DNA from: a virus
Length of the DNA: 53,913 nt
Strand: one strand, 5' to 3'
Virus record (IMG/VR): IMGVR_UViG_3300031857_000248
Span: 1 to 53,913 of that record
The translations under genes were made by a program, and so were the position numbers. The notes below the pieces were generated by a model. It was not told where the DNA came from and ran no database searches. It was given only the letters and a program-made list of their open reading frames with translations. Positions 1 through 53,913 of the stretch are shown here, in pieces (the stretch's first letter is position 1; each line of letters begins with the position of its first letter).

Positions 1-60
1 AACTTCCATAAAATTGCCAAGCAAAACTTCTACATAAGCATTTTGTAATCTCACATCCAT
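1..60 (-). CDS. Partial structural-region gene, N-terminal 20 codons only
   Basis: A reading frame starts at the ATG complementary to 58-60 and runs off the left edge of the window, giving MDVRLQNAYVEVLLGNFMEV. An AAAGGA ribosome binding site lies about 8 bases upstream (complement of roughly 69-74), just after the stop of the upstream 549-residue fibre-type gene. It is the next gene in the minus-strand tail-fibre operon and so is probably a virion or fibre protein, but 20 residues are too few to assign a family. The short spacing from the preceding stop suggests co-transcription. Confidence 0.6.
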   Translation of the reverse strand, partial: MDVRLQNAYVEVLLGNFMEV

Positions 61-82
61 AATAAAATCCTTTCATTATAAT

Positions 83-1732
83 TTAGAATGTTCCACCATT
101 TAGGTGTGCAAAAGTTGGTGCTCCAGATGAGTTAATTTGTAATAAGTGACCTTCGGTCGGTGAAGTCAAAGCAGACAATGCACCAGTTGTTGATGATGTA
201 TCAGAAACAATAACACCCTTAATTGAGAATGAAGATGCTCCTGAACCACCTCTTGCAATACCTAATGTACCAGAAACAACTGCGCTTGTATCAATATTGA
301 TTGCAGTATTGCTTACACCAGAAACACGGCCTAATGCATCAGTTGTAACAACAGGAACATAAGATGCTGAACCATAAGTTCCTGCTGTGCCCGTATTTGC
401 TAATGTCTTGATTGCAGTACCATCATAGAATACTGCCGCACCAGTTGTGTAAGAATCGTTGTTTGTACCGCCTCTTGCAATTGATACTTTGCCAGATACA
501 ATATTAGATGCATCAATTTGAATTGCACTATTTGTAATAGCTGACACACGACCATATGCATCCGTGGTAACAATTAATGTATTAGATGCTGAACCATATG
601 CTCCTGCAGTGCCTGTATTAGCAAGTACTTTTAATGAGTTTGTTCCATCACCAACTAGAATACTACCAGTCGCAAATGTGCCTGCGCCAGTACCACCGTC
701 AACAACACCAATAGTATTAGCAAGAGCGGAAATCATACCGCCAGTTAAGTTGGCTCTCAAGGTAGCAGTATTAGCAGCCGTTACTGAACCTGTAGCAAGA
801 ACGTTTGATGTTGGATCAGTATTTAAATTTTTGAACAAGAAGAAGTCATTACCAGTTCCTGCTCTACGAACAAGACCGTGATGAGTTACTTCTGTGCCTG
901 TATTTGCTTTGCCATAGAAACCAATATCTAGAACATCGCTTACTGTGTTATTTGCGCCTAGTCTAATTAAAGAGTCTGCTGTTGATATTGTTGTAGTATC
1001 CACTGTTGTGGTATTACCAGCAACAAACAAACTTCCTGTTAATGACAAGTCGCCGGAGATAAATTGATTTCCAGAATTTCTAAGAACAGTATTATCAACA
1101 TTAACAAGTACTGTATTGTTTGCATCAACAGCATTGGTACTGATACCGCCGTTTAGACTGCCCTTGATTGTTAGTGTATCGGAGATTAGAGATAATGTTC
1201 CTGGAGCCGCACCAACATCGCCCGAGAAGTTTAGTGTAGAAGAAATCGGAACGTTAGCCGCGTATGTTACACGACCTTTTGTGTCTACAGAAATTACTGC
1301 GGCATTTGTTGCACCACCATAATTTCCAGCAGCCACACCAGAGTTGGAAAGAACTAATGGAATATTAGCGTTTACTGTGCCATTAACTGAAACGATACCT
1401 GTTGCATCACCAGAAACACCAATATCTCTAGCGGTAAACCACTTATCTGCGCTTGTAGCATTGCCATAAATGCTACCTACAACATTAGCTGTAATGTAAT
1501 TGAATGATGCATTACCTGTGGTATCTCGCTTAACAAGAACGTTTGCTGTCGCGGCTGAGGCTGCGGCATCAATTTTATCGGTATATGCTTTACCACCAAT
1601 GGCTACAACGCCGGTTCCATCATCAATCCAAAGAGTGCTTGATACGTTGGAATATGCTGGTTCCGCTACATTGAGTGTAGGCGGTTTGTTGGTTATGCTG
1701 GAATATTTTAGTTGAATTACTGTATTTGCCAT
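83..1732 (-). CDS. Repeat-containing tail fibre-type structural protein (549 aa)
   Basis: The product is rich in Asn, Thr, Gly, Ala and Val, as expected of a beta-structured phage fibre. At least two tandem copies of a roughly 65-residue unit are visible in the C-terminal half, with the pattern LANTGTAG-YGSAS, VTTDA-GRVS, NTAI, VVSG and IARGG; a diverged third copy (VAAGNYGGAT, VDTKGRVT) lies near residues 110-140. Such GRVT/IARGG units are typical of phage tail fibre and distal tail proteins. The start has an AAGGA ribosome binding site and a late-type box (CATAAATA, 1768-1775) upstream. The C-terminus ends in NGGTF, resembling the NGGFF end of the neighbouring 84-residue protein. No receptor-binding specificity can be inferred. 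Confidence 0.75.
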   Translation of the reverse strand: MANTVIQLKYSSITNKPPTLNVAEPAYSNVSSTLWIDDGTGVVAIGGKAYTDKIDAAASAATANVLVKRDTTGNASFNYITANVVGSIYGNATSADKWFTARDIGVSGDATGIVSVNGTVNANIPLVLSNSGVAAGNYGGATNAAVISVDTKGRVTYAANVPISSTLNFSGDVGAAPGTLSLISDTLTIKGSLNGGISTNAVDANNTVLVNVDNTVLRNSGNQFISGDLSLTGSLFVAGNTTTVDTTTISTADSLIRLGANNTVSDVLDIGFYGKANTGTEVTHHGLVRRAGTGNDFFLFKNLNTDPTSNVLATGSVTAANTATLRANLTGGMISALANTIGVVDGGTGAGTFATGSILVGDGTNSLKVLANTGTAGAYGSASNTLIVTTDAYGRVSAITNSAIQIDASNIVSGKVSIARGGTNNDSYTTGAAVFYDGTAIKTLANTGTAGTYGSASYVPVVTTDALGRVSGVSNTAINIDTSAVVSGTLGIARGGSGASSFSIKGVIVSDTSSTTGALSALTSPTEGHLLQINSSGAPTFAHLNGGTF

Positions 1733-1767
1733 TATCGTTCCTTAATTGTGGAATCTTCTTATTATTC

Positions 1768-1775
1768 TATTTATG
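1768..1775 (-). promoter_or_regulatory. Late-type promoter box CATAAATA
   Basis: On the minus strand the box reads CATAAATA, one base from the T4 late consensus TATAAATA, followed by GAATAATAAG. It lies about 35 bases upstream of the 549-residue fibre gene, leaving room for a normal leader that carries an AAGGA ribosome binding site. Confidence 0.5.
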
Positions 1776-1786
1776 AATTTGGTAAG

Positions 1787-2041
1787 TCAAAAAAACCCAC
1801 CATTTATTCTAGGAACTTGCACACTTACATTTCCAAGTTGCTGATTTTCAAATTTTCCTGTGCTGGAGACATATGTAATAATGTCGCCTTCCTCCGCTTG
1901 GTCAATAGCAGTATCAAACAATTCAACTAAACCAACATTAGGTTTAGGTGTAAACTTTGGATCTGCAATTGTTGTTCTTTGATTTGGACGAACAGCAACT
2001 TTACCAATCACTCCTGGAGTATTGATTCTAGCTGTAACCAT
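1787..2041 (-). CDS. Small fibre-associated protein, unknown function (84 aa)
   Basis: I do not recognise the family. The frame has a GAGG ribosome binding site just upstream of its ATG and sits between two fibre-type genes in the same direction, 2 bases after the preceding gene. Residues 55-75 (EEGDIITYVSSTGKF-ENQ) look beta-rich, and the C-terminus (RINGGFF) matches the style of the C-terminus of the next gene (LNGGTF), suggesting a shared attachment or trimer-tip motif. A role as a small adaptor or fibre component is inferred only from position and this ending. Confidence 0.6.
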   Translation of the reverse strand: MVTARINTPGVIGKVAVRPNQRTTIADPKFTPKPNVGLVELFDTAIDQAEEGDIITYVSSTGKFENQQLGNVSVQVPRINGGFF

Positions 2042-2043
2042 AA

Positions 2044-2376
2044 TTACCTCGTAACTGAAGGTAGAACCGTCACAATTCCTTCAACAACTCTTGTTACTAC
2101 AGATGTTGGAGATGTAATAATTACATCATAAACATATCGGCCTGGTGTTAATGCCGCAGTATTAGCCGCCGACACATTAAGAGTTACTTCACCATTTGCT
2201 GTGCCAGTTACTGTGGATGTAATTGTTGTTGCACTTGTTGAATAGTATGATTTACGCATCATGGAGTTTGCAGTATAACCATAAAGATTAATTGCGGCTC
2301 CAGCTGTATCTTCAACATTAATTGTAGTGTTGAATGTTGCGCCTTGTTCTATAACGATTTCTGAAAATGCGGCCAT
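2044..2376 (-). CDS. Small beta-rich virion-associated protein (110 aa)
   Basis: The 110-residue product has no charged core and a regular alternation of Thr/Val/Ile strands, with a motif EQGATFNTTINVEDTAGAAINLYGYTANSMMRK near the N-terminus. That pattern (a long strand, then an NL-GYTA-MR segment) is common in small phage structural proteins with an immunoglobulin-like or BppU-like fold encoded beside fibre genes. It lies 1 base downstream of the S74 fibre gene and is surely co-transcribed. The fold assignment is inference from pattern; function is not known. Confidence 0.6.
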   Translation of the reverse strand: MAAFSEIVIEQGATFNTTINVEDTAGAAINLYGYTANSMMRKSYYSTSATTITSTVTGTANGEVTLNVSAANTAALTPGRYVYDVIITSPTSVVTRVVEGIVTVLPSVTR

Positions 2377-2377
2377 C

Positions 2378-4876
2378 TTATTTCTTCTTTAATTCGTCAA
2401 CTTCATCTTTCAAATCTTTGAATGATTTAATCAATTCTTTAATAGATTCAATCAATAAAGGAACAAGTTTATCATAATGTACAGTTAAATATTGGTCATC
2501 TATTGGAGCAGAAACAACAACTTCAGGAAGAACTGCTTGAATTTCTTGAGCGGATACACCAACTTCTCTTTTTAATTCATATCCTAAATCTTGCGCTATT
2601 TCATTGGGCTCATAATAGAATCCCGAAATGGCTGCAATTTTAATAAGAGCATTTTCAATATTACCCAATCTCGTTTTTAATCTATCATCAGAGTAACCAG
2701 CAGTTATGGAGCCAGTTGCACGAATGTCTCCTGTTCCTGCCGCGGCTGGAGTGCCAACACCAAGAGAAGTCATTTGATAAGCTGTGTTGGTAATTGTTCC
2801 TGATGGTCCTGTTGCCCCTTGAGCACCTTGGGCTCCCTGAGCGCCTTGTGCCCCGGTTGGTCCTGTTGGTCCCGTTGGTCCTGTTGGTCCAGCGGGACCC
2901 TGTGCGCCTTGAGGTCCTGTTGGTCCTGGACCGCCATTTGATCCTGCTGGTCCTGTTGGTCCTTGTGCGCCTTGTGCGCCTTGTGCGCCAGTAGGTCCTT
3001 GAGGTCCTGTTGGTCCTTGTGCGCCTTGTGCGCCAGTGGGTCCTTGAGGTCCCGTTGGTCCTTGGGCTCCTTGAGCGCCTTGTGGTCCCTGTGGTCCTGT
3101 TGGTCCTGTTGGTCCTTGAGCGCCCAAATTGCCTGCTCTAGAATATTGAACCATAACGAGGTCGCCACTACTAAATGTTCCTGCGCCAGAAACATAAGTC
3201 AAACCAACTTTATAGTAACCAGAGGCTGCTGTTGATGATGCAATAGCAAAAACTGCAAATTTTGTAGTTGATGCACCAAACACGGAAAATCTTAGGTGAC
3301 CTTTTACAGTATTGGTTGAATCGCCATATGTGGACAATATTCCTGTAATTGTTTGTGCATATGTGTCCAAATTATCCATGTATGCAAAAGTTGCTGATGC
3401 AATCGTTGCATTATTAAATTTAATATTACCATTACCTGGATCAGAATCATCAACAGCAGTAGCAAAGTTTTGTGCGACAACAACCGCGGCACCAGAATTC
3501 AAAACATTTGCTGTAACTTGTGTATTGACATATCTAACGACACTTGTATTAGCAACATCAACATAATTTCCCATGTTGGTATTAGCAACATCAACATAAT
3601 TTTTTAAATTAGTATTTGCGTTATCAACATAGTTCTTCATTAACCATGAAGATGCAAAATCATTATTACTTACCGTTGAAGTGCTTATGGTAATTAGATT
3701 TGCAGTAAGTATTTTAGAATACGTTGTGGTAGCATCCGAGTTGAATATGTCTCGGATTTGCCAGTTATTAGCAGAGGCACTCCAACGAATATATGCATTT
3801 GCGTCTGAATTTGAAAGACCATTATGACCAGAAACACCACCAATTGTATTTCCTCTCCAGACGCCAAAATATCCAGCGCCAGTAGTTGTTACTGGCGCTG
3901 CCGTGCTTATAGTTAAAATATCCGCATCATAAACAATACTACCATTTAGTATGAAGTTTCCATCTACTGTTAAAGAACCACCAATTGTTGCATCGCCGCT
4001 GCCGGTTATTTCAAAAGATGATGCTGTTAATGTACCAACATCAGTCTTACCGGATACTAAAGACCCAGCATACACCATACCTTGAGTATTTACATTTCCT
4101 GCAATAACATTACCGCTGATGTTAGCGGAAGTAGTTGCGCTTGTTATTCTTAAACTGTCTGCCACAACTGAACCAGAAGCGACTAAGTGGGCAACATTTG
4201 CGTTTGCTGTTATTCTTGCATTATCAGCTACAACGGATGTTGAATTTAAATTGCCTGTAGTTGTGTTATTGGTTATTCTAGCGCCGTAGGATACAACGGA
4301 ATTAGCCGCTATAATGTGTTCTACGGTTACATTATTACTAAAACGACCATTGTCAGCAACAACAGAATTTGCTGTTGTTAAATTACCAACTGCTGTATTT
4401 CCAATAACAGTTAAAGTTGTGCCAACATAACCACTATTTGCTACACCTAAATATCCTGCGTTTGCTGTACCAATAACAACTACGTTTGAATTTACTGTTA
4501 CATTATTTGCTACAATAGTGTTTTTAATAACAACACTGCCGTTAGAAATTATATTATTTGCAACATAAAGTGCCGTTGCGCTACCGTAGATATAAACTGT
4601 ATTTCCAACAGAAAGATTGCCCGATTGAGCTACTTCTGATCCTAAAACAATATCTTTACCGACCGTAAGTTGAGTGCCAATTAGAGCATTATTTGAAACT
4701 TGAAGCGGAGTTCCTTGAGCGGTAATGGATAAAACTGCGGTACATGCAATATTAAGAGAACCAGCATACTTATCATAATTTCCGGTTTCTATTTTATTAA
4801 GTTCGCCGGCAGATTGATTCGTCTGAATGCGCCATTCATCAATCGTATTTGTTCGTGTAATGTTATTAATTGACAT
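2378..4876 (-). CDS. Tail fibre with collagen-like repeats and S74 chaperone domain (832 aa)
   Basis: Three regions are visible. Residues 1 to about 300 are Asn/Val-rich beta repeats (units of the type VVADN-RITNN, AN-TVNSNV). Residues about 585-690 are nearly continuous Gly-X-Y triplets ([13 protein letters not shown]), a collagen-like triple-helix stalk. From about residue 727 the sequence YSDDRLK begins a Peptidase_S74 intramolecular chaperone domain, with the conserved Ser and Lys of the autoproteolytic site, [29 protein letters not shown] and a C-terminal coiled coil. By family knowledge the S74 domain helps the fibre trimerise and is then cleaved off. The start codon overlaps the stop of the upstream gene (TAATG). 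This is a good candidate for a host-binding fibre. Confidence 0.88.
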
Positions 4877-5109
4877 TATTCTTTACTCTGTTTCAACAAT
4901 GCGTTTAGTAGGGACTTAATTTCCTTCATATCCGAAGACAATTCTTCCACTTGATTCTTCAAGTTATTTATCTCGTTATTTTTGCCATTCATCCTATCAG
5001 CAAGTTTTTTCCTTGCTTCATTTTCAATCAATGCATTCCGCCCCGTCATCAACAGGGCGTTTGTGCCAGTATCTTTAATAAAATTGGTACCTTCAACTTT
5101 CACAAGCAT
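4876..5109 (-). CDS. Small coiled-coil protein of the fibre operon (77 aa)
   Basis: The N-terminal 35 residues ([35 protein letters not shown]) precede a C-terminal heptad-rich helix ([25 protein letters not shown]) that should form a coiled coil. Similar short proteins occur beside fibre and baseplate genes in T4-like phages of aquatic bacteria, with no assigned function. It starts 2 bases after the stop of the 2052-residue gene, and its stop codon overlaps the start of the S74 fibre gene by one base, so translation is probably coupled. A fibre-connector or chaperone role is a guess from context. Confidence 0.65.
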
Positions 5110-5111
5110 GA

Positions 5112-8100
5112 TTACTCTGCTGGAGTTGCGATGATACGCAAATCCTTAACACTTGGTACAATTGCTGGATCACTGGATGTCAATACGACTTTGATAGCAA
5201 AAGTCTTAAACGAATCATATGTTACACCATTTATTCCGGCATATGTAATTGCATTTGTTGTGGCTGATGGGCGAAACTCATATTCGCGGAATGTTTCGTT
5301 ATCAGGCGATGATGTTACAGTAGGATTAATACACACCATTTTTTGATATGGTCTATCTTTAAATGGAGTTGCATCACTATCTGATAACACTTTATAGAAT
5401 ACCGAAACTTCCGAAGATCCAGGTTTGTTTGCGCCAAGGAATACACGTAAATCACCAGCATCATACCCATCAGCCAATTTAACCGGCTTGGTAATGTACC
5501 GTGCTTGACATGGACCACCAGAAGAATCATATTCGCTATTCAATACAATTGTTGCTGGAGTTGTTGGATGTGTATAGTAAGAAATTTCAAAGTCATCCAA
5601 ATAACCAGAACCTGGCGATGTTACATAAACTGCAATAACATTACCATTTGCGTCAACAGTCACGTTAGCATTTGCTCCTGTGCCGGATGAACTTGTGATT
5701 GTAATTACGTTTGCATTACTATATCCTCTACCAGGATTTATAATTGTAAAATCTTCAGAATTGATTTCTGCATTATCAACGTAGTTTTCCCATATATTTA
5801 CAGAAGCGGCTTCCATTGAGAATATTGGAGAAACTGCATCGCTTGTTGTAGTCATTTCCAATTTCAATGTAAAATCATTCGCATTGAACATTTTCTTTCT
5901 ACGATATCCAACTTGATACAAATCATCATTAGAGAAGTTGTATGTTTGTCCCGAAGACAATGTTCTGAATGATGATTCTTTTGTTCCTGAAATCGTAGTC
6001 GTTGTGATGCTATGCGTCAAAGATGTAACTTTTGCATCTGGTATAATTGGTTTTGTAAGCAATCTTAATTTGTCATAGTTTGTGCTAGTTGGCAATGCTT
6101 GATTTCTCAAGTAATATGTCGCAGTACTATTCGGTGTGAAAACACAACGATTTAATCTAAACATCAAGTCTTCATTAATAAACGGAGTCCATTCTGCGGT
6201 ATTCTGTGATTTATACAAAGTGCCCATGTATGGTTGTTTATCCACATACTCATTATTGGTAGTTGTTCCACCCTTTTCAGCTTCCCAAACAATATAATCT
6301 TGAGTATCAGCTAAAACAATTAACGCATATTGACCAGGTTTTAAATATACTGGGAAACTAAATTCAAAATTCGTAGATGTGCTTGAATCAGTAACACTTG
6401 GCGTTTCCGATATATTAATTTGTGATGGATATTTTGTTACCACGGATTCTGGATACCAGTAATCTGAAGATGGAAATCCATTTACAGTTGGGCGAACTTG
6501 TAGTGTCACTGGCAAATTGCCATCATCTTTTGCTTTAAAGAATAAATCAACACTACTTAAAAACAAACCTTGTGGATACACAGTTGGGTCAACAAAGAAT
6601 GTTTGAGCAAGAGGATCGGTTCCTCCTACAACAAATGTTGATAATAATTCTTGTCCAGCGGCTACTGAACCAACTAGTCTATCGGAAGTTTGTATGCCAA
6701 CAATTCTTCTATCAACATCAACATTTAATACCGTATCAACAAGAGTTGTTTTGTTTACAGTTAAACCAGTTGCATTGTATGTTTTGTCGGAGAATGAAAT
6801 TGAATCTGCATCATATGTATTATTAAAAGATTCAGTAACACGGAAGTTTCTTTCACCTGAACGGAATGTTGCTTTTGGCATATAGAATGCACCACCAGCT
6901 TGTCCAAGTTTGTTAGACATATTTGTGCCAAAACTATAAACATATGTTCCACCAACATAAGCAGTTGCTCCACTTACTGTAGCAACCTTTGTGCTGGTAT
7001 CGTATGCTGTTACGGTGAATTGTGCTCCAACTCCTTCAAATGATGAAGTTGAACGAATAATAGTAATCGTATTTCCAACTATGCTGTAAGCTGGCGCATC
7101 AGAAGCAAGAGTGATAGTTGTAGCTGTAACACCTCTTGTTACACCGGAACGATGGTCAGTCACGGAACTTACTGTATAGTATTTACCGCTATCCAAACCA
7201 TAAACATATTTACTAGAAAGTGGCTTACCAGTTTCATTAATAATAGAGACATTGGCTGAACCGGGCTCACTCACAACAACAAATCCAGCATCAAAAGAAT
7301 TTCCACCAGATAACAGACTTACTAAGTTTGCGGTCAAGTCTGCAATAGTATTTGCTGTGAGAATTGATTCACCCGAAATCAAAGTTGTATTAGCATTCAA
7401 TGTAACTTTGTTTGGCACTACAATGTATTTGTTAACATCGGTATTATCAAAGAAAGAATACATTACTGTTGAAGGTCTCATTCCATCAGAAGCAAAAAGA
7501 ATTTGCTTTGACTTCATGTATGGTTGAATAGCTAAGTCTGTAACAAAAGTTCCTACATCCACTTGTGATGTTGAAGTTGTAATTTGTTTTTGATTTAGTT
7601 CTGCGCCCTTGGTCAAATAAGTGTTATCATTAACGGCCGCATAAACACCAAAAGTTCTTCCTCCCAAACCAACCGTGGTTTGTTTTGTATAATCAGTTTC
7701 TTTGAGTGTTTTATACCACTTACTATCGGCGATTTGTGCAAAAGGACTATTTCTATCATCAGCCCATTGTTTATTGTTGTCTGCGACATACTTAAATGCA
7801 TCATTGATAAAGTTGAAAGCATTATCAATACCCTGTGTTGAGTTTAAAGTAACTCTTGCTGTAGAACCAGTATCAACATCTCCAGTAAATTCTGGGAACA
7901 ATTTTGTTTTGCCTTTGAAGTTAGCAAAAGTTGCATCAGCAATAGCTAATGATTTTGTTGCATAAGGTTGTTTTGCAAATTCAGTCGTGCTATAAGAAAG
8001 CATTAACGCTTTTTTAGTACCAGCACCGACAATTTTTGTTGCGCCAGTGCTTAATGATGTATTAGCTTCCAATGCAACAGTTCTCATTAGAGAAGCTGGA

Positions 8101-11100
8101 TATAATCTTCCCGCATCAATCAAGTTTCTATTATCATAATCCACGTCCGAGAATGTGGCTTGTGAATCTTTTGATGTAAAGTTATCAACAAGAATACCAT
8201 ATTTTGAACGCTCTAGACCATTGTTATCCAGAATTTTTGTTGAGGCTGCATCCTTTTCCAATGTTGTCAATGCAACATAGTACTCTAGTCCACGAATTCT
8301 ATCCTCAAATGCTTGAATGTCACTCATCGTATATCTGCGGTGATTCTTAAAGTCTGCGCGGATATCCTTAACACTTTCGGTATATGCTGGAATATACAAA
8401 GTATAAATCAACATATCTTTTTTATCAACTGGAGGAGGAACTGGAACAACGGCTGATTGTCCCTTTAGTACTCCAATTTCTCTAGAAGATTTAACTACAA
8501 CTTGGTCAATTCTCGGCAAGAAATAATCATAATCCATTGTGATATTTTCCAATGGCTCAGGATTCAATGCTCCAGACAACGATGTTCCACCCACAGCTTT
8601 GTATGGTCTAAAGTCAAATGCGCCTCTTAAAGAAATAAGTTTTTTATCTTCTATATTATCAAACTTGGAAATATCTGAATAAGAAATATTTGAACCTTTT
8701 GAGTACGAATCAACATCAAATAATCCTGCAAATACGGACAAGTTTTTGAAGTACCTATATTGTACAAATACTTTTCCTACAGGCGCAGAATATCCACGTT
8801 TCAATTTAATTGTTGCGTGGTCATAATGAGTTTTACGTTGACCATTATCAAACTCATAGTATGATGTAATATCATTAGATGAACTTGTCAACATAGCAGA
8901 GGTAACATTTGATCCTGTGTTTCTAGAATCATAGATGCCAATGATTTCATACACATCAGGAACTTGCAAGCTAACTACTTTTCCTGGTGTTCTTAAATCT
9001 GTTAACACAGCGCCGCTATCAAAGTTGGTTGCGCCGATACTTTTGAATACCGCACCACCTGAAAAATATGTTACTTCGCCGGATGTATTTGCTGAATATA
9101 GAACAGTTGTTCCTTCAGTTCCAGCAGTATTCATTTCATAAGGAATCAATGAATGTAAATCTGTTCCGCCTGTAATTGGTACTAATTGTTTACGCTTTGT
9201 GACACCAGTTGAACCATCTTCTGCGTTATTGATTTTTGTAGTTACAAGCAAATCAACTTTAATCGCTTCGGCAGCTTTCAAATCAACTTCAAATGATGAT
9301 GTTGAAACTGAGGTAATTGTGAAGTTATTATTTGATAAGCTAATTGCTGTATTAGGAACAATACCATATTGAACATTACTCGCACTATCTGAACGAACAA
9401 AACAAATCATGTTATTCAGAATCAATGAATCCGAAATTGTTCCTGATCCAGTTGAGAATGAAAAAGTGTCTGAGCCTGAAGCGGTTACAGTAAATTTACC
9501 ACCAGATGTTGTACCCGTATATTTCTTTCTTACTTGAAAATCCATATTGCTAATTGTATTAGCTTTAATCGCCTCATATGGAGTTTCAAAAACAAGACTT
9601 GTTCTCACGGGTTCACTAATAGAAACAAATCCTGTAGTTGAATCTTTTGAGTCTGTATCAACGTTGCCCGCAAATTGAATGTATGTTCCATCACTTATAG
9701 CTAATGATTCTGCATTTTTAATGTCAGATTGAATTGTAAACGTATTTGAGTCCGGTTTAAAAGTCAATGCTGTGGACAAAGTAATGTGTGTAGCATTTGA
9801 GGTTGTAATCAGAATTGGCGATAATGAAGAACCGGCACCATTTGTAATCTGGAAATACATATTTGCATATGCATTTGATGGCAAAGCATTGTTGAATGCT
9901 GTAGGAATTACAATAGAAGTTGAAGAAGAATCGGGTCCAGATAGTGTTCCTGTAATTGGAACAGTATTAGCACCAAATGTATTTACAGTAAATGTGTGAG
10001 TATTACCAATGTCCGAATTGTATGCATCATTATAGCGAATCATGTTTGCATAAATTGTACCAATTTTGGTAGAATTATATGTCGCAGTTGTTGATAAACT
10101 TATGTTTGTAAATGGAACCGAATGGATATCCAAAGATGGGAATGAAGTAATATCAAGTGTGCCGCGAACATTCGCTAGAACCAAACTACTTTCATAATTT
10201 GTTGGTAAATCAAAACTTGAAACATTTGAAACATCTCTTGCTCTATCAACCGAAATAATTGTTGGAGCAATCGTTTCAAACTCATAACCACTCACATACG
10301 CTTTACCTGGATCTAAAATTACACTAAATTTACCATTAGCTGTATCCCCTTCTTCAAGAGAAATAACAAATGGATCTACAGTATAGTTTCCAGATTCATC
10401 ATGGGTGCGGCGAGCTAAAGTTTTTTCAATTTCACTATAGATTGGATAGTCAATTTCTTTTGTTTTTACGCCATTAACAAGACGAACAATTTCAAAGAAT
10501 GTTGAAATATCAGCAGAATCTAATGTTCTCTTTGCTAGAGAAGTTTGAATTGCAAAACGTTCAGCTCCTGGTGCTTGATAGTTAAATGCGCCCTGTGCTG
10601 GATCCAACAATGATGTATCATCAACTTCATCAACAATGGTTTCGGTAAATTCAATACCGATTTTGTATGATGGGTTTAAATTAATTGTTGATGTGTTATA
10701 TCCTACACGATAAAAAATTTCAAGAATAAGATATTGTGGAACTACTTTTACAAATTGTCCTTTAAAATAATATATACCTTCTTGTAATTTGGCAATGTAA
10801 GAACCACCAACAGCCAATGTGGATCTTAATTGAGCATAAATTTCTTGACCGTAAACACGAATTTCGTCCGATTCGGAAAATCTTTCGCCACTTAAATATT
10901 TTAAAATAAGAATAGGATTTGCAGTTGATGTGTCAATTGCAATAACTTTTGCTCTAATTATTTTTGATGAGTTATATGAAACGACAGTCTTGTTTAGGAA
11001 TTGCGTAGCATCAACGTCCAAGTTATTGTATTGAGCAGACAAGACTACATAATTTGCTTTAGTATCTAAAGAAACTTTACCACCAACAATTGGACTACCA

Positions 11101-11270
11101 CTCTTAAAGATGTGATTGCCAAATTTTTCAATTTGATTTGATAATATGGTTTGTAATTGAGTCAACTCACGGGCTTGCACCGAGTATCCAGGACGAAACA
11201 AAACACGCATGAAGTTTTTATCTTCATCAAAATCATCATAATATGGATCGTAGTTAAAGGTAGCAGTCAT
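5112..11270 (-). CDS. Giant DUF4815-type baseplate/fibre-connector protein (2052 aa)
   Basis: The N-terminus (YDPYYDDFDEDKNFMRVLFRPGYSVQARELTQLQTILSNQ, shown in part) is characteristic of the DUF4815 family of virion proteins in T4-like phages of aquatic bacteria. It lies directly after gp8 in transcription order, where T4 has gp9-gp12, so it probably substitutes for gp10 or another baseplate-fibre connector. The middle is long, beta-rich and Ser/Thr-rich. A Gly-Tyr module (PGRGYSNANVITI, then SPGSGYLDDF) occurs near residues 1835-1895 and is shared with four other baseplate genes here. An AAACGAGG ribosome binding site precedes the ATG. At 2052 residues it is the largest protein in the window. 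The exact T4 equivalent is uncertain. Confidence 0.75.
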   Translation of the reverse strand: MTATFNYDPYYDDFDEDKNFMRVLFRPGYSVQARELTQLQTILSNQIEKFGNHIFKSGSPIVGGKVSLDTKANYVVLSAQYNNLDVDATQFLNKTVVSYNSSKIIRAKVIAIDTSTANPILILKYLSGERFSESDEIRVYGQEIYAQLRSTLAVGGSYIAKLQEGIYYFKGQFVKVVPQYLILEIFYRVGYNTSTINLNPSYKIGIEFTETIVDEVDDTSLLDPAQGAFNYQAPGAERFAIQTSLAKRTLDSADISTFFEIVRLVNGVKTKEIDYPIYSEIEKTLARRTHDESGNYTVDPFVISLEEGDTANGKFSVILDPGKAYVSGYEFETIAPTIISVDRARDVSNVSSFDLPTNYESSLVLANVRGTLDITSFPSLDIHSVPFTNISLSTTATYNSTKIGTIYANMIRYNDAYNSDIGNTHTFTVNTFGANTVPITGTLSGPDSSSTSIVIPTAFNNALPSNAYANMYFQITNGAGSSLSPILITTSNATHITLSTALTFKPDSNTFTIQSDIKNAESLAISDGTYIQFAGNVDTDSKDSTTGFVSISEPVRTSLVFETPYEAIKANTISNMDFQVRKKYTGTTSGGKFTVTASGSDTFSFSTGSGTISDSLILNNMICFVRSDSASNVQYGIVPNTAISLSNNNFTITSVSTSSFEVDLKAAEAIKVDLLVTTKINNAEDGSTGVTKRKQLVPITGGTDLHSLIPYEMNTAGTEGTTVLYSANTSGEVTYFSGGAVFKSIGATNFDSGAVLTDLRTPGKVVSLQVPDVYEIIGIYDSRNTGSNVTSAMLTSSSNDITSYYEFDNGQRKTHYDHATIKLKRGYSAPVGKVFVQYRYFKNLSVFAGLFDVDSYSKGSNISYSDISKFDNIEDKKLISLRGAFDFRPYKAVGGTSLSGALNPEPLENITMDYDYFLPRIDQVVVKSSREIGVLKGQSAVVPVPPPVDKKDMLIYTLYIPAYTESVKDIRADFKNHRRYTMSDIQAFEDRIRGLEYYVALTTLEKDAASTKILDNNGLERSKYGILVDNFTSKDSQATFSDVDYDNRNLIDAGRLYPASLMRTVALEANTSLSTGATKIVGAGTKKALMLSYSTTEFAKQPYATKSLAIADATFANFKGKTKLFPEFTGDVDTGSTARVTLNSTQGIDNAFNFINDAFKYVADNNKQWADDRNSPFAQIADSKWYKTLKETDYTKQTTVGLGGRTFGVYAAVNDNTYLTKGAELNQKQITTSTSQVDVGTFVTDLAIQPYMKSKQILFASDGMRPSTVMYSFFDNTDVNKYIVVPNKVTLNANTTLISGESILTANTIADLTANLVSLLSGGNSFDAGFVVVSEPGSANVSIINETGKPLSSKYVYGLDSGKYYTVSSVTDHRSGVTRGVTATTITLASDAPAYSIVGNTITIIRSTSSFEGVGAQFTVTAYDTSTKVATVSGATAYVGGTYVYSFGTNMSNKLGQAGGAFYMPKATFRSGERNFRVTESFNNTYDADSISFSDKTYNATGLTVNKTTLVDTVLNVDVDRRIVGIQTSDRLVGSVAAGQELLSTFVVGGTDPLAQTFFVDPTVYPQGLFLSSVDLFFKAKDDGNLPVTLQVRPTVNGFPSSDYWYPESVVTKYPSQINISETPSVTDSSTSTNFEFSFPVYLKPGQYALIVLADTQDYIVWEAEKGGTTTNNEYVDKQPYMGTLYKSQNTAEWTPFINEDLMFRLNRCVFTPNSTATYYLRNQALPTSTNYDKLRLLTKPIIPDAKVTSLTHSITTTTISGTKESSFRTLSSGQTYNFSNDDLYQVGYRRKKMFNANDFTLKLEMTTTSDAVSPIFSMEAASVNIWENYVDNAEINSEDFTIINPGRGYSNANVITITSSSGTGANANVTVDANGNVIAVYVTSPGSGYLDDFEISYYTHPTTPATIVLNSEYDSSGGPCQARYITKPVKLADGYDAGDLRVFLGANKPGSSEVSVFYKVLSDSDATPFKDRPYQKMVCINPTVTSSPDNETFREYEFRPSATTNAITYAGINGVTYDSFKTFAIKVVLTSSDPAIVPSVKDLRIIATPAE

Positions 11271-11281
11271 TTATTCCTCGT

Positions 11282-12610
11282 TTAGAAACTCAAAATGAAA
11301 CGAATTCGTTCGGTTTGGGCTGGGTCTCTTGTAATTGGTAACTTATCTGATATGTATAATATCTTTCCAGAGTACAAATCAAGAGTGGGATTTGTTATGG
11401 AATTTACAATACGAATAGCGCCGGTTTGTAGGCCTCTAATGGCTTGATTTGTTTGCAATGTTCCACGAACATTGTTTAGATACAATAAGTTTGGCGTTTC
11501 GCTAAATGAAATTACATCAGCAGTAAATGTTGCACTTGCGTATGTTGTTCCTTGATAAACAACTTCATCGTTGTTAAAGTCGCCAACGCCGGGCGAAACT
11601 TTAACAAGAGTGTATAGAGAATATGTTTGTGCGGTAGCTAATGCTGTTGTGCCATATTTGTATGGATTTCTTAAAAGCACAACTTCACGAAAATCATTAT
11701 CAACGGGTAATACTCCACCCTCATCTTGGTCAAATTCCACATTAAACATAATTGTGGAACCACCCAACTCATAAGTCGGCTCATATCCATGCCCATTATG
11801 TGGCGCAATTGAAACTTCAGCCGTCGCCGATGTTCCTGTGCCACCACTAACATCAGTAAAAGTTAGATTTGCATAAGTGTAATAATTTCCGCGATTTTGA
11901 ATAACTATATTTTGTACTTTACCACCAGAAACATTTGCTTTTAATACAGCACCTGTTCCATCACCTTCAATTGTAATAATGTTTTGTACAGTACCGAGAG
12001 TATAATTATTACCAGAATTTGTTACAGTCACAATATCAATTGAGCCTGGTTCGGCGGCGGCTCGTACAAACTTATTTACAGATACTGGCATCCAATCATC
12101 GGTTAGAAATTTTTGTTTTTGTGTAGATGTTAATGTGTACATGTACTTCCATTTGTAAAAATCGGAAGTCTCAACGTACGGTTCTTCTAGTGAAGTTGTT
12201 GATAGTGTTAATTCTGGTGATACCGTAGATGCAGTACCAGGCGCAACATTTGAGAGACACTTAAAAACTTGATCCTTTGAATTTATTATATAAAAGTTTG
12301 TAGTTGATTGATATGTATTATATACTGTATTTGCTGTCCAATTATTTCTAGGAATAACAAGAGAAGCATTTTCCAGAGATATTTGTTTCGCAAGAACACC
12401 ATATTTGTAGAAATTGTTTATATCAGATTCCGATTCAGATGGCGATCCTGCTACTTCGGTTCCTGAATTCCATGGTAAATGTCTGCCAAAAAAGGCATAC
12501 ATATAAGATTTTTTAGCGGCGGGCAAGTATGCATTTGCTCCCAAGTCCAACTGGTTGTAGACTTGTTCTGCCATCAAAATTTTGAAATTTTTAGTTAAGA
12601 GTGCTGACAT
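11282..12610 (-). CDS. gp8: Baseplate wedge protein gp8 (442 aa)
   Basis: The N-terminus (NFKILMAEQVYNQL, then YMYAFFGRHLPWNS) and the motif SDFYKWKYMYTLTSTQKQKFLTDDWMPV, shown in part, match the gp8 baseplate wedge family. In T4 gp8 joins the gp10-gp7 complex in each wedge. The order gp6, gp7-like, gp8 matches T4. The product is longer than T4 gp8 because residues about 195-275 hold a Gly-Tyr beta module (SGNNYTLG, IEGDGTGA, RGNYYTYA). A late box GATAAATA at 12616-12623 lies only 5 bases from the ATG and there is no ribosome binding site, so a leaderless mRNA is predicted. Confidence 0.88.
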   Translation of the reverse strand: MSALLTKNFKILMAEQVYNQLDLGANAYLPAAKKSYMYAFFGRHLPWNSGTEVAGSPSESESDINNFYKYGVLAKQISLENASLVIPRNNWTANTVYNTYQSTTNFYIINSKDQVFKCLSNVAPGTASTVSPELTLSTTSLEEPYVETSDFYKWKYMYTLTSTQKQKFLTDDWMPVSVNKFVRAAAEPGSIDIVTVTNSGNNYTLGTVQNIITIEGDGTGAVLKANVSGGKVQNIVIQNRGNYYTYANLTFTDVSGGTGTSATAEVSIAPHNGHGYEPTYELGGSTIMFNVEFDQDEGGVLPVDNDFREVVLLRNPYKYGTTALATAQTYSLYTLVKVSPGVGDFNNDEVVYQGTTYASATFTADVISFSETPNLLYLNNVRGTLQTNQAIRGLQTGAIRIVNSITNPTLDLYSGKILYISDKLPITRDPAQTERIRFILSF

Positions 12611-12615
12611 GTTTC

Positions 12616-12623
12616 TATTTATC
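12616..12623 (-). promoter_or_regulatory. Late-type promoter box GATAAATA directly upstream of gp8
   Basis: The minus strand reads GATAAATA, then GAAAC, then the gp8 ATG. In T4 the late box ends about 6 bases before the transcription start, so transcription from this box would begin at or next to the A of the start codon. Confidence 0.55.
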
Positions 12624-15411
12624 TAACTTTTTGAATGGTTGCGCTCAAATTGCTGCCGTTTGATGTAAATATGCTATCAGCAAATATGGTATTTGCATTT
12701 CTAGAATTTGCCCTAATTGTAGCCGTATAAACCAAATTAACAGTCGCTGAAGTTGATGTTACATTAATTATAGTGTCTAGTATAGCAAAAGAGGAATTGG
12801 TGACTTCTTTAATCGTTACTGTATTTCCAGTGGAAAGATAAATTGTATCTCCATCTTGTAAGTCATTTATGAAGTTGACACTATTGGCTGAACCAAAGAG
12901 GATGTTTGATCCAGAAACAACATTAACTGTATTCTGCAATCTTTTGTGGACATTTGATAGAAGGATTAAATCGCCAACATTAACTGTAGATTGAAGATTC
13001 GCACTTGCGTTTGTGGTAATAATTTTATTTAAACCATTGGCAATATTGTATGTATCCGCAAGAGAAGTAATTGTTATGAAGGCCGATGTATTAATTTGAT
13101 TCAATATTTCCGAATTATCATCAATTTTAGTAATAAAAGTTTTTGTTCCAACTGGATGAACAATGTCATTTAATGGTTTCTTAAACTTAGAATAGTCAGT
13201 TTGTGATTTAATAACATAAGAAAAGTTATGATACTTTTCACCATCTTGCAATTTCTTATCCGCGCTAATTTGTCCATCAGTATTTAAGTAAATACCAGGA
13301 TAACGAATCAAACCATTTTCAAAATTTGCTGTAGCTTTAGCATTACCGTCGCCATAGAATAAGAATGATGTTACATTTCCGGTAACTGTGTCATCATCCG
13401 ACTTGATAATTTTAGTTTCATCAAAAACACCACGATAATTAAATATTCTAAGCGTTGAAGTTTCAAAATTATAAGAATCTACTGTTGCGCTAAATGAAGA
13501 ACTAATGTTTGATGTGCCTTGATAAATTGAGGTATTTGAAACGAACAATTGTCCTTCCGTAACACCATTCAATACTATGTCTGCATTTCTCAACGATATT
13601 AGTGGAGCTTCAACATAATCATATCCAAAACTGCTAATTCTTAATGATGTTATTGCGCCAATTCTTGATGTGGTTAGTCCGTACTGTTCACCATCACCTG
13701 TTATTTCAGCAATCGTCAGATTAGCATTCGTACCAGAAACTGATTGAACATTAATTGATGGTAATGAATCTCTCCTATATCCTTCACCGCCAATAACAAA
13801 TGCGTTTGATGAATGGTTATTCATTGTAACGGAAGTAATTATTCCTCCGGAAACGCTTACGAATGCATTTGCACCATAACCAGAACCGCCGGTAAAAATT
13901 AAAATATCGCCGTTAGAATATCCAGTCCCGCCACTGTTAACTGTTATTCTTCCAAGTGATCCAAGTTTAGATAAATCATTTCTAAGAATTTTATAAACGG
14001 ACACATTTGTTAAGTCATTAGGAAATTCTTCAGCGAAATACAAATTATTCGTATCAACTGAAGAAACTTCACGAATTGCTTCAAATTTGTTATTGATAAA
14101 CAATCTAACATAGTCGCCAGCTTCAAAAGAAACTGTTAAGTTTTGCGTAGTATCGCTTATGAGATATGTTCCTTTTACAATATTTCGTGCGGTGCATACT
14201 AAAATATCATCATAGTCTTCATTGTAAAAACTGTAAGTTTCAACGGTTGGCTTTTGACGATAACCACCACCCGAACCGTCAATTACAACGAAAGAAATTG
14301 GAAAAACGGTGAATGCATCAAATGTTGTTGCATTTGATATTGTCACATTTTCAATATTTGCAATATTCGGTCTTAGTCCGTGTAATGTTTGGACGGACAT
14401 ATTTGAAACATTTATTAATCTTGAAACTGATGTGTCTAAAAGATTAATTGAGGCTTTTGCTTCTGTGCCAAAAGCTGTGTTAGCAAAACCACCTTTGAAG
14501 TCAATGATTGATGAATTGAGATTTATTACGGGATCTCTAAATCCAAATCCACTTTTTTCAACAATGATATCTGTGATACCACCTTTTGTTACCACTCCAA
14601 CATGTGCAACCGCACCAACTGGAGTATTTGCAACAGGATTTAAACCACCAACAATACTAACTGGATCTCCAATATATGAAGGAATTACGTCCGGATCGTA
14701 TGCATTATAAAAAAGACCTCTATTTAGTGGATTAATTTTTATCTCTGATAGTGCGCCAATCAAGCGCCCACTAACAGTAACATTTAGACCAGTATCTACA
14801 TCAACATATGTTGATGTTATTCTCTCGCCAGTGGCGAACAATCTTTTAACATTTGAAACATAAATTTCCGTATATGTAATACCAAGTTGACGGTCAACAG
14901 ATTGAATTACTTTTTCAACAAGTGCTGTAGCTTTTGATGTTTCGCCGGTAATTAAAGTTTTTGCGATGTTAAAAATATTGTTATCATCAGTATCAATTCT
15001 AAGTGCTAAAGGCAATACCCACTTACCATCCGATGCTTTTAGAATATCTTCTTTTGGATAGTAGATATCAATATTTTCATTATACAATGCTCTAAAAAGA
15101 AACTTAACTGACTCTTGTGTTCCGCTGGATCTATAAAATTGAGTGACTAGTTTTAAAAATAGTCTTTTGTCGGTTACAATATCTTGAGGAAAATAAGGAG
15201 CTAAATCTTTTTTTAATTGTTCAATGTAATAGTCATCGGAACTATCAATATCATTTGCATTGCGTAATGCATCAATTTCATAGGAAACGCTATCTGTAGT
15301 TTCCAGCCATTCATAGTATTTCTCTAAGAATGTGACAAATTTTGGATAGTCACTTCTTACGAAATCTGGTAACTGTGAAGATACCAGGTTTGATGTGCGA
15401 ACGTTTTCCAT
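12619..15411 (-). CDS. Baseplate wedge protein, probable gp7 equivalent (930 aa)
   Basis: The N-terminal sequence (QLPDFVRSDYPKFVTFLEKYYEWLE, shown in part) and LVTQFYRSSGTQESVKFLFRALYNE are hallmarks of a conserved baseplate wedge protein found between gp6 and gp8 in T4-like phages of aquatic bacteria. By position and size it corresponds to T4 gp7, the wedge initiator, although the sequence itself does not prove this. A Gly-Tyr module lies near residues 485-545 (SGGTGYSNG, GGSGYGANA). Its ATG overlaps the stop of gp6 by one base. The stop codon lies near the gp8 promoter box, so the two genes may be expressed separately as well as together. Confidence 0.72.
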   Translation of the reverse strand: MENVRTSNLVSSQLPDFVRSDYPKFVTFLEKYYEWLETTDSVSYEIDALRNANDIDSSDDYYIEQLKKDLAPYFPQDIVTDKRLFLKLVTQFYRSSGTQESVKFLFRALYNENIDIYYPKEDILKASDGKWVLPLALRIDTDDNNIFNIAKTLITGETSKATALVEKVIQSVDRQLGITYTEIYVSNVKRLFATGERITSTYVDVDTGLNVTVSGRLIGALSEIKINPLNRGLFYNAYDPDVIPSYIGDPVSIVGGLNPVANTPVGAVAHVGVVTKGGITDIIVEKSGFGFRDPVINLNSSIIDFKGGFANTAFGTEAKASINLLDTSVSRLINVSNMSVQTLHGLRPNIANIENVTISNATTFDAFTVFPISFVVIDGSGGGYRQKPTVETYSFYNEDYDDILVCTARNIVKGTYLISDTTQNLTVSFEAGDYVRLFINNKFEAIREVSSVDTNNLYFAEEFPNDLTNVSVYKILRNDLSKLGSLGRITVNSGGTGYSNGDILIFTGGSGYGANAFVSVSGGIITSVTMNNHSSNAFVIGGEGYRRDSLPSINVQSVSGTNANLTIAEITGDGEQYGLTTSRIGAITSLRISSFGYDYVEAPLISLRNADIVLNGVTEGQLFVSNTSIYQGTSNISSSFSATVDSYNFETSTLRIFNYRGVFDETKIIKSDDDTVTGNVTSFLFYGDGNAKATANFENGLIRYPGIYLNTDGQISADKKLQDGEKYHNFSYVIKSQTDYSKFKKPLNDIVHPVGTKTFITKIDDNSEILNQINTSAFITITSLADTYNIANGLNKIITTNASANLQSTVNVGDLILLSNVHKRLQNTVNVVSGSNILFGSANSVNFINDLQDGDTIYLSTGNTVTIKEVTNSSFAILDTIINVTSTSATVNLVYTATIRANSRNANTIFADSIFTSNGSNLSATIQKVR

Positions 15412-17483
15412 TAAATTGTAGTAGTTTTAACAACAACGCTAGTAGGATCATCTGCATCCAGAACAAGCATTTTATTTAATTTAGATTGAATGATACTAAT
15501 CTTTGGTTTAATGTGTACCATGATATCGCCGAAGTCATTGTTAACCGCCGTTGGATTAAAATTACTTATTGTTATTTTACCTAATGTGTAATCAATAATA
15601 CCAGTTACACCATTGTTTTTTGTTTTGTTTAAAATTACTTTAGTACTTTGGCTGCTAATTTCATCAGGTTTAAAGTATGAAATTCTGATTTGTCCATAAC
15701 GACCTTCAAGCACAGCCAATCCAGCACCTAAAGATCCACCACCGCCAGTGATTTGAACGGCGGCTGTAGTGTATCCAATACCCGGATTCGTAACTGTAAT
15801 TTTGTTTATTTTTCCATTCACTATTTCAGCGACTGCTATTGCGCCTTCTCCGTCTCCAACAATTGTGACCTTTGGAGTTGATGTGTAGTTGAAGCCTGGA
15901 TTACTCACAGTCACAGATTCTAATCCAGAAAAAGATGATGGAACTTCTTCAAAGAAACACTGGCGAGAAACACCAATCTCATCTGTCATGGTAAAATCGG
16001 GAGTTGAATAAAAATTGTCGTTTGTTGTTCCTCTACTCAATTCAAAACCAAAATCCAAAATATAACTATCCGTATTAATCAAATCTGGTCTGAATTTTTT
16101 AGCAACAAACAAACTTATTTCATTAGATATAATTGACCTATCAAAATTATCAATCGCAGTTTCAAGGCCCGAAAATCTAAAATAAGTATTGAATTGGTTC
16201 AAATTCGTAGAAGTATAATTTTTAATTAAAGTTGTTATTGCACTTTTCAATTCAGAATCGTTTAATGACAATTTTGATTTATTATAAAAAACGTTTGCTT
16301 CAACTTTTAGATAATTGTAGTCAATATCAACAATTTCTGGTGTAATTGTCAACATACTGATTGGCTTCAATATGGTATTTTTTACAAAATCTTTTTCAGT
16401 ATCCGATACTTCAAAACCTAATTTTGGTTTTGCTGACACAAAAACTTTACCATAAACTGGTGGATCATTTTCTTCTCCACCCCATACGTTGACTGCTTCA
16501 AAAGCTGGATAGTTTTGTTGAATTAACTTGATGTAATCATTCTTAGTCACAGCACGATTCTGTGATAGTAGAGCAAGAGGTGCGGCAAATTTAATTGAAT
16601 CTACTGATTCTCTGGTGACACCACCAGCAGCCGCAGAAATTGAATTTACGGAAATTAAACTAAATCCACCAACTGTTGTGGAAGAAACAAAACTATTTGC
16701 TTTGTTTGATGCATCTGCACTGGTAATTAAATATTCTAGAGTGATTACACCACCATCCGGTATCTTTTTACCTAAAGTGTCATCACCAAAGTAAACTTCG
16801 TATTGTCCGTTTTTACCTTCTTGTAGGTAATAAACTTCGGATGTTGAATTTACAGTAAGTGCATTCGTAGACAAATCATAAACAACTGTTTCGGTATTTG
16901 AAGATGATTGCTTTACTGAAACTTTTAATGTTGTCGTATCAATGTTCGCATCTGGTATTGTAAATAGTTGTTTTGGATTAGAGAATAAACTATTGTTGTA
17001 AGAGTATGAAACTAGTTGTCCCTGATAGATTGGCACGTTTGTGAAAACAAAATTGTTTGCTGTTTTGGAAACTGTTGTAGATTCTACGGTAACAAACTTG
17101 TATGATACACCATCTAATTGTGAAGACGAAAATGCATAACCTCTAGGCAGAGTTAATGAACCTGGAGTAGAATTTGTAGTTTGAATTGTTACATTAACAA
17201 TTGCTCTTGGCGCTCTAGCTGAACGTGGTGTATATCCAACTCGTTTTGCATGTGAAACAACTGAGTTTCTAAGAGAAGCACTATCTAAGAATGCTTCGTT
17301 GGCAATCATATTTAAGTAATATGCATTGTAGTGAGTATTGTATGCTAGAATGTCCAATAGAACACTTAAGCCAGAACCTTCAAAATCATAATCTTGAAAT
17401 TCGGTTTGTTGTCTTAGGAAATTTCTAAGATTAGTTTTGATAGAATCAAAATCTAATTCGGTTACATTTAAACGGTCCGCCAT
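15411..17483 (-). CDS. gp6: Baseplate wedge protein gp6 (690 aa)
   Basis: The N-terminal region (VTELDFDSIKTNLRNFLR, FEGSGLSVLLDILAYNTHYNAYYLNM, in part, and NSVVSHAKRVGYTPRSARAP) is diagnostic of the gp6/gpJ-type baseplate wedge family. In T4 two copies of gp6 per wedge form the inner ring that holds the baseplate together. Length is close to T4 gp6 (660 aa). A Gly-Tyr module (VSNPGFNYTSTPKVTIVGDG, then TNPGIGYTTAAVQITGGGG) is present near residues 530-590. Translation is probably coupled to gp25 upstream, with 1 base between them, and to the gp7-like gene downstream by a one-base overlap. Confidence 0.9.
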   Translation of the reverse strand: MADRLNVTELDFDSIKTNLRNFLRQQTEFQDYDFEGSGLSVLLDILAYNTHYNAYYLNMIANEAFLDSASLRNSVVSHAKRVGYTPRSARAPRAIVNVTIQTTNSTPGSLTLPRGYAFSSSQLDGVSYKFVTVESTTVSKTANNFVFTNVPIYQGQLVSYSYNNSLFSNPKQLFTIPDANIDTTTLKVSVKQSSSNTETVVYDLSTNALTVNSTSEVYYLQEGKNGQYEVYFGDDTLGKKIPDGGVITLEYLITSADASNKANSFVSSTTVGGFSLISVNSISAAAGGVTRESVDSIKFAAPLALLSQNRAVTKNDYIKLIQQNYPAFEAVNVWGGEENDPPVYGKVFVSAKPKLGFEVSDTEKDFVKNTILKPISMLTITPEIVDIDYNYLKVEANVFYNKSKLSLNDSELKSAITTLIKNYTSTNLNQFNTYFRFSGLETAIDNFDRSIISNEISLFVAKKFRPDLINTDSYILDFGFELSRGTTNDNFYSTPDFTMTDEIGVSRQCFFEEVPSSFSGLESVTVSNPGFNYTSTPKVTIVGDGEGAIAVAEIVNGKINKITVTNPGIGYTTAAVQITGGGGSLGAGLAVLEGRYGQIRISYFKPDEISSQSTKVILNKTKNNGVTGIIDYTLGKITISNFNPTAVNNDFGDIMVHIKPKISIIQSKLNKMLVLDADDPTSVVVKTTTI

Positions 17484-17484
17484 C

Positions 17485-17889
17485 TTATCTGTCTCGTTGT
17501 AAGAAGAAGTTTATTGTTATTGGGTCTGTTCTATTGACTATCAAAAATGTCATACCGATACTGTAAGAATTGTTTTCATAATTTGGCGAAACAGCAACGC
17601 TTTTTACGATAACTCTTGGCTCATAATTTTCCAATGTTTGAACAATCTCACGCTTCAAAGCGGAAGATGTAATGGAATCCATGTTTTCAAATAACAAGTT
17701 GCGTACACCGGAGCCCAACTGAGGCTGAAAAGGTCTTTCGTACCGAGAAGTTGAAATCAAATTCTTAACCGAATTGATTACCGCCATCTCGTCAACGTGC
17801 TTATTCACATCCTTCTTTATAGGATGGGCTGTGAAAGACAAGTCCAAGTCTTTGTATTTTCTAGTTGTTGCGCTTACTACTGTGGCCAT
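17485..17889 (-). CDS. gp25: Baseplate wedge protein gp25 (134 aa)
   Basis: The product matches the GPW/gp25 family: RKYKDLDLSFTAHPIKKDV at the N-terminus, VINSVKNLISTSRYERPFQPQLGSGVRNLLFE (in part) with the conserved ERPFQPxLGS loop, and LENYEPRVIVKSVAV. In T4 gp25 sits next to gp6 and gp53 and is thought to help nucleate sheath assembly. The length of 134 residues is as expected (T4 132). A late-type box AATAAATA at 17894-17901 is only 4 bases from the ATG and no ribosome binding site is present, so a leaderless transcript is likely. The box overlaps the stop codon of the upstream gene. Confidence 0.95.
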   Translation of the reverse strand: MATVVSATTRKYKDLDLSFTAHPIKKDVNKHVDEMAVINSVKNLISTSRYERPFQPQLGSGVRNLLFENMDSITSSALKREIVQTLENYEPRVIVKSVAVSPNYENNSYSIGMTFLIVNRTDPITINFFLQRDR

Positions 17890-17893
17890 GTTC

Positions 17894-17901
17894 TATTTAT
17901 T
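17894..17901 (-). promoter_or_regulatory. Late-type promoter box AATAAATA directly upstream of gp25
   Basis: The minus strand reads AATAAATA, then GAAC, then the gp25 ATG. This is the same arrangement as at gp8, and would start transcription at or within a base or two of the start codon. Confidence 0.55.
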
Positions 17902-18778
17902 ACGTATTGGCTAAGGTATTTGAGATATAGCGATCCGTGCCGATTAAATTATTCACAAGGTAACTTTGAGTATTTCCTAGTCTTCCTAAAGAATCCACTT
18001 TGAAATAGTCATTTACAATACTAACGCCATTCCTATAGAAATCCCAATCATGTTCTCTCCGCACTCTAAGCATGGTATTGGCTGTTGCAAAATGAGACAT
18101 TATGGTATTAGCATTAGCGGCAGTTATATTAGAATAATAAAAAGTGTTTGATGGAGGATCTCCACCTCCAACAACGACAACTTGTCGTATAGTCGCATTT
18201 AATGCTTGCAAGTCGGATGTAATTATAGTCAAGTTTGATGCAAGTTCATCACCAATGAAAAGACTTGTCATACTGCCTAATAACGGAGAAGCATTCTGGA
18301 CGCCATCAGTTACATTCACCAATTGTAATAGTTGTTGCCCCAAACCCACAGATTTTTTATAATCTGGATAGTCAATGATTGAAGCACCATCGCCAGTAAC
18401 TGTTTGTGTGCTATCATTTACACCAGCAACATTACTTGTATGTGTCTTATATTTTGCCAACTCCAATTCTAAAGTTCCAATAGTCTGATATGCAAAAACT
18501 AAATTTAATGTGGGTGCGCTATCAAATGATACAACATTCGCAAACACAACATTAAATGTATTTACTGTGGATATAATCGTGTTTGTTACATTTATTACTG
18601 GATTCTTGAAGTAGTTTGTATTTTGAATATTTCCATTGGCAAGGTCATTTTTCTGCCAAGTTTTAATTTCAAGTGGTGATGTGTTTAAGTAATTCTTTGT
18701 TTCAGTTGTTAAATAAAAAGCATCTCCATACTTTGTATCATCAAAGTTATATGTTAATCTTCCAAAAACGCTAGGCAT
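17900..18778 (-). CDS. Unassigned baseplate-region structural protein (292 aa)
   Basis: I do not recognise a named family. The N-terminus (MPSVFGRLTYNFDDTKYGDAF) and a middle region rich in Asn, Val and Thr resemble virion proteins. Residues about 215-292 include SNTFYYSNITAAN, MLRVRREHDWDFYRNG and a final RYISNTLANT. The gene lies between the gp5-needle gene and gp25, where T4-like phages of aquatic bacteria often carry an extra structural gene. A GGAG ribosome binding site precedes the ATG. A role in the central hub or inner wedge is inferred from neighbours only. Confidence 0.6.
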   Translation of the reverse strand: MPSVFGRLTYNFDDTKYGDAFYLTTETKNYLNTSPLEIKTWQKNDLANGNIQNTNYFKNPVINVTNTIISTVNTFNVVFANVVSFDSAPTLNLVFAYQTIGTLELELAKYKTHTSNVAGVNDSTQTVTGDGASIIDYPDYKKSVGLGQQLLQLVNVTDGVQNASPLLGSMTSLFIGDELASNLTIITSDLQALNATIRQVVVVGGGDPPSNTFYYSNITAANANTIMSHFATANTMLRVRREHDWDFYRNGVSIVNDYFKVDSLGRLGNTQSYLVNNLIGTDRYISNTLANT

Positions 18779-18792
18779 TCAAATCTCCATAA

Positions 18793-19686
18793 TTAAAGTA
18801 AAGTCATTGGTGTAATAGGAGGACTTGTTGGAAATCCTTTATTACCAATATGATTATGTGCATTGTGTTGCATTCTAATTCCTAGCATAGTTCCAGCAAC
18901 ATCTTTTACTGAGAATCCATTTATGAAAGGAGCATTTACACTAATACCAGCATAGACGCTTTGGCCGATATAAGCTGATCCAGCAGGAACAACAACTTGC
19001 AATGGGATTGCAACAGGTAAACCAATAGCAAGACCACCAAGTTCGGAAACAAATCCTAAAGGACCAGCATTAACTTGTGTACCAGCATTAACTTTTGTTG
19101 TTGCTGTTACCATGTCTGCTTGAATTGAACCTGCTACAGCCAAGTCTCCTTGTATGTATGTGTGGTCACCTGTTGAAAGTTTCAAACTTCCCGTTGTTGG
19201 ATCTCCACATCCAATAGTCATATCGCCATCAGAAAGAATCTTTGTTTTCTTTTTAAAATTTTGAGTAACATTACCACGAACTTCTTGAACTAAATCGCCA
19301 TCAATTCTTTCATATTTGTTACCCTTAACATGCACAATAGAATCACCCTCTATTGTAACATTACACACGCCTTTAATCAATACTCTATTTTTACCCAAAA
19401 CAATCTCGTAGTTGTCTCGTTGTATTTTTGTGGTCATGTCGCCGTTGGAATGCATTTCTAAGAATGAACCAACGCCGTTATTTTTTGCACCACCGTGTTG
19501 TAGACGAATTCTTTCCCGACCGAGTGTATCGTCCATTTCAAATAGATGACCAGATTCGGTCATCATAACTTTGTTATGTGGATAAGTTGGTGGATTTTCA
19601 ATGCTGGCCTCAGACTCCCTTTCGGTCCAAGATTCATCATCGGCTGGTTTGTTTAACTCATCAGGATTTGCTAATGTATCTGCCAT
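18793..19686 (-). CDS. gp5-like beta-helix needle protein, encoded separately (297 aa)
   Basis: Residues about 40-190 show the short repeating strands of a triple-stranded beta-helix: RIRLQHGGAKNNGVGSFLEMH, in part, then NYEIVLGKNRVLIKGVCNVTIEGDSIVHVKGNKYERIDGDL, in part, then EVRGNVTQNFKKKTKILSDGDM. This matches the C-terminal needle part of T4 gp5 and of VgrG-like spike proteins. In T4 that needle is fused to the OB-fold and lysozyme, whereas here it is a separate gene directly downstream of the OB-fold gene, with 2 bases between them. No ribosome binding site is obvious, so translational coupling is likely. The C-terminal third (IGQSVYAGISVNAPF, MQHNAHNHIGNKGFP) may form the tip. Confidence 0.78.
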   Translation of the reverse strand: MADTLANPDELNKPADDESWTERESEASIENPPTYPHNKVMMTESGHLFEMDDTLGRERIRLQHGGAKNNGVGSFLEMHSNGDMTTKIQRDNYEIVLGKNRVLIKGVCNVTIEGDSIVHVKGNKYERIDGDLVQEVRGNVTQNFKKKTKILSDGDMTIGCGDPTTGSLKLSTGDHTYIQGDLAVAGSIQADMVTATTKVNAGTQVNAGPLGFVSELGGLAIGLPVAIPLQVVVPAGSAYIGQSVYAGISVNAPFINGFSVKDVAGTMLGIRMQHNAHNHIGNKGFPTSPPITPMTLL

Positions 19687-19688
19687 GC

Positions 19689-20810
19689 TTATGCCATTTT
19701 AAAATTTGATCTGGAACTTGAAACAGATGTTACTGTATTTGATGATGTGTCCGATGCCGCGGTAGTTGAAATATATGATGTTATTAAATCACCGGCTTTA
19801 GTAACATCAGCCGCGGAAGTTGGTGAAGTAAGTGCAGTTACAATGGCGGCGGGTGCGGCTACAACTTGAATTCCTGCTTGAACCGTTGATTTAGCTGTAT
19901 CTACAATTTCGCCGAATACTCCCATTGCTTCCGATATTCCAGATTCAGTATTATCACCAACACCACCAGAAACTGAAAATAAATCTGCTATTCCTGTCTT
20001 TAAAGATGCGTATAATTCAGCCAGACAATCTTTAAGAAAAGCTAATAATTTTTGAGGTAATGTTAATAGCCAATCAATCATAGCACGAACTTTTCTTGCG
20101 AAATCTACAATTACTTTTGTCCAATCACGTATTTCTTCTATGATAGATTGTATGAATTTTAAATCTCTTAGTAGTTGTTTTGCAATTTCAATAAATCTTC
20201 CGGTAACACCATCAGGCGAAAAACCTAATGCTTTTATAATTGCTCTCACAGCTTCTCTTATTGCTTGTACCAATTGAGAAAATTTAAGTCTTGCTAGAGC
20301 CGCAGCCATTTTCATTTCTTCTCTAATATCACAAACGTGCGCTCGTTTCTCGTTTGCTACGCCAACTGGAGTTCCCTCAACTACGCCTCTTGCAGTTCTT
20401 GGTGTAGTTGGCTCTCCAGCTTTATCAACGATAATTGAATCGGAAGCCTTTGGCTGTAATGCTTTTTGTTCCGGGGTAAGTTGTGGTGAAAAACCAAGAT
20501 TAGTATTTACAGTTTTTGGATTTAGACCATTCAACTGTCCAAAAACAACTGGCTTTTGTGCATTGTTTCCATCAGTAAAGAAACCTATAACCCAATCGCC
20601 TTCTTTTATATCTAATGATGCATTGCTGTGTGTTAATGGAGTAACTGCATCAGCCCACGGTAAATGTTCAGACTTAACTTCATTCAAATCATCAGTATGC
20701 CATCCAATAATTCTGACACGCAAACGTCCTAACTTTAGAGGATCATCCCGATTCTCAACTATTCCTGTCCACCAAATAAAGCCATTCTTGCCAGCAAAAT
20801 TATTATCCAT
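19689..20810 (-). CDS. gp5-like baseplate hub protein with OB-fold but no lysozyme domain (373 aa)
   Basis: Residues 1-100 form the gp5 N-terminal OB-fold: GFIWWTGIVENRDDPLKLGRLRVRIIGWH, in part, then LPWADAVTPLTH and GDWVIGFFTDGNNAQKPVVFGQL. In T4 this domain binds the gp27 hub. The T4 lysozyme domain that should follow is absent. Instead residues about 165-290 are strongly helical (ALARLKFSQLVQAIREAVRAI, in part; IIEEIRDWTKVIVDFARKV). The beta-helix part is the next gene. The gene overlaps the end of the gp27-like gene by 8 bases. A lysozyme-like domain is found instead in the tape measure protein at 27216-29231. Confidence 0.85.
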   Translation of the reverse strand: MDNNFAGKNGFIWWTGIVENRDDPLKLGRLRVRIIGWHTDDLNEVKSEHLPWADAVTPLTHSNASLDIKEGDWVIGFFTDGNNAQKPVVFGQLNGLNPKTVNTNLGFSPQLTPEQKALQPKASDSIIVDKAGEPTTPRTARGVVEGTPVGVANEKRAHVCDIREEMKMAAALARLKFSQLVQAIREAVRAIIKALGFSPDGVTGRFIEIAKQLLRDLKFIQSIIEEIRDWTKVIVDFARKVRAMIDWLLTLPQKLLAFLKDCLAELYASLKTGIADLFSVSGGVGDNTESGISEAMGVFGEIVDTAKSTVQAGIQVVAAPAAIVTALTSPTSAADVTKAGDLITSYISTTAASDTSSNTVTSVSSSRSNFKMA

Positions 20811-22149
20811 AAAAATCTACCAAGTCATTTTGTTGCTGAGTACTCAAATAAACTTTATCACGATTGTTGGAATCTGTTGCCACTTCCATAACAGTTTCAT
20901 GTTTGTCATAAGTAATCATTTGTCTAGTTGACACAATCAAATATTTACCACTTTTTGTTTTGTCTATGTTATCTTGGATGTTTTCAGAATACTGTGCGCT
21001 AATTGTTGGAACTGTTATATTGACATTTGTTCCAGAAATTAAATCAAAGTTTCCAGGCATAACAACTTTCAATCTTTGATTCATTAAATTCCTCATTACC
21101 GATTCTCTCTGTATTACATAGTTGTATGTATCATCATCGGAATTGATAGAATTTGGATCATTCGTTTTGACATAATCGCTTTGTGAACCAAAAATTCCAG
21201 TTGAGAATAAAACCCGTCTTGAGTTAAACATCTCAGTGTTTTTAAATCCAGCTTTGTTCGTAATGATACCAATGTTTGGAGTTTCGTTTGCATGACTTCC
21301 TGTTGCATATACATCATCAAAATCTACATTTCTTTTTGCAATATTTCTTGTTGTAATGTCAAAACCAATAAACGTACCAGCATAAACTCCATGTTTGATA
21401 TTCTTATTCAAATCAAATTGAGAAACGACTTCAATGTATCTAGCACCCATCATTTCATTTGTATCTTCAGCCGCCAACGCTAAGTTTTTTGGTTGATAAT
21501 TAATATTGTGTATGGCTCTTTGATCCAACATCTTTGAAATAGTTAAGAAATTATAACCTAATTTATTCTCAAAGAATAAAAATGATGGCGATAAATCCTC
21601 GTTTACGGCCTTCTTTGAGCACCATTCCAAACATTCAATCGGTGTTTTGTTAGGCAAAACAACAGTTCTTATTCCCTTTGATAACTCTACCGAAAATACG
21701 CCATCAGGATTTACCAACAAATAATTTTTTAAGATATCAAGAACTACATTCGTATAAGTGTCCTGATATGACTTTGATATTTTTGTTTGTTGTGATAAGA
21801 TGAATTCATCAGAAACAAAATGAAGAATATAAAGTTCAGTACTTATATTGACAACTTTTCTGGAACTTTGTTTGTAAACTCTAAATGATTTTGTAATTGT
21901 AGCTTGATTTTCTGTTTTTCCCATATCAATTAAAAGAATTTCTGAGCCATCAAATGATAGTTTATTTGAAAGTCCTTTCGCATCTCTTATGAGAATAGTT
22001 CCTGTCATGCATGGATTAAATATGCTGTCAAATATATTTAATTCTTCAAACATACCAGTCAAATCAACAATACCAGCTTTGGTTGCTAATGATAGGCCAT
22101 CTTTTTTAATGGTATATTGTGTTGATTGTAAAATTGTCTTATCAGACAT
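20803..22149 (-). CDS. Baseplate hub protein, gp27-like (448 aa)
   Basis: The N-terminal half (VDLTGMFEELNIFDSIFNPCMTG, in part; TILIRDAKGLSN; SFRVYKQSSRKVVNIST) and KTPIECLEWCSKKAVNED near residues 165-185 fit the T4 gp27/gpD-type tail hub family, whose trimer caps the tail tube and binds the gp5 OB-fold. It is directly upstream of the gp5 OB-fold gene and downstream of gp53, as expected of a hub cluster. Length is slightly above T4 gp27 (391). The start is next to the end of gp53, with an 8-base overlap. Identification rests on pattern and gene order rather than a clear catalytic motif. Confidence 0.7.
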   Translation of the reverse strand: MSDKTILQSTQYTIKKDGLSLATKAGIVDLTGMFEELNIFDSIFNPCMTGTILIRDAKGLSNKLSFDGSEILLIDMGKTENQATITKSFRVYKQSSRKVVNISTELYILHFVSDEFILSQQTKISKSYQDTYTNVVLDILKNYLLVNPDGVFSVELSKGIRTVVLPNKTPIECLEWCSKKAVNEDLSPSFLFFENKLGYNFLTISKMLDQRAIHNINYQPKNLALAAEDTNEMMGARYIEVVSQFDLNKNIKHGVYAGTFIGFDITTRNIAKRNVDFDDVYATGSHANETPNIGIITNKAGFKNTEMFNSRRVLFSTGIFGSQSDYVKTNDPNSINSDDDTYNYVIQRESVMRNLMNQRLKVVMPGNFDLISGTNVNITVPTISAQYSENIQDNIDKTKSGKYLIVSTRQMITYDKHETVMEVATDSNNRDKVYLSTQQQNDLVDFYG

Positions 22150-23128
22150 TGCTAATTACTCGCACAAAATCTTGATCCACCGCGGGAACATATTCACTCT
22201 TTAAAATTTTTATTCTTCTCTTAATATCATTTTTTTCAACTTCATAATCGTAGAAAGACATTCTAGTTTTTGTTATTGATACCGTTAAAATATTTCCGTC
22301 AGATAACGTATAGTTTGCGCTTTCTTCCACAAGATTATTGTAGTCTTCTTCGGTTATCTGAATTTTTTGAATAGTCTTATCTCCATTTGCAGGAAATAAT
22401 CTTGTTTCAATTTTATAAAAAGAATGATTGTTGAGTATGGCCCATTCTAATCCATCTCTTTCTCTGCCAGTTTCAAAAATTAATTGCTCATCATTAGTTA
22501 CCGATGCGCTGACAGAAACTGTCAATCCTGTGCCTGCGCCAGTGATATTTGATGTAGCAACTGTACCAGATGGTAGAATTAAATAAGAACCAACATTTGC
22601 TGTGGCGATACTCAATGAAACAACATTACCTGTTCCATCGGTGGTTACTGTTGCATTTGCTTTGGTACCAAATACTGTTCCGCCCTGAACTTGAATAATG
22701 TTTCCGTTAGCATATCCTGAACCATCGTTAACAACATTCAATGATGTAATCGTAGAAATTGCTTCAGTAACAAAAAGATTACCTTCTTCATCAGCCATTT
22801 CAAAAGTTTCTGTTATCCAACTGTCTGCATATTTTGACCGGATAACTTCATTTAAAACTCTTTGCTCAATCGGCCAATCTGTCTTAACATCAAAGATTTT
22901 GTTCATCTTTAAAATAATCCAGTGTTTTTCTGGTCCACCATAAAATTTGTTTGCGACAATTTCCGGTGTTTCACCATCAGGTACTGTATACTGATAGTAT
23001 GAAATGGAATTTTCTAAAAGACTTTCATCAAACGAAAAACTAGCAGTTAAATTAGTAATTGTATCAAGAGAGTTTGAACCATTTAATGTATAAATGGTTT
23101 TTGGAAAGTATCTAAAGTATTTTGCCAT
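22142..23128 (-). CDS. gp53: Baseplate wedge protein gp53 with an inserted beta module (328 aa)
   Basis: The motif GETPEIVANKFYGGPEKHWIILKMNKI, shown in part, near residues 52-78 corresponds to the conserved T4 gp53 segment (PEELANAIYGNPQLYWVLL in T4). gp53 is the LysM-like wedge protein that locks wedges to the hub. The protein is much longer than T4 gp53 (196 aa). Residues about 130-212 hold an inserted Gly-Tyr module (NDGSGYANGNIIQVQGG, then TTDGTGNVVSLSI) of the type also found in gp6, gp8, the gp7-like and the DUF4815 proteins here. AGGA lies 6-7 bases upstream of the ATG. The C-terminus (YDYEVEKNDIKRRIKILKSEYV) matches the helical end of gp53. Confidence 0.85.
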   Translation of the reverse strand: MAKYFRYFPKTIYTLNGSNSLDTITNLTASFSFDESLLENSISYYQYTVPDGETPEIVANKFYGGPEKHWIILKMNKIFDVKTDWPIEQRVLNEVIRSKYADSWITETFEMADEEGNLFVTEAISTITSLNVVNDGSGYANGNIIQVQGGTVFGTKANATVTTDGTGNVVSLSIATANVGSYLILPSGTVATSNITGAGTGLTVSVSASVTNDEQLIFETGRERDGLEWAILNNHSFYKIETRLFPANGDKTIQKIQITEEDYNNLVEESANYTLSDGNILTVSITKTRMSFYDYEVEKNDIKRRIKILKSEYVPAVDQDFVRVISNV

Positions 23129-24427
23129 TTAGATTCCTCTGTCAGCATCAAATTGTTGTTCTGCGAAATTTGTTTCATTAAAATTACCCAGCGCCGCTGA
23201 TGCTTGAAATTCCGCTTTACTTCTTTCACCCTCTTGAAAATTAAACTTCGTCATAATTTCTGTTTCTTTAAATGATAAATCCATTCTAATAGCAACTGGC
23301 GTACCAGTGCCACCAATCTTTGGCGAATTATCTCCAGGTGTTTCAAAAGAGTGAAATCCATTTGGCGCATAGTCTAAATCAATTGATTGTAAAACACAAG
23401 TTGAAATTGTGGGTATATTTGGATTGATTTGTCCATTGTAATAAAATTCAATGTCAAACTCTGATGGAGGAACTAAAAAGAATCCAGCTGTTCCATTTTT
23501 TATTTCTGGCGCTTGATGAAATTTTAATCGTTGAATTAATTTATATACTTCTTCCGCTTCTTTCTCACTTCTTGGATAAAACATAAAAGAAAATCTAAAA
23601 GACCTAAAATCTGGTCTTGCGTAAATTAACTCTAATTGTGGATTCTGTGATAGTTGTGAAGCTCCTGCAAAAACGGCAGCGGCTGCATTTGGAGATCCTG
23701 TTAATGATCCTGCAATTTTTGTTAGTTGTTGGAGAACAAATGGAGATAAATTTCTTCCCTTTTGACCAGCATCAACGCCATCATCTAGAAGTGTTTTTGC
23801 AATAGCACCAAAAGTTGTGGCCGCTTCTCCACCCAAAGATAAATCAGAATAGGCTTGACTATGATTAAAATTTAATGTATTGGGCATATACAGAGCAATA
23901 CTGTCTGTAGTTCTTTTAGTAGTTCTTAGAAAAGTTGAATTGTCTAATGATCCTAAATCTGATCCAATAGTTTCAAAAGTAGAATCTACTGCGGTAAATA
24001 TATCTTGTGTTACACCGCCAGTAATTTGATTTATTGAGTTCACAGTCTTTTCATAAGCATCTTTTGCAATTTTTGCAGTATTAACATCAAAATTTTTCTT
24101 AAGGAATTCATCTACGCTATTTGCGCCTCTTGAGCCAAGACCAATTCCTTCTTTAGCTAATCCGCCAATATTTCTATATCCAGTTTGTCCAGCTAACGCT
24201 TCTCTATTTCTATGTATTGCTGACCGTGAATCCTCAGCCAATCTTGATGAATATTCAGTTTTATTCTGAACATTAATATGAACGACCATATAATGTCCTT
24301 TGTCCACCGATCCAATATCAATAGGATATCTCAATATATTTTGACCAAATGCTTCTCTAGGCAAAGGTCCGACAGTTCTAGCTTCTTGTGCTTTATAAGT
24401 TATGTCAGATAGGGTAAAAAGTGCCAT
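23129..24427 (-). CDS. gp48: Baseplate tail-tube cap protein, gp48-like (432 aa)
   Basis: The N-terminus contains ILRYPIDIGSVDKGHYMVVHINVQ, in part, and the C-terminal half has ELIYARPDFRSFRFSFMFYPRSEKEAEEVYKLIQRLKFHQAPE, in part, then FLVPPSEFDIEFYYNGQ and LDYAPNGFHSFE. This combination is typical of gp48, which caps the baseplate hub and, with gp54, primes tail tube polymerisation. T4 gp48 is 364 residues. The middle (residues about 80-240) is low in conserved features. It is the first gene of the minus-strand tail operon, and a perfect late box (TATAAATA, 24451-24458) with an AGGA ribosome binding site precedes it. Confidence 0.8.
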   Translation of the reverse strand: MALFTLSDITYKAQEARTVGPLPREAFGQNILRYPIDIGSVDKGHYMVVHINVQNKTEYSSRLAEDSRSAIHRNREALAGQTGYRNIGGLAKEGIGLGSRGANSVDEFLKKNFDVNTAKIAKDAYEKTVNSINQITGGVTQDIFTAVDSTFETIGSDLGSLDNSTFLRTTKRTTDSIALYMPNTLNFNHSQAYSDLSLGGEAATTFGAIAKTLLDDGVDAGQKGRNLSPFVLQQLTKIAGSLTGSPNAAAAVFAGASQLSQNPQLELIYARPDFRSFRFSFMFYPRSEKEAEEVYKLIQRLKFHQAPEIKNGTAGFFLVPPSEFDIEFYYNGQINPNIPTISTCVLQSIDLDYAPNGFHSFETPGDNSPKIGGTGTPVAIRMDLSFKETEIMTKFNFQEGERSKAEFQASAALGNFNETNFAEQQFDADRGI

Positions 24428-24450
24428 GTTGATCCTGTAGTTTTACTACA

Positions 24451-24458
24451 TATTTATA
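24451..24458 (-). promoter_or_regulatory. Consensus late promoter TATAAATA for the baseplate operon
   Basis: The minus strand reads TATAAATA, an exact match to the T4 late promoter, 23 bases before the gp48 ATG. It lies in the 30-base divergent gap between gp48 and gp4 and is probably the main promoter for the long minus-strand baseplate operon. Confidence 0.75.
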
Positions 24459-24904
24459 TGTCTTATGGAACTAATTCTTACAAAGGTAAGTTTACCCCAC
24501 AAAACCCCCAAAAATATAACGGCAATCCAGATAACATAATCTATAGGTCATCTTGGGAATTGCGTTGTATGAAGTGGTTTGACGATAATCCGAACATCAT
24601 TTGGTGGTCATCGGAAGAATTGGCTATTCCATACTACAGTCCAGTTGACCAAAGAATGCACCGCTATTTTCCAGATTTCATTATCAAAGTCAAACGAAAA
24701 GATGATACCATTATGACTTATGTAGTTGAGGTCAAACCAGAAGCCCAGACCAAAAAACCAACACAAAAGCGTAAGACAAAGCAGTTTATAAAAGAATCCA
24801 TTACATACGTTGTTAACCAGATGAAATGGAAAGCAGCCGATGAATTCTGTCACGCACATGGCTGGCAATTCAAAATAGTTACGGAAAAAGATTTAGGCAT
24901 TTAA
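24458..24904 (+). CDS. gp4: Head completion protein gp4, TnsA-like nuclease fold (148 aa)
   Basis: The sequence IYRSSWELRCMKWFDDNPNIIWWSSEE, shown in part, then DFIIKVKRKDDTIMTYVVEVKPEAQT is typical of the T4 gp4 (gp50/65) head completion family, which shares the TnsA N-terminal endonuclease fold. The expected acidic and basic residues are visible: Glu of SSWE, Asp of PDFI, and EVKP with its Glu and Lys. In T4 it is needed so that filled heads can join tails. It diverges from the baseplate operon. No ribosome binding site is visible before the ATG (TTTACTACATATTT), which is odd. An alternative start inside the conserved N-terminus seems unlikely. Confidence 0.88.
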   Translation: MSYGTNSYKGKFTPQNPQKYNGNPDNIIYRSSWELRCMKWFDDNPNIIWWSSEELAIPYYSPVDQRMHRYFPDFIIKVKRKDDTIMTYVVEVKPEAQTKKPTQKRKTKQFIKESITYVVNQMKWKAADEFCHAHGWQFKIVTEKDLGI

Positions 24905-24909
24905 TCTGT

Positions 24910-24917
24910 AATAAATA
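24910..24917 (+). promoter_or_regulatory. Late-type promoter box AATAAATA directly upstream of the 192-residue gene
   Basis: The plus strand reads AATAAATA, then CATTT, then ATG at 24923. The spacing of 5 bases is identical to that at gp8 and predicts a leaderless transcript. No ribosome binding site is present. Confidence 0.55.
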
Positions 24918-24922
24918 CATTT

Positions 24923-25501
24923 ATGGCTTACTTAATGGACAGAATCAATCAGCAGTTGCAAAAGACTGGTTATACGGCTCGTAGTAGACAAGCCCGTGAT
25001 TGGTTGCGTTCCAAAGTTGGTGATTTAAAACCAACGCCTCAAAAATTAATGCAGGACCGTGAGAGACAGACAACCTCACATTTTATCGGTCACATGTACT
25101 ATTTTTATTATGATCCGAAAACGAAGGATAAGTTGCCATATTACGACAAGTTCCCATTGGTTCTACCAATACAACTATACCCAGACGGTTTTCTAGGGCT
25201 GAATTTACATTACATTCACCCAAAGCAACGTATCATTCTTTTGGATAAATTGAGCGAACATGCCACCGATAATCGCTTTGATGCACAAACCAAGCTAAGA
25301 TTAAATTATCAAATGCTGGCTGCATTCTCAAAAGCGTATGAGGCGACACCTTGCATTAAGCGATATCTAGGTTCTCATGTGCAATCTAGATTTGTTGAAA
25401 TTCCAGCTGATGAATGGGACATTGCCGCCTTATTACCGGTTGAACAATTTGAAAAGGCAACAAAGAACAAAGTCTGGGCCGATTCTAGGAAAAAATTCTA
25501 A
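24923..25501 (+). CDS. Conserved T4-like virion-assembly protein, possible gp2 counterpart (192 aa)
   Basis: Recognisable conserved segments are ARDWLRSKVGDLKPTPQKLM, SHFIGHMYYFYYDPKTKDKLPYYDKFPLVLPI (in part) and DGFLGLNLHYIHPKQRIILLDKL. Proteins with this pattern are widespread in T4-like phages beside gp4. In T4 the neighbour of gene 4 is gene 2, the DNA end protector, so a gp2-like role is possible, but I cannot confirm homology. The protein has no membrane segment or signal peptide. A late-type box only 5 bases before the ATG predicts a leaderless mRNA. The stop codon overlaps the start of gp54 by one base (TAATG). Confidence 0.6.
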   Translation: MAYLMDRINQQLQKTGYTARSRQARDWLRSKVGDLKPTPQKLMQDRERQTTSHFIGHMYYFYYDPKTKDKLPYYDKFPLVLPIQLYPDGFLGLNLHYIHPKQRIILLDKLSEHATDNRFDAQTKLRLNYQMLAAFSKAYEATPCIKRYLGSHVQSRFVEIPADEWDIAALLPVEQFEKATKNKVWADSRKKF

Positions 25502-26268
25502 TGTCATTTTTACCCCAATTATTTTTAGCCAACATAAAGGCTAAAGAAGGCTTAGCCCGTCCAAGTCGTTTCCAAGTTATATTACCAATACCACAATATA
25601 TTAGCAAGTTTGTTGAGAATGGTTTGCTTGAGCAAATTCTTAATTTACCAAATTCAGTTTTTTCGGATGTTACCGCAAGAGTGCTTGGCGGAGAACAAAC
25701 CCGTTCTTACAATTCATCTATTTCAAGATATCTAGCACTTCAATGCGAAGGTGCTGAATTGCCGGGCAAAACATTACAAACGGCTGATGTATCAATTTAT
25801 GGACCAGGATTCAAAGTGCCATATACAACCCAATATGATGAAATTGCACTAACCTGGGTTTGTACAAATGAGTTCTATGAAAGAAAATTGTTTGACCGTT
25901 GGATGGAAGCAATAGTTCCCAACGACACAAACAACGCTAGATTTCCTAAGGGCAAAGAAACATCATACATGACTAACGTTAAAATTGTTCAGTATGATGA
26001 TTTCATTAAACAGATTTATGCTGTAGAATTATTTGATGCTTTTCCTATTGGAATAGGAGCACAAACACTTTCTTGGTCGGATGATGGGTTTCATAGATTG
26101 ACTGTTAGATTTTCATATCAGAAATTCAAAACAATTTATGAAGGTGATTATGACCTCGGTGCGGCTGCGGCTGCACTTCTTGGTTCTTCCATTGCTGGAG
26201 TACCCGTTTCACAAATCCTACAATCGCAAATTAGAGGAACGGCTGAAGCTGTGAGAAGAATATTTTAA
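25501..26268 (+). CDS. gp54: Baseplate tail-tube initiator gp54-like (255 aa)
   Basis: The central sequence (ALQCEGAELPGKTLQTADVSIYGPGFKVPYTTQYDEIALTWVC, in part, then YERKLFDRWMEAIV) has the tail-tube fold pattern shared by T4 gp54 and gp19. Residues about 180-215 (LFDAFPIGIGAQTLSWSDDGFHRLTVRFSYQKF, in part) match the conserved end of that fold. A C-terminal Ala-rich extension (AAAAALLGSSIAGVPVSQIL) and position among baseplate hub genes favour gp54, the initiator of tube polymerisation, over the major tube gp19. The ATG overlaps the stop of the upstream gene. Confidence 0.78.
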   Translation: MSFLPQLFLANIKAKEGLARPSRFQVILPIPQYISKFVENGLLEQILNLPNSVFSDVTARVLGGEQTRSYNSSISRYLALQCEGAELPGKTLQTADVSIYGPGFKVPYTTQYDEIALTWVCTNEFYERKLFDRWMEAIVPNDTNNARFPKGKETSYMTNVKIVQYDDFIKQIYAVELFDAFPIGIGAQTLSWSDDGFHRLTVRFSYQKFKTIYEGDYDLGAAAAALLGSSIAGVPVSQILQSQIRGTAEAVRRIF

Positions 26269-26283
26269 TTATTTGGAGATTAT

Positions 26284-27021
26284 ATGTTACCTAAAATTGA
26301 TGTGCCTTTATATGAAATTACTTTACCATTACTAAAAAAGAAAGTAAAGTTTAGACCGTTCTTAGTTAAAGAAGAAAAGATTCTTTTGATGGCTGCGGAA
26401 TCAGAAGACCAAGATGCGATACTTTTGGCCGTGAAACAAATTATTAATAATTGTTGCGTTTCTGATATTGATATTGAAGAATTGCCTATTCTAGATTTTG
26501 AATATTTCTTTATGCACTTAAGAGCAAGATCCGTTGGTGAAGTTGTTGACTTGCAATACAAATGCAATAATACTATTAGTGGAGAAGGTGAAGAGGAAAA
26601 GAAATGCAACGCTTTAGTAAAATTGAGTTTTAATGCTCTGGAAGTTGAACCTGTAATTGGCGATATAAACAACAAAATTCAATTAACACCAAATTTAGGT
26701 GTTGCATTAAAATATCCTAACTTTAAGAACATTGAAGACATTAGTAAGATACAAGATTTATCATCAAGCGATTTAATTTCAAAAACGATTATCAGTTCTA
26801 TTGATTTCATTTATGATAACGAATCAATGTACTATGCTAAAGATACACCAGAAGAAGAATTGGTAGATTTTATTGATAGTTTGACCAGAGAACAATTTGG
26901 AAAAATTCAAGAATTCTTTGAGAGCATTCCCAAACTTAAAAAACAAATTAAGTTTACTTGTCAAAAGTGTGCTTATGAGGAAGAATTGATGCTTGAAGGA
27001 ATCCAAAGTTTTTTCGGATAA
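26284..27021 (+). CDS. gp26: Baseplate hub/tape-measure chaperone gp26 (T4 baseplate family, 245 aa)
   Basis: The sequence MLPKIDVPLYEITLPLLKKKVKFRPFLVKEEKILLMAAES, in part, and FEYFFMHLRARSVGEVVDLQYKC are diagnostic of the T4-type gp26 baseplate hub family (Pfam T4_baseplate). Two Cys pairs (YKCNN with KKCN near residues 98-110, and TCQKC near 225-228) suggest a zinc-binding site. A TTTGGAG ribosome binding site precedes the ATG. Its last codons contain a perfect slippery heptamer T-TTT-TTC (27009-27015), after which the -1 frame stays open to 27215. Together with its place just upstream of the tape measure gene, this implies a gpG/gpGT-like tail chaperone pair. Confidence 0.88.
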   Translation: MLPKIDVPLYEITLPLLKKKVKFRPFLVKEEKILLMAAESEDQDAILLAVKQIINNCCVSDIDIEELPILDFEYFFMHLRARSVGEVVDLQYKCNNTISGEGEEEKKCNALVKLSFNALEVEPVIGDINNKIQLTPNLGVALKYPNFKNIEDISKIQDLSSSDLISKTIISSIDFIYDNESMYYAKDTPEEELVDFIDSLTREQFGKIQEFFESIPKLKKQIKFTCQKCAYEEELMLEGIQSFFG

Positions 27022-27215
27022 CCTTTCGTTATGATATTTTAAGTAACCATTACCAAACTAATTTCGCACTAATGCAACATCACAAATATTCTTTACAAGA
27101 TTTAAATGAGATGATGCCGTGGGAAAGAAATGTATATGTTACTATGCTTCTCCGTCACATTGAGGAAGAAAACGAGAAGATTAAACAACAAAATTTAGCA
27201 AGAAGAAAAAAATAA
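26997..27215 (+). CDS. Probable -1 frameshift extension of gp26 (gpGT-like tail chaperone)
   Basis: The -1 frame is open from 26997 and has no usable start codon with a ribosome binding site before its conserved-looking start (RITFRYDILSNHYQTNFALMQHH, in part). Slippage at T-TTT-TTC (27009-27015) would fuse gp26 to about 66 residues ending in MMPWERNVYVTMLLRHIEEENEKI, then KQQNLARRKK. The first in-frame ATG at 27072 would cut the segment in half and lacks a ribosome binding site. A small hairpin (ATAAC-CTTTC-GTTAT) begins 2 bases after the slippery site. The stop TAA is directly followed by the ATG of the tape measure gene, the same arrangement as gpG-gpGT-tape measure in lambda. Frameshifting is inferred. 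Confidence 0.7.
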   Translation, partial: RNPKFFRITFRYDILSNHYQTNFALMQHHKYSLQDLNEMMPWERNVYVTMLLRHIEEENEKIKQQNLARRKK

Positions 27216-29231
27216 ATGGCAACTAAATTCTCACAAATATACAAACAAGAATTAAAATCAAAAGGTGTTTTGAGTTCTCTTGGTTCAGCGGCTTTGAAGC
27301 AAAGAAAAGAGAGAATGGATATTAGAAATGTTTTGTTTGGTGGAAGTGGAGTTGTGTCAGCTACTGGCCAAAAAATATTTGGCAAAGGCTTTTCTGCATT
27401 AGGTGGTGCACCAAAGTTAAGTTCAGATTCACCACAACAAAGTGCGGCTATAAATGCTTTAACTATTTCAAGCGAAAAACAAGAAGGCTTATTAAAAATT
27501 GTTGCTAAAAATACTATGAACATGAATTCTATGGCTAGAGATATGAATATCACTAGACAAAACATAGCGTCCATGACTAAAAAAGTAGCAGGTAAATCAT
27601 CAAGAGGTGCGGATGCACTTTGGATGGGTGCGGAAAAAAGAAATGCATTACTAGCTGACAAAAAAACAACACCGACAAACACTAATAATACCACAGAGAG
27701 TAGCGGCGGACTTGGTGGTATTTTTTCTGGAATAGGTAACATTCTTTCCGGTGGTGCTGGACTAATTGGAGGAGTTGTTTCGGGACTACTTGGCGTAGTT
27801 GGAAAAGTGGGTGGTGGAATATTAGGCGCCATCGGTTCCGTTTTAAGTGGAGTTCCCGGCGGATTTATTTTAGCGACTGTTGCGCTTGCTGGAGTTGCAT
27901 ATTTACTCAAACAAGTTTCTGAAAATGTAAATTTTGAAGAATTGAAAACTGATATTCTCAAAGGACTTGGTTTAGATCCTAATGATAAAGACAGGTCTTT
28001 ATCGGAACAAATATTAGAAAGAATTGGTTTTAGCCGAGAAACTTCTAAAAAAATTATCAACTCAACAAGCGATTTTACAAGAGAAATATCCAAAATATTT
28101 GAAGAGCCGGCTAGAATTATGACAATCTATGCCAAAGCCGCTTATTTAACATTAACTGATGTTTTTTTGGGAATAGGAAAACAATTTGGTTTCTTTTTGA
28201 ATGAATTTTTCCAAGACAATAAAGGAAAAATTCTTATGGCAGTCACCCTCGGTATAGGTTCAGGTTTTGTTAGAAATCCGGCATCATTAGCCGCTGTCGC
28301 AGCCGCGGTAGGTGCCGCTGGAATATTTGGTGCAACAACTTCGGCCGAAACAACGAATAGTTTAACTGAAGATTTAAATAAGAAAACTGAAAGTCTAAAG
28401 AATCAAGAAAAATTATTGAACGATATAACTAGAGCTGATCCTAATGATAGAAGAATAGCTGGAAGAAAACAATATATTGAACAACAAAGACAACTAGTTG
28501 ATGAAGCTAGAATAAAATTAGACGCTAAAAAAGCTGAACAAGATTCTTTAATGCCAAATATTAGAGATAGGATGAATAGAAATGTTACAGATTTGGAAGA
28601 ACAGTATCCCAAAACCAAATTTACTCCACAAAAAATAGATTCAAATTCACAAAAAGAAACAGCTAATCTAATTCTAAAAAGATTTATGGAAGCAGGTTTT
28701 ACTTATGAACAGGCTCTTGGCGCTATAGCAAATGCGTCAGCAGAATCATCTTTAAATCCAAAAGCAAGCAATGTTAATCCAGAAACAAAAGATGATAGTC
28801 ACGGATTATTTCAATTGAATAGACGAGGAGGATTAGGATCTGGGTATAGTGTGGAACAGTTGCATGATGCAGAAACTAACATAGCAATTGCAATACGAGA
28901 AGCTAAAAAATCTTCAAAGTTCAGAACATCAAAAACAGTTGAAGATGCCGCAAGAGCATTTATGGAAGATGTTGAAAGACCTAAAGACCAATCCAACAAA
29001 GAATTACAAAGAAGATTGAGTTTGCCAAATTTTACAGGTGAAAAAATTTCTAGTTCCAGCACAGAATTAAATGACGGTACTAGAACACTTAGTTTAGCTG
29101 GCGCAGGCTCAATTGCACCGACAGTTATTAATAACAACAATACGACAAACACATCATCCGGTGGTACCGCAGTAGCTTCATCATGGAATAAAGATGCGGC
29201 TGAATTGTTTGTCACAAACGCATACGCATGA
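27216..29231 (+). CDS. Tape measure protein with a lysozyme-like domain, gp29 counterpart (671 aa)
   Basis: Residues about 160-240 are a long Gly-rich hydrophobic stretch (GGIFSGIGNILSGGAGLIGG, GFILATVALAGVAYLL), and further hydrophobic and coiled-coil segments follow, as in tail tape measure proteins; T4 gp29 is 590 residues. From about residue 482 the sequence ILKRFMEAGFTYEQALGAIANASAESSLNP, in part, then HGLFQLNRRGG matches a phage-tail lysozyme-like fold with the candidate catalytic Glu in AESSLNP. The domain ends near residue 600 and a low-complexity tail follows. Because the gp5-like protein lacks lysozyme, this domain probably does the local peptidoglycan cutting during DNA injection. 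It lies directly after the gp26 frameshift pair. Confidence 0.8.
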   Translation: MATKFSQIYKQELKSKGVLSSLGSAALKQRKERMDIRNVLFGGSGVVSATGQKIFGKGFSALGGAPKLSSDSPQQSAAINALTISSEKQEGLLKIVAKNTMNMNSMARDMNITRQNIASMTKKVAGKSSRGADALWMGAEKRNALLADKKTTPTNTNNTTESSGGLGGIFSGIGNILSGGAGLIGGVVSGLLGVVGKVGGGILGAIGSVLSGVPGGFILATVALAGVAYLLKQVSENVNFEELKTDILKGLGLDPNDKDRSLSEQILERIGFSRETSKKIINSTSDFTREISKIFEEPARIMTIYAKAAYLTLTDVFLGIGKQFGFFLNEFFQDNKGKILMAVTLGIGSGFVRNPASLAAVAAAVGAAGIFGATTSAETTNSLTEDLNKKTESLKNQEKLLNDITRADPNDRRIAGRKQYIEQQRQLVDEARIKLDAKKAEQDSLMPNIRDRMNRNVTDLEEQYPKTKFTPQKIDSNSQKETANLILKRFMEAGFTYEQALGAIANASAESSLNPKASNVNPETKDDSHGLFQLNRRGGLGSGYSVEQLHDAETNIAIAIREAKKSSKFRTSKTVEDAARAFMEDVERPKDQSNKELQRRLSLPNFTGEKISSSSTELNDGTRTLSLAGAGSIAPTVINNNNTTNTSSGGTAVASSWNKDAAELFVTNAYA

Positions 29232-29253
29232 AAAACCCCGCACTAGGCGGGGC
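29231..29253 (-). terminator. Rho-independent terminator after gp32
   Basis: The minus strand reads CCCCGC, loop CTAGT, GCGGGG, then TTTTT. This is a perfect 6-base-pair GC stem with a U-run in the direction of gp32. In the plus direction the stem is present but no U-run follows, so it mainly serves gp32. It overlaps the stop codon of the tape measure gene. Confidence 0.85.
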
Positions 29254-29278
29254 AAACTAAGTTCTGAAGAAGTTTAGT

Positions 29279-30157
29279 TTATTGTTCAGCTAACGATTTG
29301 AAGTAATCCAAGTCATCATCTACAGTAGTAGACACAGGAGCTTTTGCTCTTGTAACTGTTGCTGGCAATTCAACATCTTCTGCACGAATATTAGGAACTG
29401 CATCACCTTCAAAGCCAAGAACTTTATCAAGGCGAGCCTTAAGTTGTTCATATGGTTTGAAATGTTTCTTGTCCGTAAAATCTTTCAAAGAATGTTCTTT
29501 GGTGTAAATTGCTTCCAATTTATCATCATCACCATCAAGCAATGCAGACTTATCAGCAAATTCTGATTTGTCGTAGTTGCGATATCCCTCAACATTACGA
29601 ATCTTCAATTTGAAGTTAGCACCTTCCCACAAGTCAAATGGGTTCAAAGGTGTTTCATCGGGAAACTCAGGATTCATCACTTCGGAAATCTTATCAAAGA
29701 TTTTCTTTCCGAATTTATATAAGCGAACAGTACCTTCATTTTCGGGATTGCTTGGATCAGAAATAACATAGATATTCGCAACGTAACTCAAGCGGCGCTT
29801 TTGTTTACGAACGATTTCTTTGTTTGCTTCAACACCAGAATTCCACAATGTAGAGTTGTGTTCACAAACGGGACACTTATCACCAACTGTAGTCAAACAG
29901 TTATCAATGAACCAGCCGCCTGGTCCTTGAAAGCCGTGGTCAAAACGGCGTACCCATGGAAGTCCATCATCACCATCAATGGAAGGTGCTGGCAGAAAAC
30001 GAATAACAGCCATGCCGTTACCAGATTTATCTACAGTTGGAGCCCAGAATCGGGTGTCATCTTTAGAGCCAGCCTCAGCAGTTTGTGTGGTGGTCTCAAT
30101 AGCCTTTGTGAGTTTATCAAGGCTGTCGCGGTTGCGTTTTAGATTAGCGAAAGACAT
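29279..30157 (-). CDS. gp32: Single-stranded DNA-binding protein gp32 (292 aa)
   Basis: The N-terminus (LKRNRDSLDKLTKAIE) is basic, as in the T4 gp32 cooperativity domain. The core has FWAPTVDKSGNGMAVIRFLPAP, in part, WVRRFDHGFQGPGGWFIDNCLTT and GDKCPVCEHNSTLW. Candidate zinc ligands are His74, Cys87, Cys95 and Cys98, with spacing close to T4 (His64, Cys77, Cys87, Cys90). The C-terminus is acidic (TVDDDLDYFKSLAEQ), the part that recruits partner proteins. It coats ssDNA at the replication fork and works with gp59 encoded nearby. An AAAGGA ribosome binding site and a rho-independent terminator bracket the gene, allowing separate, high expression. Confidence 0.96.
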   Translation of the reverse strand: MSFANLKRNRDSLDKLTKAIETTTQTAEAGSKDDTRFWAPTVDKSGNGMAVIRFLPAPSIDGDDGLPWVRRFDHGFQGPGGWFIDNCLTTVGDKCPVCEHNSTLWNSGVEANKEIVRKQKRRLSYVANIYVISDPSNPENEGTVRLYKFGKKIFDKISEVMNPEFPDETPLNPFDLWEGANFKLKIRNVEGYRNYDKSEFADKSALLDGDDDKLEAIYTKEHSLKDFTDKKHFKPYEQLKARLDKVLGFEGDAVPNIRAEDVELPATVTRAKAPVSTTVDDDLDYFKSLAEQ

Positions 30158-30217
30158 ATTATTTTCCTTTGTATAAATTGTATGCGTTGTATAAAATTAT
30201 CCACATGATTCATTGTA

Positions 30218-30718
30218 TCATGTATTTAGCACACTTTCAATGCGGTCTTCTAACATCATTAAAGTATTACCAATTTCTTTGTGAAGAATACCAATACCAC
30301 CTGCCGCATTAAACGACTGAATAATATCTTGTGTATCATCAATAAGAATAGTGTTTGGTGTAGCATACTCAGCCTTGTGCTTACGACCGGGAACAACGTT
30401 CGCCTTTAGTTTGCCAAGACCATTGTTCGCTAACCAAACAATTTTTTGTCGTTCAACTTCTTTGTGGTGTTTTTGTCCACCAGATGAAGTCAACAACTCA
30501 ATCGGTAGTTTTGTTTTAAAGCAAAAATCTACCAATTGTTTTCCACCAGGATACCATTCCAAAGTTTCAAATTGCTTGTTCTCAATGAAGTGGTCCCAAT
30601 GTAAATTAAAATCTTTCCTGTCACGCATTGAACCTGGGAGTTCATTGTATAACTGAAAGTACCGGCGTTCAAAGTTGCAAAGAACACCATCCATATCCAA
30701 ATAAATTTTCTCAATCAT
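30218..30718 (-). CDS. HAD-family 5'(3')-deoxyribonucleotidase-like protein (166 aa)
   Basis: The N-terminus IYLDMDGVLCNF carries HAD motif I, with nucleophile Asp8 and acid/base Asp10. LPIELLTSSGG is motif II, the Lys of HKEVERQKIVWL fits motif III and ILIDDTQDIIQSFNAAGG contains the motif IV acidic residues. This arrangement fits the NT5C-type nucleotidases that remove phosphate from deoxynucleoside monophosphates. In T4-like phages such enzymes may help adjust dNMP pools, though the true substrate is not shown by the sequence. The ATG overlaps the stop of gp59 by 4 bases, so it belongs to the gp59-gp33 replication and transcription operon. Confidence 0.8.
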   Translation of the reverse strand: MIEKIYLDMDGVLCNFERRYFQLYNELPGSMRDRKDFNLHWDHFIENKQFETLEWYPGGKQLVDFCFKTKLPIELLTSSGGQKHHKEVERQKIVWLANNGLGKLKANVVPGRKHKAEYATPNTILIDDTQDIIQSFNAAGGIGILHKEIGNTLMMLEDRIESVLNT

Positions 30719-31302
30719 TTCAATTCTTTCAATGCTATTTCACGAAACTTGTTTTTATCAAAATTCAAAAACGGAGAATATTTTATCCATTTTCTGTGTA
30801 GTAATGGCCAACGAATATCATCTGAGATTTTTCTTTGCCACATAGGAAGAAAATTCATCATTGAATTCAGTATGCACAAAGTTTCAGTCTGAATAACTTT
30901 TTGTAAAGTCATCGTCAATAACTCTGGATATTCACCATCGGTTTTCAATAAATCGTTTATGCTACCACTCTCACCAATCACCGAACAATCATTTTGAAAG
31001 TTATAACTCAATGCTTGAATGATAGCCAAACGCCGTATGTTGACTTCATCGGATCCGTCTTCAAGCAAAGTGCCTGCCCAACAATTATCATTGTGTAGAA
31101 AATTTGAGATAACAAAATCAACGTAGTCATTTTTACGATTGTTAAACTTGCGGGATAACTTGTAGAAATGGTACTTGTCTTTTCTTCGCTCAAATGTCTC
31201 TATGGTGATATTTGTTTTACCGTTGTACTTAAAAAAGTCATAGCCCGAGGTGAAATGCAATTTTAGTACGTGATAGAGGGTGAATGCTTCATAACCAGTC
31301 AT
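30715..31302 (-). CDS. gp59: Helicase loader gp59 (195 aa)
   Basis: The segment FFKYNGKTNITIETFERRKDKYHFYKLSRKF, in part, then VDFVISNFLHNDNCWAG closely follows T4 gp59 (YDVIKYNW, KRRDKYFFQKLSEKY, LIFISNLVANQDAWIG). gp59 loads the gp41 replicative helicase on gp32-coated forks and at recombination intermediates. Length is close to T4 (217). It sits next to gp33 and dsbA as in T4. A TATAAT hexamer at 31309-31314 lies exactly 6 bases before the ATG and there is no ribosome binding site, so a leaderless transcript is possible in addition to read-through from gp33. Confidence 0.93.
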   Translation of the reverse strand: MTGYEAFTLYHVLKLHFTSGYDFFKYNGKTNITIETFERRKDKYHFYKLSRKFNNRKNDYVDFVISNFLHNDNCWAGTLLEDGSDEVNIRRLAIIQALSYNFQNDCSVIGESGSINDLLKTDGEYPELLTMTLQKVIQTETLCILNSMMNFLPMWQRKISDDIRWPLLHRKWIKYSPFLNFDKNKFREIALKELK

Positions 31303-31308
31303 GCTATA

Positions 31309-31314
31309 ATTATA
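31309..31314 (-). promoter_or_regulatory. Possible -10 box (TATAAT) for gp59
   Basis: A perfect TATAAT lies 6 bases from the gp59 ATG. A weak -35 match (TAGACT, 4 of 6) stands 17 bases upstream, within the end of gp33. If it is active, transcription would start at or next to the start codon. Confidence 0.4.
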
Positions 31315-31321
31315 TCACAAA

Positions 31322-31543
31322 TCAAATAGGAAGTCTACGTGTTTTCGGTAACATATTGAGTTCTTGTGCATCAATTTCCACTTTTGATTTCAAGTCTTTG
31401 TTTACCAGACTGGATGCTAATTCAATCTCCATGCCAGTCTGATTACAATACTCAATGATTGCTTCCATATAGTTATAGTCGGTTCCAGCTACGAGTTTTT
31501 CAATCTCTTCCTGGAACTTAAACATTTCATCTTTTGTCGGCAT
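31322..31543 (-). CDS. gp33: Late promoter transcription accessory protein gp33 (73 aa)
   Basis: The small protein has the pattern of gp33 in T4-like phages: a central helix YNYMEAIIEYCNQTGMEIELAS, in part, SLVNKDLKSKVEIDAQELNML and the short basic/hydrophobic C-terminus KTRRLPI. gp33 bridges the host RNA polymerase flap, the sliding clamp and gp55, and is needed for activated late transcription. Its presence agrees with the NATAAATA late boxes in the window. The C-terminal hydrophobic residues are the expected clamp-binding motif. Its ATG overlaps the dsbA stop by one base. The gene order dsbA-gp33-gp59 matches T4. Confidence 0.88.
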   Translation of the reverse strand: MPTKDEMFKFQEEIEKLVAGTDYNYMEAIIEYCNQTGMEIELASSLVNKDLKSKVEIDAQELNMLPKTRRLPI

Positions 31544-31815
31544 TATTTTACAATCGTTTCATACAATTGTTCAAATTGTTCATGCACAGCAACTTCTTCA
31601 TCATAGTTTTGTTTGTGATAAACTTTAACTAGACGATTCACAATATTCTTGGGCAACTTCAAGTCATCACAAATTTCTTTGATTGCTTCCTTAATAAAGT
31701 CTTTTTCGCCTTCCATGCGAATCATAGAATTGGAACACTCTTTCATGGCATCAAGCAATTTCTTGCGGTCAGCCTCACTAGAGATTTGATTAATACTAAA
31801 TTGTTTTACAGCCAT
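31543..31815 (-). CDS. dsbA: Double-stranded DNA-binding protein DsbA (90 aa)
   Basis: The start at 31815 was chosen because AAGGAG lies 7 bases upstream; longer in-frame starts overlap the AAA+ gene and look non-coding. The C-terminal part (LKLPKNIVNRLVKVYHKQNYDEEV, in part, then FEQLYETIVK) matches T4 DsbA (GKMFNRLLALYHKDNRDV, in part, then VELYDAVFSK). In T4 DsbA binds double-stranded DNA near late promoters and can raise late transcription. It lies immediately upstream of gp33, as in T4. The N-terminal half is helical with Lys/Glu clusters. Confidence 0.85.
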   Translation of the reverse strand: MAVKQFSINQISSEADRKKLLDAMKECSNSMIRMEGEKDFIKEAIKEICDDLKLPKNIVNRLVKVYHKQNYDEEVAVHEQFEQLYETIVK

Positions 31816-31825
31816 AATATACTCC

Positions 31826-32986
31826 TTAAACGAAACCCATTTTGCTACCCACAGAGCGGGTATTCTTTTCTTCAATTTGTTTGTTAAACACTTCTGCGAT
31901 AGTCCAGCTATCACGCTTACCATCAAGTTTGACACCGATTTTCTTAGCCAATGCTTCGGCTTCTTTTTGTTTCAATGAATCAAAAGAAACGATATCAAAA
32001 CAACGACCTGGGCGAATCAACGCAGGATCAATGTCACGGATACTTGGCAAGTTAGTTGAGAAAATCAACTTCTTTCCTTTTGTGGTAACAAGACCATCGC
32101 CAACGTTTAGGAAACGATGCATCATGGTGTTACCATCGCTACGTGCTTTCAGGAAGTTATCAGAATCTTCAAGCACCATCACACCTGTTTCATCTTCAAT
32201 GAATCGTGCGAACAGATAATCTTTCTCCAGAATTGCGGCATCATATGTCACAATAGCAGAGGAGTTACTGTGTGCAAGAAGACCACGGATGAAAGTTGTC
32301 TTGCCAGTTCCTGGTGGTCCAATCAACAAGAGAATGTTTGCATTAGATTCCAGATAACGGTCATAGTATTCAGTCAATGGTTCTTTGAGGAACGGATACA
32401 TTTCATCAACAGGCAAACGCTCGGCATTCAAAGGAACATTCACGCTATCACCATTTGCACCGTACACCCACTCAATATATGAGGTAACTTCATCAAAATG
32501 TTTTAGAAAAATATCTTCAACATTTTCAATAAAGATTTTATCTCCATAGGTATGTGTTGAGACAGAATTGGAATTCACATCATAACGAATGAAATTCAAA
32601 CCTTCTGTAACAATAAGCCCAGAAGAATCTGTATATTGAATGATGTAGTCGCCATCAAATTCTTCATTGATAAAGTCTTGCCATTTTTTACGATTGCCGT
32701 GCATCTTCAAATCAGAATTGAAAGTGGACATTTTCTTTTCTGTCCGCGAATCAAGTAATTGCAAGTGCAACCAGTCAGCGTAATCTGATGCTCCGACAAA
32801 AAATTTATCGTTCGCACCGCTTTTCATTTCATTCATATTCATATCCATTGCGTCATAAGTCCAAGAGTTTAAACTACGTTTCTTTCTACCGCGTCTCCGC
32901 GAAACCCGGTGTCTTACGGGTGCACCTTCGCCAACACTAGATGAGAAAGCCTTCAATTCTCTAAAAATTCTATCTACTTCACTCAT
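31826..32986 (-). CDS. AAA+ ATPase, BCS1/CbbX-like (386 aa)
   Basis: The Walker A motif GPPGTGKTT is at residues 223-231, Walker B GVMVLEDSD at 268-276, sensor 1 at FSTNLPS (Asn312) and an Arg-finger-like RPGRCFD at 325-331. The order and spacing fit the AAA+ family of single-ring ATPases such as BCS1. The N-terminal 200 residues carry no recognised domain. Residues 27-37 (RVSRRRGRKKR) are strongly basic and could contact nucleic acid. Such genes occur in T4-like phages of aquatic bacteria without known role. It overlaps the upstream small membrane protein by 4 bases and is followed by dsbA. Confidence 0.8.
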   Translation of the reverse strand: MSEVDRIFRELKAFSSSVGEGAPVRHRVSRRRGRKKRSLNSWTYDAMDMNMNEMKSGANDKFFVGASDYADWLHLQLLDSRTEKKMSTFNSDLKMHGNRKKWQDFINEEFDGDYIIQYTDSSGLIVTEGLNFIRYDVNSNSVSTHTYGDKIFIENVEDIFLKHFDEVTSYIEWVYGANGDSVNVPLNAERLPVDEMYPFLKEPLTEYYDRYLESNANILLLIGPPGTGKTTFIRGLLAHSNSSAIVTYDAAILEKDYLFARFIEDETGVMVLEDSDNFLKARSDGNTMMHRFLNVGDGLVTTKGKKLIFSTNLPSIRDIDPALIRPGRCFDIVSFDSLKQKEAEALAKKIGVKLDGKRDSWTIAEVFNKQIEEKNTRSVGSKMGFV

Positions 32987-33201
32987 TTTCTAACCGTGGC
33001 TGCGTAAGTTATACAGATTGCATTCATGTTTGTTTCATATGCACACTTAACAGAAACTGGATCAACACCTTTGGCAATAGCCGCTTCAATGTTTTTTGCC
33101 ATATTGTTTCTATCGTTTATATTATACATGAAAATACTTACAATAAACGTACAACAAACTATTGTTGCTGAGATGCATACCGTAATTAAGTTATTGTTCA
33201 T
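32983..33201 (-). CDS. Small membrane protein, possible lysis partner (72 aa)
   Basis: The start at 33201 is preferred because AAAGGA lies upstream, whereas the longer frame overlaps the hydrolase gene. Residues 5-28 (LITVCISATIVCCTFIVSIFMYNI, in part) form one membrane segment, followed by a short soluble tail with two Cys. One transmembrane span, size, and immediate position after a cell-wall hydrolase suggest a holin- or spanin-like helper. There is no family match to prove it. It overlaps the AAA+ gene by 4 bases. Confidence 0.6.
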   Translation of the reverse strand: MNNNLITVCISATIVCCTFIVSIFMYNINDRNNMAKNIEAAIAKGVDPVSVKCAYETNMNAICITYAATVRK

Positions 33202-33202
33202 T

Positions 33203-33760
33203 TTAAATGATTCCTTTGTTTCTGTCAATTTTGTCGCCTTTACTCTTGTAGAAAATATGCCTGCCAATTTGTTTCTCCCTTTTTAGTTTTGTCCAACCTG
33301 GATTCACATAATCAGCATGGTAATAAGTTGCACCGTTTGTTACATCGGTCATTCTTTCAAAATTCAAGAAAAGGTTTGTTGATAACTCTAAAATCTCATT
33401 ATACAACAAAGTGTTCTTGATTGTCAATGTCTTACTGGTAAATGTGCTGTCACAATACCAAGAAAATTGGCAAGTGTTACCAGTCTTTTGCTTTACAACT
33501 CCGCATATGTCATTCGCATATCCAGACTGTACTCGGTTGAAGGTTACGAATGCTACAGCTTTCTTACCTTCGTTTGGTTCATGCGCGGCTTCAAAATAAA
33601 TGTTCTCAGCTAGGCATGTTACCTGTTTCTTTGCATCCATAGTGAGTGCATTGAATGTTGACTTCATCGGTAGAATGTTATGTGTATCAACATTCACTAA
33701 TGATAATGACAAAATTATTGATGAGAAAATTATACTCAAAAGTATAGGTTTACTTCGCAT
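33203..33760 (-). CDS. SleB/CwlJ-type cell wall hydrolase with N-terminal signal anchor (185 aa)
   Basis: The start at 33760 follows a strong AGAAAGGAAACAG ribosome binding site. Residues 5-23 (PILLSIIFSSIILSLSLVN) form a signal peptide or signal-arrest-release anchor. The core CLAENIYFEAAHEPNEGKKAVAFVTFNRV, in part, then CQFSWYCD is diagnostic of the Hydrolase_2 (SleB/CwlJ) family of peptidoglycan-cleaving enzymes. The candidate catalytic Glu is in YFEA (about residue 57). It is the likely endolysin of the phage, exported by the host secretory machinery, although a role in superinfection or entry cannot be excluded. A small membrane protein gene follows directly. Confidence 0.85.
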   Translation of the reverse strand: MRSKPILLSIIFSSIILSLSLVNVDTHNILPMKSTFNALTMDAKKQVTCLAENIYFEAAHEPNEGKKAVAFVTFNRVQSGYANDICGVVKQKTGNTCQFSWYCDSTFTSKTLTIKNTLLYNEILELSTNLFLNFERMTDVTNGATYYHADYVNPGWTKLKREKQIGRHIFYKSKGDKIDRNKGII

Positions 33761-33807
33761 CTGTTTCCTTTCTGTGTGTGAATGCCAGATAACTGGCATA
33801 CCTCCAA

Positions 33808-34098
33808 TTACGATTTCTTAGAGACTTTTGGAGTTTCTATAGAAACATTAGAAACGAAACCACTAAGAGAAACGAAACCATTAAGCACTTGTGCTTTGGC
33901 TATAATTTCTGATTCGGAGGGATATGGCGGAAAGCCTGGGTGTGCTGGCGGTGTCTCGCCTTTGATTTTTGCAGATTCACATTGCATGGACCAATCATTG
34001 CTGATTTGTTCACGCTTACCATAATAATCATCTGATAGCATTCCTTGTGCCATTTTTAATAGGTCAAGGCGTATCTCAAAAGGTGTCATGTTTGACAT
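33808..34098 (-). CDS. Conserved phage protein of unknown function (96 aa)
   Basis: The N-terminus (MTPFEIRLDLLKMAQGMLSDDYYGKREQI, in part) resembles small conserved proteins of T4-like phages of aquatic bacteria. A central Pro-rich segment (GETPPAHPGFPPYPSESEIIAKAQ) and a Ser/Val-rich C-terminus follow. No catalytic motif, signal peptide or membrane segment is visible. A GGAG ribosome binding site precedes the ATG. It sits between the outer-membrane-type gene and the hydrolase gene in the same direction, so a shared transcript is likely. I cannot assign a function. Confidence 0.6.
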   Translation of the reverse strand: MSNMTPFEIRLDLLKMAQGMLSDDYYGKREQISNDWSMQCESAKIKGETPPAHPGFPPYPSESEIIAKAQVLNGFVSLSGFVSNVSIETPKVSKKS

Positions 34099-34122
34099 AG
34101 TTTCTCCTGTGTGTTAGTGTGT

Positions 34123-34145
34123 GTTAGTTTTTATTGAGAACTAAC
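34123..34145 (-). other. Stem-loop between outer-membrane-type gene and next gene
   Basis: A 7-base-pair stem GTTAGTT / AACTAAC with a 9-base loop lies 11 bases after the stop of the outer-membrane-type gene. It lacks a U-run, so it is more likely an mRNA-stabilising or processing hairpin than a terminator. Confidence 0.4.
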
Positions 34146-34156
34146 AAACTCTTATA

Positions 34157-34693
34157 TTAGAATCCTACAGAAACTGTAAGTCCGACCGCACGGTCTTGAA
34201 TATCTTGATAGCTTTGGCTAACACCAACACCAACAGATACTTTGCTGATAACTGGCATGTCATAGCTAACAAAGGCTACAGATTGTTTTGGATTTGCGCT
34301 GTTCCAATTTACTCGGGTCTTGGCACCAACCATGGCATAACCAGGACCAACTTTAGCGCCAGCGTTTGCGCCGACTAGACCATACTCATATGGCTTATCA
34401 CCGTTGCCACCATTATCAAAACCAACGCCAACGAATGGGTTGATACCGAAAACTGTCTTACCTGCGGTAAGTTCCAAACTATTAAACATAGATTGATTGT
34501 CATTAGTACGTGCATTACGATTTTGTAATCCAAGATTGAAACCACCCAATGAGGTACCAGCACGAACATATTGTGCGATACTTTGTTGGTTGCTTACTCG
34601 GTCAGTAACTTGGTCAACACCATACGAAACAAAACCACCGGCTTGAGCGGCAGTTGCGATTGCAAATAAACTTGCGATTGCGATTTTCTTCAA
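34157..34693 (-). CDS. Outer-membrane-type beta-barrel protein with signal peptide (178 aa)
   Basis: The start is a TTG at 34693 preceded by a strong AAGGAG at 7-base spacing. Residues 1-18 (MKKIAIASLFAIATAAQA) are a classic Sec signal peptide with an AQA cleavage site. The mature protein alternates hydrophobic residues in short strands (FVSYGVDQV, GGFNLGLQNRNA, LVGANAGAKVGPGYAMVGAKTRVNW, in part, VSVGVGVSQSY, VGLTVSVGF) and ends in Phe, the Bam recognition signal of outer-membrane proteins. Size fits an eight-stranded barrel. A phage could use it to alter the host surface, for example against superinfection; that is inference. It lies just downstream of the tmRNA coding half, with no other promoter visible between them. 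Confidence 0.75.
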   Translation of the reverse strand: MKKIAIASLFAIATAAQAGGFVSYGVDQVTDRVSNQQSIAQYVRAGTSLGGFNLGLQNRNARTNDNQSMFNSLELTAGKTVFGINPFVGVGFDNGGNGDKPYEYGLVGANAGAKVGPGYAMVGAKTRVNWNSANPKQSVAFVSYDMPVISKVSVGVGVSQSYQDIQDRAVGLTVSVGF

Positions 34694-34717
34694 AATAAAA
34701 CTCCTTGTTAATAAATT

Positions 34718-34748
34718 GGTAGGTTATTCTGTTACGAGGAAACCTACC
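34718..34748 (-). other. 3'-terminal hairpin of the tmRNA coding half
   Basis: GGTAGGTT and AACCTACC form an 8-base-pair stem around a 15-base loop, just after the tag stop and a smaller GCGGC-CTAAAC-GCCGC stem. It probably forms part of a pseudoknot or the 3' end of the coding piece, with the ribosome binding site of the next gene only about 12 bases further on. Confidence 0.6.
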
Positions 34749-34765
34749 GAAACCCTAAGCGGCGT

Positions 34766-34798
34766 TTAGGCCGCTAAAGCAAAACTTTCGTCATTTGC
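34766..34798 (-). other. tmRNA proteolysis-tag reading frame ANDESFALAA
   Basis: The codons GCA AAT GAC GAA AGT TTT GCT TTA GCG GCC TAA encode ANDESFALAA and a stop. The tag keeps the AND start and ALAA end seen in beta- and gammaproteobacterial tmRNAs (E. coli ANDENYALAA), which is recognised by ClpXP and ClpAP. The stop codon lies within the hairpin that follows the tag. Confidence 0.93.
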
Positions 34799-34886
34799 AT
34801 TTACGTTTTTTGCTTGATTTACGGTCATCGCCTACCGTGCTGTCCACGCATGTACTTGTTGCCCTGTCGAATCTAGGTCACCCCCA

Positions 34887-35045
34887 TCATAAAGATTTTA
34901 TCTCAGTAATGATATCATAAACTTTTGAATAAGCATCGGAAATCTTTTCTAAATTTTCTTCAGTCAATGTTATTCCCTCACGGGCTTCACACTTAACTAA
35001 ATCTTTAGCTAAGTTTTCCTGCAATTCTTTAAGTTTATTATCCAC
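34887..35045 (-). CDS. 52-residue protein encoded between the two tmRNA halves
   Basis: A GTG start at 35045 with an AAGGA ribosome binding site at 5-base spacing opens a frame of 52 codons ending in TGA at 34887, one base before the mature 5' end of the tmRNA coding half. The product (starting VDNKLKELQENLAKDLVKCE and ending YSKVYDIITEIKSL) is Lys/Glu/Leu-rich and predicted helical. The frame fills nearly the whole spacer that would be removed from the tmRNA precursor. I do not recognise the protein. It may be a real gene inserted in the tmRNA locus or a spacer that acquired coding capacity; codon use looks like that of neighbouring genes. Confidence 0.7.
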   Translation of the reverse strand: MDNKLKELQENLAKDLVKCEAREGITLTEENLEKISDAYSKVYDIITEIKSL

Positions 35046-35127
35046 TTAAATCCTTATGGTGGAGGTGGGGGGATTCGCACCCCCGTCCAGGACACTTTTC
35101 TCTTTGCTTCATACAGCAATAACACTA

Positions 35128-35156
35128 ATTATAACACAACAAAACTAGGTTGTCAG
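35128..35156 (-). promoter_or_regulatory. Sigma70-type promoter of the tmRNA locus
   Basis: On the minus strand CTGACA (-35) and TATAAT (-10) are separated by 17 bases. This nearly perfect host-type promoter overlaps the 3' end of the nuclease gene and should start transcription near 35121, at the 5' end of the tmRNA acceptor half. Confidence 0.75.
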
Positions 35157-35813
35157 GTAATAATTGTTTTTTTCTCGGTAAAAACTAATGTAATCTAGTA
35201 AAGTATTTATATGTTTTCTCATTGGCTCCACAAAGATGATTGGGTTGTCTTCCTGTACAGCCATGATAACAACTATTTGGTCAATTCTTACACCAATCAA
35301 TTCTTCATACATCAATGCATAAGCGGTACATTGAGCAAAATATGCAGGAATATCTTCTCTTGTTTTCACTCTGCTGGATGTTTTAAAATCAATGACAGAA
35401 AGAACACCATCATATTCGGCAATACAATCTACACGCCCAGCCATGCCAAGTTTTGTTGACCACAATGCACATTCTTGATAATGAATGTTGTTGATTTTAT
35501 TTAAATATGGTTGTACCTTTTTAAATAGTTCCAACGCATCAGGCATTGGCTTACCCAACTCTTGATTGTTCAAATACTTTTCGCATAGCGTATGCATACG
35601 TGTACCACGACCAGAAGCAATCCGTGAAATGCGATTTGCTTCATCTGCACCAACACGCTGTCGCCATTCGTAAATAGCTTTCTTACCCATTGCGCCCAAG
35701 ACGGTTGTTACCGATGGTAATCTCTTACCATCTGGCGTTACATAAAATCTTCCGTTCTCTAGTGTCTCGGATTTTAAGTCTTCAAGTTTCTTGGGTGGGC
35801 AATAGGTAAACAT
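35145..35813 (-). CDS. PD-(D/E)XK exonuclease, RecB/Cas4/MGME1-like (222 aa)
   Basis: The nuclease core is visible as GRVDCIAEYDGVLSVIDFKTSSR near residues 127-148, with Asp129, Asp142 and Lys144 forming the D-(D/E)XK site, preceded by ASGRGTRMHTLCEKYL with its conserved Gly and His. A Gln-rich motif IV (AQCTAYALMYEE) follows. This matches the small single-domain RecB-family exonucleases found in T4-like phages, which process DNA ends in recombination or degrade host DNA. The gene lies 3 bases downstream of phoH without a clear ribosome binding site. Its 3' end contains the -35 box of the tmRNA promoter. Confidence 0.85.
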   Translation of the reverse strand: MFTYCPPKKLEDLKSETLENGRFYVTPDGKRLPSVTTVLGAMGKKAIYEWRQRVGADEANRISRIASGRGTRMHTLCEKYLNNQELGKPMPDALELFKKVQPYLNKINNIHYQECALWSTKLGMAGRVDCIAEYDGVLSVIDFKTSSRVKTREDIPAYFAQCTAYALMYEELIGVRIDQIVVIMAVQEDNPIIFVEPMRKHINTLLDYISFYREKNNYYLTT

Positions 35814-35816
35814 AAT

Positions 35817-36569
35817 TTAATTGGTTGAATCCTCATGTTGCATCTTAGCTAAAATATAATCTTTCACAAGTGATGACCGAACAATGTCATCTGCGGTAAA
35901 TTCAATTCTAGTGAATGCATTCATGTGCATTGCAATATCAAAGAATTTTAAAATACCACTCATATCATTTTTCTTTTTGTTCAAGTCTGTTTGGCGATAG
36001 TCACCACACCAAATAATCTTTGAGCGATAACCAACACGGGTCATAACAGTATCAATTTCTTCAAAGGTCAAATTTTGCATTTCATCAACAATAATAATCG
36101 CATCATCAAATGACATACCACGAATGAATGATGTTGAAATGAATTCAACATATCCCTGTTCTTCAAGTCTTTGATACGCATCTTTGCGACCAAACAAAGT
36201 GTGACAAATTTGTTGATATGGTTGCTGATAGATTTCCATCTTCTCCGCAACATCGCCAGGTAAGTGTCCCATATCTCTTGATTGTACCGCTGAACGGACA
36301 ATAATAATTTTGTGAAATGGATTACTCTTATCTAAAACTTCTTCTAGTGCTTTGTATAACGCACAAAATGTTTTACCTGTTCCTGCTACACCATGCAATG
36401 CTACAAAATAATCGCCTCTCTTATATGCATCAAAAAATAATTTTTGATTGTTTGTTAGTGGGTCAAAAGTCTTTAAATCATCTATTCTGATTTTTAGTGC
36501 ATTCGTTGGTTTTAAATGTACATCAGATTCATCAACAAGTCTAATTCTTGTATTTGCTTTTCTTGCCAT
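35817..36569 (-). CDS. phoH: PhoH-like ATPase (250 aa)
   Basis: Walker A is GVAGTGKT at residues 60-67, preceded by the typical LTNNQKLFFDAYKRGDYFVALHG, in part. IIIVRSAVQSRDMGHLPGD is the conserved PhoH segment, and AIIIVDEMQNLT is Walker B. RSKIIWCGDYRQTDL contains the sensor region. PhoH proteins are ATPases common in aquatic myoviruses and in bacteria, where they are linked with phosphate stress and RNA metabolism; their exact role in phages is unknown. A GAGGGT ribosome binding site precedes the ATG. The neighbouring FmdB-like gene and the nuclease gene form a usual phage gene group with it. Confidence 0.93.
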   Translation of the reverse strand: MARKANTRIRLVDESDVHLKPTNALKIRIDDLKTFDPLTNNQKLFFDAYKRGDYFVALHGVAGTGKTFCALYKALEEVLDKSNPFHKIIIVRSAVQSRDMGHLPGDVAEKMEIYQQPYQQICHTLFGRKDAYQRLEEQGYVEFISTSFIRGMSFDDAIIIVDEMQNLTFEEIDTVMTRVGYRSKIIWCGDYRQTDLNKKKNDMSGILKFFDIAMHMNAFTRIEFTADDIVRSSLVKDYILAKMQHEDSTN

Positions 36570-36595
36570 GAAGACCCTCTATATTTTTGATGCCA

Positions 36596-36895
36596 TTATC
36601 CCTTTGTGTGTTTTTTAATCACCTGTTCGGTTCTGGCTTGTTTAATGGATTTTCTTCCGTGCTTATCCGCAACTGCACTAGCAGGATGAGCCTCAGAGAT
36701 TTTTGAAAGAACCTCTTTGAACCCATCGGGAACACGGTTTTGTTTTGATGTAGACACGCCCGACACAATCGCAGGTGCAGTCATCACAGATTGAATCTGT
36801 GGATTGGTTTTCAGATATTCTTCACGTTCAGAAAATTTCATAAACGCTTCAAATTCTTCACCAGTTTCAATATTCAGGAAGTTATATGTAGGCAT
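36596..36895 (-). CDS. FmdB-like small conserved phage protein without zinc ribbon (99 aa)
   Basis: The N-terminus MPTYNFLNIETGEEFEAFMKFSEREEYLKTNPQI, in part, has the layout of FmdB-family regulators (PTYDFRC-C-GE-FE), but the Cys pairs of the zinc ribbon are missing. The middle and C-terminus (PAIVSGVS, PDGFKEVLSKISEAHPAS) are conserved in T4-like phages of aquatic bacteria, usually next to phoH as here. A DNA-binding or adaptor role would be a guess. The ribosome binding site is weak (AGAGTG). No transmembrane segment is present. Confidence 0.7.
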   Translation of the reverse strand: MPTYNFLNIETGEEFEAFMKFSEREEYLKTNPQIQSVMTAPAIVSGVSTSKQNRVPDGFKEVLSKISEAHPASAVADKHGRKSIKQARTEQVIKKHTKG

Positions 36896-36904
36896 GTTAC
36901 ACTC

Positions 36905-37444
36905 TTATATAGCACAGAACCAGGAAGGAATATTTCTTTTCTTCCAGTTTGCAAGATGATTTTTGTTGTTTATGTAGTAATTTCTGTATGATGCAATAGA
37001 ATCACCAGGAATTTTCACTTCATCTGGCATAGCAGGTGTTGGTTCAGTAAATGGACCAACAGGAATATTTTTGGGTCTATAACTCAGTGCTTGTGAAAGT
37101 CTTTCACATGAATGAATTTTACCATAACGATGCGTGTATTCGTCCATCAGTGCGCCAAACAGTCTGTACAACCAAGCATAGTTGGCATCAGATTGTCTTA
37201 CCCATACGGCTGAAGGATGATTGATATGAGTAGACATATAAAGCACAGATTCACGCCCGTCAGGAAGAACATATCTAGTTTGTTTGCGACCAGTTTTAGA
37301 GAGGCCAACAGATTGAGTACCATCAAGAAAACGATGAGCAGTAGAAAGTAATTGAGCATATTCAAGGATCATTTTAACGGTGTGTTTGTCGTTGTGCATT
37401 TCAGCACATTTGTAAACATCGTGGTCAAGGTAAAAAATATTCAT
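36905..37444 (-). CDS. Conserved phage protein of unknown function (179 aa)
   Basis: The N-terminus (MNIFYLDHDVYKCAEMHNDKHTVKMILEYAQLLSTAHR, in part) is widely conserved in phages infecting diverse hosts, along with HPSAVWVRQSDANYAWLYRLF and a C-terminal SYRNYYINNKNHLANWKKRNIPSWF, in part. The repeated His, Asp and Lys in the first 30 residues suggest a metal or nucleotide site, but no function is established that I know of. The protein is soluble. It lies between a small membrane protein gene and the FmdB-like gene in the same direction. Confidence 0.75.
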   Translation of the reverse strand: MNIFYLDHDVYKCAEMHNDKHTVKMILEYAQLLSTAHRFLDGTQSVGLSKTGRKQTRYVLPDGRESVLYMSTHINHPSAVWVRQSDANYAWLYRLFGALMDEYTHRYGKIHSCERLSQALSYRPKNIPVGPFTEPTPAMPDEVKIPGDSIASYRNYYINNKNHLANWKKRNIPSWFCAI

Positions 37445-37447
37445 ATG

Positions 37448-37597
37448 TTACCAATGGCGAATTACGCCTGCTATAATAAAAATGTTAGTGATGACGTATG
37501 ATAACACAATCAGCGACCGAATGCAAGCAATTTTATCGGCTTCTTTGTTATCTTCTCCAGCTTTTTCGCCTAATGCTTTAGCCCATAATTTCCACAT
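37448..37597 (-). CDS. Small single-span membrane protein (49 aa)
   Basis: The start at 37597 is chosen because GGAGAA lies 6 bases upstream. A longer in-frame start would run into the terminator hairpin. The product has a basic/acidic N-terminal half (MWKLWAKALGEKAGEDNKEAD) and a C-terminal membrane segment (SLIVLSYVITNIFIIAGVI). Similar tiny membrane proteins are frequent among early genes of T4-like phages and act on host envelope or metabolism, but this one has no recognised relatives. It ends 4 bases before the start of the 179-residue gene. Confidence 0.55.
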   Translation of the reverse strand: MWKLWAKALGEKAGEDNKEADKIACIRSLIVLSYVITNIFIIAGVIRHW

Positions 37598-37612
37598 TCC
37601 GATTCTCCATAG

Positions 37613-37638
37613 AAAAAAACCTGGGCATTGCACCCAGG
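37613..37638 (-). terminator. Rho-independent terminator after the 128-residue gene
   Basis: The minus strand reads CCTGGG, a 7-base loop, CCCAGG and then TTTTTTT. It follows the stop of the 37661-38047 gene and precedes the small membrane protein gene. Confidence 0.88.
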
Positions 37639-37660
37639 CTAAACTTTAGAAGTTTTTAAC

Positions 37661-38047
37661 TTAAGCCGTAGTAGAAGGCTCGGTAACCTCAGTCACAGTA
37701 AGGACTTCGGTTTCTTTTGCAGGCTTTGCTTGCAAATCTTTTAGCGTTTTCACAGCATCAAGAACGATACCGCGGTCACGCCAATATTTAACAACACCGT
37801 CGGATGTTGGATTCATAAGTTGATACGATTCAACTTTACGACCATCTTTCACGACACGGATAACGGCTTCACTCCGAATTTTAATTTCAAGGATGTGAGC
37901 CGACAATTTATATTTCAAGGCATCGCCGAGCAAATTCACAAACACATCTTTTTTAACCGCATCACCAGTCATAAGCAATTGGAAGATTGGCTCCCATGCT
38001 TTCAAACGAACGGCTTTAGCTGGTTTAACATTTTTGGCTTTAGTCAT
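37661..38047 (-). CDS. Hypothetical protein, possible winged-helix fold (128 aa)
   Basis: The start at 38047 is supported by ATGGAG 8 bases upstream; a longer start at 38059 would use that very ATG. The product has a basic N-terminus (MTKAKNVKPAKAVRLK), a helix-rich middle (WEPIFQLLMTGDAVKKDVFVNLLGDAL) and a beta hairpin (AVIRVVKDGRKVESYQLM), a layout compatible with a winged-helix domain. This is only a pattern impression. The C-terminus is Thr/Val-rich and probably disordered. It has its own consensus promoter upstream (38077-38105) and a strong terminator after it, so it is a single-gene transcription unit, likely early and highly expressed. Confidence 0.65.
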   Translation of the reverse strand: MTKAKNVKPAKAVRLKAWEPIFQLLMTGDAVKKDVFVNLLGDALKYKLSAHILEIKIRSEAVIRVVKDGRKVESYQLMNPTSDGVVKYWRDRGIVLDAVKTLKDLQAKPAKETEVLTVTEVTEPSTTA

Positions 38048-38076
38048 AATAAACTCCATTTAATTTAAGAAAATAC

Positions 38077-38105
38077 ATTATACAATAAAAATTGCCATCT
38101 GTCAA
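38077..38105 (-). promoter_or_regulatory. Consensus sigma70 promoter overlapping a terminator hairpin
   Basis: TTGACA and TATAAT are spaced by 17 bases on the minus strand. The TTGACA forms the loop-proximal part of the hairpin CCATCTG-GTTGA-CAGATGG that ends the preceding gene. Confidence 0.8.
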
Positions 38106-38113
38106 CCAGATGG
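38086..38113 (-). terminator. Terminator hairpin after the GP88-like gene
   Basis: CCATCTG and CAGATGG form a 7-base-pair stem with a 5-base loop, followed by CAATTTTTATT. It ends the 38121-38879 gene while carrying the -35 element of the next promoter. Confidence 0.65.
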
Positions 38114-38120
38114 CTGGTAA

Positions 38121-38879
38121 TCATGCGGCTTTTTGCAACATGATGGTAGGATACTTAACAAATCCGGTAGTATCCTTTTTTGCTTTGCCTTTAGCATAGA
38201 GACCGACAATCACACCCTTGGGGTCAAGGAAACGCAAGTCGGATTCATCGCCATTAAAGACTGGGCGATTGAGGTAATCAACAGGCATCGGCAATGTTTT
38301 TTTGATACCGAAGACTACCGCAACATTCAAACCTTCATTCATAGCCCTCAACACATCGGAATCGTTACCGTCCGCGGCTGAAAACGTCAATTGATAATTT
38401 GAATACTCTTTAACTTTACGACCAAGCACCTTGGTGTAATCGTAAAATTGGACTTCTGGGAAAGCGGTGAAGATGTTGCGGAATAATTTACCGTTGCGAA
38501 CAACCTCGTATTTTTCCCAAGACAAATCGGATGTGCCGTTCAAGCGGAACACAGGCACCAATTCCATTTTTTTGCTTTGCTTGATACCCAACTCAATATC
38601 TTTAACCAGTGTAGTCATAAATTCTACGCGGTTCTCAAAAAACATTTTTGTTTTGCGGATGCGGGCTTGTTGAATAACGTTGGTATTCTCGCCACGCTTG
38701 AACATGCCGCCACGACCAGCGGTATTGAGACATGCCGCGGTACAACCATCGGTGCGCTTGGGACATGTTTCATAACCCGACAAATTAGCAGGGGCTAAAT
38801 GTAAGATATAGGTGTTATATCCTTGTGACATGCCTTTGAGTACTTTAGGATTACCAGTGGAGAGCAATTTCATTTTCAA
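38121..38879 (-). CDS. GP88-family (gene product 88) protein (252 aa)
   Basis: The N-terminal segment YILHLAPANLSGYETCPKRTDGCTAACLNTAGRGGM, in part, with its Cys cluster (CPKRTDGCTAAC) and LNTAGRG, is characteristic of the GP88 family first named in mycobacteriophages. LNGTSDLSWEKY and FYDYTKVLGRK, then NYQLTFSAADGND are further conserved patches. The family's function is unknown; the Cys cluster suggests a metal or Fe-S centre. The gene is driven by a strong sigma70-type promoter (38905-38932) in a recurring promoter and leader module, and ends at a hairpin terminator. Confidence 0.78.
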   Translation of the reverse strand: MKMKLLSTGNPKVLKGMSQGYNTYILHLAPANLSGYETCPKRTDGCTAACLNTAGRGGMFKRGENTNVIQQARIRKTKMFFENRVEFMTTLVKDIELGIKQSKKMELVPVFRLNGTSDLSWEKYEVVRNGKLFRNIFTAFPEVQFYDYTKVLGRKVKEYSNYQLTFSAADGNDSDVLRAMNEGLNVAVVFGIKKTLPMPVDYLNRPVFNGDESDLRFLDPKGVIVGLYAKGKAKKDTTGFVKYPTIMLQKAA

Positions 38880-38904
38880 CGTCTTTCTATCAATCTATGA
38901 ATAT

Positions 38905-38932
38905 AGTATAACAGGACTGGCAATAATGTCAA
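38905..38932 (-). promoter_or_regulatory. Strong early-type promoter, module copy 1
   Basis: TTGACA and TATACT are spaced by 16 bases. The leader contains CATAGATTGAT, then GAAAGA and AAAATG, the same order as two other modules at 46838-46865 and 47095-47123. Confidence 0.8.
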
Positions 38933-38964
38933 GCATTTTTTGAAGTTGTCGCAGAAATACAACA

Positions 38965-39093
38965 TTAGTACCTAAGTATTAACATTACCACACAGCCAGC
39001 GGCTAGAATACTAAAGGTTACAAGTCGGCCCAATAGTGCGCCGAAGAATAATCCTAAAACAAATATACTACTTGTGGAAATGAATACTTCCAT
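38965..39093 (-). CDS. Small hydrophobic membrane protein (42 aa)
   Basis: The frame MEVFISTSSIFVLGLFFGALLGRLVTFSILAAGCVVMLILRY (shown here only to identify its two hydrophobic halves, FVLGLFFGALLG and FSILAAGCVVMLIL) begins 1 base after the stop of the 116-residue gene, with AGGCGG as ribosome binding site. The small-xxx-small pattern (G-xxx-G) suggests oligomerising membrane helices. The gene is too short to classify. It is the last gene of the 39993-38965 string of tightly linked small genes. Confidence 0.55.
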   Translation of the reverse strand: MEVFISTSSIFVLGLFFGALLGRLVTFSILAAGCVVMLILRY

Positions 39094-39094
39094 C

Positions 39095-39445
39095 TTACCG
39101 CCTCATGTTTGCTTGGTCTCGGGCTTCTTCTACAGAAAAAATTGGCACCGCATTACTCTTATGTAAAGTGCCGATACCTTTCATTTCGGTACCAGTGTAC
39201 ACTTTGCCATGAATGGGCTTTGTTGCAGAACCGCCGGGCGTGACCATGCTCGGATACTTTTTTGAATCACGATCCGCAGGAATAGTCAACTTGGGAAATT
39301 TATTTTGTAAAATCACTTTTGTCTTCTTAATGGAAAAATTTGTGGTCATGCTATTGACACTTTGGAGCCAAGCATCATACTCGGCCAATTCTTTTTTTGT
39401 TTTCTTTTTAGGTTTACTCTTACCCAAGCGACCATGTATAATCAT
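39095..39445 (-). CDS. Conserved T4-like phage protein of unknown function (116 aa)
   Basis: Features shared with small conserved proteins of aquatic T4-like phages are a basic N-terminus (KSKPKKKTKKELAEYDAWLQ), the middle LTIPADRDSKKYPSMVTPGGSATK, in part, and a well-conserved C-terminus (YTGTEMKGIGTLHKSNAVPIF, in part, then EEARDQANMRR). No domain of known function is evident. Translation is coupled to the 44-residue gene upstream by an ATGA overlap, and to the small membrane protein gene downstream by one-base spacing. Confidence 0.72.
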   Translation of the reverse strand: MIIHGRLGKSKPKKKTKKELAEYDAWLQSVNSMTTNFSIKKTKVILQNKFPKLTIPADRDSKKYPSMVTPGGSATKPIHGKVYTGTEMKGIGTLHKSNAVPIFSVEEARDQANMRR

Positions 39446-39576
39446 GCTAATTCAAATCCTGAGTTTACTGCAACTGTCCAAACTTTCCAGCTTTTTCGTT
39501 GGATTGTTGTTGTGGGAATTTTATTCTCAATACAGAATTTCCAGGCTTCAAGAAAAAAAGAAAATTCACGCATCAT
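39442..39576 (-). CDS. Small hypothetical protein (44 aa)
   Basis: The frame begins with ATGATG at 39576, where the ATGA overlaps the stop of the preceding 65-residue gene, and ends in TGA overlapping the ATG of the next gene by 4 bases. The product (starting MMREFSFFLEAWKFCIENK, ending AVNSGFELA) is not recognised. Overlapping start and stop codons on both sides in a string of co-directional genes is the main evidence that it is translated. Confidence 0.55.
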   Translation of the reverse strand: MMREFSFFLEAWKFCIENKIPTTTIQRKSWKVWTVAVNSGFELA

Positions 39577-39770
39577 GCCACCTTTTCAGTTACTCGTTTC
39601 ATCACGGTTTTATATGCTTGAACATTGGTGATTGTATAACCATGAAGCAAGGTACTCTCAACCAATGCTAAGGATTCGTTGATAGATTCTTCATCCTCAA
39701 GTGAATAATTCCGAACATACTTGAAATTGTAGTCGGTAAGTGTTTCTACCATTAGTGCAAACTGATCCAT
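39573..39770 (-). CDS. Small hypothetical protein (65 aa)
   Basis: The product is acidic and helical (FALMVETLTDYNF, LEDEESINESLALVESTLL) and has no recognised motif. It begins just after the stop of the 73-residue gene (39772), with that gene's last bases (AAGGGATAAT) providing a ribosome binding site, and its stop overlaps the next gene's ATG. It belongs to an early-type operon of five small genes under the promoter at 40022-40050. Confidence 0.55.
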   Translation of the reverse strand: MDQFALMVETLTDYNFKYVRNYSLEDEESINESLALVESTLLHGYTITNVQAYKTVMKRVTEKVA

Positions 39771-39771
39771 A

Positions 39772-39993
39772 TTATCCCTTAATTTTATTCAACAAATTTT
39801 TAGCCACAGTTAGGTCTTCAACATCATCCAAGCATTGTTCCATTTCTTGAACCATCAATTCGGAACGACCAATCCGAAGTAATTTTATTGCATAATTTAA
39901 GTCTTCAAGATCCATTTCTTTTGCCATATCGCACAATTCTGCCCTAGAGCAATGCGTCAAAAAATTTAGATTATCACGGTCCCAGTCATTCAT
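39772..39993 (-). CDS. Small acidic hypothetical protein (73 aa)
   Basis: The N-terminus (MNDWDRDNLNFLTHCSRAELCDMAKEMDLEDLNYA, in part) resembles short acidic proteins of T4-like phages whose function is unknown. The rest is helical (IKLLRIGRSELMVQEMEQ). A TTAGGAGAG ribosome binding site and the promoter at 40022-40050 precede it, making it the first gene of a five-gene small-protein operon. No membrane segment is present. Confidence 0.6.
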   Translation of the reverse strand: MNDWDRDNLNFLTHCSRAELCDMAKEMDLEDLNYAIKLLRIGRSELMVQEMEQCLDDVEDLTVAKNLLNKIKG

Positions 39994-40021
39994 ATACTCT
40001 CCTAATTAACAAAGATAAATC

Positions 40022-40050
40022 AGTATAACACAAGTCAGGATATTTTGCAA
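40022..40050 (-). promoter_or_regulatory. Sigma70-type promoter for the small-gene operon
   Basis: TTGCAA (-35) and TATACT (-10) are spaced by 17 bases on the minus strand, about 30 bases before the ATG at 39993, with AGGAG between. Confidence 0.65.
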
Positions 40051-40058
40051 GCATAGTG

Positions 40059-40430
40059 TTACATTTTTGCAACAGCGGTAATGTGCTTGCATTTTCCATG
40101 GTACTTGAAACCGATACAGGTGCAGGAATATTGCTTGCCGCTTTGCGTTACAATATATTCGCCTTTGCTACCTGCGACCTTGAATTTTCTGATACTCTGA
40201 ACCGAGCCAGAAATTACTTTGACATTCCGTAGCCATTTGCCAGGAATTATTTTGACAGGATATAATGCATCGGTAGTTTCAAGAGAAAAACTATCCGCAT
40301 CAACCCATTTTTGACTTTTGACAACTGTGCCAGTAAACTCTACATCCTCATACGGCTCTGGTGCGTATAAGTAATTAGTTCTAAGGCGAACAGTAACGGA
40401 AACTTTTGAACCAACGGAAGGGATATTCAT
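40059..40430 (-). CDS. SWIM zinc-finger protein (123 aa)
   Basis: The C-terminus has Cys103-x-Cys105 and Cys114-x-His116 (YSCTCIGFKYHGKCKHI), the CxCx8CxH signature of the SWIM zinc finger, which usually mediates DNA or protein contact. Residues 1-75 contain a beta-rich segment (VSVTVRLRTNY, VEFTGTVVKS, YPVKIIPGKWLRNVKV) like a small barrel. No enzyme domain is present. A consensus promoter at 40438-40465 places the transcription start at or just before the ATG, and no ribosome binding site is visible, so a leaderless mRNA is likely. Confidence 0.78.
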   Translation of the reverse strand: MNIPSVGSKVSVTVRLRTNYLYAPEPYEDVEFTGTVVKSQKWVDADSFSLETTDALYPVKIIPGKWLRNVKVISGSVQSIRKFKVAGSKGEYIVTQSGKQYSCTCIGFKYHGKCKHITAVAKM

Positions 40431-40437
40431 AGTGCCT

Positions 40438-40465
40438 ATTATATCAGAATATAAGCACCTGTCAA
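40438..40465 (-). promoter_or_regulatory. Consensus sigma70 promoter abutting the SWIM gene
   Basis: TTGACA and TATAAT are spaced by 16 bases on the minus strand. Only 7 bases (AGGCACT) separate TATAAT from the ATG, so the transcript is expected to start at or one base before the start codon. Confidence 0.75.
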
Positions 40466-40489
40466 CCCTCTTGTTGTTTTTCTACAACA

Positions 40490-40657
40490 TCAACCTTGTA
40501 GGAGTTGTTTGTTGTCGGACTCTTTTAGGTCTTCTTCAAATTCCTGCATTTTCAAGCGAGATAAAACTTTTTTAAGTTCCGCAACATCACCAGAATCTGT
40601 TTTGATTCTAGCTTCAATTTCTTTTATTTGCTTTTGGATAACTTGCGTCATACTCAT
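40490..40657 (-). CDS. Small coiled-coil hypothetical protein (55 aa)
   Basis: An AAAGGAAG ribosome binding site lies upstream of ATGAGTATGACG. The product is charged and helical (QVIQKQIKEIEARIK, ELKKVLSRLKMQEFEEDLKE) and probably forms a short coiled coil. The start of the gene overlaps the 3' part of the 59-residue gene by 44 bases in another frame. No function is recognised. It is the last gene before the SWIM-gene promoter. Confidence 0.55.
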   Translation of the reverse strand: MSMTQVIQKQIKEIEARIKTDSGDVAELKKVLSRLKMQEFEEDLKESDNKQLLQG

Positions 40658-40793
40658 TGTTTTCTTCCTTTACCAAACGATAAAAAGATTTATCGTGGTG
40701 TTTTTGTTTTGGTTGTTTCCAGTCGGATACTGAATCTTCTTTTTTCCGAAATTTAGTTTTGTAGACTTTCTCTACCTTAGTGCCACCAATCAT
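40614..40793 (-). CDS. Small basic hypothetical protein (59 aa)
   Basis: The product is basic (VEKVYKTKFRKKED, WKQPKQKHHDKSFYRLVKEE) and may contact nucleic acid. Its ATG at 40793 lies 22 bases after the clpP stop; a GGAGG motif is present but 16 bases from the ATG, an unusually long spacing. Its 3' end overlaps the next small gene by 44 bases. The frame is the only long one in this interval, which supports but does not prove that it is real. Confidence 0.45.
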   Translation of the reverse strand: MIGGTKVEKVYKTKFRKKEDSVSDWKQPKQKHHDKSFYRLVKEENNEYDASYPKANKRN

Positions 40794-40815
40794 TTTTTCT
40801 TTTGATTAACCTCCG

Positions 40816-41430
40816 TTAAAGAATGCGGTCAGCTACGCCTAGCTTAATAACTTCATCGGCTGTCAGCCAAACATCGCTAGGTGATAAAAGTTTGGCTTTA
40901 ACATTACGTGCGGTCATGCCCGTAGCCTCTTGAAGTATACTTAACATTCTTTGATTAGTCAATTCAGCCTCTTTTGTGAATGACTTTAGGTCGTGGTGTT
41001 TTCCTTCGTAGGTGTCAGAATACTGGTGACACATTATGCTACAATTTTTGGAAATTAATCTTTCGCCTTTTTCACCAGAAGCAAAGATTAGAAATGCAGC
41101 CGACATAACAGCACCAACACCAATCGTGCGAATTCTATTCTTGCTTATACGCATCATATCAATTAGACCAAGTGCTTGATACAAATCACCACCTGTGGAA
41201 TTGATATACAACTGTAAAAGTTTTTCTGGTTCATGGTAAGCATTCTCATAAACTAACCATTGTGTAGCTTTGAGAATATTTTCTTCACTTATATCGCCGC
41301 TCAAAAAGAAGATATGATTGTCAAGGAATACATTGTCAAACTTATCTTGGACATTGAAAGGTATGTCTTCAGGTGGTTGACCTAGCCTCTTCCCACTCAT
41401 AGGCCGATTTGATGATGGATGATATATCAT
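40816..41430 (-). CDS. clpP: ClpP-like serine protease (204 aa)
   Basis: The Ser-His-Asp protease fold is clear: LQLYINSTGGDLYQALGLIDMM, in part, GVGAVMSAAFLIFASGEKGERLI, in part, with nucleophile Ser110, and CSIMCHQYSD with His135. Length and C-terminal WLTADEVIKLGVADRIL fit the ClpP family. Phage ClpP may form a complex with host ClpX or ClpA to degrade selected proteins, or act in prohead processing; here a link with the phage tmRNA tag (ending ALAA, a ClpXP substrate) is tempting but unproven. The first 62 bases overlap the 3' end of galE. An internal start (MSGKRL) would reduce the overlap. Confidence 0.88.
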   Translation of the reverse strand: MIYHPSSNRPMSGKRLGQPPEDIPFNVQDKFDNVFLDNHIFFLSGDISEENILKATQWLVYENAYHEPEKLLQLYINSTGGDLYQALGLIDMMRISKNRIRTIGVGAVMSAAFLIFASGEKGERLISKNCSIMCHQYSDTYEGKHHDLKSFTKEAELTNQRMLSILQEATGMTARNVKAKLLSPSDVWLTADEVIKLGVADRIL

Positions 41431-42337
41431 GTTTTGGATTAAAATTCAAAATGGTTTTTGCTTTGGTGATATCAGCGACCAAATGACTTGGATCACCTTT
41501 TCTCCTTGGCACTATATTATATTTTACTTTTTTACTGCTTACTTTTTCAACTGTTTTTATAACATCAAGAACACTATAACCAACTCCTGAACCTAGATTA
41601 AAAACTCCAGATTCACCAGAATTGTCAAGATATTTTACCGCTTCTAGGTGTGCATCAACAACATCACAAACATGGACATAATCTCGGATACATGTTCCAT
41701 CTGGTGTGTCATAGTCATTTCCATACACTTCAACGGTATTTAGATTTTGTAGAATTCTAGGAATTAGATGTGTTTCTGGCTCATGGGATTCACCCATTTC
41801 ACCATCCGGATCAGCGCCAGCAAGATTGAAATATCTGAAAATCACATAATTCAAACCGGAATCTTCAATTGCATATTCACAGGACATTTTACTGTTACTG
41901 TATGGATTGTTACTTGTGGTGCATTCATCTTCTGGTATCTGTATGGCTCCTGCCCAATAAACACCAGCGGTTGAAGAAAAGATGATTTTATTTACACCAT
42001 AATTCTTCATCACATTTAGAACATTAACGGTACCGCCAACATTCACATCCCAAAATTCAGTAGGATACTTTACCGATTCACCAATTTCAATCCGACCAGC
42101 TAGGTGAAATACAACATCTACAAAATGATTTTGGAGAATATTTTCTAAGAGAAATCTATTCCGAACATCGCCACAATAAAATGCATCCACATAAGAATGT
42201 GTTGGACCAATCTTTTTGTCAAGGATGATTACTTTCCATCCTTGTTGCTTTAGTTTTTTACTTAGGTGTGAACCGAGATAACCTGACCCACCGGTAATGA
42301 GCGCGGTTCTATTTGCAATAGCTTGTTCTTTTTCCAT
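41369..42337 (-). CDS. galE: UDP-glucose 4-epimerase-like SDR (322 aa)
   Basis: The NAD-binding motif TGGSGYLG is at residues 15-22, the Ser/Thr of FSSTAGVY near 121-123, and the catalytic pair YSNSK with Tyr146 and Lys150. FRYFNLAGADPDGEMGE, TCIRDYVHVCDVVDAH and NLGSGVGYSVLDVI are typical of GalE. It should interconvert UDP-hexoses such as UDP-glucose and UDP-galactose in the cytoplasm. With the adjoining glycosyltransferase it may help modify host lipopolysaccharide, capsule or phage DNA. Length is near E. coli GalE (338). It overlaps both neighbours: 76 bases with the glycosyltransferase and 62 bases with clpP. Confidence 0.9.
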   Translation of the reverse strand: MEKEQAIANRTALITGGSGYLGSHLSKKLKQQGWKVIILDKKIGPTHSYVDAFYCGDVRNRFLLENILQNHFVDVVFHLAGRIEIGESVKYPTEFWDVNVGGTVNVLNVMKNYGVNKIIFSSTAGVYWAGAIQIPEDECTTSNNPYSNSKMSCEYAIEDSGLNYVIFRYFNLAGADPDGEMGESHEPETHLIPRILQNLNTVEVYGNDYDTPDGTCIRDYVHVCDVVDAHLEAVKYLDNSGESGVFNLGSGVGYSVLDVIKTVEKVSSKKVKYNIVPRRKGDPSHLVADITKAKTILNFNPKHDISSIIKSAYEWEEARSTT

Positions 42338-43026
42338 GGAAAGTTACCATTATATTTTGTTGAATTGATAGCGTTGCCGCTTTCAAAGAAATCTGCTTTC
42401 ACAGAATTTGGATTACCATCTAAGCGATAGCAAAGAGTGTGTGCATTGGTGCAATCGTAATTGGGAAAATGGGTTGATAGTGCTTGATAAAATTGTCTAT
42501 CAGCACCCCACTGCCCATACCATGCATGACCGATGCGAACAGCAATATCACGCTTAATAGCAAAGCTGGAAGTATCAATGTGGTTAACTTTCTCGTCAAA
42601 GAAAACAGGCCACTTTCCAAGGCTTTCGCAATTGTCTTCGCAGAGTAATTTTTCATCTTTATCGTAAATCTTTCTAAGGCTATACGCCCAATCATTTCCC
42701 TTTTGTATCACCTTAACAAGTTTTTCAACGTGACACGGATCAATCCAATTGTCTTCATCAAGGTAAATAATTATATCAGCATTTACCAAAAATGAACATG
42801 CGGCATAAACACGATGGCCGTACCAACCTTTGCCCACATTTTCTTCAATTTTTATTACACGGACTTTTTCAGAACCTTCAATGATTTCATCAACTTCTTT
42901 CCAATACTGAATACCATCCATGAAAACGTAATGCGTCAAATCATCATATGTTTGACGGTCAACGGATTCAATACACTTACTGAGATACTTGGTTCCGATT
43001 GTCGGTGTTATTACCGCTACTTTCAT
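42262..43026 (-). CDS. Family 2 glycosyltransferase (254 aa)
   Basis: The GT-A fold start VAVITPTIGTKYLSKCIESVDRQTY, in part, and the metal-binding YLDEDNWID (DxD-like) are clear GT2 features, followed by FAIKRDIAVRIGHAW and a Trp/Tyr-rich acceptor region. The start at 43026 was chosen because AAGG lies 6 bases before that ATG, while the upstream in-frame ATG at 43032 is too close to it. The donor is probably a UDP-hexose from galE. The target, whether host glycan or phage DNA, cannot be read from the sequence. It overlaps galE and the upstream 71-residue gene. Confidence 0.82.
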   Translation of the reverse strand: MKVAVITPTIGTKYLSKCIESVDRQTYDDLTHYVFMDGIQYWKEVDEIIEGSEKVRVIKIEENVGKGWYGHRVYAACSFLVNADIIIYLDEDNWIDPCHVEKLVKVIQKGNDWAYSLRKIYDKDEKLLCEDNCESLGKWPVFFDEKVNHIDTSSFAIKRDIAVRIGHAWYGQWGADRQFYQALSTHFPNYDCTNAHTLCYRLDGNPNSVKADFFESGNAINSTKYNGNFPWKKNKLLQIEPRSLPVGQVISVHT

Positions 43027-43192
43027 TTTCATCCTTAAAAATCAGCTTGGCACCACCAATCGTGCCAGGCATTTCAATCAAACGTTCATCATCTTTTAAA
43101 TCACGACCAAAAATTGCATCCCACCGATTATCATATTCTTGTTGGGTAATGCTAAATGGTCTTGGCTTACTGCCTTTACCACCATCAGACAT
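42977..43192 (-). CDS. Small conserved phage protein (71 aa)
   Basis: The N-terminus MSDGGKGSKPRPFSITQQEYDNRWDAIFGRD, in part, is a pattern found in short proteins of many unrelated phages. The C-terminus is acidic and Asn-rich (KDENESSGNNTDNRNQVSQ). The function is unknown. It overlaps the glycosyltransferase gene by 50 bases in another frame and follows the 143-residue gene by 1 base, with the ribosome binding site AGGAGA just inside that gene's end. Confidence 0.68.
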   Translation of the reverse strand: MSDGGKGSKPRPFSITQQEYDNRWDAIFGRDLKDDERLIEMPGTIGGAKLIFKDENESSGNNTDNRNQVSQ

Positions 43193-43193
43193 T

Positions 43194-43625
43194 TCAATCT
43201 CCTAAATCAATATCAGGAAAAGCCTCTTTGACTAGTTTTGGGGTAAGGAAAGGAATACGCAAATCTTTCTTCATAGCCCTAACAAGCAAATCAGCCTCAT
43301 CTTTGTGAAGTGCTTCCAATAATGGAACTAACAAATTTAGTTGCTTTTTAGCAGTCAATCCTTGTGCCCTACGTGGATGCCCAGCAATAAATCGGTATAA
43401 TCTAGGTATCTCATTGTGGAGATAGAGAATGTTTAGTCCCTCTGGCTCTTTTGCTGGTTTATATTCTGGAATCTCTACATCAAAAATTACATTCGGATTA
43501 AAAACTGCAACCAAAAACTCTTTGAGATTTTTATCGCCATGTTGTCGCAAAACATTAATTTTATCTGCTCTCTTTTCTGTTTTCTCAAACAAAGCAAAGA
43601 TTTCGTGATACATCAAATCATTCAT
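43194..43625 (-). CDS. Conserved T4-like phage protein of unknown function (143 aa)
   Basis: The sequence MYHEIFALFEKTEKRADKINVLRQHGDKNLKEFLVAVFNPNVIF, in part, then IPRLYRFIAGHPRRAQGLTAKKQLNLLVPLLEALHKDEADLL, in part, and FLTPKLVKEAFPDI are conserved blocks in aquatic T4-like phages. The protein is helical and soluble with no known motif. It often lies near rnh, as it does here, 10 bases downstream. A link with DNA metabolism is inferred from that position only. Confidence 0.72.
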   Translation of the reverse strand: MNDLMYHEIFALFEKTEKRADKINVLRQHGDKNLKEFLVAVFNPNVIFDVEIPEYKPAKEPEGLNILYLHNEIPRLYRFIAGHPRRAQGLTAKKQLNLLVPLLEALHKDEADLLVRAMKKDLRIPFLTPKLVKEAFPDIDLGD

Positions 43626-43634
43626 TTATTTTCC

Positions 43635-44474
43635 TTAAAATTCATCAATTACTTCCAGCAAATTCTTTAGCCGATTCGCAATCATGTAATTCATAAATTG
43701 CTGGCGGGTTGCTGGTTTTGTTTCTATGTATGTATCTATAATGTTTTTTGAGATTGGTCCAGGAATCATAGTCAAATCAATCAACTGTTTGTTCCGCGAC
43801 CAATTCCGCATTTGCGTTTCATTAAATTTACTTGTGCCCGTTTCAGCAACTTCTTCCAGAAACTTCTTGGTCACAGATTTTTGGCGAATGCCATCAATGA
43901 TACAAGTATCAGGTGACAAGATGTTTGGAATACCGTCACCCTTATCGCCAGTAACAATCAACTCATTCAATTGTTTGATTGGATCATTCGTTTGAATAAA
44001 CTTTTTCATTGTTGGTGAATATTGTTTAACATTCGGATAAATTTGCAATTGAACAAAGTCTTTATCGGATGATAAAATCAATACGGCTTCATTCTTGGAA
44101 TATGCCTGTGTCAATACACCAATAATATCATCAGCCTCAGCGCCGTGAATGTCAATCACCTTGTACGGAGAATGGTCTTTCAACTCTTGGCGAATCTTGG
44201 ACATACAATCAAAAATTGCAGTCCAGTCATGCCCAGATGCATCACGATTTTTCTTTCGGTGACCTTTGTATGGCGGGAATATTTCTCTGCGCCAATAGTG
44301 GCGATTATCGCAAGCAATAATCACTTCACCGTACTCTCGGAATTTCTTCACATTAGAACGGATAGTATTGAGAACCATGTGGCGAACCAAAGATTCTTCA
44401 ACTGGTGTTTTTGAGGAACCAATTTGTTCCATCAAGTTAGCAATAACAACTTGGTTGTAGTCAAATATAATCAT
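43635..44474 (-). CDS. rnh: RNase H / 5'-3' exonuclease, FEN family (279 aa)
   Basis: The acidic metal-binding motifs of the FEN family are visible: IIFDYNQ at the N-terminus, VIIACDNRHYWRREIFPPYKGHRK, in part, AEADDIIGVLTQ, LILSSDKDFVQLQ and VTGDKGDGIPN (helix-hairpin-helix region). This corresponds to T4 RNase H, which removes lagging-strand RNA primers. Length is close to T4 (305). An extended -10 (TGC-TATAAT at 44481-44489) lies exactly 6 bases before the ATG and no ribosome binding site is visible, so a leaderless transcript is predicted. Confidence 0.93.
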   Translation of the reverse strand: MIIFDYNQVVIANLMEQIGSSKTPVEESLVRHMVLNTIRSNVKKFREYGEVIIACDNRHYWRREIFPPYKGHRKKNRDASGHDWTAIFDCMSKIRQELKDHSPYKVIDIHGAEADDIIGVLTQAYSKNEAVLILSSDKDFVQLQIYPNVKQYSPTMKKFIQTNDPIKQLNELIVTGDKGDGIPNILSPDTCIIDGIRQKSVTKKFLEEVAETGTSKFNETQMRNWSRNKQLIDLTMIPGPISKNIIDTYIETKPATRQQFMNYMIANRLKNLLEVIDEF

Positions 44475-44480
44475 ATGGTC

Positions 44481-44489
44481 ATTATAGCA
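44481..44489 (-). promoter_or_regulatory. Extended -10 promoter (TGCTATAAT) directly upstream of rnh
   Basis: TATAAT with an upstream TGC is separated from the rnh ATG by 6 bases (GACCAT). The -35 region is not conserved. Transcription should start at the A of the ATG. Confidence 0.5.
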
Positions 44490-44513
44490 TAAGTTTTTAG
44501 AAAAGGTAGGTAA

Positions 44514-45557
44514 TCATAGGACACGCAATAGGACAACATCTTTATTAAGTCTACCAGTCAACAAAGATTCTTTTGTAGCAATACCAGTCAGCACATTACG
44601 CAAAGCTATTTTACCAGCTTTCAATACTTCTGGCAACATTTCGCCTGGCTTTCGTACTGTCTTACTTATAGATTTGGATTCCGTGTAATTTGTGACACAG
44701 GTGCCTTTAACGCTAAATCCACCAGCATCATCGGCATGATACACACCAAGTTTTCTTGTTTTGGTATTGAACACCCATAACTGCATTGCACCAATGATAT
44801 CTTTCGGCTTGATTGATACCAATTTCAAGTCATCAAATTTTTCACAATACTGGACTTTGGATACAAGTTGGTCCGGTGTTTTTGCTTTGCGTTTTCGTGG
44901 CTTACGATTTATTTTAGCCTCACCAGCAATCTTCATCGCATCGGTAATAATTGTGTCGCAATATGCAACCAACTTCTTCAACTGCGGCTTTGTAAAATTG
45001 GAATAGCCCTCACGCACATCCGCGTCTTTTGTGTTTAAAACATCATCAAATTCACTTCGGCGTTTTTTGAAAATATCAACCAATTTATTGGCATGCATTC
45101 CTTTTGCTCGGTCTTGCATAATTGCAAACGGCGATGGCATGGTATTAAATTTACTGGTAACAACTTCATCAATTGCACCTTCAAGGTCGCCGGCAATCTC
45201 CGATATTTTCTCGTTCAATCGGTCTTGAATAGATGGACCTTTATCAACGACAACAACTGGCGCTGGTGTATCATCAACAAAAAATAAATTCTTTTTGATG
45301 TATGCACGACCCTTATCACCAATATCATTCCCGTTCAGCACCAAACGACACAACCATCCAACAGTCAAAATACCATTGGATGTATCAATCTTGCCTTGAA
45401 TTTTATTTTTCTTGACGTATAAATTTATGTAATTTAATGCGTCTTTGGATTCTTTGTTTTGGTGGTACCAATTTAGCGTATGAACTAATTCCAGTTTAGA
45501 CATTGGTTCACTAAATCGCGGTTCATCATCAATCCGAACTCTTGCTGGCTTTGCCAT
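44514..45557 (-). CDS. Conserved phage protein of unknown function (347 aa)
   Basis: Helical N-terminal segment (LVHTLNWYHQNKESKDALNYI), a basic linker (KINRKPRKRKAKTPDQLVSKVQY, in part) and a beta-rich C-terminal third (MQLWVFNTKTRKLGVYHA, SVKGTCVTNYTESKSISKTVR) are visible. The C-terminal region ends RLNKDVVLLRVL. Similar long hypotheticals occur in aquatic T4-like phages near rnh. The basic linker suggests DNA contact. A CAGGAG ribosome binding site precedes the ATG. It overlaps the 3' end of the 100-residue gene upstream. Confidence 0.68.
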   Translation of the reverse strand: MAKPARVRIDDEPRFSEPMSKLELVHTLNWYHQNKESKDALNYINLYVKKNKIQGKIDTSNGILTVGWLCRLVLNGNDIGDKGRAYIKKNLFFVDDTPAPVVVVDKGPSIQDRLNEKISEIAGDLEGAIDEVVTSKFNTMPSPFAIMQDRAKGMHANKLVDIFKKRRSEFDDVLNTKDADVREGYSNFTKPQLKKLVAYCDTIITDAMKIAGEAKINRKPRKRKAKTPDQLVSKVQYCEKFDDLKLVSIKPKDIIGAMQLWVFNTKTRKLGVYHADDAGGFSVKGTCVTNYTESKSISKTVRKPGEMLPEVLKAGKIALRNVLTGIATKESLLTGRLNKDVVLLRVL

Positions 45558-45831
45558 CTTTCAACTCCTGAAAAGAATATTTTCTATAATCTGTCATTAC
45601 AAGAATACCATCTTCGGTTTCTTGGTATGCTTTTGATAATGCTCGGGCTACTTCTATGGCTTCGGATTGTGTTTTAAAAACATGACATTCACCAAAGGCT
45701 TCAACTACTTTATCAGCATTTAAATATCTAGACATATCTGGCATGTAGCCATCAAATAAACTGCCGTAGTCATTCAAAGGAGTAACCCGATAACCATCGC
45801 TTGTTATTAGTATATAAGTCCCTTGAGGCAT
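45529..45831 (-). CDS. Hypothetical protein (100 aa)
   Basis: The start at 45831 (MPQGTYILITSDGYRV) is preferred: the stop of the preceding small gene lies 1 base before it and GGAAGTGAG lies about 10 bases upstream. A GTG at 45846 would add five residues. The product begins with a short beta unit (TYILITSDGYRVTPL) and continues with KTQSEAIEVARALSKAYQET and ILVMTDYRKYSF. No family is recognised. It overlaps the 347-residue gene by 29 bases and belongs to the small operon driven from 45981-46009. Confidence 0.55.
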   Translation of the reverse strand: MPQGTYILITSDGYRVTPLNDYGSLFDGYMPDMSRYLNADKVVEAFGECHVFKTQSEAIEVARALSKAYQETEDGILVMTDYRKYSFQELKDGKASKSSD

Positions 45832-45832
45832 T

Positions 45833-45961
45833 TTAATCAAACTCACTTCCTGGATCCATACCGTAACCGTAGTATTCGGCCATTTTTACAACATCCTCAT
45901 CCGTCATCGGCACGTCAGGAGAATCAACCATCAAAGATTCAAATTCATTTTTCTCAAACAT
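45833..45961 (-). CDS. Small acidic hypothetical protein (42 aa)
   Basis: The frame starts at the ATG complementary to 45959-45961, with AGGAAT upstream, and ends in TAA 1 base before the next start. The product (MFEKNEFESLMVDSPDVPM, then DEDVVKMAEYYGYGMDPGSEFD, in part) is acidic and unknown. It is the first gene after a consensus promoter (45981-46009), which supports its reality. Confidence 0.55.
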   Translation of the reverse strand: MFEKNEFESLMVDSPDVPMTDEDVVKMAEYYGYGMDPGSEFD

Positions 45962-45980
45962 AATAAATTCCTAAAAAACA

Positions 45981-46009
45981 ATTATAACATATCCATCGGC
46001 TGAATGCAA
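45981..46009 (-). promoter_or_regulatory. Sigma70-type promoter
   Basis: TTGCAT (-35) and TATAAT (-10) are spaced by 17 bases on the minus strand. It lies inside the 3' end of the 40-residue frame at 45982-46104 and serves the small genes at 45961-45529. Confidence 0.65.
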
Positions 46010-46104
46010 GCATTTTTTAACCCAGCGGCAAAGATTTTTGCACAGGCAAGAATGTTGAAAATTCCAATAATCTTGCCGTTGTGAATTACGGCATACTTCT
46101 TCAT
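45982..46104 (-). CDS. Small hypothetical protein (40 aa)
   Basis: The ATG at 46104 overlaps the TGA of the 136-residue gene (ATGA), giving coupled translation. The product (MKKYAVIHNGKIIGIFNILA, then CAKIFAAGLKNACIQPMDML) has a short beta hairpin pattern and two Cys. Its last codons coincide with the -10 box of the next promoter. It is small and unrecognised, so its reality rests on the ATGA coupling. Confidence 0.45.
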   Translation of the reverse strand: MKKYAVIHNGKIIGIFNILACAKIFAAGLKNACIQPMDML

Positions 46105-46511
46105 TTTACAATGAAAGGCTTGTTCCAGCTACCGATGTTGATATGTGCATAATATGCGGTATCAAAATAATCGGTTTGGGCATCCGAATTGTCATAGTAA
46201 TCTGCGGAATACATAGCCTTGACAATTTTGGTCATCAACTCTTTGGCTTTGCCAGAATAGTGATCCTGATACCAGTAAGGATTAACCTGTTCGTAACCAG
46301 TTGTATTGGGCTTGAAACCTTTGGACACTTGATAAAAATCTTTACCGCAGGTCTCGTTGGAATTTGCGATAAAGTCAATCGGAGCGGACTTGATTGTGCA
46401 AGTAATGGAAAGACTAGAACATTTCAACGAAAATTTAACGCCAGTGCCTTTCAAAGCCGCATCAAGGTTTGCTTTGATTTTTGCTTTACGCTCTTGATTC
46501 ATATAAGCCAT
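46101..46511 (-). CDS. Conserved phage protein of unknown function (136 aa)
   Basis: The N-terminus MAYMNQERKAKIKANLDAALKGTGVKFSLKC, in part, followed by ITCTIKSAPIDFIANSNET and a Tyr/Asp-rich C-terminal half (YEQVNPYWYQDHY, SADYYDNSDAQTDYFDTAYYAHINIG, in part) is a recurrent pattern in phage and mobile-element proteins that act on or mimic nucleic acid; the exact role is unknown to me. The protein is acidic towards its C-terminus. It has a GGAG ribosome binding site and follows the 90-residue gene in the transcript from 46838-46865. Confidence 0.68.
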   Translation of the reverse strand: MAYMNQERKAKIKANLDAALKGTGVKFSLKCSSLSITCTIKSAPIDFIANSNETCGKDFYQVSKGFKPNTTGYEQVNPYWYQDHYSGKAKELMTKIVKAMYSADYYDNSDAQTDYFDTAYYAHINIGSWNKPFIVK

Positions 46512-46535
46512 TTGGAAACTCCTTTAATAAAATTT

Positions 46536-46808
46536 TTACATTGACCAGTAAGATTCACTGGAGGGAGAACAAAAATACGGTGTGTCGTATCGCTCCTGGA
46601 ATTCTTTACCAGCCATCAGGTTTTTGCGGGTGACATAGGTTTCAAAAACTTCAACAATGAATCCAAGTTCGGACCATTGGTTTGCAACTGAATTAATGTA
46701 ATCTTTGGTCACAGGTGCAAAGTCACGTTTTTCAACCAAGCGGACACCTTCTTTGGTACGCTTGTCAGTCTTGTAAATTTCAAGGGTGTATTCAATCATC
46801 TTGGACAT
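46536..46808 (-). CDS. Hypothetical early-type protein (90 aa)
   Basis: The start at 46808 was chosen because the upstream in-frame extension would cross the promoter at 46838-46865. The leader carries GAAAGAG before AAAATG. The product (MSKMIEYTLEIYKTDKRTKEG, in part, then DFAPVTKDYINSVANQWSELGFIVEVFETYVT, in part) looks like a small alpha/beta protein; no family is recognised. It is expressed from promoter module copy 2. Confidence 0.6.
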   Translation of the reverse strand: MSKMIEYTLEIYKTDKRTKEGVRLVEKRDFAPVTKDYINSVANQWSELGFIVEVFETYVTRKNLMAGKEFQERYDTPYFCSPSSESYWSM

Positions 46809-46837
46809 TTTGGCTCTTTCAATCAATCTATAGGTAT

Positions 46838-46865
46838 AGTATAACAGGAATGGTAGGAATGTCAA
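46838..46865 (-). promoter_or_regulatory. Strong early-type promoter, module copy 2
   Basis: TTGACA and TATACT are spaced by 16 bases. The spacer (TTCCTACCATTCCTGT) is very similar to copy 1 (TTATTGCCAGTCCTGT), and the leader again holds ATAGATTGAT, GAAAGA and AAAATG. Confidence 0.8.
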
Positions 46866-46868
46866 GTA

Positions 46869-47066
46869 TCACAAAAGTATTAAGTCTTCCGTGTCCATGA
46901 GGACACGCTCACGGATATCGCCAAACACAACAATTGGTGTATCTAACACAATAGTATTAGAAACTTTACCGCCGTACTTAACGCGGCTCTCAACAACGAC
47001 ACCAGAGAAAGAATGAGTACCAAGGTACTCACCAGCAACTTTTTGACCTTCTAGAATCCAAGACAT
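46869..47066 (-). CDS. Small beta-rich hypothetical protein (65 aa)
   Basis: The product (MSWILEGQKVAGEYLGTHSFSG, in part, then VVVESRVKYGGKVSNTIVLDTPIVVFG, in part) alternates Val and Gly in the manner of a small beta barrel, ending in DIRERVLMDTEDLILL. No family name is recognised. AAGGAAC precedes the ATG, and promoter module copy 3 (47095-47123) drives it. It ends 3 bases before the -35 box of module copy 2, so the two early transcription units are packed head to tail. Confidence 0.65.
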   Translation of the reverse strand: MSWILEGQKVAGEYLGTHSFSGVVVESRVKYGGKVSNTIVLDTPIVVFGDIRERVLMDTEDLILL

Positions 47067-47094
47067 TTTCGTTCCTTTTTCAATCTATGGATAG

Positions 47095-47123
47095 AGTATA
47101 CGATAAATAGGTAATAATGTCAA
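47095..47123 (-). promoter_or_regulatory. Strong early-type promoter, module copy 3
   Basis: TTGACA and TATACT are spaced by 17 bases. The leader holds CATAGATTGA, AAAAGGAAC and AAAATG, matching the module at 38905 and 46838. Confidence 0.8.
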
Positions 47124-47165
47124 GTCTTTTTTTGTTATGTAGTAAAAAAACAACAATAACAAAAA

Positions 47166-47993
47166 ATGGATCCCCTAACCCTCCTTGCCCTTGCTAATGG
47201 CGCAGTAGCCGCCATAAAGAAAGGATGTCAACTATACAAGGATATCAAAAGTGCCGCCGGTGACGTAAAAGGTGTGCTTGATGATTTGGACAAACAATTC
47301 AACAAGCAACATGAAGGCAAACCTGCTACCAAAGAACAGCGTCAACAATTTGAACAAAAGAAAAAAGAAGTAAGAGCAAATATTGAGAAGGATCCAAATG
47401 ATGTTATGTCCGTCATTGGAGACCAATTGGGAACATTCTTTGATGCTATGGACAAGATTGAAGAATTGTTCTATGAAGAAGAAAAGAAATCTAAAGAGGT
47501 ATACGTTGGTGATGTATCACTAAGCCGTAGAGCATTGCAACGTGTATTGATTCGTTCCAGACTTGAACAGATGGAAGTTGAATTGCGTGAGCAAATGATT
47601 TACCACGTACCAGCAGACCTTAAAGATTTGTGGACACGATTCCAAGAAATGCGTGGACAAATTATTCAGGAACAAAAAGTTGCTAGATTGGTCAAAGAAA
47701 AAGAAGATGCAATCAAAGCGGCTAAACGCAAAAAAAGAATGGAAACTCTTTCAATGGAAATTTCATTGATTGTTGGGGTAATAATGATTTTTGTAATAAT
47801 GGGTGCTTTGTTCACATGGATACATTTTGATAAGAAAAAGAGATGGCCAGAATTGGAACAAAAAACATATCAGCAAGAATTGGAAAAAGAAAGAAAATTG
47901 AGAAACGAAAAAATCATAGAAGCAATCAAATTTATTGATGAAAAAAATCAAGAACAGAACAGAAAACTAATAACACCAAATGAAGAAAAATAA
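47166..47993 (+). CDS. Membrane-anchored coiled-coil protein of unknown function (275 aa)
   Basis: The N-terminus (MDPLTLLALANGAVAAIKKGCQLYKDIKSAAGDVKGVLDDL, in part) is a pattern seen in T4-like phages of aquatic bacteria. The next 150 residues are charged helices. Residues 199-221 (EISLIVGVIMIFVIMGALFTWIH, in part) form one membrane span, followed by a Lys/Glu-rich coiled coil to the end. It may be a structural protein inserted in the host membrane or a scaffold. No clear ribosome binding site precedes the ATG. Two small membrane or secreted genes and the S11 peptidase gene follow in the same direction. Confidence 0.68.
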   Translation: MDPLTLLALANGAVAAIKKGCQLYKDIKSAAGDVKGVLDDLDKQFNKQHEGKPATKEQRQQFEQKKKEVRANIEKDPNDVMSVIGDQLGTFFDAMDKIEELFYEEEKKSKEVYVGDVSLSRRALQRVLIRSRLEQMEVELREQMIYHVPADLKDLWTRFQEMRGQIIQEQKVARLVKEKEDAIKAAKRKKRMETLSMEISLIVGVIMIFVIMGALFTWIHFDKKKRWPELEQKTYQQELEKERKLRNEKIIEAIKFIDEKNQEQNRKLITPNEEK

Positions 47994-48126
47994 GTACACA
48001 TTTTTAGAATGGGTATTTGATAGGGTTGGCTTCGGTAAATTCATTCTCTTTTTTTACGTATTCCTTTTATTGATTGCAACAGGACTAATGAGTTTTGTTT
48101 GGTGGTATACCAAAGACTATAGATGA
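47980..48126 (+). CDS. Small membrane protein (48 aa)
   Basis: The frame starts at an ATG inside the last codons of the upstream gene (AAATGAAGAAAAATAA) and ends in TGA overlapping the ATG of the next gene (ATGA). The product has a basic N-terminus (MKKNKYTFLEWVFDRVGFGK) and one membrane span (FILFFYVFLLLIATGLMSFV) followed by WWYTKDYR. The double overlap strongly suggests it is translated in a coupled series. Function is unknown. Confidence 0.65.
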   Translation: MKKNKYTFLEWVFDRVGFGKFILFFYVFLLLIATGLMSFVWWYTKDYR

Positions 48127-48434
48127 ACAAATACCAAAAAGTTTTAATTGGTGTTGGTACAGCCGTCACCATACTTGCGCCTATGATTCCTGATACCGTG
48201 AATATCAACTTGAATGTGCCAATAACCATTCAAGCACAAATGGCTAAAAAAGAAAAGCCGTATCAAGTGATAACGGCTAAATGTAATTTAACGAATGAAA
48301 AAATTCAAAATGAAATAAAAGTTTGCGAATACACATGTGACAGCCCAAGCAAACAAAGAATTTTTCACACACACTTTTATAAGGGTGCAACATGTTCTAA
48401 GACAATAACAGAACAGATAAAAGAGAATAAATAA
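48123..48434 (+). CDS. Putative exported small protein with four cysteines (103 aa)
   Basis: Residues 5-21 (QKVLIGVGTAVTILAPM) form a hydrophobic segment after a Lys-containing start, which could be a signal anchor. The remainder is soluble and has four Cys (AKCNLTNEK, KVCEYTCDSPS, GATCSKTI), likely two disulfides outside the cytoplasm. It overlaps the small membrane protein gene by 4 bases. It lies just upstream of the S11 peptidase, so an envelope function is plausible. There is no recognised family. Confidence 0.6.
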   Translation: MNKYQKVLIGVGTAVTILAPMIPDTVNINLNVPITIQAQMAKKEKPYQVITAKCNLTNEKIQNEIKVCEYTCDSPSKQRIFHTHFYKGATCSKTITEQIKENK

Positions 48435-48455
48435 TGAACACACACAAAGGTTACC

Positions 48456-49184
48456 ATGACACACACGCAAAAGTTTTTTACTTTTTTGTTTATCACCATA
48501 ATCACAATTAACACTTGGGCTAGTGGAATTACTGCACAGAGTTGGTTGGTAGCAAATGAAGAAGGTAAAATACTCTCTGGTGAAAATACCAAAGAGATTC
48601 GTTCAATAGCAAGCATCACAAAACTTATGACTGCAATGGTCATACTAGATGCTAAACAAAACATGAATGAATTAAAACCATACACAAGAAAAGAACTGAT
48701 TCAAATTGCGTTAATAAAATCAGACAATCAAGCGACTAAAGAATTATGCCATTATTATCCTGGTGGTACGCACCCGTGCGTGTATGCGATGAATCAAAAA
48801 GCAAAGTCATTAGGACTCACTCAAACTAAATTTATTGAACCGACTGGACTAAGCGTATTCAATGTAAGCACAGCCGAAGAATTAATTGTTCTCATAAACG
48901 AAGCTAAGAAATATCCGGAGATTGTGGAGGCTAGTGGTCTTAGTGAGGTGAAGATAAAAGTAAAGAAGAAGTGGTTGGTGTTTCACAATACCAATCCAAT
49001 CATCGGTAGAGAACACAATACGATTGTGAGTAAAACAGGATACATCAGAGCATCAGGCGGATGCATTGTGATGTTGATGAATACTAATATTGGAAAAAGA
49101 ATTGTTATTGTTCTTGGAAGTAAGAACACAAAAACAAGAATACCTGAGGCTCAGTTTCTTGTTAAAAGATATGGCCCGGCGTGA
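48456..49184 (+). CDS. S11-family D-alanyl-D-alanine peptidase, PBP7-like (242 aa)
   Basis: The three active-site motifs of S11 penicillin-binding peptidases are present: SITK at residues 53-56, SDN at 89-91 and KTG at 193-195 (VSKTGYIRASGGC). A signal peptide is visible at residues 5-24 (QKFFTFLFITIITINTWASG). Such enzymes remove terminal D-Ala from peptidoglycan stem peptides or cleave cross-links in the periplasm. Length fits the short PBP7/PbpG-like group rather than the longer DacA type. Its last 13 bases overlap the tRNA-Arg gene on the opposite strand. A role in remodelling the host wall, blocking superinfection or aiding lysis is inference. Confidence 0.85.
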   Translation: MTHTQKFFTFLFITIITINTWASGITAQSWLVANEEGKILSGENTKEIRSIASITKLMTAMVILDAKQNMNELKPYTRKELIQIALIKSDNQATKELCHYYPGGTHPCVYAMNQKAKSLGLTQTKFIEPTGLSVFNVSTAEELIVLINEAKKYPEIVEASGLSEVKIKVKKKWLVFHNTNPIIGREHNTIVSKTGYIRASGGCIVMLMNTNIGKRIVIVLGSKNTKTRIPEAQFLVKRYGPA

Positions 49185-49246
49185 GGGAATCGAACCCCCA
49201 TTCGCACTTTAGAAGAATGCTGTCCTGTCCATTGAACGAACGCCAG
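49172..49246 (-). tRNA. tRNA-Arg (anticodon TCT)
   Basis: Acceptor CTGGCGT/ACGCCGG with discriminator G and encoded CCA; anticodon loop CTTCTAA; T-loop TTCGATT. The 3' end overlaps the end of the S11 peptidase gene on the plus strand by 13 bases. Confidence 0.92.
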
Positions 49247-49267
49247 ATAAATTTGTAGAGTTTATAT

Positions 49268-49344
49268 TGGTACGGATGGTGGGACTTGAACCCACAGAAC
49301 TCAGATTTTAAGTCTGATATGTATACCTATTCCATCACATCCGC
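49268..49344 (-). tRNA. tRNA-Leu (anticodon TAA), short variable arm
   Basis: Anticodon stem TCAGA/TCTGA with loop CTTAAAA; acceptor GCGGATG/CATCCGT; CCA encoded. The variable region is only GTTCT (5 bases), unlike the long arm expected for tRNA-Leu. Confidence 0.9.
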
Positions 49345-49349
49345 ATGTT

Positions 49350-49425
49350 TGGTGCCTCTTTCTGGTTTCGAACCAGACTCCCTGGATTTTCAGTCCAGTG
49401 CTTTCACCAGATTAGCTTAAGAGGC
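49350..49425 (-). tRNA. tRNA-Phe (anticodon GAA)
   Basis: Acceptor GCCTCTT/AAGAGGC perfect; anticodon stem CTGGA/TCCAG with loop CTGAAAA; T-loop TTCGAAA; CCA encoded. Confidence 0.93.
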
Positions 49426-49429
49426 TTAT

Positions 49430-49503
49430 TGGTGCTCCCACCAAGAATTGAACTTGGGTTTCATCCTTACCAAGGATGTGTAATGCCATTATACTATGAG
49501 AGC
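49430..49503 (-). tRNA. tRNA-Thr (anticodon GGT)
   Basis: Acceptor GCTCTCA/TGGGAGC; anticodon stem CATCC/GGATG with loop TTGGTAA; CCA encoded. An inverted-repeat element begins 7 bases upstream of its 5' end. Confidence 0.92.
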
Positions 49504-49509
49504 ATAATA

Positions 49510-49639
49510 ATTCATATTGAAACACACTCTCAACGTCAGAGGTTTTTTCATCGTGCTGATTAAGCTACTTCGTTGTGTAGGTCAAGATTATCAATCCTGT
49601 ATTCCTAACAACCAATGATGAATGTGTTTCAATATGAAT
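49510..49639 (-). repeat. Inverted-repeat structured element A in the tRNA array
   Basis: Two 20-base arms (49510-49529 and 49620-49639) are complementary except for one position, which is a G-U pair in the minus-strand transcript. Arm core: GAAACACA. About 90 bases lie between, with smaller stems (GTTGT/ACAAC, GATT-GAT-AATC). The arms share GAAACACACT with elements B and C. It lies between tRNA-Leu(CAA) and tRNA-Thr(GGT). Confidence 0.85.
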
Positions 49640-49640
49640 A

Positions 49641-49717
49641 TGGTACCCAAGGTGGGATTTGAACCCACAAAATTCTCCTTTTGAGAGAGACACGTTTGCC
49701 AATTTCGTCACTTGGGC
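49641..49717 (-). tRNA. tRNA-Leu (anticodon CAA), short variable arm
   Basis: Acceptor GCCCAAG/CTTGGGT; anticodon stem TCTCT/GGAGA with loop CTCAAAA; CCA encoded. The variable region is ATTTT, again only 5 bases. Confidence 0.9.
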
Positions 49718-49723
49718 ATAATT

Positions 49724-49798
49724 TGGTACCTTGTGACGGGATCGAACCGCCGACCTTCTCCTTGTAAGGGAGACACTCTACCGCTGAGTTAACAAGGC
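49724..49798 (-). tRNA. tRNA-Val (anticodon TAC)
   Basis: Acceptor GCCTTGT/ACAAGGT; anticodon stem TCTCC/GGAGA with loop CTTACAA; T-loop TTCGATC; CCA encoded. Confidence 0.93.
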
Positions 49799-49804
49799 AT
49801 ATAC

Positions 49805-49879
49805 TGGGTGGATGTACGGGAATCGAACCCGTGATAGCGGAATCACAACCCGCGGTTTTACCACTAAACTAACAACCAC
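49805..49879 (-). tRNA. tRNA-His (anticodon GTG)
   Basis: The extra 5' G (G-1) pairs with C73, the tRNA-His identity feature; anticodon loop TTGTGAT; acceptor GTGGTTGT/ACATCCAC has one U-U mismatch; CCA encoded. Confidence 0.9.
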
Positions 49880-49887
49880 ATAAAATC

Positions 49888-49962
49888 TGGAGCGGGTAGT
49901 GGGAATCGAACCCACAACTAAACCTTGGCAAGGTCTTGTGTTACCACTAGCACCATACCCGC
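49888..49962 (-). tRNA. tRNA-Gly (anticodon GCC)
   Basis: Acceptor GCGGGTA/TACCCGC; anticodon loop TTGCCAA; discriminator T; CCA encoded. The left arm of element B starts at its 5' end. Confidence 0.92.
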
Positions 49963-50038
49963 ATATAGAAACACACTTGATATAGGAGATTACTCTCTCA
50001 CGGATGAACCCGAATTTAATCAAATATGTTTTTATATG
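49962..50038 (-). repeat. Inverted-repeat structured element B in the tRNA array
   Basis: Arms 49962-49981 and 50019-50038 are nearly complementary over 20 bases, with two G-U pairs and one mismatch in the minus-strand transcript. Arm core: ATAGAAACACACTT. The interior can form CGG-GTTCAT-CCG and GAGA/TCTC stems. It bridges exactly between the 5' end of tRNA-Gly(GCC) and the CCA of tRNA-Gly(TCC). Confidence 0.8.
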
Positions 50039-50110
50039 GAGCGGGATGCGAGAATCGAACTCGCAACTTCAACTTGGAAGGATGACGTTTTACCACTAAA
50101 CTAATCCCGC
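50037..50110 (-). tRNA. tRNA-Gly (anticodon TCC)
   Basis: Acceptor GCGGGAT/ATCCCGC; anticodon loop CTTCCAA; discriminator T; CCA encoded. The sigma70-type promoter at 50123-50151 stands immediately upstream. Confidence 0.91.
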
Positions 50111-50122
50111 ATATTGATATGT

Positions 50123-50151
50123 ATTATAGCGCAAACCACAATACATGTCAA
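50123..50151 (-). promoter_or_regulatory. Consensus sigma70 promoter for the left tRNA sub-array
   Basis: TTGACA and TATAAT are spaced by 17 bases on the minus strand, 13 bases before the 5' end of tRNA-Gly(TCC). It should drive the nine tRNAs from 50110 down to 49172. Confidence 0.85.
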
Positions 50152-50158
50152 TAGTTTT

Positions 50159-50647
50159 TTACATTCCTACCATTTCTTGTTCCGCAAGGATACGTTTCAA
50201 ACGATCCGCACAGAATGAAGCCGCAGGTGCATCTGGTTTTACCATTGGTGTCATGTTACATGTACCTTTGATATAACCGATAGCTTGTTGCACAACACAA
50301 GAACTTCCGTGTTCATCTGATTTGTTTAAGTCTAAATGAACTTCAACATGAAAATCTTCTAACACATCAGCCAATGTTTGGAACAATTCTGAAACCTTGT
50401 ATACTTCTGTCATCAGCCGCATAGCAGGTTTATTTTTCTTATGGTCATAATCCATTTCTCTATCAACATAGCCAAATATTTTACAACCGTGGCGACCATC
50501 AATATGAACTACAACTGCCAATGCATAGTCAGCATACCATACACCGCCCACTCTAACACGTTCGGAGTCAGCACCAAGATACACTTTGGTATCTTTTCCT
50601 TGTTTTGCAAGGAATGATTTGACTTCTTCTACATTGAAATGTTTCAT
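50159..50647 (-). CDS. RNase H-like DUF458/YkuK-family protein (162 aa)
   Basis: The start at 50647 is supported by AAAGGTGAT upstream; the longer in-frame extension crosses the tRNA-Trp gene. KVYLGADSERVRVGGVWYADYALAVVVHI, in part, with the acidic Asp-Ser-Glu of an RNase H-like first strand, then VEVHLDLNKSDEHGSS fit the YkuK/DUF458 ribonuclease H-like family. Its reaction is not established. The gene lies within the tRNA array between tRNA-Trp and the promoter for the left sub-array, so an RNA-processing role is tempting but not shown. Confidence 0.75.
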   Translation of the reverse strand: MKHFNVEEVKSFLAKQGKDTKVYLGADSERVRVGGVWYADYALAVVVHIDGRHGCKIFGYVDREMDYDHKKNKPAMRLMTEVYKVSELFQTLADVLEDFHVEVHLDLNKSDEHGSSCVVQQAIGYIKGTCNMTPMVKPDAPAASFCADRLKRILAEQEMVGM

Positions 50648-50668
50648 ATCAATCACCTTTATAAAAAT

Positions 50669-50742
50669 TGGTATCCCGTGAGAGAATCGAACTCCCGCCA
50701 AGAGATTTGGAGTTTCTTGTGCTACCATTACACCAACGAGAT
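50669..50742 (-). tRNA. tRNA-Trp (anticodon CCA)
   Basis: Acceptor ATCTCGT/ACGGGAT; anticodon loop CTCCAAA; T-loop TTCGATT; CCA encoded. The 3' end is 21 bases from the start of the RNase H-like gene. Confidence 0.9.
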
Positions 50743-50744
50743 TC

Positions 50745-50818
50745 TGGTACCCTGTAGAGGTAACGATCCTCTGTCTCCCGGTTATCAGCCGGGTGCTCTA
50801 CCTTTGAGCTAACGGGGT
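50745..50818 (-). tRNA. tRNA-Ile (anticodon GAT), unusual T-loop
   Basis: Anticodon stem CCCGG/CCGGG with loop CTGATAA; acceptor ACCCCGT/ACAGGGT with one mismatch; T-stem AGAGG/CCTCT with loop ATCGTTA instead of TTCRANN; CCA encoded. Confidence 0.9.
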
Positions 50819-50823
50819 ATATA

Positions 50824-50898
50824 TGGAGGGCCCTGAGAGAATCAAACTCCCACTTGCAGGTTCGTAGCCTACCGTAATATTCATTTTACTAAGGGCCC
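50824..50898 (-). tRNA. tRNA-Arg (anticodon ACG)
   Basis: Acceptor GGGCCCT/AGGGCCC perfect; anticodon stem GTAGG/CCTGC with loop CTACGAA; T-loop TTTGATT; CCA encoded. A34 would need deamination to inosine to read all CGN codons it serves. Confidence 0.92.
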
Positions 50899-51007
50899 AA
50901 AAAATATGCTATGTTCTCTTGCGGAGAACTCTAGTTGCGGTCTGAGAAGCATGTTTACTAGTATACAGAGGCTATCCCGCCACAGCATTAAGCGATGCTG
51001 TGCATTT
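50899..51007 (-). ncRNA. Structured spacer E between tRNA-Met and tRNA-Arg(ACG)
   Basis: The 109-base spacer has two strong hairpins on the minus strand: CACAGCAT-CGCTTA-ATGCTGTG (8 pairs) near its 5' end and GTTCTC-CGCAA-GAGAAC (6 pairs) near its 3' end. It holds no reading frame with a start and no tRNA cloverleaf. It may be a processed small RNA or a tRNA-precursor spacer. Confidence 0.55.
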
Positions 51008-51082
51008 TGGTGGTGATAGAAGGTAACGATCCTTCCTTTGAGCCTTATGAGAGCCCCGCATATCCGTCTATGCTATATCACC
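51008..51082 (-). tRNA. tRNA-Met (anticodon CAT), elongator type, unusual T-loop
   Basis: Acceptor GGTGATA/TATCACC perfect; anticodon loop CTCATAA; T-stem GAAGG/CCTTC with loop ATCGTTA; CCA encoded. It lacks the initiator features and the tRNA-Ile2-like arm seen at 53249-53323. Confidence 0.85.
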
Positions 51083-51087
51083 AAAAC

Positions 51088-51161
51088 TGGTCTCCGATGC
51101 AAGAATCGAACTTGCGCCACATGCTCCCAAAGCACGGATGATACCATTTCACCAATCGGAG
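51088..51161 (-). tRNA. tRNA-Pro (anticodon TGG)
   Basis: Acceptor CTCCGAT/ATCGGAG; anticodon stem CGTGC/GCATG with loop TTTGGGA; T-loop TTCGATT; CCA encoded. Confidence 0.92.
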
Positions 51162-51167
51162 TTAACT

Positions 51168-51241
51168 TGGTGCCCCATGACAGAATCGAACTGCCATCCC
51201 CTGATTACAAAACAGGTGTTCTACCATTTAACTAATAGGGC
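51168..51241 (-). tRNA. tRNA-Thr (anticodon TGT)
   Basis: Acceptor GCCCTAT/ATGGGGC; anticodon loop TTTGTAA; T-loop TTCGATT; CCA encoded. The 5' end overlaps the last 14 bases of the oxygenase gene on the same strand. Confidence 0.91.
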
Positions 51242-51890
51242 TATACTCTTTCAATACCAAACCACTTGGGTCTGGATAATTATACCTATCAAAGTGGTCT
51301 TTGTTTGTCATACCGATTGGCATGATATTAGCACCAATAATGATTCTATATTTACACTCAGTTGGAGCCGTGAAGTGTGTTGCCCAAGCAGGAAACATAA
51401 CTAGTGTTCCTGGTATGAAAGGCATCATCACCGCTGGCTTCAACATCAATTCTTTTTCGCCAGATATTGCTGGCTGAATAACATATTTTTCTGTTCCTAA
51501 ATTTGAGAATACCGTACCACTTGCATTGCCATCAACGTCAAACAAATGAAACGCACAACCCAAAAAACTATTCGCATGACTGTGTGAATGATGGTGACCA
51601 AATGCTCTCTGTCTTGTTGACCACATACTGGTAATGCCACATTCTTTTTTATATCCCATTTCACTCATAGTAAACTCTGCACATGATTGTATAAAGTCTG
51701 CTATCTTTTTTGCTTTAGGTTCTTTATGCATGTTTGCTCTAGTTATTTGTAATCCATTCTTTTCACGGTCAGAAATATAAATTTCATCTTGTGCGAAATG
51801 TCTTACCAATTCTTCTTCATCTTTATCCCAATCTGGATATTGATATCGCCAAACTGGAGTATAAAATAACTTATGTAACTCAACTTGCAT
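51228..51890 (-). CDS. 2OG-Fe(II) oxygenase family protein (220 aa)
   Basis: The segment GHHHSHSHANSFLGCAFHLF, near residues 99-118, and GTLVMFPAWATHFTAPTECKYRIII, in part, near 161-185 match the phage-abundant 2OG-Fe(II) oxygenase family with iron ligands among His103/His105 and His172 and a 2-oxoglutarate-binding Arg182. Such enzymes hydroxylate proteins or nucleic acids; the substrate here is unknown, though DNA or tRNA modification is possible given its place inside the tRNA array. The gene overlaps tRNA-Thr(TGT) by 14 bases. AAAGGT is the ribosome binding site. Confidence 0.8.
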   Translation of the reverse strand: MQVELHKLFYTPVWRYQYPDWDKDEEELVRHFAQDEIYISDREKNGLQITRANMHKEPKAKKIADFIQSCAEFTMSEMGYKKECGITSMWSTRQRAFGHHHSHSHANSFLGCAFHLFDVDGNASGTVFSNLGTEKYVIQPAISGEKELMLKPAVMMPFIPGTLVMFPAWATHFTAPTECKYRIIIGANIMPIGMTNKDHFDRYNYPDPSGLVLKEYSPIS

Positions 51891-51904
51891 AATATACCTT
51901 TAAA

Positions 51905-51979
51905 TGGTGGACCGACGGGGAATCGAACCCCGACCCGAGGCTTGCAAAGCCACTGTGCTCCCGTTATCACTATCAGCCC
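51905..51979 (-). tRNA. tRNA-Ala (anticodon TGC)
   Basis: Acceptor GGGCTGA/TCGGTCC contains the G3-U70 alanine identity pair; anticodon loop TTTGCAA; T-loop TTCGATT; CCA encoded. Confidence 0.93.
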
Positions 51980-52043
51980 GAAATTTGTGATAGACTACTT
52001 ATCCTACTGTACGCCGTCATATCAGAGCGAGAATAAAAAAACT

Positions 52044-52120
52044 TGGTGCCCTAGGAGAGACTCGAACTCTCAGAACCTGGTTTCTAAGACCAGTACGTAT
52101 ACCAATTCCGTCACCAGGGC
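52044..52120 (-). tRNA. tRNA-Leu (anticodon TAG), short variable arm
   Basis: Acceptor GCCCTGG/CTAGGGC; anticodon stem CTGGT/ACCAG with loop CTTAGAA; variable region GTTCT of only 5 bases; CCA encoded. Confidence 0.9.
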
Positions 52121-52134
52121 AATTCTTTTGTTTT

Positions 52135-52213
52135 TGGCTCCGCACTAGAGAATCGAACTCTACTAACCAGTGATTAACAGTCACGCCCATGCACCTTGCT
52201 CGGGTTTTGCGGA
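52135..52213 (-). tRNA. tRNA-Asn (anticodon GTT)
   Basis: Anticodon loop CTGTTAA; acceptor TCCGCAA/GTGCGGA with one mismatch at position 7; T-stem TAGAG/CTCTA; CCA encoded. The first 40 bases lie inside the 3' end of the HNH endonuclease gene on the same strand. Confidence 0.88.
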
Positions 52214-52737
52214 ATAATTCTTTTATCTTGCCAACGAATGGCAAGATTTTTATCATAATTTTGTGTTCTATTTTTCTTTCTATTTTCCATCGCAGGAAGA
52301 TATTGTAAATTATCTTGATGATGCAAACCGCCTTCAACCAAAGGTATCATGTGGTCAACTTCATATCCATCAGGACACATTTTATAAATTTCTTTTATCA
52401 ATTCTAAATCAGAATCTTCTGTTATAGCTTTCTTTTTTGTTGCTCTATACTTTGAAACTTGTATTCTATTTTTAATTGCATAATGTTGTTTAGATTTTCT
52501 ACCAATTTTATCCCAAGCATCTAATGATTTTTGTCTTTTCAATTCTTTCATTTCATCAGAATGTTTCCAGCCAGGTTTTCCTTTCGATGGATGAACATTA
52601 TCTTTTAGAAATATTTTTGTCGCTTCCGATTTTTTCTTCTTATCTTCATCAGACCAGGATCTGGAGTTAGCACAACTTCTGGAACAAAATGTTCCATTCT
52701 TTTTATGCTCAACATTACATTTTGGACATACTTTCAT
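52174..52737 (-). CDS. HNH endonuclease, homing type, overlapping tRNA-Asn (187 aa)
   Basis: Cys4, Cys7, Cys18 and Cys22 form an N-terminal zinc knuckle (CPKCNVEHKKNGTFCSRSC). Residues about 43-80 have the Lys/Trp repeats of a NUMOD3-like DNA-binding part. The HNH motif is DGYEVDHMIPLVEGGLHHQDNLQ, in part, with Asp128, His129, His140 and Asn143, then MENRKKNR. Freestanding HNH genes of this type are usually selfish homing endonucleases in T4-like phages. The last 13 codons lie within tRNA-Asn, so the gene ends by borrowing tRNA sequence, as expected of an insertion at a conserved tRNA target. Confidence 0.85.
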   Translation of the reverse strand: MKVCPKCNVEHKKNGTFCSRSCANSRSWSDEDKKKKSEATKIFLKDNVHPSKGKPGWKHSDEMKELKRQKSLDAWDKIGRKSKQHYAIKNRIQVSKYRATKKKAITEDSDLELIKEIYKMCPDGYEVDHMIPLVEGGLHHQDNLQYLPAMENRKKNRTQNYDKNLAIRWQDKRIIPQNPSKVHGRDC

Positions 52738-52745
52738 AGCTGTGG

Positions 52746-52753
52746 AATAAATA
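52746..52753 (+). promoter_or_regulatory. Late-type promoter box AATAAATA directly upstream of a plus-strand small gene
   Basis: The plus strand reads AATAAATA, then CTAAA, then ATG at 52759. The 5-base spacing equals that at 24910-24917 and at gp8. Confidence 0.5.
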
Positions 52754-52758
52754 CTAAA

Positions 52759-52932
52759 ATGAATGATTCTAAAAACAACTACAGATATCTATACAATCTT
52801 CCTGAAGATATCACAAGTCTACCATTGTACTGGACAACGGAAAGAGAATTCATTCTGAATAAAACGCTATCAGAACAAAAAAAAGATTTTGTTCTAACAG
52901 AACTAAAAAAACTTGGCGGTCCCAAGGGGTAA
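52759..52932 (+). CDS. Small plus-strand protein inside the tRNA array (57 aa)
   Basis: The start at 52759 follows a late-type box by 5 bases without a ribosome binding site. The product (MNDSKNNYRYLYNLPEDITSLPLYWTTEREFILNK, in part, then TLSEQKKDFVLTELKKLGG) is charged and helical with no known family. Its last 19 bases are antisense to the 3' end of tRNA-Asp. It is the only plus-strand gene in the array, which suggests independent late expression. Its reality rests mainly on the promoter box and lack of other coding in the interval. Confidence 0.5.
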   Translation: MNDSKNNYRYLYNLPEDITSLPLYWTTEREFILNKTLSEQKKDFVLTELKKLGGPKG

Positions 52933-52988
52933 CGATCCCCTTCTTTAGCAGTGACAGTGCTACGTGCGTCCATGAACACTTTGAGACC
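52914..52988 (-). tRNA. tRNA-Asp (anticodon GTC), unusual T-loop
   Basis: Acceptor GGTCTCA/TGGGACC; anticodon stem TAGCA/TGCTA with loop CTGTCAC; T-stem AGGGG/CCCCT with loop ATCGTTA; discriminator G; CCA encoded. Confidence 0.9.
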
Positions 52989-52994
52989 TAAATT

Positions 52995-53087
52995 TGGTGG
53001 AGCAACTTGGAGTCGAACCAAGATTGTTTACCCGGAGGGGACGGATTTACAGTCCGCCGATGCACACGCCATAGCATCAATTGCTCC
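52995..53087 (-). tRNA. tRNA-Tyr (anticodon GTA)
   Basis: Acceptor GGAGCAA/TTGCTCC perfect; anticodon stem GCGGA/TCCGT with loop CTGTAAA; long class II variable arm; T-loop TTCGACT; CCA encoded. Confidence 0.93.
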
Positions 53088-53167
53088 ATATAGAAACACA
53101 CTTCGGATACTGTACTAAACAGAAACTATCCATCACAGTCGAAACTATTGAAATGTGTTTTTATATG
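53087..53167 (-). repeat. Inverted-repeat structured element C in the tRNA array
   Basis: Arms 53087-53104 and 53150-53167 pair over 18 bases with one G-U pair and one mismatch. Arm core ATAGAAACACACTT is the same as in element B. The interior forms GGATA/TATCC with an inner CTGT/ACAG stem. It joins the 5' end of tRNA-Tyr to the CCA of tRNA-Lys. Confidence 0.82.
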
Positions 53168-53240
53168 GTAGAGGCACAGAGAATCGAACTCTGATTTACT
53201 GGTTAAAAGCCAGCTACTTTCGCCGTTAAGTTATACCTCC
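53166..53240 (-). tRNA. tRNA-Lys (anticodon TTT)
   Basis: Acceptor GGAGGTA/TGCCTCT; anticodon loop CTTTTAA; T-loop TTCGATT; CCA encoded. Its CCA is partly within the right arm of element C. Confidence 0.92.
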
Positions 53241-53248
53241 ATAAAACT

Positions 53249-53323
53249 TGGTGCCTTGAGAGAGAATTGAACTCCCACTCAAGCGATTATGAGTCGCCTG
53301 CTTTACCATTAAGCTACCAAGGC
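53249..53323 (-). tRNA. tRNA with anticodon CAT, probably Ile2 (lysidine type)
   Basis: Acceptor GCCTTGG/TCAAGGC; anticodon arm AGCAGGCGACTCATAATCGC is the same as the corresponding stretch of E. coli tRNA-Ile2, which is read as isoleucine after lysidine modification by TilS. It could be Met if unmodified; CCA encoded. Confidence 0.85.
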
Positions 53324-53327
53324 ATTA

Positions 53328-53454
53328 TACCATTTGTTTTGCTGACGCACTATTTGCTATGCTCAACGGAATTATTTGCAATTTTACCGTTTCTATACAT
53401 AGTTACTCAAGGTTGACGTTTACCTCATGGCTTACATCAGCAAAACAAATGGTA
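53328..53454 (-). repeat. Perfect inverted-repeat structured element D in the tRNA array
   Basis: Arms 53328-53345 and 53437-53454 are perfectly complementary over 18 bases (core CATTTGTTTTGCTGA). The 91-base interior can form a nested stem CTATG/CATAG enclosing AACGG/CCGTT. The right arm includes the CCA of tRNA-Glu. Its arm sequence differs from A-C. Confidence 0.85.
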
Positions 53455-53524
53455 CACCTAAGGAGAATCGAACTCCTCTTTCCGCCTTGAAAGGGCAGCG
53501 TCCTAACCGATAGACGATAGGTGC
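53450..53524 (-). tRNA. tRNA-Glu (anticodon TTC)
   Basis: Acceptor GCACCTA/TAGGTGT; anticodon stem CTGCC/GGCGG with loop CTTTCAA; T-loop TTCGATT; CCA encoded. Confidence 0.92.
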
Positions 53525-53579
53525 AAATAAACTCTACAAATTTTTAAAGAACTTAGTTGATTTCTCAACTCATGGATGT

Positions 53580-53607
53580 AGTATAACACAACCACATCTT
53601 TTGTCAA
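53580..53607 (-). promoter_or_regulatory. Sigma70-type promoter in the right tRNA sub-array
   Basis: TTGACA and TATACT are spaced by 16 bases on the minus strand, between tRNA-Cys and tRNA-Glu. It should drive tRNA-Glu and the tRNAs to its left. Confidence 0.78.
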
Positions 53608-53639
53608 CAACTTTTTTAGTGTCGTTGTTTTTTCACAAC

Positions 53640-53715
53640 TGGAGTGAGTGACAGGATTTGAACCTGCATAAAACAGATTTGCAATCTGCTCCCTAGCCTT
53701 TCGGGTCACACTCAC
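53640..53715 (-). tRNA. tRNA-Cys (anticodon GCA)
   Basis: Acceptor GTGAGTG/CACTCAC; anticodon stem GCAGA/TCTGT with loop TTGCAAA; T-loop TTCAAAT; discriminator T; CCA encoded. Confidence 0.92.
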
Positions 53716-53721
53716 ATTTTT

Positions 53722-53811
53722 TGGTGGAGAGCCAGGGAGTCGAACCCTGTGGCCGTATTTCTACAACCTGCGGTTTAGCAAACCGGTGCATTACCATCCT
53801 GCCCGCTCTCC
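53722..53811 (-). tRNA. tRNA-Ser (anticodon GCT)
   Basis: Acceptor GGAGAGC/GCTCTCC; anticodon loop TTGCTAA; long variable arm; T-loop TTCGACT; CCA encoded. Confidence 0.92.
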
Positions 53812-53817
53812 GAATTT

Positions 53818-53907
53818 TGGTGGAAGCGGTGAGATTTGAACTCACGGACCCTTTCGGATCGTCTGTTTTCAAGACAGGTGCAATAAACCGGACTCTGCCA
53901 CACTTCC
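53818..53907 (-). tRNA. tRNA-Ser (anticodon TGA)
   Basis: Acceptor GGAAGTG/CGCTTCC; anticodon loop CTTGAAA; long variable arm (GATCC/GGGTC stem); T-loop TTCAAAT; CCA encoded. It is the last feature before the window edge. Confidence 0.92.
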
Positions 53908-53913
53908 ATTAAC

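Follow-up and report, generated by a model that had tools for sequence, protein, structure and literature searches.

Vladimirov, Gautam and Davidson reportedly identified the tail chaperone genes of T4-like phages in 2022. Atkins et al. 2016 (PMC5009743) call frameshifting of the lambda type in tail genes widely conserved 'except T4'. For cyanophages and vibriophages, the passages on gp51 in Sullivan et al. 2010 (PMC3037559) describe a protein without its first approximately 200 residues, annotated as a separate gene in cyanophages and KVP40 and called 'reduced'; these passages make no mention of frameshifting. According to the relevant passages of two later papers, both citing Vladimirov et al., some T4-like phages have one short gene plus a long, fused one in place of frameshifting (PMC10885494), and poly-T slip sites are found in T4-like chaperone genes (PMC12846349). 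Going by such passages, T4-like tail chaperone frameshifting appears to have been reported already. An earlier note on the DNA analysed here remarked that T4-like gp26 is not generally described as having this arrangement, a remark that looks outdated, as later papers attribute the finding to the 2022 work. Among open papers, we found no description of an SD-like element or a clade-restricted hairpin in T4-like chaperones.

Here we describe a 53,913-nt stretch of viral DNA (IMG/VR record IMGVR_UViG_3300031857_000248; hereafter the window) carrying T4-like tail genes, in which a programmed −1 frameshift very probably yields a gp26–gp51 fusion alongside gp26, a pair resembling gpG/gpGT of phage lambda.

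Reading frames of the gp26/gp51 locus

The gp26 gene (26284–27021, + strand), whose 245-aa 0-frame product would be the short tail assembly chaperone (TAC-N), sits between a tail tube-like gene on its 5′ side (25501–26268, +; phrog_45, E = 1.3e-35) and a tape measure-like gene that carries a tail lysozyme domain (27216–29231, +; Phage_lysozyme2, E = 1.1e-13; phrog_9570, E = 1.4e-8), as do chaperone pairs of the lambda type. In the 0 frame its 3′ end reads AGT TTT TTC GGA TAA, with the heptamer T TTT TTC (27009–27015, +) in register and the stop codon TAA (27019–27021, +) 3 nt past it. The −1 frame is free of stops from 26997 to the TAA at 27213–27215; its extension (27012–27212, +) runs for 66 codons past the A-site Phe, and the ATG of the tape measure gene (27216) lies directly 3′ of its stop. 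The earlier note had read both the heptamer at the end of gp26 and the length of the open −1 frame correctly. The predicted fused product would comprise 244 + 66 = 310 aa.

The arrangement goes beyond what chance would give. In the AT-rich window, TTTTTTC in any register is not uncommon (24 occurrences against 37.7 expected), but the in-register T TTT TTC occurs once among the 14,553 codons of 41 window genes. Elsewhere in the window, an ATPase-like gene (31826–32986, −) has GGGTTTC in register, four codons from its 3′ end, and overlaps a GTG-started frame (31543–31935).

Identity of the two parts

The gp26 product matches the Pfam family T4_baseplate (PF12322, E = 3.6e-56) and phrog_150 (E = 6.7e-62). 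The 67-residue translation of the −1 frame matches phrog_634, 'baseplate hub assembly catalyst', that is, gp51 (E = 4.4e-25), which gives a name (gp51, TAC-C) to an extension that the earlier note had rightly taken to be real but had left unnamed. The gp51 profile aligns to residues 200–244 of T4 gp51, beginning with the Phe of the slip site as its own first residue; the same profile gave no alignment to T4 gp26. Because T4 gp51 consists of a PF12322 domain (residues 1–201) followed by the gp51 tail, and T4 gp26 of the domain without that tail, a −1 shift would rebuild the two T4 proteins from one locus. A single continuous gp51 gene of about 249 aa, the T4 form, is absent from the window, which has the two frames instead, and full-length gp51 is attainable there only via a −1 shift. 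Substitutions in the −1 frame among close relatives number 2407, 1289 and 5298 at codon positions 1, 2 and 3, respectively, and the frame evolves as coding DNA. The gp51 part is predicted to be helical (model mean pLDDT 82).

The AlphaFold model of gp26 has a mean pLDDT of 93.5, and its three best structural matches (3fgx, Z = 7.8; 3klu, Z = 7.4; 2ob9, Z = 7.1) cover the first 85–94 or so residues, the next unrelated fold scoring Z = 2.6. As 2ob9 is the HK97 tail assembly chaperone, matched over gp26 residues 1–84, the model resembles that chaperone, a supportive likeness with Z below 8 and within the first third of gp26. Sequence searches found no solved structure for either gp26 or the gp51 part.

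Conservation of the junction in relatives

Loci were collected by scans of viral contigs and of annotated phages, and were counted when both parts were present as separate frames. The earlier note had proposed looking for the heptamer and the −1 frame in relatives, and both are kept there: gp51 lies in the −1 frame relative to gp26 in 401 of 401 two-frame loci, and T TTT TTN is in register at 279 of 281 distinct junctions or, after clustering at 85% identity, in 209 of 210 clusters. Of the two exceptional junctions, one is a locus (L394) where gp26 has lost its end and with it the heptamer; the other is that of Serratia phage 3M, which reads G GTT TTC. One inserted or deleted base would join the two frames, as would suit a sequencing or assembly error in a gene that is truly a single fused frame; against it, the same −1 relation recurs across 401 loci, drawn from many samples, and is seen in isolate genomes too. 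The relatives refute this explanation, and we give it practically no weight.

The frameshift reading is further supported by the codons at the junction. The codon 5′ of the first slip-site Phe encodes Ser, Asn, Asp, Ala or Gly, but T is always its third base, and TTT is the only codon used for the first Phe (209 of 210 clusters for each); from codon usage, the expectation would be 10^-48 for the former and 10^-28 for the latter if clusters were independent, an independence that both figures overstate, as the clusters are related. For the second Phe, 163 clusters use TTC and 38 use TTT, although TTC is the minority Phe codon in gp26; synonymous constraint in gp26, its 5′ end excepted, is highest at the slip codons. 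The 0-frame stop lies no more than 27 nt from the heptamer at all 279 distinct junctions, and 3 nt from it at 241 of them; its being kept so close suggests that the short and the long product are both wanted.

A run of six to eight T residues, present in all junctions, is also what would be expected if RNA polymerase rather than the ribosome slipped, so that a fraction of the mRNAs encoded the fusion. In 225 of 279 cases, however, the run is only six long, which is short for transcriptional slippage; moreover, codon register and the preference for TTC are kept at the slip site, and the SD-like element and the hairpin described below would act on ribosomes. Slippage by the polymerase is therefore most improbable.

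Loci of cyanophages and KVP40 (Kyanoviridae, Schizotequatrovirus) share the junction, the T TTT TTN heptamer and the −1 relation with the window. Among the loci scored with both profiles, the only fused one is gp51 of Thanatos-1, a full-length gene of the T4 type. In Ackermannviridae (loci L408, L409, L410 and L168), gp26 is followed by a gp51-like tail that is kept in the −1 frame and has no annotation in Mooltan, May and 3M; the slip sites are degenerate (A ATT TTC, G ATT TTC, CTT TTT C and G GTT TTC). Such a tail can thus persist without a perfect heptamer, which counts against the frameshift reading. A tree of gp26 and its T4 paralogues gave no order for the frameshift and two-gene arrangements.

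Start sites in the −1 frame

Public records of S-RSM4, P-SSM2 and KVP40 annotate gp51 as a gene of its own, and some start codon is found by −1 codon 10 in 123 of 202 clusters, as would suit an ordinary separate gene started within the −1 frame by re-initiation or from a weak start. None of the 202 clusters, however, has a −1 frame start with a good SD (−5 or better) by that codon, as the earlier note had anticipated from the window; by comparison, 62% of gp26 starts have a good SD. In the −1 frame of the window, no ATG, GTG or TTG precedes position 27072; the ATG there (27072–27074, +) has no SD (duplex energy +1.9), and a start at this codon would drop the first 20 residues of gp51, some of them conserved. 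The SD energy of the window gp26 start is −6.4. In addition, the annotated gp51 starts fall on different internal codons from phage to phage, and a separate gene does not predict a fixed heptamer. We regard a separately started gp51 as very improbable.

Sequence elements around the slip site

The canonical bacterial −1 signal of the dnaX type has three parts: an X XXY YYZ heptamer, present here as T TTT TTC; an upstream internal SD, which is present across the relatives and moderate in the window; and a stable structure on the 3′ side, which the window lacks and relatives of the P-SSM2 type have. In relatives, an SD-like stretch, GGAGGG in many of them, is found 7–9 nt 5′ of the heptamer. Its mean anti-SD energy over 202 clusters is −6.95, against −5.12 for a synonymous null, and the value elsewhere in gp26 is −1.65. 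As judged from these comparisons of sequence, the element is under synonymous selection, and it is a putative stimulator of the shift. In the window, the corresponding candidate is GAAGGAA (26995–27001, +), 7 nt 5′ of the heptamer, with a moderate anti-SD energy of −5.7, weaker than in many relatives.

On the 3′ side, phages of the P-SSM2 type have a strong hairpin 5 nt from the slip site; across 57 clusters it is 90% paired, and one position shows compensating changes (T-A/A-T/G-C). Hairpins are also found there in S-PM2, S-RSM4 and Cr30. In contrast, a stable hairpin 3′ of the slip site is absent from the window (z about 0) and from its close relatives. Lacking the hairpin and having the weaker SD-like element, the window locus may shift with low efficiency.

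The phage encodes a tRNA-Phe(GAA) (49350–49425), which is the tRNA that would slip. The tRNA array of the window (49172–53907, −), to which this gene belongs, comprises 25 genes and covers most amino acids. The window also contains a permuted tmRNA of betaproteobacterial type (34675–35149, −) with the tag ANDESFALAA, to which no similar DNA was found in the phage collection; a paper on the methylophage Melnitz (PMC9004378) is said to mention a tmRNA.

The start of the tape measure gene abuts or overlaps the −1 stop, the commonest overlap in relatives being 8 nt, and the SD of this next gene is usually weak (strong in 15%). The chaperone frameshift of T4-like phages might be tuned by an internal SD, as in dnaX, and by a clade-specific hairpin that is absent here, and translation of the tape measure gene might be coupled to the shifted ribosomes, in which case the long chaperone and the tape measure would be made in step. 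As lambda H has AGGAGGAG upstream and other window genes also have weak SDs, coupling remains a guess, and we consider this extended scheme possible but doubtful.

Discussion

The best explanation, well supported by the sequences compared here, is the one that the earlier note had put forward, a tail chaperone arrangement of the gpG/gpGT kind just before the tape measure gene. We propose that gp26 and the −1 frame that follows it are a single locus for a tail assembly chaperone. The majority of ribosomes would terminate at 27019 and yield gp26 as the short chaperone (TAC-N); the remaining minority would pause at U UUU UUC, probably aided by pairing of the anti-SD to the upstream GAAGGAA, and tRNA-Phe would re-pair one base back, giving the gp26–gp51 fusion (TAC-NC, 310 aa). 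If the pair acts as gpG/gpGT of lambda does, the tape measure protein would be coated by many short copies and few long ones, with tail tube subunits being recruited by the gp51 portion.

If so, the 'truncation' of gp51 in cyanophages and marine vibriophages would be explained, the missing approximately 200 residues being supplied by gp26 through the −1 shift, and many public genomes of T4-like phages would carry a wrong annotation of gp51.

The locus can be set beside further known systems. In E. coli dnaX, as here, an internal SD lies 5′ of the slip site, with a 3′ hairpin found only in some relatives of the window; dnaX slips on Lys codons and the shift shortens its protein, whereas the window locus would slip on Phe codons and the shift would lengthen the product. 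Lambda gpG/gpGT likewise has a short and a −1-extended form just 5′ of the tape measure gene, and its short gene likewise ends with the slip site. In the lambda sequence this site is G GGA AAG instead of T TTT TTC and, unlike lambda, the window locus has an N domain of the T4_baseplate (PF12322) family, an SD-like putative stimulator and gp51 as its extension. T4 gp26 and gp51, the baseplate hub assembly chaperones, show the same two architectures, the domain by itself and the domain followed by the tail, but are separate genes on opposite strands, without frameshifting between them. The window, with its one locus, and T4 thus offer a natural comparison between a chaperone pair probably made by frameshifting and one made from two genes.
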